Origin: Chloroflexota bacterium
Lineage (GTDB): Bacteria > Chloroflexota > Dormibacteria > Dormibacterales > Dormibacteraceae
Assembly: GCA_005880175.1 (NCBI GenBank)
Contig: VBJR01000163.1
Coordinates: forward strand, 13,388-25,278
Direction: 5' to 3'
Length of the DNA stretch: 11,891 bases
In this document: positions 1 through 11,891 of the stretch, piece by piece
Layout: every line of letters begins with the position of its first letter
How positions within the stretch are numbered: the first letter of the stretch is position 1
Program-made: the position numbers and the translations under genes
The notes under the pieces: model-generated
Databases searched by the model: none
What the model was told of the DNA's origin: nothing
Seen by the model: the letters and a program-made list of their open reading frames with translations, nothing else

Positions 1-193
1 GCTGCAGGTCCGCCGCGATCTCCCTGACGGTCTGCCGGCCGTCGCAGCGCGCCACGATCGCCCGGGCGGTCGGGTTCAGGGTGAGGACGCGCTCCGGGAG
101 CAGCACCAGGTCCACGCCGCGCCGGGCGTCGTGGCGCAGCAGCGCCCTCGCGGTCAGGCTGGGCACCGAGTCGGGCCCGATGCCGTTCAGCAA
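1..193 (-). CDS. pqqD: PqqD, PQQ biosynthesis peptide chaperone (partial, cut by window start)
   Basis: This is the N-terminal part of PqqD, the small RRE-fold protein that binds the PqqA precursor peptide and presents it to the radical-SAM enzyme PqqE. The visible reading frame carries the family pattern: VPSL near the start, then LLRHD, VLLPERVLTLNPTA, CDG and TVREIAADL. Only about 55-64 of the usual roughly 90 residues are inside the window. Two starts are possible. A TTG at 193-191 overlaps the end of pqqC and would suit translational coupling. A GTG at 166-164 begins directly at VPSL. Neither has a strong Shine-Dalgarno sequence; I chose the overlapping one with little conviction. pqqE would be expected next, outside the window. 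Confidence 0.85.
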   Translation of the reverse strand, partial: MLNGIGPDSVPSLTARALLRHDARRGVDLVLLPERVLTLNPTARAIVARCDGRQTVREIAADLQ

Positions 194-885
194 GACCCCG
201 TCCGCTCGACCGCGTCGAGGAGCGCCCACAGCACGCCGCACTTGAACTCGAGCGCGGCGACCGCCCGCTCCTGGGCCTCGCGGGTCGTCGAGGCTCGGGC
301 GACCAGCTCCAGCGCCTGCTGGGCCTCGCGGGGCGCGGCGTCCACGCGGTCGCGGAAGTAGCGCAGCCCGGTGGGGTCCAGCCACGGGTAGTGGCGCTCG
401 ATCGCGGCGACGCGGCTCGCCATCAGCGCGGGCGCGAACAGCTCGGTCAGCGACGACGCGACCGCCTCCGGCCATGGCCTCGCGCGACAGAAATCGACAT
501 AGCTGTCGACCGCGTCGCGGGCGGCGGGCAGGACGCCGGCACCCGCCTCGAGCCGGCGGCGGGGGATGCCCGCCGCCTCGCCGAGCTGCAGCCATGCCTC
601 GAGGCCGCCCTCGTCGCCCCGCGTGCCATCGTGGTAGAGGATCCGGCGCACCCACACCCGGCGTTCCTCGCGCCCGGGGAGCCGGGCCAGGATGAGCGCG
701 TCCTTGACCGGGATCTGCCGCTGGTAGTAGTAGCGGTTCTCGATCCAGGCCCGGAGCTGCTCCGGGCTGAGCAGGCCCTGGTGCATGGCCTGGTTGAACG
801 GGTGGCGGTCGTGGTAGCCGGCCTCGGCCACCGCCCGGAACTGCCCGAGAAGCTCGGCACGCGTCCACGGCTCGGGCGTGTCCAT
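187..885 (-). CDS. pqqC: PqqC, pyrroloquinoline-quinone synthase
   Basis: PqqC is the cofactorless oxidase that performs the last step of PQQ synthesis, ring closure and eight-electron oxidation of AHQQ, in the cytoplasm. The 232-residue protein has the usual length and hallmark blocks: NRYYYQRQIPVKDA (50-63), LYHDG (83-87), SSLTELFAP (144-152) and HYPW (165-168). Compared from memory with the Klebsiella enzyme, active-site residues are kept as H25, R51, Q55, K61, H85, E148, R158, Y176, R180 and K215 (offset +1). The position equivalent to Klebsiella H154 is Met155. Its ATG directly follows the pqqB stop (TAG/ATG), so translation is probably coupled. Family assignment is very firm; full activity is inferred. 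Confidence 0.97.
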   Translation of the reverse strand: MDTPEPWTRAELLGQFRAVAEAGYHDRHPFNQAMHQGLLSPEQLRAWIENRYYYQRQIPVKDALILARLPGREERRVWVRRILYHDGTRGDEGGLEAWLQLGEAAGIPRRRLEAGAGVLPAARDAVDSYVDFCRARPWPEAVASSLTELFAPALMASRVAAIERHYPWLDPTGLRYFRDRVDAAPREAQQALELVARASTTREAQERAVAALEFKCGVLWALLDAVERTGSC

Positions 886-1779
886 CTACAGCTCCAGGGC
901 CATGCCCTCGTCCGCGACCCCGAGGCCCAGGGCGGAGAGGGCTCGACGCTCGGGCGACGTCAGGTCGAGGACCGGGTTCGTGTTGTTCACGTGCACGTAC
1001 AGCCGATGGCTGGCCGGCAGGCGGGCGAGGCGCTCCGCGCTGCCGGCCGGCCCGGCGATGGGCAGGTGCCCCATGGCGCTGGCCGGCCTCGTGCCGGCGC
1101 CCGAGCGCCGCATCTCGTCATCGCGCCAGAACGTCCCGTCGAAGAGCACGCAGTCCGCGTCGCCGACCGCGGCCGCGACCTCCGGTGTCCAGCGCTCGAC
1201 GCCTGGCGCGTAGACGGCGACGCCGCCGGTCCGCCGGTCCTGGACCCGGAGGCCCACCGTCCAGTCGCCGCCCTCCTGGCCCTTGGCGTAGCGGGGCGGC
1301 CGGCCGCCGGTCCGGAACGCCTCCACGCGGAGCCCGTCGTCATCGAGGGAGAGCGGGACCCCCGGCACCAGGGTCCGCCATTCGAACGGGGCGTACCGGT
1401 CGAGGATGGGTCGGACCGGAAAGGCCGTCTTCAGCGCCTCGAGCACGGGCGTCGTGGCACAGACGGTCAGCCCGATTCCCTCGCGCAGCACGAGCAGGCC
1501 GAGCGTGTGATCGAGCTCGGCGTCGGTCAGGAGGACGCCGGCGATGGGCGTGGAGCGCGTGGCCGGCCCGGGGTGCAGCGTGGAGCACGACTCGACCTGC
1601 TGGCGGACGTCCGGTGTGGCGTTCATCAGGTACCAGGCGCGGCCGGTGGCACTGAACGCGACCGACGCGTGACTGAGTGGTCGCGCCCGCCCGTCACGGG
1701 CCAGGCGGCAGGTCGCGCACGCACAGTTCCACTGGGGGTAGCCGCCGCCGGCGGCTACCCCCAGCACGTGGACGATCAC
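886..1779 (-). CDS. pqqB: PqqB, metallo-beta-lactamase-fold PQQ biosynthesis protein
   Basis: PqqB belongs to the metallo-beta-lactamase superfamily and is thought to hydroxylate the cross-linked Glu-Tyr intermediate or help move PQQ. With the start used here the protein is 297 residues, close to the usual 300-308. It opens with VHVLGVAAGGGYPQWNC, as PqqB proteins do. The structural zinc cysteines C19, C21 and C24 are present, followed by TDAELDH (85-91), DGTFW (214-218), MGH (236-238) and the diagnostic HVNNTNP (263-269). The frame is open upstream to a GTG at 1854, but that would overlap pqqA completely and add an N-terminus foreign to the family. The GTG at 1779-1777 overlaps the pqqA stop as GTGA, which supports it as the coupled start. 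Confidence 0.96.
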   Translation of the reverse strand: MIVHVLGVAAGGGYPQWNCACATCRLARDGRARPLSHASVAFSATGRAWYLMNATPDVRQQVESCSTLHPGPATRSTPIAGVLLTDAELDHTLGLLVLREGIGLTVCATTPVLEALKTAFPVRPILDRYAPFEWRTLVPGVPLSLDDDGLRVEAFRTGGRPPRYAKGQEGGDWTVGLRVQDRRTGGVAVYAPGVERWTPEVAAAVGDADCVLFDGTFWRDDEMRRSGAGTRPASAMGHLPIAGPAGSAERLARLPASHRLYVHVNNTNPVLDLTSPERRALSALGLGVADEGMALEL

Positions 1780-1847
1780 CTGCGGTACGCGTATGCACTC
1801 GCCTCGGCGCTGACCTCCAGGACCTCGAAATCGGGCTCTTCCCACAT
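1776..1847 (-). CDS. pqqA: PqqA, PQQ precursor peptide (23 aa)
   Basis: This tiny gene encodes the ribosomally made peptide whose Glu and Tyr side chains are joined to become PQQ. The peptide begins MWEEPDFE and contains SAEASAY, so the obligatory E-x3-Y pair is E15 and Y19; it ends YRR. A length of 23 residues matches classical PqqA. A textbook Shine-Dalgarno GAGGAGG lies 9 nt before the ATG, and the gene sits 17 nt after the PQQ dehydrogenase stop. Its stop overlaps the pqqB start (GTGA). It is below the size limit of ordinary gene callers, and part of the pqqB frame extends over it. Motif, length, ribosome site and position agree, so the call is strong. Confidence 0.93.
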   Translation of the reverse strand: MWEEPDFEVLEVSAEASAYAYRR

Positions 1848-1864
1848 GCGTCACATCCTCCTCG

Positions 1865-4033
1865 TCACTGAACGACGATCTTGCCCGTGCTCTGGGGAAA
1901 CTCGGGGTCGTTGTAGAAGAACTCGCCGGGCGTGGTGAACGTGTGCTGGAACGATTGCCCCGGCATCAGCAGACCGGTGTCGAACTCGAACTCGAAGAAC
2001 GACACCGCGCCGTGAGCGTTGGCGTTGCCGGCGGGGTTGACGAAGGTCACCGTGGTCCCCACCGCGACGAGCAGGTTCTGCGGCGCCATCGCGTTCTGCG
2101 CCACCAGGTTCTCGGCGCCGCCCGGCTTCTGCGCGGTCGAGTCCCAGACGCGGCCCAGCGTGATGACGTTGCCCGCGGCCGCCCCCGTCACCGCCGGGCT
2201 GCGGATCTGGTTGCGCTTCGACGGCGGCGTGGGCGCCGGTGCCGGCGCCACCTGGCCTCCAAGCTTGAATGCCCACAGGTGGTCGCCCTTGGGGATATCG
2301 GGATACGGGAGCCCGTTGCCGCCGGCGAAGACGGCGATGTACTGCTCGCCGTCGATCTCGTAGCTGATCGGGCTGGTGTGCACACCAGCGCCCGTCTGGA
2401 AGCTCCACAGCTCGTCCCCGTTGGAGTCGTCCATCGCCACGAGAACGCCGTCGGGCCGGCCCTGGAACATCACCCGTCCGGCGGTGGTGAGGATCCCGTT
2501 GCCGTGAGCGAGCGACCAGTCGCCGTCCTTCGTCCAGACGGGCCTGTTGGTGCGGGGATCCACCGCGGCGATGCCGCCAGCGAAGAACTCTCCGAGCGGC
2601 CGGGAGGTGTTCACCCGGCCGCCGTCCGCGTTCGAGTACCCGGAGTTGATCAGCCCGTAGCCGACGTAGACGAGCCCCGTCTCCGGGCTGAACGAATCGT
2701 GCGACCAGTCGGCGCCGCCCCCCGCGCCGGGGAAGAGGATTGTGGCGCGGTCCCACATCGTCGTGAACATGGGCCCCGTCGGGTAGAACGGGACGGGACG
2801 CGTCGCCTTGTCGAATCGCGGCTCCTGGGGCACGAACGCCCCACCGCCCGGGAACGGCTGGGTGGGCCACGTCTTCTGCCGCGGGTCCTGCGGCACGGGC
2901 CGCTCCTCGATCCCATGCACGGGCTGACCGGTGGCGCGGTCGAGGATGAAGAACATCCCGACCTTGCTGCCGTAGACGACCACCTTGCGGATCTCACCGT
3001 CGATGCGCAGGTCGATCAGCACCGGCGCCATCACGTTGTCGTAGTCCCAGATGTCGTGGTGGACCGACTGGAAGTGCCAGCGGCGCTGACCAGTCTTGGC
3101 GTCGAGTGCCACGAGCGAGTTGGCGAACAGGTTGGTGCCGGCGCGAGTGGATCCGTCCGTTCTGGGGAACGGGTTGCCGAACGTCCGGTAGACCAGCCCG
3201 AGCTCGGGATCGATGGCGGGATGGATCCAGCAGACCGCCCCGCCGGTCTTCCAGGAGTCGCCGGCCCACGTGTCGTTGCCGAACTCGCCGGCCCCCGGCA
3301 CCGACCAGAACCGCCAGGCGATCTCACCGGTGCCGGCGTTCAGCGCGTAGGTCCGGCCACGCGCTCCGGCGGTGCTTCCCTGCATGCCCACGTAGATCAG
3401 GCCGTCCCAGTACACGATCGCGCCCGCGAGGGTGCCGACGTCACCGCCGCACTCGCCGCTCACCGGGTCGCAGCCGCTGCCCGCTCCGCCGTTCGTGAAG
3501 CCCTCGTCGAGCAGCTGCCGCTTCCACACGATCGCCCCGGTCCTCTGGTCGAGCGCGTAGACGATGTTCGCCCCGGAGGTGGAGAAGACCAGCCCCTTGC
3601 CGAGCGCCATGCCGCGCATGTTGGTCTGCGCTGAGCCGAGGTTCGTCCTCCACTTGATCGCCCCGGTCCGCCCGTCCACCGCGAAGACGTTCTGCTGGGT
3701 CGTCTGCACGTAGAGCACGCCGTCCTGAGCGACGACCGTGCTCTGCTGGGGAGCCGACTGATCGCCGCCCTCGAGGTGGACGTGCCAGGCGCCTCCCAGC
3801 CGGCCGGCGCTGCGCCGCGTGATCTGGTCCAGCGTGGAGTGGTTGTGGTTGGCGAGGTTCCCCCCGACCTGCGGGAAGTCCCGGCCCGCCACGCCGAAGC
3901 CGGCGGGCTGCGCCGGCGTGGTGTTCTCGTCGGCGGCGGCCGGGACGGTCAGCGTCCCCGCGGCGGCAGACGCGGCCGCAGTGGCCGCAGCCCCCACGAG
4001 GAACTGGCGCCGGTCGATGGGCTGTTTCAGCAT
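1865..4033 (-). CDS. Tat-exported PQQ-dependent dehydrogenase with C-terminal cupredoxin-like domain
   Basis: This 722-residue protein is a quinoprotein of the PQQ alcohol/sugar dehydrogenase superfamily. Residues 1-34 form a Tat signal (DRRQFLV, then an Ala-rich hydrophobic stretch ending AAA), so it acts outside the membrane. Residues about 50-592 form the eight-bladed propeller, with repeated blade motifs such as DGRTGAIKW, DQRTGAIVW and DAKTGQRRWHF. The motif HHDIWDYD (325-332) holds the likely catalytic Asp330 and a second acid, Asp332, that marks many lanthanide-using members. There is no CxxCH heme site and no adjacent Cys-Cys pair; C188 and C195 are near neighbours. After a Pro/Ala linker, residues about 610-722 resemble a cupredoxin, but apart from H674 the copper ligands appear lost. 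AGGAGGA lies 7 nt before the ATG. The substrate is unknown; a divergent dehydroshikimate dehydratase hints at quinate or shikimate. Confidence 0.92.
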   Translation of the reverse strand: MLKQPIDRRQFLVGAAATAAASAAAGTLTVPAAADENTTPAQPAGFGVAGRDFPQVGGNLANHNHSTLDQITRRSAGRLGGAWHVHLEGGDQSAPQQSTVVAQDGVLYVQTTQQNVFAVDGRTGAIKWRTNLGSAQTNMRGMALGKGLVFSTSGANIVYALDQRTGAIVWKRQLLDEGFTNGGAGSGCDPVSGECGGDVGTLAGAIVYWDGLIYVGMQGSTAGARGRTYALNAGTGEIAWRFWSVPGAGEFGNDTWAGDSWKTGGAVCWIHPAIDPELGLVYRTFGNPFPRTDGSTRAGTNLFANSLVALDAKTGQRRWHFQSVHHDIWDYDNVMAPVLIDLRIDGEIRKVVVYGSKVGMFFILDRATGQPVHGIEERPVPQDPRQKTWPTQPFPGGGAFVPQEPRFDKATRPVPFYPTGPMFTTMWDRATILFPGAGGGADWSHDSFSPETGLVYVGYGLINSGYSNADGGRVNTSRPLGEFFAGGIAAVDPRTNRPVWTKDGDWSLAHGNGILTTAGRVMFQGRPDGVLVAMDDSNGDELWSFQTGAGVHTSPISYEIDGEQYIAVFAGGNGLPYPDIPKGDHLWAFKLGGQVAPAPAPTPPSKRNQIRSPAVTGAAAGNVITLGRVWDSTAQKPGGAENLVAQNAMAPQNLLVAVGTTVTFVNPAGNANAHGAVSFFEFEFDTGLLMPGQSFQHTFTTPGEFFYNDPEFPQSTGKIVVQ

Positions 4034-4064
4034 GGCTCGCTCCTCCTGTGCGTACCTGCCGCCG

Positions 4065-5045
4065 TCAGCGGCAGAACGGCTTCATGCCCATCGCGGACTG
4101 GATCCCGCCGGCGATCAGCTTCTGGAAGCTCGATGCGCCCGGGAAGGCTGCGTCGTCGGCGAAGTCCCCTGCGTCGTGGCCGAGGGTGGTCACCCAGGAC
4201 CGGCCGCCGTCGTAGTACTGGCACCAGGCCACGGGATGGAAGTCGCCGAGGCCGGGGTCGCCGAGATTGCCCCTCGCTCCGGATGGCAGCGTGCTCTCGT
4301 CCACGGCGGCGAGGAACCGGACGTCCGTGGGGAAGGGGATCAGGTTGTACCACTCGTCGGTGAACGTCCAGCGCGCCGGCAGGCCGGCGGTGGAGGCGTC
4401 CCTGTGGTCTATGGTCGCCACGGTCCCGCTCTGGAGCGGCCCGTGGTCGTAGAAGTTGGCGTTGCCGAGCAGCCCCTCGTACCAGGGCCAGTTGTACTCC
4501 GCGCCGAACGCGTTGTGGATGCCGACGAACCCGCCGCCCGCCCGGACGTACTGGCGGAGCGACGTCTGCCCGGCATCGTCGAGCGTGGCCCGGTTGGAGC
4601 TGAAGAAGATCACGGCGTTGTACTTGAGCAGCTGCGCCGGGGTGGCGATCTGGGCCAGGTCCTCAGTCCAGTCAACGGTGAAGCCGTTCGCCTGGCCGAG
4701 CTCGATCATCTGGTTCTGGACCACGTTGGCGGCGGACAGCGGCGGGTCGAGACCGGGTCCGAGAGGCGGTCCGAGGTCAGCGTGGCGCGGCCCGGCGGTC
4801 CGGGTCCACAGCAGGGCGTGGAAGCCGTTGGCCGGGTTGAAGTTGCCCCAGTCGTGGTAGCACTTCGCGTCCGGCCCGCGGCAGACGCCGTAGTCGAAGT
4901 TGCCCAGGTTCTGCCGCTTCGCGCTGTCGGAGCTGGTCCGGCCGGCCCCGAGGTCCGCGAGCGCGATCCCGGTGGTCATCACCGCCGCCACCGCGAGCGC
5001 GGTGACGAGCGCCGTGGTGGCGATGGTGGCGGAACGACGCTTCAT
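4065..5045 (-). CDS. Secreted ThuA-domain protein
   Basis: This 326-residue protein has a Sec-type signal peptide (MKRRS, hydrophobic core about 8-28, probable cleavage after ALA30) and one ThuA-like domain, a class I glutamine-amidotransferase-like flavodoxin fold. Family marks are GGGFVGIH (170-177), WPWYEGLLG (186-194), H201, DEWY (230-233), HPVAW (270-274) and GR-VTTLGH (281-290). Four cysteines (55, 62, 275, 325) could form disulfides outside the cell. ThuA proteins take part in trehalose and keto-sugar metabolism, but their chemistry is poorly settled. ThuA domains are often joined to secreted sugar dehydrogenases, which agrees with the PQQ dehydrogenase gene 31 nt downstream. A purine-rich GGAGGAGAGAGGG precedes the ATG. 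It is probably the first gene of the operon. The domain call is firm; the role is inferred. Confidence 0.85.
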   Translation of the reverse strand: MKRRSATIATTALVTALAVAAVMTTGIALADLGAGRTSSDSAKRQNLGNFDYGVCRGPDAKCYHDWGNFNPANGFHALLWTRTAGPRHADLGPPLGPGLDPPLSAANVVQNQMIELGQANGFTVDWTEDLAQIATPAQLLKYNAVIFFSSNRATLDDAGQTSLRQYVRAGGGFVGIHNAFGAEYNWPWYEGLLGNANFYDHGPLQSGTVATIDHRDASTAGLPARWTFTDEWYNLIPFPTDVRFLAAVDESTLPSGARGNLGDPGLGDFHPVAWCQYYDGGRSWVTTLGHDAGDFADDAAFPGASSFQKLIAGGIQSAMGMKPFCR

Positions 5046-5070
5046 CGGGACATCCCTCTCTCCTCCGTAG

Positions 5071-5124
5071 GTCCGCTAGACGGACCGTGTGATCCGTGCT
5101 ACGGTTAGCGTCACTCTAGCGGAC
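5071..5124. repeat. 10-bp perfect inverted repeat, candidate operator
   Basis: GTCCGCTAGA at 5071-5080 is matched exactly by its reverse complement TCTAGCGGAC at 5115-5124, with a 34-bp spacer. The left arm also forms a second small palindrome with the next bases, GTCCG (5071-5075) and CGGAC (5081-5085). Inside the spacer, ACGGA (5080-5084) and TCCGT (5093-5097) form a further pair. Such nested symmetry 26-80 bp before the first operon gene is what an operator region looks like; the binding protein is unknown. Confidence 0.5.
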
Positions 5125-5169
5125 GCCAGGCGATGGCGCAAGGAGTTAGCGAGGTGGTCGACATCCGAC

Positions 5170-5182
5170 TCTGGATTCCAGA
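5170..5182. promoter_or_regulatory. 13-bp palindrome upstream of the dehydratase gene
   Basis: TCTGGATTCCAGA is a perfect 6-1-6 palindrome, 45 bp before the ATG at 5228. The TGGA/TCCA arms resemble the half-sites of some IclR-family repressors, a family that often controls aromatic and quinate catabolism. That link is only a resemblance. Confidence 0.4.
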
Positions 5183-5227
5183 CAGTGGAGCCGGGGGACC
5201 GCGTGGTGGGGCAAGCGGCGAACGCCG

Positions 5228-7147
5228 ATGCGAAGGTCGATCGCGACGGTCTCGCTGAGCGGCACGCTGCCGGAGAAGCTGCGCGCCGCGGCGGCTGCCG
5301 GCTTCGACGGCGTCGAGATGTTCGAGAGCGACCTGGTGAGCTGTCCACTGTCACCGGAGGAGGTGCGCGCCCTGACCCGGGAGCTCGGGCTGGGCATCGA
5401 CCTCTACCAGCCGTTCCGCGACTTCGAGGCCGTACCCGCCGAGGTGTTCGACCGCAACCTCCGCCGGGCCCGCCACAAGCTCGCCCTGATGGATCGCCTG
5501 GGCGCCAGCACGATGCTGGTCTGCTCCAACTGCTCGCCGCAGGCCATCGACGACGACGGCCTGGCGGCCGCGCAGCTGCGCGAGCTGGCGCGCCTCGCCG
5601 CCGAGCGCGGCATGCGCATCGCCTACGAGGCGCTCGCCTGGGGGCGTCACGTCGACGACTCCCTCCATGCCTGGCGGATCGTCGCAGCGGCGGACCACCC
5701 GGACCTTGGCCTGTGCCTCGACAGCTTCCACATCCTGTCCCGCGGCGTGGAATCCGCGCGTATTCGGGCCATCCCCGGGGAGAAGGTCTTCTTCCTCCAG
5801 CTCGCGGACGCTCCGCGCCTGCCCATGGACGTGCTCCAGTGGAGCCGGCACCATCGCTGCTTCCCCGGGCAGGGCGACCTCGATGTGACCACCCTCGTGG
5901 AGCACGTCCTCGCGGCCGGGTACCGTGGCCCGCTGTCGCTGGAGGTCTTCAACGACCTGTTCCGGCAGACCGACCCCGGGCGGTCCGCGGTCGATGCCAT
6001 GCGTTCGCTGCTCGCCCTGGAGGAATCGCTGCGGCGGAGGCCGGGTCACCGCCGTGACGTCGAGCTGTGCGATCCGCCGACCCCCGCCGAGCTGGCCGGC
6101 TACGCGTTCGTCGAGATCGCCGTCGACGAGGCGTCCTCGACGCCGGCGGCGGCGCTCCTGCGGTCGCTCGGCCTCCACCGCACGGCACGCCACCGCACCA
6201 AACCCGTGCGGCTCTGGCGGCAGGGCGGGGTGCGCGTCCTGCTGAACGCGGGCGAGCAGCGCCCGGCGGCCCGGCCGAGCGGCGAGGCGGCGGTGACCGC
6301 GCTCGGCATCGAGAGCGCCGACGTGGCTCGGTCCGTCCGGCGCGCGCGGGTGCTGCTGGCTCCCGTGCGTCCGCGTATCCACGGGCCGTGCGAGGCGGAG
6401 CTGACAGAGATCGAGGCCCCGGACGGGACCGCGGTGTTCTTCTGTCACACCGGGGGCGACGACCCCGGGAACTGGGTCGACGACTTCCTTCCCGTCCGGG
6501 CGCGCCGTGAGGCGCCGCCGGCGGGATTCACCCGGATCGACCACGTCGGGCTGTCGCAGCCGTTCGGGTACTTCGACGAGGCCGCACTGTTCTACCGGGC
6601 CGTGCTGGGCCTTGGGGCGCTGGACGGGCAGGAGCTGGCGGGACCTGATGGCCTGCTCCGCAGCAGGGCCCTTGGAGGGTCCTCGGGCGAGCTGCGGATC
6701 GCGCTCGAGGTGCCGTTGATGGGTGGCGCCGTGGCGCACTCACCGGCGCTCCACCACGTCGCGTTCGCCTGCGAGGACGTCTTCGCCGCGGCGCGGACCG
6801 CGCGGGTGCTGGGGGCGCCGGTCCTTGCCATCCCGGGCAACTACTACGATGACCTCGCTGCCCGCTTCGATCTCGGCAGCGATCTGCTCGCCACCATGCG
6901 GGAGCACAGTGTCCTGTACGACCGATGCGAGGTGGGGGGTGAGCTCTTCCAGTTCTACACCGAGACGGTGGGCCGGAGCCTGTTCTTCGAGGTCGTCCAG
7001 CGCGTCGGCGGCTATGGAGCGCATGGCATCGACGCCTCCAGCGGGCGACCGGCGGTAGATCTGGTTCGGCTGCCGACCTGGTCTCGCGCCCACATGTGCG
7101 CACCGGCGGCGAGGTGGACGGGTTCTGGGATACCTATCGAGAGGTGA
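5228..7147 (+). CDS. quiC: 3-dehydroshikimate dehydratase, QuiC1-type two-domain enzyme (altered C-terminal tail)
   Basis: The protein converts 3-dehydroshikimate to protocatechuate, feeding quinate and shikimate into aromatic ring cleavage. Residues 1-270 form a sugar-phosphate-isomerase-like TIM barrel starting RRSIATVSLSGTLPEKL, the family signature. The divalent-metal ligands E134, D165, Q191 and E239 and the catalytic H168 sit at the same numbers as I recall for Pseudomonas QuiC1. Residues about 290-590 are the HPPD-like half, with the metal triad H439, H510 and E588. The family resemblance fades after GGYGAHG (about 594-600); the last roughly 40 residues are read across a VapC gene remnant in another frame, so the native end seems replaced. 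The ATG was chosen because it begins the conserved N-terminus; its ribosome site is weak. It is divergent from the PQQ operon. Confidence 0.9.
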   Translation: MRRSIATVSLSGTLPEKLRAAAAAGFDGVEMFESDLVSCPLSPEEVRALTRELGLGIDLYQPFRDFEAVPAEVFDRNLRRARHKLALMDRLGASTMLVCSNCSPQAIDDDGLAAAQLRELARLAAERGMRIAYEALAWGRHVDDSLHAWRIVAAADHPDLGLCLDSFHILSRGVESARIRAIPGEKVFFLQLADAPRLPMDVLQWSRHHRCFPGQGDLDVTTLVEHVLAAGYRGPLSLEVFNDLFRQTDPGRSAVDAMRSLLALEESLRRRPGHRRDVELCDPPTPAELAGYAFVEIAVDEASSTPAAALLRSLGLHRTARHRTKPVRLWRQGGVRVLLNAGEQRPAARPSGEAAVTALGIESADVARSVRRARVLLAPVRPRIHGPCEAELTEIEAPDGTAVFFCHTGGDDPGNWVDDFLPVRARREAPPAGFTRIDHVGLSQPFGYFDEAALFYRAVLGLGALDGQELAGPDGLLRSRALGGSSGELRIALEVPLMGGAVAHSPALHHVAFACEDVFAAARTARVLGAPVLAIPGNYYDDLAARFDLGSDLLATMREHSVLYDRCEVGGELFQFYTETVGRSLFFEVVQRVGGYGAHGIDASSGRPAVDLVRLPTWSRAHMCAPAARWTGSGIPIER

Positions 7148-7292
7148 CCAGTGGGCGCCTGTACGAGGCAATCTCGTGCCGGACGCGCACCTCGTGGCGT
7201 TGATGCGACAGCACGGAGCCACCACGATCTGGAGCCGCGACCGGGACTTTCTCAAGTTCCGGGGCATCAAGGTACGGGATCCGTTTGCCTGA
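7060..7292 (+). pseudogene. VapC-type PIN-domain toxin, 3' remnant with a frameshift
   Basis: PIN-domain RNases of VapC type are toxins that cleave tRNA or rRNA. Here only the C-terminal half remains, in two frames. The first, about 7060-7158, reads SRPHVRTGGEVDGFW then TYREV. The second, 7161-7292, reads VRGNLVPDAHLVALM, HGATTIWSRDRDF and KVRDPFA before a TGA. Together they match the end of a typical VapC, including the late acidic residues of NLVPDAH and SRDRDF. A shift of frame at about 7155-7163 is needed to join them. The N-terminal half with the first catalytic Asp is missing, and no VapB antitoxin gene is visible. The first segment overlaps the end of the dehydratase ORF. It is not expected to be active. 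Confidence 0.75.
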
Positions 7293-7639
7293 ACGGATAC
7301 AGCCGGGCCTGGTGGGACTGACCATCTTCGACGCCGTCGTGACCTGGCTCACGTGGCGCGTATACCAGAGACAACGGAGCCGCACGCATCGCAGGGCCCC
7401 CGGGCGCGTCTCCGGCCGGCCGGATAGCTCATCGTCCCCATCGCGGACATCAGCGGTATCAAGCCCACGGACACGCCCCATCCGCTACCTGCAGACCGCA
7501 GGCATCACTTGCCGTCAACCGGGTGACGTACGCCAGTCCGACCATGCTCCGTTGGTAGCCGAGCTCGTCGTCCGTGACCGGCCGCCGGCGGGGATTGGGG
7601 GCCGACGTCCCGCACTGACCTGGACGCGGAAGCTCTCGC
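7293..7639. other. Non-coding stretch between VapC remnant and IS remnant
   Basis: About 350 bp lie between the VapC stop and the recognisable transposase. Both strands hold open frames but none has a ribosome site, family motif or natural amino-acid composition. One minus-strand frame (end of 7459-7665) reads VTDDELGYQRSMVGLAYVT, which looks protein-like but was not recognised. It is best read as decayed DNA left by insertion and deletion. Confidence 0.4.
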
Positions 7640-8215
7640 CGAATGGGAAGGTCGGTCAAGGACACCAGGGCTGCCGTGGTCGGAATGGTGGATCACGCCA
7701 GAGTCGGCCTTCCGGTTCCAGATCGCCATCTCCAGCGCGCTCAGGACCAGCTGATCGGTGGCCCGGCTCCCCATCGCCCAGCCGATCACCCGGCGCGAGG
7801 CCACGTCCAGGACGACGGCCAGGAAGAAGAAACCGGCCAGGGTGGGCACGTACGTGATGTCGGCCGCCCAGATGGACCTGCGCGATCCGCTCGCTGATGG
7901 CGGCGTCCGCCAGTTCACGAGCTGATGGCGGCCGGCGGCGCCACGCGTAGTAACCGCCGGGGGAGACGCCCAGCACCTGGTGCGCAGGTGCGCTGTGGCG
8001 ATCGGGAAGTTGGCCTTCTCCCGCTCCACGAACTCGAACACCTCTACCGGGTCCGCTCGGTCCCCTGAGCGAAGAAGGCGGCGGCATTTACCAGGATCGC
8101 CCGCTCGGTCTCCACAGCTGCTTCACCTTCCGGCGCAGCCGCTGCAGCTCCTCGCGCTCCTGCGTGGTCAGGCCGTCATCGTGCAGACCGTCGTCGCCGT
8201 CCGACAACTGTCAAT
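7640..8215 (-). pseudogene. IS3-family insertion sequence remnant (OrfA tail and OrfB with deletions and frameshifts)
   Basis: Reading the minus strand from about 8195, the end of OrfA appears as LTTQEREELQRLRRKVKQL and, after a frameshift, ERAILVNAAAFFAQGTERTR (ending near 8055). OrfB follows as FEFVEREKANFPIAT, then in another frame VLGVSPGGYYAWRRRPPSA and ISERIAQVHLG. The part that should hold the HTH-to-core linker is deleted. The DDE core continues as WAADITYVPTLAGFFFLAVV, ASRRVIGWAMGSRATDQLVL and IHHSDHGS. The first two catalytic acids (WAAD and HSD) are visible, while the third (Glu) and the C-terminus are gone. At least three frame changes and one internal deletion make it dead. Clear terminal inverted repeats were not found. 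Confidence 0.88.
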
Positions 8216-8312
8216 GGCCATTTGAAGCGGGCTCTGGCTCGGATCCCATACCGCACCCGGAAGGCAGGTCAGCGATGAGTTGGCATGTTGCTGATGGCGC
8301 GCTCCCGATCGG

Positions 8313-8341
8313 CGCGGTTCGGCGCCGGACTAAGAACCGCG
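8313..8341. repeat. 8-bp inverted repeat / stem-loop
   Basis: CGCGGTTC at 8313-8320 pairs exactly with GAACCGCG at 8334-8341, leaving a 13-nt loop. No T-tract follows on either strand, so a classical terminator is not supported. It lies in the roughly 200-bp gap between the IS remnant and the next ORF, which otherwise shows no gene. Confidence 0.35.
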
Positions 8342-8434
8342 TCACCAGCCGCAAGTAGGCCCAGAACTGCCTATGTCGCCCGGGTGCAACTTCCGGCCTC
8401 CGCCAGCCCGTAGTGAGGGCAGAGGAATGGTTGG

Positions 8435-8839
8435 ATGACTGGGGAAGCGGGGCTGATCGAGCGGGCGGACGGGCGCCGCGGGAGCGAGCGACGGGCGCTC
8501 GACGTCGAGCCAGGGTCCATGTCAGACCAGGTGAGCGGGGCGCCGCGCCGGTGGTCACAGTCCAGGACGGTTCCGAGGCCGGCGATCGTCGGGCCGGCGG
8601 TGGTGCTCGTCATTACCGCCGGGCTGGCGGACCCCAGCGTCGAAGTGGCGCTCCGGCCCATGCCAGCCGCCCTCGCGAGCCTGGTCAATCTCGACTGGCC
8701 GCGCTGGATCCACAGCCTGGCCGACCTGCTGCAGATCCTCACCCCAGTGGTTGCCATCCTTGCCTTGGGGAGCACGCGCCGCAGGCGACCGCCGACCTCG
8801 GGTTCGAGTTCAAAGGTCGGCTCCTCAACCCCTGACTGA
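8435..8839 (+). CDS. Possible small two-helix membrane protein, function unknown
   Basis: This 134-residue frame is not recognised. AGAGGA stands 8 nt before the ATG. Residues about 49-65 (IVGPAVVLVITAGL) and about 94-112 (IHSLADLLQILTPVVAILAL) are hydrophobic and could span the membrane. The N-terminal 45 residues are polar and rich in Arg and Ser, and the tail is TRRRR followed by Ser/Thr/Pro/Gly. An inner ATG at 8519 is possible. It lies 46 nt upstream of the CPBP-type pseudogene on the same strand, so the two might once have been co-transcribed. High GC makes chance ORFs of this size common, so the call is tentative. Confidence 0.4.
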   Translation: MTGEAGLIERADGRRGSERRALDVEPGSMSDQVSGAPRRWSQSRTVPRPAIVGPAVVLVITAGLADPSVEVALRPMPAALASLVNLDWPRWIHSLADLLQILTPVVAILALGSTRRRRPPTSGSSSKVGSSTPD

Positions 8840-8885
8840 GAGTCACCGGGCAAGCGAGGCGACGAATTGCGGGAGGTACACCGCT

Positions 8886-9860
8886 ATGGCTGATGCGCGT
8901 TCGAAGTTCGATGAGTACGTGGCCTGGTACTCCTGGGCGAAGACCAACCTGGTACGCGATGCCACGGTCTGCCATGCAGCTGCGGCAGCTGCAACGCACA
9001 CGCTCGCCTGGGGCGGCGGACGCGACACCGCGGCGGTGGCCGCCCGAGACGCGGCCATGGACGAGGCGGCCATCGGCTGGACCAGGACCAGCTACGGTTC
9101 CGACCACAGCTACGTCGAGTGGTTCATCTGGGCCAAGGACAACCTGCGCCTCCCCGATGCGCGCTGCCACGAGGCCGCGCGGGCTGCGCTCCAATCGATC
9201 GCGGCTGGCGGCTCTCAGCGGAGCGCCAGCGAGGCCGCCACGCGGCTCCTGCTACCTCCGGCCCAGTCCGCCGACAGTTCATGGCAGCCGTGGCTCGCGG
9301 AAACCGTGGGGCTGGCTCTCCCCGCAACACGGCGGCAACCGGTCCCTCCGAGGCTCGCGTCACGGCCGGTGGGTGGGAACAGCGTCGGTGGAGGGAGGCT
9401 GCTGCTGGCGCTCGGGCTGTGGCCCGTGCTGGCGGTGGCCAGCCACGATACTGGCGCTGCAGGTCCTGGCGAGCGCCTGGGTCGCCGGCCACGACGCCGA
9501 CCTCACGGCCATCATCATGGCTGAGGTCTACGTAGCCCTCCTGGCCGCTCTCGCACTGGCCTTCGGCGGCCCGGCCGGCTTGCGCGACCGCCTGGCCTTC
9601 CGGTTCACATCGGCAGGCCACCTCGCGCTGGTCCTGCCGACCTGGCTGGGCGCGCTGGTAGCCGGCCTGCTGGCTACCGCCATGTTGAGCCCGTGGCTGG
9701 GTCCGCCCGAGAGCAATACCGCCCCGCTGCTCAGCACGTCCTTCGACCCCCTCTTCGTGGGCATCATCGTGCCCACCGTCTGCCTGCTCGGGCCGGCCTG
9801 CGAGGAGATGCTGTTCCGGGGTGCGCTCTATGGCTGGCTGCGTCGCCGCGTTCCGCTGAC
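8886..9860 (+). pseudogene. CPBP-family intramembrane protease with N-terminal tandem-repeat domain, frameshifted and truncated
   Basis: GGGAGGT lies 8 nt before the ATG, a strong start. The first frame encodes a soluble region with two similar units (residues 11-57 and 76-122), a linker, and the start of a membrane segment (GRLLLALGLWPVLAV). Near 9436-9450 the coding frame moves by one: the ATG frame runs into a His/Arg-rich tail and stops at 9524. The next frame continues with TILALQVLASAW, AEVYVALLAALALAFGG, HLALVLPTWLGALVAGLL and CEEMLFRGALYGWL. The last contains EExxxR, motif 1 of CPBP (Rce1-like) metalloproteases. Homology stops at about 9860, before the later His motifs needed for metal binding, so the enzyme is dead. 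A sequencing error could explain the frameshift but not the lost 3' end. Actinobacterial relatives are often immunity or bacteriocin-processing proteins. Confidence 0.72.
8916..9251 (+). repeat. Two tandem 47-residue protein repeats (period 65 residues)
   Basis: Unit 1 (8916-9056) and unit 2 (9111-9251) share the pattern YV-W--WAK-NL, eight residues, then CH-AA-AA, followed by a GG turn and an Ala-rich end. The aligned Tyr, Trp, Lys, Asn, Cys and His positions match without gaps over the first 20 residues. A CH pair in each unit (C29/H30 and C94/H95 of the protein) could bind metal. I do not recognise the domain. Confidence 0.7.
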
Positions 9861-10006
9861 GAGGATGACGGCGCCCCCATCGCATGTCACGGCGATGTCC
9901 CTCTCGGAGCGGGGCGCACCGCGTCCGCCTCCGCTCCGACCTGCGCCAGCCATGCCTGCATGCGACCAGGATCGCGGAATATCCGCGTGCGGTCCATGCA
10001 CACCGC

Positions 10007-11023
10007 ATGCACAATCAAGGTCTGAGCAACGAGACGCTGTTCGGGCGGCTCCTCCGCGCCTTCCGTGAGGCCGCGAGCCTCTCCCAGGAGGAGCTTGCCG
10101 AGCGCAGCCAGCTGAGCTGGAGGGCCATCACCGCCCTCGAGCGAGGCGAGCGGCGGAGGCCGCGTCCGCGGACCGTCCGGATGCTGGCGAACGCGCTCAA
10201 CCTTCCCGACCAGGACCGCGACCGCCTGTTCGCGAGCGTGCCCGGCGCCGAAGCCGGGCAGCACGGCGGGTGGTCGACGCTAGCGCCGGTTGTGGCGCAG
10301 CTGCCGGCGGCCGTGGTCGACTTCACCTGCCGGGGGGCCGAGGTCGACCAGCTCGCGTCCCGGCTGCGGCTGGCGGCCGCCGGCCCGTCCGCGACGATTG
10401 TCGCCGCGATCTCGGGCAAGCCCGGAATCGGAAAGTCCACCCTTGCGGTCCACGTCGCCCACCTGGTGCGCCCCGATTTCCCGGACGGACAGCTGTACGC
10501 CGACCTGGGCGGCCCAGACGCCCTGGTCGAATCGCCGGCGGACGTCCTCGCGGGCTTCCTGCGGGCGCTCGGCGTGCCGCCCTCGGCGATTCCCGTAGCC
10601 GTGCCCGAGCGCGCGGCCTTATACCGGTCGCTGCTTGCCGGCCGGCGCTGGCTGGTCTTGATCGACGACGCCCGCGGCGAGGAGCAGGTGCGCGACCTGG
10701 TGCCGGGGGCGGCGGGGTGCGCGGTGCTTGTCACGTCCCGCCGGCGGCTTACCGCTCTGGCTGGCGCGGATCAGTGCCATCTCGGGGACCTGGACGTCGA
10801 CTGCGGCGCCCGACTCCTCGGCAGGATCGCCGGCGACGGCCGCATTGGGTCGGAGCGCTGGGCGGCCGAGGCCATCGTGACGCGGTGCGGCGGGCTGCCG
10901 CTCGCAATCCGCGTCGCGGGCGCCGTCCTCAGGCGGAAGCCGCATTGGCCGGTGGCGCGCCTGGCCGGCCGGGAAGCCGCCGGAACACCCGAGCCAGCGC
11001 CGGGGTCAGCTCCCGATAGCTGA
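10007..11023 (+). pseudogene. XRE-HTH / NB-ARC transcriptional regulator, broken by a micro-inversion
   Basis: This is the N-terminal part of an AfsR-like regulator that binds DNA and uses an STAND ATPase to sense a signal. Residues about 8-62 form an XRE helix-turn-helix (LSQEELAERSQLSWRAITAL, ERGERR). The NB-ARC domain has Walker A GKPGIGKST (137-145), Walker B WLVLID (215-220), the TSRRR sensor (243-247) and CGGLPLA (304-310). The protein should continue into winged-helix and TPR regions for several hundred residues. Instead it stops 338 residues after the ATG, because the following piece of the same gene lies reversed at 10973-11069. The ATG at 10007 has no clear ribosome site, and a CTG at 10022 after CAAGG is an alternative. 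The truncated protein might still bind DNA, but normal signalling is unlikely. Confidence 0.78.
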
Positions 11024-11069
11024 GCGCGAAGCTCGCGCGCACGCGCAGGTCATCGAGGAGGCTGCGCTC
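10973..11069 (-). pseudogene. Inverted fragment of the same NB-ARC regulator
   Basis: Read on the minus strand, this piece encodes [18 protein letters not shown] followed by RELTPALARVFRRLP. That is the sequence expected right after PHWPVARLA in AfsR/NB-ARC regulators, where family members have [19 protein letters not shown]. Turning the piece around in place joins the frames without a shift across the left boundary (LAG then PERSLL). The left boundary lies in the self-complementary GGCCGGCC at 10963-10970. No start codon or separate gene is implied. Confidence 0.72.
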
Positions 11070-11290
11070 AGGCGCTCTCCACGGAAGCCCAGGTGGCGCT
11101 CACCCTCCGGCTCGTCGGCGGCCTGTCAACCCGGGAGGTGGCGAGATGCTTCCTCGTATCGGAGCCGACGCTGGCGGTCCGTCTCGTCCGCGCCAAGCGC
11201 AAGATCAGAGCTGCGCGAATTCCCTACCGGGTGCCGGAGGGTCGTGAGCTGCCCGACCGCCTGCGCTCCGTGCTGACCGTCCTCTACCTC
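11069..11290 (+). pseudogene. Internal fragment of an ECF42-type (DUF6596) sigma factor
   Basis: The frame reads [19 protein letters not shown], then [38 protein letters not shown] and [15 protein letters not shown]. This is the sigma-4 helix-turn-helix and the following linker typical of ECF42 sigma factors. Residues before it (sigma-2, promoter -10 binding) and after it (the NEGY block and the long C-terminal extension) are missing. The left end meets the inverted NB-ARC fragment directly, and the right end runs into the SDR gene, ending at a TGA at 11324-11326. A GTG at 11093 opens the longest frame, but no Shine-Dalgarno is evident. It is a relic, not a working gene. Confidence 0.8.
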
Positions 11291-11320
11291 GTCTTGGTCA
11301 TCTCCTGTCCGTGGCGGTGC

Positions 11321-11891
11321 TCATGACGTCCCCTCGATCCCGGCGAGGCGAGCGCGCACCCGCGCGCTCATCGAAGCCGTCATGCCGGTGAAGAAGCGGC
11401 GTGGAAACACCGAGGCGAGAACGCGATTCGTCCTGCCCGCGATGTGGGTGGGGCGATTGGCGCCGACCGCCTCCAGGCCCTCCGCCACCACCCGCTCGAC
11501 CGGCATCATGCGCAGCGGGCGCATCATTCGATTCATGGTCTCGACGTCCATGCCGTAGGCCTGAACCATCTCGGTTGCGGTGGCCCCCGGAAGCAGCACG
11601 GTCACGTTCACGCCCAGCCTGGCGAGCTCAACGTGGAGACCCTCGCCGAGGACGAGCGTGAACGCCTTGCTGGCGCCGTACTCGGCTGACCCGGGCATGC
11701 CCTGACGACCGCCGACGCTCGACACGAGCAGCAGCCCACCCCGCCGGCGATCGCTCAGCCGCCGGCCGAAGTGGTGGGCGAGGTCGAGATGGGCGACGGC
11801 GTTCAGCCTGACCATGCGGTGAAGGTGCTCCCGATCGTGGTCGAGCAGCTCCGCGATCTGGATAGCGCCAGCGTTGGAGACGACCAGGCCG
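11321..11891 (-). CDS. Short-chain dehydrogenase/reductase (SDR), partial at window end
   Basis: The C-terminal 189 residues of a classical SDR oxidoreductase are visible; the N-terminus with the TGxxxGIG nucleotide site is beyond the window. SNAGA close to the edge is the NAG motif. The catalytic Ser is in LLLVSSVGG and the YxxxK pair is in EYGASK, with the usual spacing of about 12 residues. PGATATEM follows, as in the PG motif after the active site. The C-terminal half has many Arg and Met residues and lacks a recognised substrate signature. The ATG at 11815 is internal, since the frame and homology continue upstream to the edge. Substrate unknown. Confidence 0.88.

What the first reader, a model, noticed from the sequence alone, without database searches (positions are those of the whole stretch)
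1..7147. Candidate exported quinate/shikimate oxidation module: ThuA + PQQ dehydrogenase + pqqABCD divergent from a QuiC-type dehydratase
Seen: one minus-strand operon codes a secreted ThuA protein, an exported PQQ dehydrogenase and the PQQ pathway, and it faces a 3-dehydroshikimate dehydratase across 182 bp. Known: in quinate/shikimate use, a membrane PQQ dehydrogenase (QuiA) supplies the substrate that QuiC converts to protocatechuate. Inferred: this soluble Tat-exported enzyme could be an independent version of QuiA, with its own cofactor genes and an unexplained ThuA partner. I know of no described system with this set.
Basis: partly seen in the sequence, partly recalled or inferred. Interest (0 to 1): 0.72.

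Follow-up and report, generated by a model that had tools for sequence, protein, structure and literature searches.

The report
Exported quinate-type PQQ oxidation cluster
Soil actinobacteria carry a conserved gene cluster in which an exported, PQQ-dependent enzyme of its own lineage, paired with a secreted ThuA protein, probably starts the breakdown of plant quinate or shikimate, a job so far credited to a different, membrane-bound enzyme.

Summary
The genes are as described: pqqD (cut by the window edge), pqqC, pqqB, pqqA, a PQQ dehydrogenase (DH) with a Tat-type leader, and ThuA on the minus strand, facing a QuiC-type dehydratase across exactly 182 bp. The layout is conserved. ThuA is near the DH (within 10 kb) in 38 of 38 close actinobacterial loci; QuiC, a type-II 3-dehydroquinate dehydratase (AroQ) or shikimate dehydrogenase in 18 of 30 full-flank ones. 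Betaproteobacterial relatives have ThuA in 17 of 18, AroQ in 13 of 18. Nineteen other windows from five such genomes have none of these. In 296 genomes of the class, the 6 with the DH all have QuiC (35 of 296 do). The DH branches apart from QuiA/glucose and methanol/ethanol dehydrogenases. A quinate/shikimate role is well supported by context; the substrate is untested.
The DH ends in a plastocyanin-like domain without copper ligands. In actinobacteria it also travels with a TPP enzyme, aldehyde dehydrogenase, CoA-transferase III, citryl-CoA lyase and ABC importer, partly under a shared palindromic operator. This leaves open a bolder reading, a non-aromatic ring-opening route for quinate.

The parts
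2..193 (-). pqqD, 3' part missing (cut by window edge)
   Evidence: PF05402 30.1 bits against cut-off 23.4; TTG start read by eye
187..885 (-). pqqC, pyrroloquinoline-quinone synthase
   Evidence: TIGR02111 276.7 bits, over cut-off 240
886..1779 (-). pqqB (GTG start overlapping the pqqA stop, by eye)
   Evidence: TIGR02108 379.1 bits, over cut-off 245; sequence
1776..1847 (-). pqqA precursor peptide MWEEPDFEVLEVSAEASAYAYRR
   Evidence: read from the sequence; Glu-x3-Tyr motif recalled, no call
1865..4033 (-). PQQ dehydrogenase (DH) with Tat-type leader, 722 aa
   Evidence: PF01011 314 bits; TIGR03075 301 bits, under cut-off; PDB and fold matches to PQQ alcohol dehydrogenases
1868..2200 (-). 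C-terminal plastocyanin/cupredoxin-fold domain of the DH (about residues 612-722), copper ligands replaced
4065..5045 (-). ThuA-family protein, 326 aa, Sec-like leader
   Evidence: PF06283 165.7 bits; conserved near DH
5069..5087 (.). Palindromic operator-like site AGGTCCGCTAGACGGACCG
   Evidence: exact GTCCGN5CGGAC at 5071-5085, 0.11 expected in the window; same motif before DH/ThuA and IclR/Aldedh genes of relatives
5228..7147 (+). QuiC-type 3-dehydroshikimate dehydratase, two-domain, 639 aa
   Evidence: NF042435 568 bits; PDB 5hmq 512.6 bits; 10 of 10 published active-site residues present

Best explanation
This is part of a conserved catabolic cluster for quinate/shikimate-type cyclitol acids. 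The DH, exported folded by Tat and loaded with PQQ made by the adjacent pqq genes, oxidises a ring hydroxyl outside the cytoplasm (quinate to 3-dehydroquinate and/or shikimate to 3-dehydroshikimate), and secreted ThuA acts on the keto product or assists the DH. The keto acid is imported (ABC, MFS or TRAP genes in relatives); AroQ and QuiC then take it to protocatechuate. Shown here: gene identity, conservation and co-occurrence, separate DH lineage, canonical QuiC active site in the window, a shared operator-like site in part of the group. Inferred: substrate, export, role of ThuA, direction of transport, electron acceptor.
For: Near the DH (flanks up to 10 kb): ThuA 38/38 in clade A and 17/18 in C; QuiC 17/38 in A and 6/8 in B; AroQ 5/38, 2/8 and 13/18 in A, B, C; shikimate dehydrogenase 11/38 and 5/8 in A, B. 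Clades D and E have none (0/6, 0/10). Nineteen arbitrarily placed windows from five DH genomes have none. QuiC lies near the DH in 19 of 33 genomes against 0.08 expected, AroQ in 8 of 11 full-flank clade C loci against 0.12 expected (kinship not corrected). Class sample of 296: DH 6, QuiC 35, both 6; without the centre genome 5, 34 and 5 of 295, P 1.5e-5. QuiC active site 10/10 in the window, in 12 of 17 clade A and 5 of 6 clade B copies. NF009201 shikimate dehydrogenase in L015 over its cut-off (413 against 235). In L056 AroQ lies between a DctP gene and a 187-aa ORF next to DctM. No TIGR03074 protein at E <= 1e-80 in 5 of 5 actinobacterial DH genomes.
Against: QuiC is not near in 21 of 38 clade A loci; 12 of 30 full-flank ones lack QuiC, AroQ and shikimate dehydrogenase. 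In five further loci from the class sample, ThuA is near in 4, QuiC in 2. L035, sister to clade A at 63% identity, has full flanks and neither ThuA nor QuiC. TPP enzyme (35/38), aldehyde dehydrogenase (34/38) and ABC solute-binding protein (35/38) are commoner neighbours than QuiC and have no place in the classical quinate route. An NAD shikimate dehydrogenase near the DH could already do the oxidation. The operator-like site precedes QuiC in only 1 of 17 clade A loci; a TetR gene is near the DH in 12/38. The shikimate-transporter-like MFS is under its cut-off (312.9 against 538), found in 2/38 and 4/8, and once in 19 control windows. The DH is under the cut-offs of the three PQQ-dehydrogenase families it matched best. 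Five of 17 clade A QuiC copies have altered pocket residues. One Comamonas DH genome also has ten TIGR03074 proteins.
Confidence: 0.6

Rival explanations
1. Ring-opening variant: the DH and ThuA turn quinate into a cyclic hydroxy-ketone or diketone that a TPP enzyme opens; aldehyde dehydrogenase makes a citrate-like acid, CoA-transferase III activates it and the citryl-CoA lyase cleaves it. QuiC is a parallel aromatising branch or, as altered paralogs, an isomerase of this branch.
For: TPP enzyme 35/38, Aldedh 34/38, CoA-transferase III and citryl-CoA lyase 22/38 each in clade A; 8, 8, 8 and 3 of 8 in clade B; 0/19 in control windows. L121: CoA-transferase, lyase, AroQ (tblastn match only, 97 bits), a flavoprotein, QuiC, shikimate dehydrogenase, ThuA, DH in one block. 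The TPP enzyme is in 7 of 296 genomes of the class: 5 of the 6 DH genomes and two others that carry a more distant DH (37%) in the same cluster. Lyase of L016 over its curated cut-off (401 against 261), nearest PDB 6hxp citryl-CoA lyase, 110 bits. CoA-transferase nearest to YfdE (261 bits), with formyl-CoA transferase and succinate-hydroxymethylglutarate CoA-transferase next (245, 244 bits). Same operator-like site at DH/ThuA and at IclR/Aldedh promoters. Quinate C1 has the citrate skeleton (established chemistry, recalled).
Against: No step tested. The TPP enzyme's nearest solved relatives are BbmA (279 bits) and acetolactate synthases (263); cyclohexane-1,2-dione hydrolase scores 167. The set is absent from clade C apart from one CoA-transferase and one ABC hit. 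The lyase family is in 13 of 296 genomes, so not confined to this cluster. Operator sites at IclR/Aldedh come from few families. The window itself shows none of these genes.
Confidence: 0.2
2. The DH oxidises another polyol, sugar or hydroxy acid, and the QuiC-family neighbour acts on that product (a sugar-phosphate-isomerase-like use of the TIM barrel).
For: Pocket residues differ in eight clustered QuiC copies: L002, L010, L027, L034, L037, L051, L125, L127. ThuA is recalled from trehalose and keto-sugar contexts. DH under the cut-offs of the named families it matched.
Against: The window QuiC and 21 of 31 QuiC rows (one gene counted twice) keep all ten active-site residues; AroQ and shikimate dehydrogenase co-occur as well.
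Confidence: 0.15
3. Chance neighbourhood: a simple alcohol or sugar dehydrogenase next to QuiC.
For: The window's right flank is a patchwork with an IS3 remnant.
Against: Recurrence across genera and classes far above expectation.
Confidence: 0.03

Closest known systems
QuiA, membrane PQQ quinate/shikimate dehydrogenase (TIGR03074 family, with glucose dehydrogenase)
   Same: PQQ propeller, H(H/N)DxWD motif, lack of the usual metal-ligand Glu, functional neighbourhood of DHQ/DHS enzymes
   Different: Tat-type leader, separate branch in the tree, 210.6 bits against cut-off 832.65, extra cupredoxin-fold tail, ThuA partner
Type I/II PQQ alcohol and methanol dehydrogenases (TIGR03075)
   Different: under the family cut-off (301 against 480), metal-ligand Glu replaced by Thr221, no cytochrome tail
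qsu/qui pathway genes (Corynebacterium glutamicum qsuABCD, recalled; Pseudomonas QuiC1)
   Same: QuiC/QsuB-type dehydratase, AroQ, shikimate dehydrogenase and transporter genes in relatives
   Different: adds an exported PQQ oxidation step, ThuA, and a TPP / citryl-CoA-lyase set
Plastocyanin / type-1 copper cupredoxins
   Same: fold of the DH's C-terminal domain
   Different: only the first His is kept; Cys, His and Met ligand positions are Asp709, Phe712 and Ser715 (positions by alignment with L067)

Membership tests
TIGR03074 membrane PQQ glucose/quinate/shikimate dehydrogenase (QuiA) | score over curated cut-off 832.65 | tested here: not met
   210.6 bits, best stretch residues 224-457
TIGR03074 membrane PQQ glucose/quinate/shikimate dehydrogenase (QuiA) | groups with family members in a tree | tested here: not met
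   separate from ten TIGR03074 rows, all from one Comamonas genome and none a proven QuiA; SH-aLRT 100, quick method, no bootstrap
TIGR03074 membrane PQQ glucose/quinate/shikimate dehydrogenase (QuiA) | oxidises quinate/shikimate | not testable with these tools
   needs enzyme assay
TIGR03075 methanol/ethanol PQQ dehydrogenase | score over curated cut-off 480.05 | tested here: not met
   301.1 bits
TIGR03075 methanol/ethanol PQQ dehydrogenase | metal-ligand Glu of the SGxE motif (motif recalled) | tested here: not met
   Thr221 in the window DH; Glu in the six plasmid-borne rows aligned, L091, L092, L094-L097
PQQ-dependent dehydrogenase (superfamily) | PQQ propeller fold and catalytic Asp (position recalled) | tested here: met
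   PF01011 314 bits; HHDIWDYD with Asp330 invariant in A1; fold matches
QuiC/QsuB 3-dehydroshikimate dehydratase | ten active-site residues of QuiC1/QsuB | tested here: met
   10 of 10, list from PMC7442255 (passage)
QuiC/QsuB 3-dehydroshikimate dehydratase | NF042435 score over cut-off 1200 | tested here: not met
   568.4 bits; C. glutamicum, home of the characterised QsuB, also rings only below this cut-off, so the cut-off is narrower than the activity
PQQ biosynthesis operon | pqqA, B, C, D and E | tested here: inconclusive
   A by eye, B and C over cut-offs, D in part; E, if there, lies beyond the window edge; a PqqE relative is near 26 of 38 clade A DHs
Type-1 copper cupredoxin | plastocyanin-like fold | tested here: met
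Type-1 copper cupredoxin | His, Cys, His, Met ligands (recalled) | tested here: not met
   only His674 kept; intact C-x2-H-x2-M seen in Chloroflexi relatives L067 and L079
ThuA (PF06283) | family score over cut-off | tested here: met
   165.7 bits against 33.4

The most novel reading that the evidence does not exclude
Actinobacteria have a second, non-aromatic route for quinate. An exported PQQ dehydrogenase plus ThuA makes a cyclic hydroxy-ketone; a TPP enzyme opens the ring between the keto and hydroxyl carbons; an aldehyde dehydrogenase, CoA-transferase III and citryl-CoA lyase then harvest the citrate-like carbon skeleton as acetyl-CoA and an oxo acid. Altered QuiC paralogs serve this branch, and the whole is under one IclR-type operator. 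The DH's copper-less cupredoxin tail is a relic or a docking module of a former blue-copper relay.
Probability: 0.2. Interest if true: 0.85.

Novelty: new variant of a known kind. Interest (0 to 1): 0.62.

Why it matters
If true, an exported quinoprotein of its own lineage does in Gram-positive soil bacteria (and in Variovorax-type Betaproteobacteria) what membrane QuiA does elsewhere, which changes how PQQ use and plant cyclitol acid breakdown in soil are annotated. It would give ThuA proteins a testable pathway role, supply a case of a quinoprotein whose fused blue-copper domain has lost its copper ligands, and point to a possible unknown ring-opening pathway with named genes.

Tried and rejected
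Whole genome of the window: none held. Viral contigs: 25 stretches matched a pattern, none encodes a relative. Plasmid records of the three closest hits opened: no annotated gene in the stretch; used as DNA only. Rfam (gathering threshold) and tRNA scans of the window: nothing. Sigma-70 promoter and terminator scan of 4900-5400: nothing. VIA/Foldseek on the whole DH tests the propeller only, so the tail was modelled apart. ThuA function from literature: two searches gave no paper, two gave listings without a ThuA-PQQ title (15 of 33 papers and 12 of 704 papers shown); ThuA has one solved relative found, 4jqs, a hypothetical protein. Other literature searches: 5 papers; 1; 1; 2; 0; 5; no title or abstract start listed describes this system. 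The library holds openly licensed papers only. Paper seen beyond a listing: PMC7442255, passages only. Rejected: chance neighbourhood; membership in TIGR03074 or TIGR03075; a working copper relay in the DH tail.

Counting caveats. Clades A-E were defined by me from identity and the tree. Clade D is a mixed remainder (L035, L038, L039, L041, L064, L067), not a clean outgroup: L035 is sister to A in the tree. Bit thresholds are mine. Loci with short flanks lower the counts; only 3 loci each of D and E have full flanks. The 33 genomes are 33 of the 46 clade A and B loci. The control windows were placed by hand at round positions, not drawn at random, and are actinobacterial only. The class sample includes its centre G001, chosen because it has the DH; figures without it are. 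The class name (Actinomycetes) is inferred from G001 being the Actinomadura genome of L004. The operator matrix was trained on 17 sites picked by an exact core, so DH/ThuA counts are partly by construction even with each locus left out. The first operator count for Aldedh (17/34) was wrong because of a coordinate bug; one search replaces it (8/25). P values ignore relatedness; the 8 clade A IclR/Aldedh sites are all in Actinoplanes-type genera (titles), and one of three clade B IclR sites (L065) lies inside a coding match.
Full report
What is in the window. The minus strand carries pqqD (cut by the edge), pqqC, pqqB, pqqA, a 722-aa PQQ dehydrogenase (DH) and a 326-aa ThuA protein. The plus strand carries a 639-aa QuiC-type protein that starts 182 bp away. 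PqqB and PqqC exceed their curated cut-offs; PqqA was recognised by eye. The DH has a twin-arginine leader (PF10518 20.6 bits, cut-off 22.7). ThuA has a Sec-like leader and QuiC none (both by eye). The window is 71% G+C. The DH's nearest tree rows are Actinomycetota.

QuiC. It matches the two-domain protein 5hmq over residues 1-602 (512.6 bits). It has all ten active-site residues that PMC7442255 lists for QuiC1/QsuB (passage; check). It scores under the NF042435 cut-off, but so does the match in C. glutamicum, where QsuB was characterised.

The DH. It is below the cut-offs of TIGR03075, TIGR03074 and TIGR04528. In a 62-row quick tree its 37-row clade (SH-aLRT 100, no bootstrap) stands apart from ten TIGR03074 proteins of one Comamonas genome and from seven plasmid-borne PQQ dehydrogenases, five of them annotated as methanol/ethanol family. 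No proven QuiA, XoxF or glucose dehydrogenase sequence was in the tree. The active site keeps Asp330 (catalytic by analogy, recalled) in HHDIWDYD. It has Thr221 where the six plasmid-borne rows aligned have Glu, recalled as a metal ligand. The four TIGR03074 rows aligned also lack that Glu and share H(H/N)DxWD. This likeness is suggestive only.

Conservation. Within the fetched flanks, up to 10 kb, in the order A, B, C, D, E: ThuA 38/38, 2/8, 17/18, 0/6, 0/10; QuiC 17/38, 6/8, 0/18, 0/6, 0/10; AroQ 5/38, 2/8, 13/18, 0/6, 0/10; shikimate dehydrogenase 11/38, 5/8, 0/18, 0/6, 0/10; PqqB 24/38, 0/8, 4/18, 0/6, 0/10. Two clade C loci carry a 36% identical QuiC-like stretch below the threshold. With both flanks complete, 18/30 in A, 6/7 in B and 8/11 in C have at least one of QuiC, AroQ or shikimate dehydrogenase; D and E have 0/3 each.

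QuiC copies near the DH are not all alike. Twelve of 17 in clade A and 5 of 6 in clade B keep all ten active-site residues; L002, L010, L027, L034, L037 and L051 do not.

Controls. Nineteen 20-kb windows placed by hand in five of the DH genomes have none of the genes scored except one MFS transporter hit. QuiC occurs about once per genome (32 of 33), so chance would put it near the DH in 0.08 of 33 genomes; 19 were seen. AroQ near the DH in clade C: 8 of 11 full-flank loci against 0.12 expected from 31 copies in those 11 genomes. In an even draw of 296 genomes of the class of L004's genome, 6 have the DH and 35 have QuiC; all 6 are among the 35 (Fisher P 1.8e-6). Without the centre genome, which was chosen for its DH, it is 5 of 5 against 34 of 295 (P 1.5e-5). 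Kinship is not corrected.

Independent loci. The five other DH loci of that draw (L120-L124) have ThuA in 4, QuiC in 2, shikimate dehydrogenase in 2, AroQ in 1 and the TPP enzyme in 3 of the 20-kb stretches (a fourth TPP enzyme, of L121's genome, lies just outside). L122 has only a distant DH (38%) and ThuA.

A second gene set. In clades A and B the DH also travels with a TPP enzyme (35/38, 8/8), aldehyde dehydrogenase (34/38, 8/8), CoA-transferase III (22/38, 8/8), citryl-CoA lyase (22/38, 3/8), an ABC solute-binding protein (35/38, 6/8) and an IclR regulator (25/38, 8/8). Clade C lacks it, apart from one CoA-transferase and one ABC hit, and has another IclR type and TRAP genes. In L121 the order is CoA-transferase, lyase, AroQ (97-bit tblastn match), flavoprotein, QuiC, shikimate dehydrogenase, ThuA (opposite strand), DH. 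The TPP enzyme is in 7 of 296 genomes, 5 of them among the 6 DH genomes; the other two have a 37% DH, an altered QuiC, the TPP enzyme and the lyase together. The lyase family itself is in 13 of 296, so it is not confined to this cluster.

Operator. A palindrome near TGGTCCGYNTAGYGGACCA lies at 5069-5087 in the window. A matrix from 17 DH/ThuA promoter sites, scored with each locus left out, finds it upstream of DH in 18/37 and of ThuA in 22/38 clade A loci. At IclR/Aldedh promoters, not used in training, it is found in 8/25 (A), and in B at IclR in 3/8 and Aldedh in 2/8. It is at 0/17 DH starts of clade C and 1/17 QuiC starts of clade A. Background is 2 hits in 380 kb. So the DH/ThuA operon and the TPP/aldehyde-dehydrogenase operon share a site in part of the group. 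QuiC usually does not, though in the window it shares the intergenic region. No binding was tested.

Reading. The simplest account is an exported PQQ oxidation step for quinate or shikimate, with cytoplasmic AroQ and QuiC downstream. The clade C data matter most for the substrate: there the DH keeps ThuA and AroQ although no full-length QuiC is near, which points to 3-dehydroquinate. The second gene set is not explained by that account. Quinate's C1 carries the citrate pattern (tertiary hydroxyl, carboxyl, two CH2 arms; recalled chemistry), so ring opening followed by citryl-CoA-type cleavage is chemically sensible; this is inference. ThuA may act on the keto product, for example as an exported dehydratase; nothing here tests it.

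Literature. Searches for ThuA with PQQ dehydrogenase, quinate with PQQ, PQQ with cupredoxin and fusion, PQQ biosynthesis in Streptomyces and citryl-CoA lyase with quinate listed no paper whose title or abstract start describes this system. The papers listed were not opened, and the library covers openly licensed papers only.

Noticed in passing
window 7505-8087 (-): IS3-family transposase remnant (integrase core, PF00665, at 7508-8041) just downstream of QuiC; an overlapping ORF in another frame has no Pfam match.
   Followed up: no
window 9884-11023 (+): AfsR-like helix-turn-helix/NB-ARC regulator, followed by a sigma-70 region-4 fragment (11093-11326).
   Followed up: no
window 8896-10065 (+): Weak Rce1/CAAX-protease-like stretch (20.1 bits, under its cut-off 22.4) overlapping the regulator gene in another frame; L121 has an Rce1-like gene right after the DH.
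   Followed up: no
L067:9856-14717, L079: Chloroflexi PQQ dehydrogenases (two in tandem in L067) fused to a C-terminal cupredoxin with an intact copper loop.
   Followed up: partly
L125:14608-17349, L127:9304-12054, L037:5301, L051:6232: QuiC paralogs with altered pocket residues, in clusters with citryl-CoA lyase or TPP enzyme.
   Followed up: partly
L053 genome (G007, Comamonas sp. BIGb0124): Ten TIGR03074 membrane PQQ dehydrogenases in one 5-Mb genome, besides the DH of this report.
   Followed up: no
L056:16243-17679, L056:13947-16148: Variovorax neighbours of unknown function: an ELWxxDGT-repeat protein and a 733-aa protein without Pfam match, beside the TRAP-transporter and AroQ genes.
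   Followed up: no
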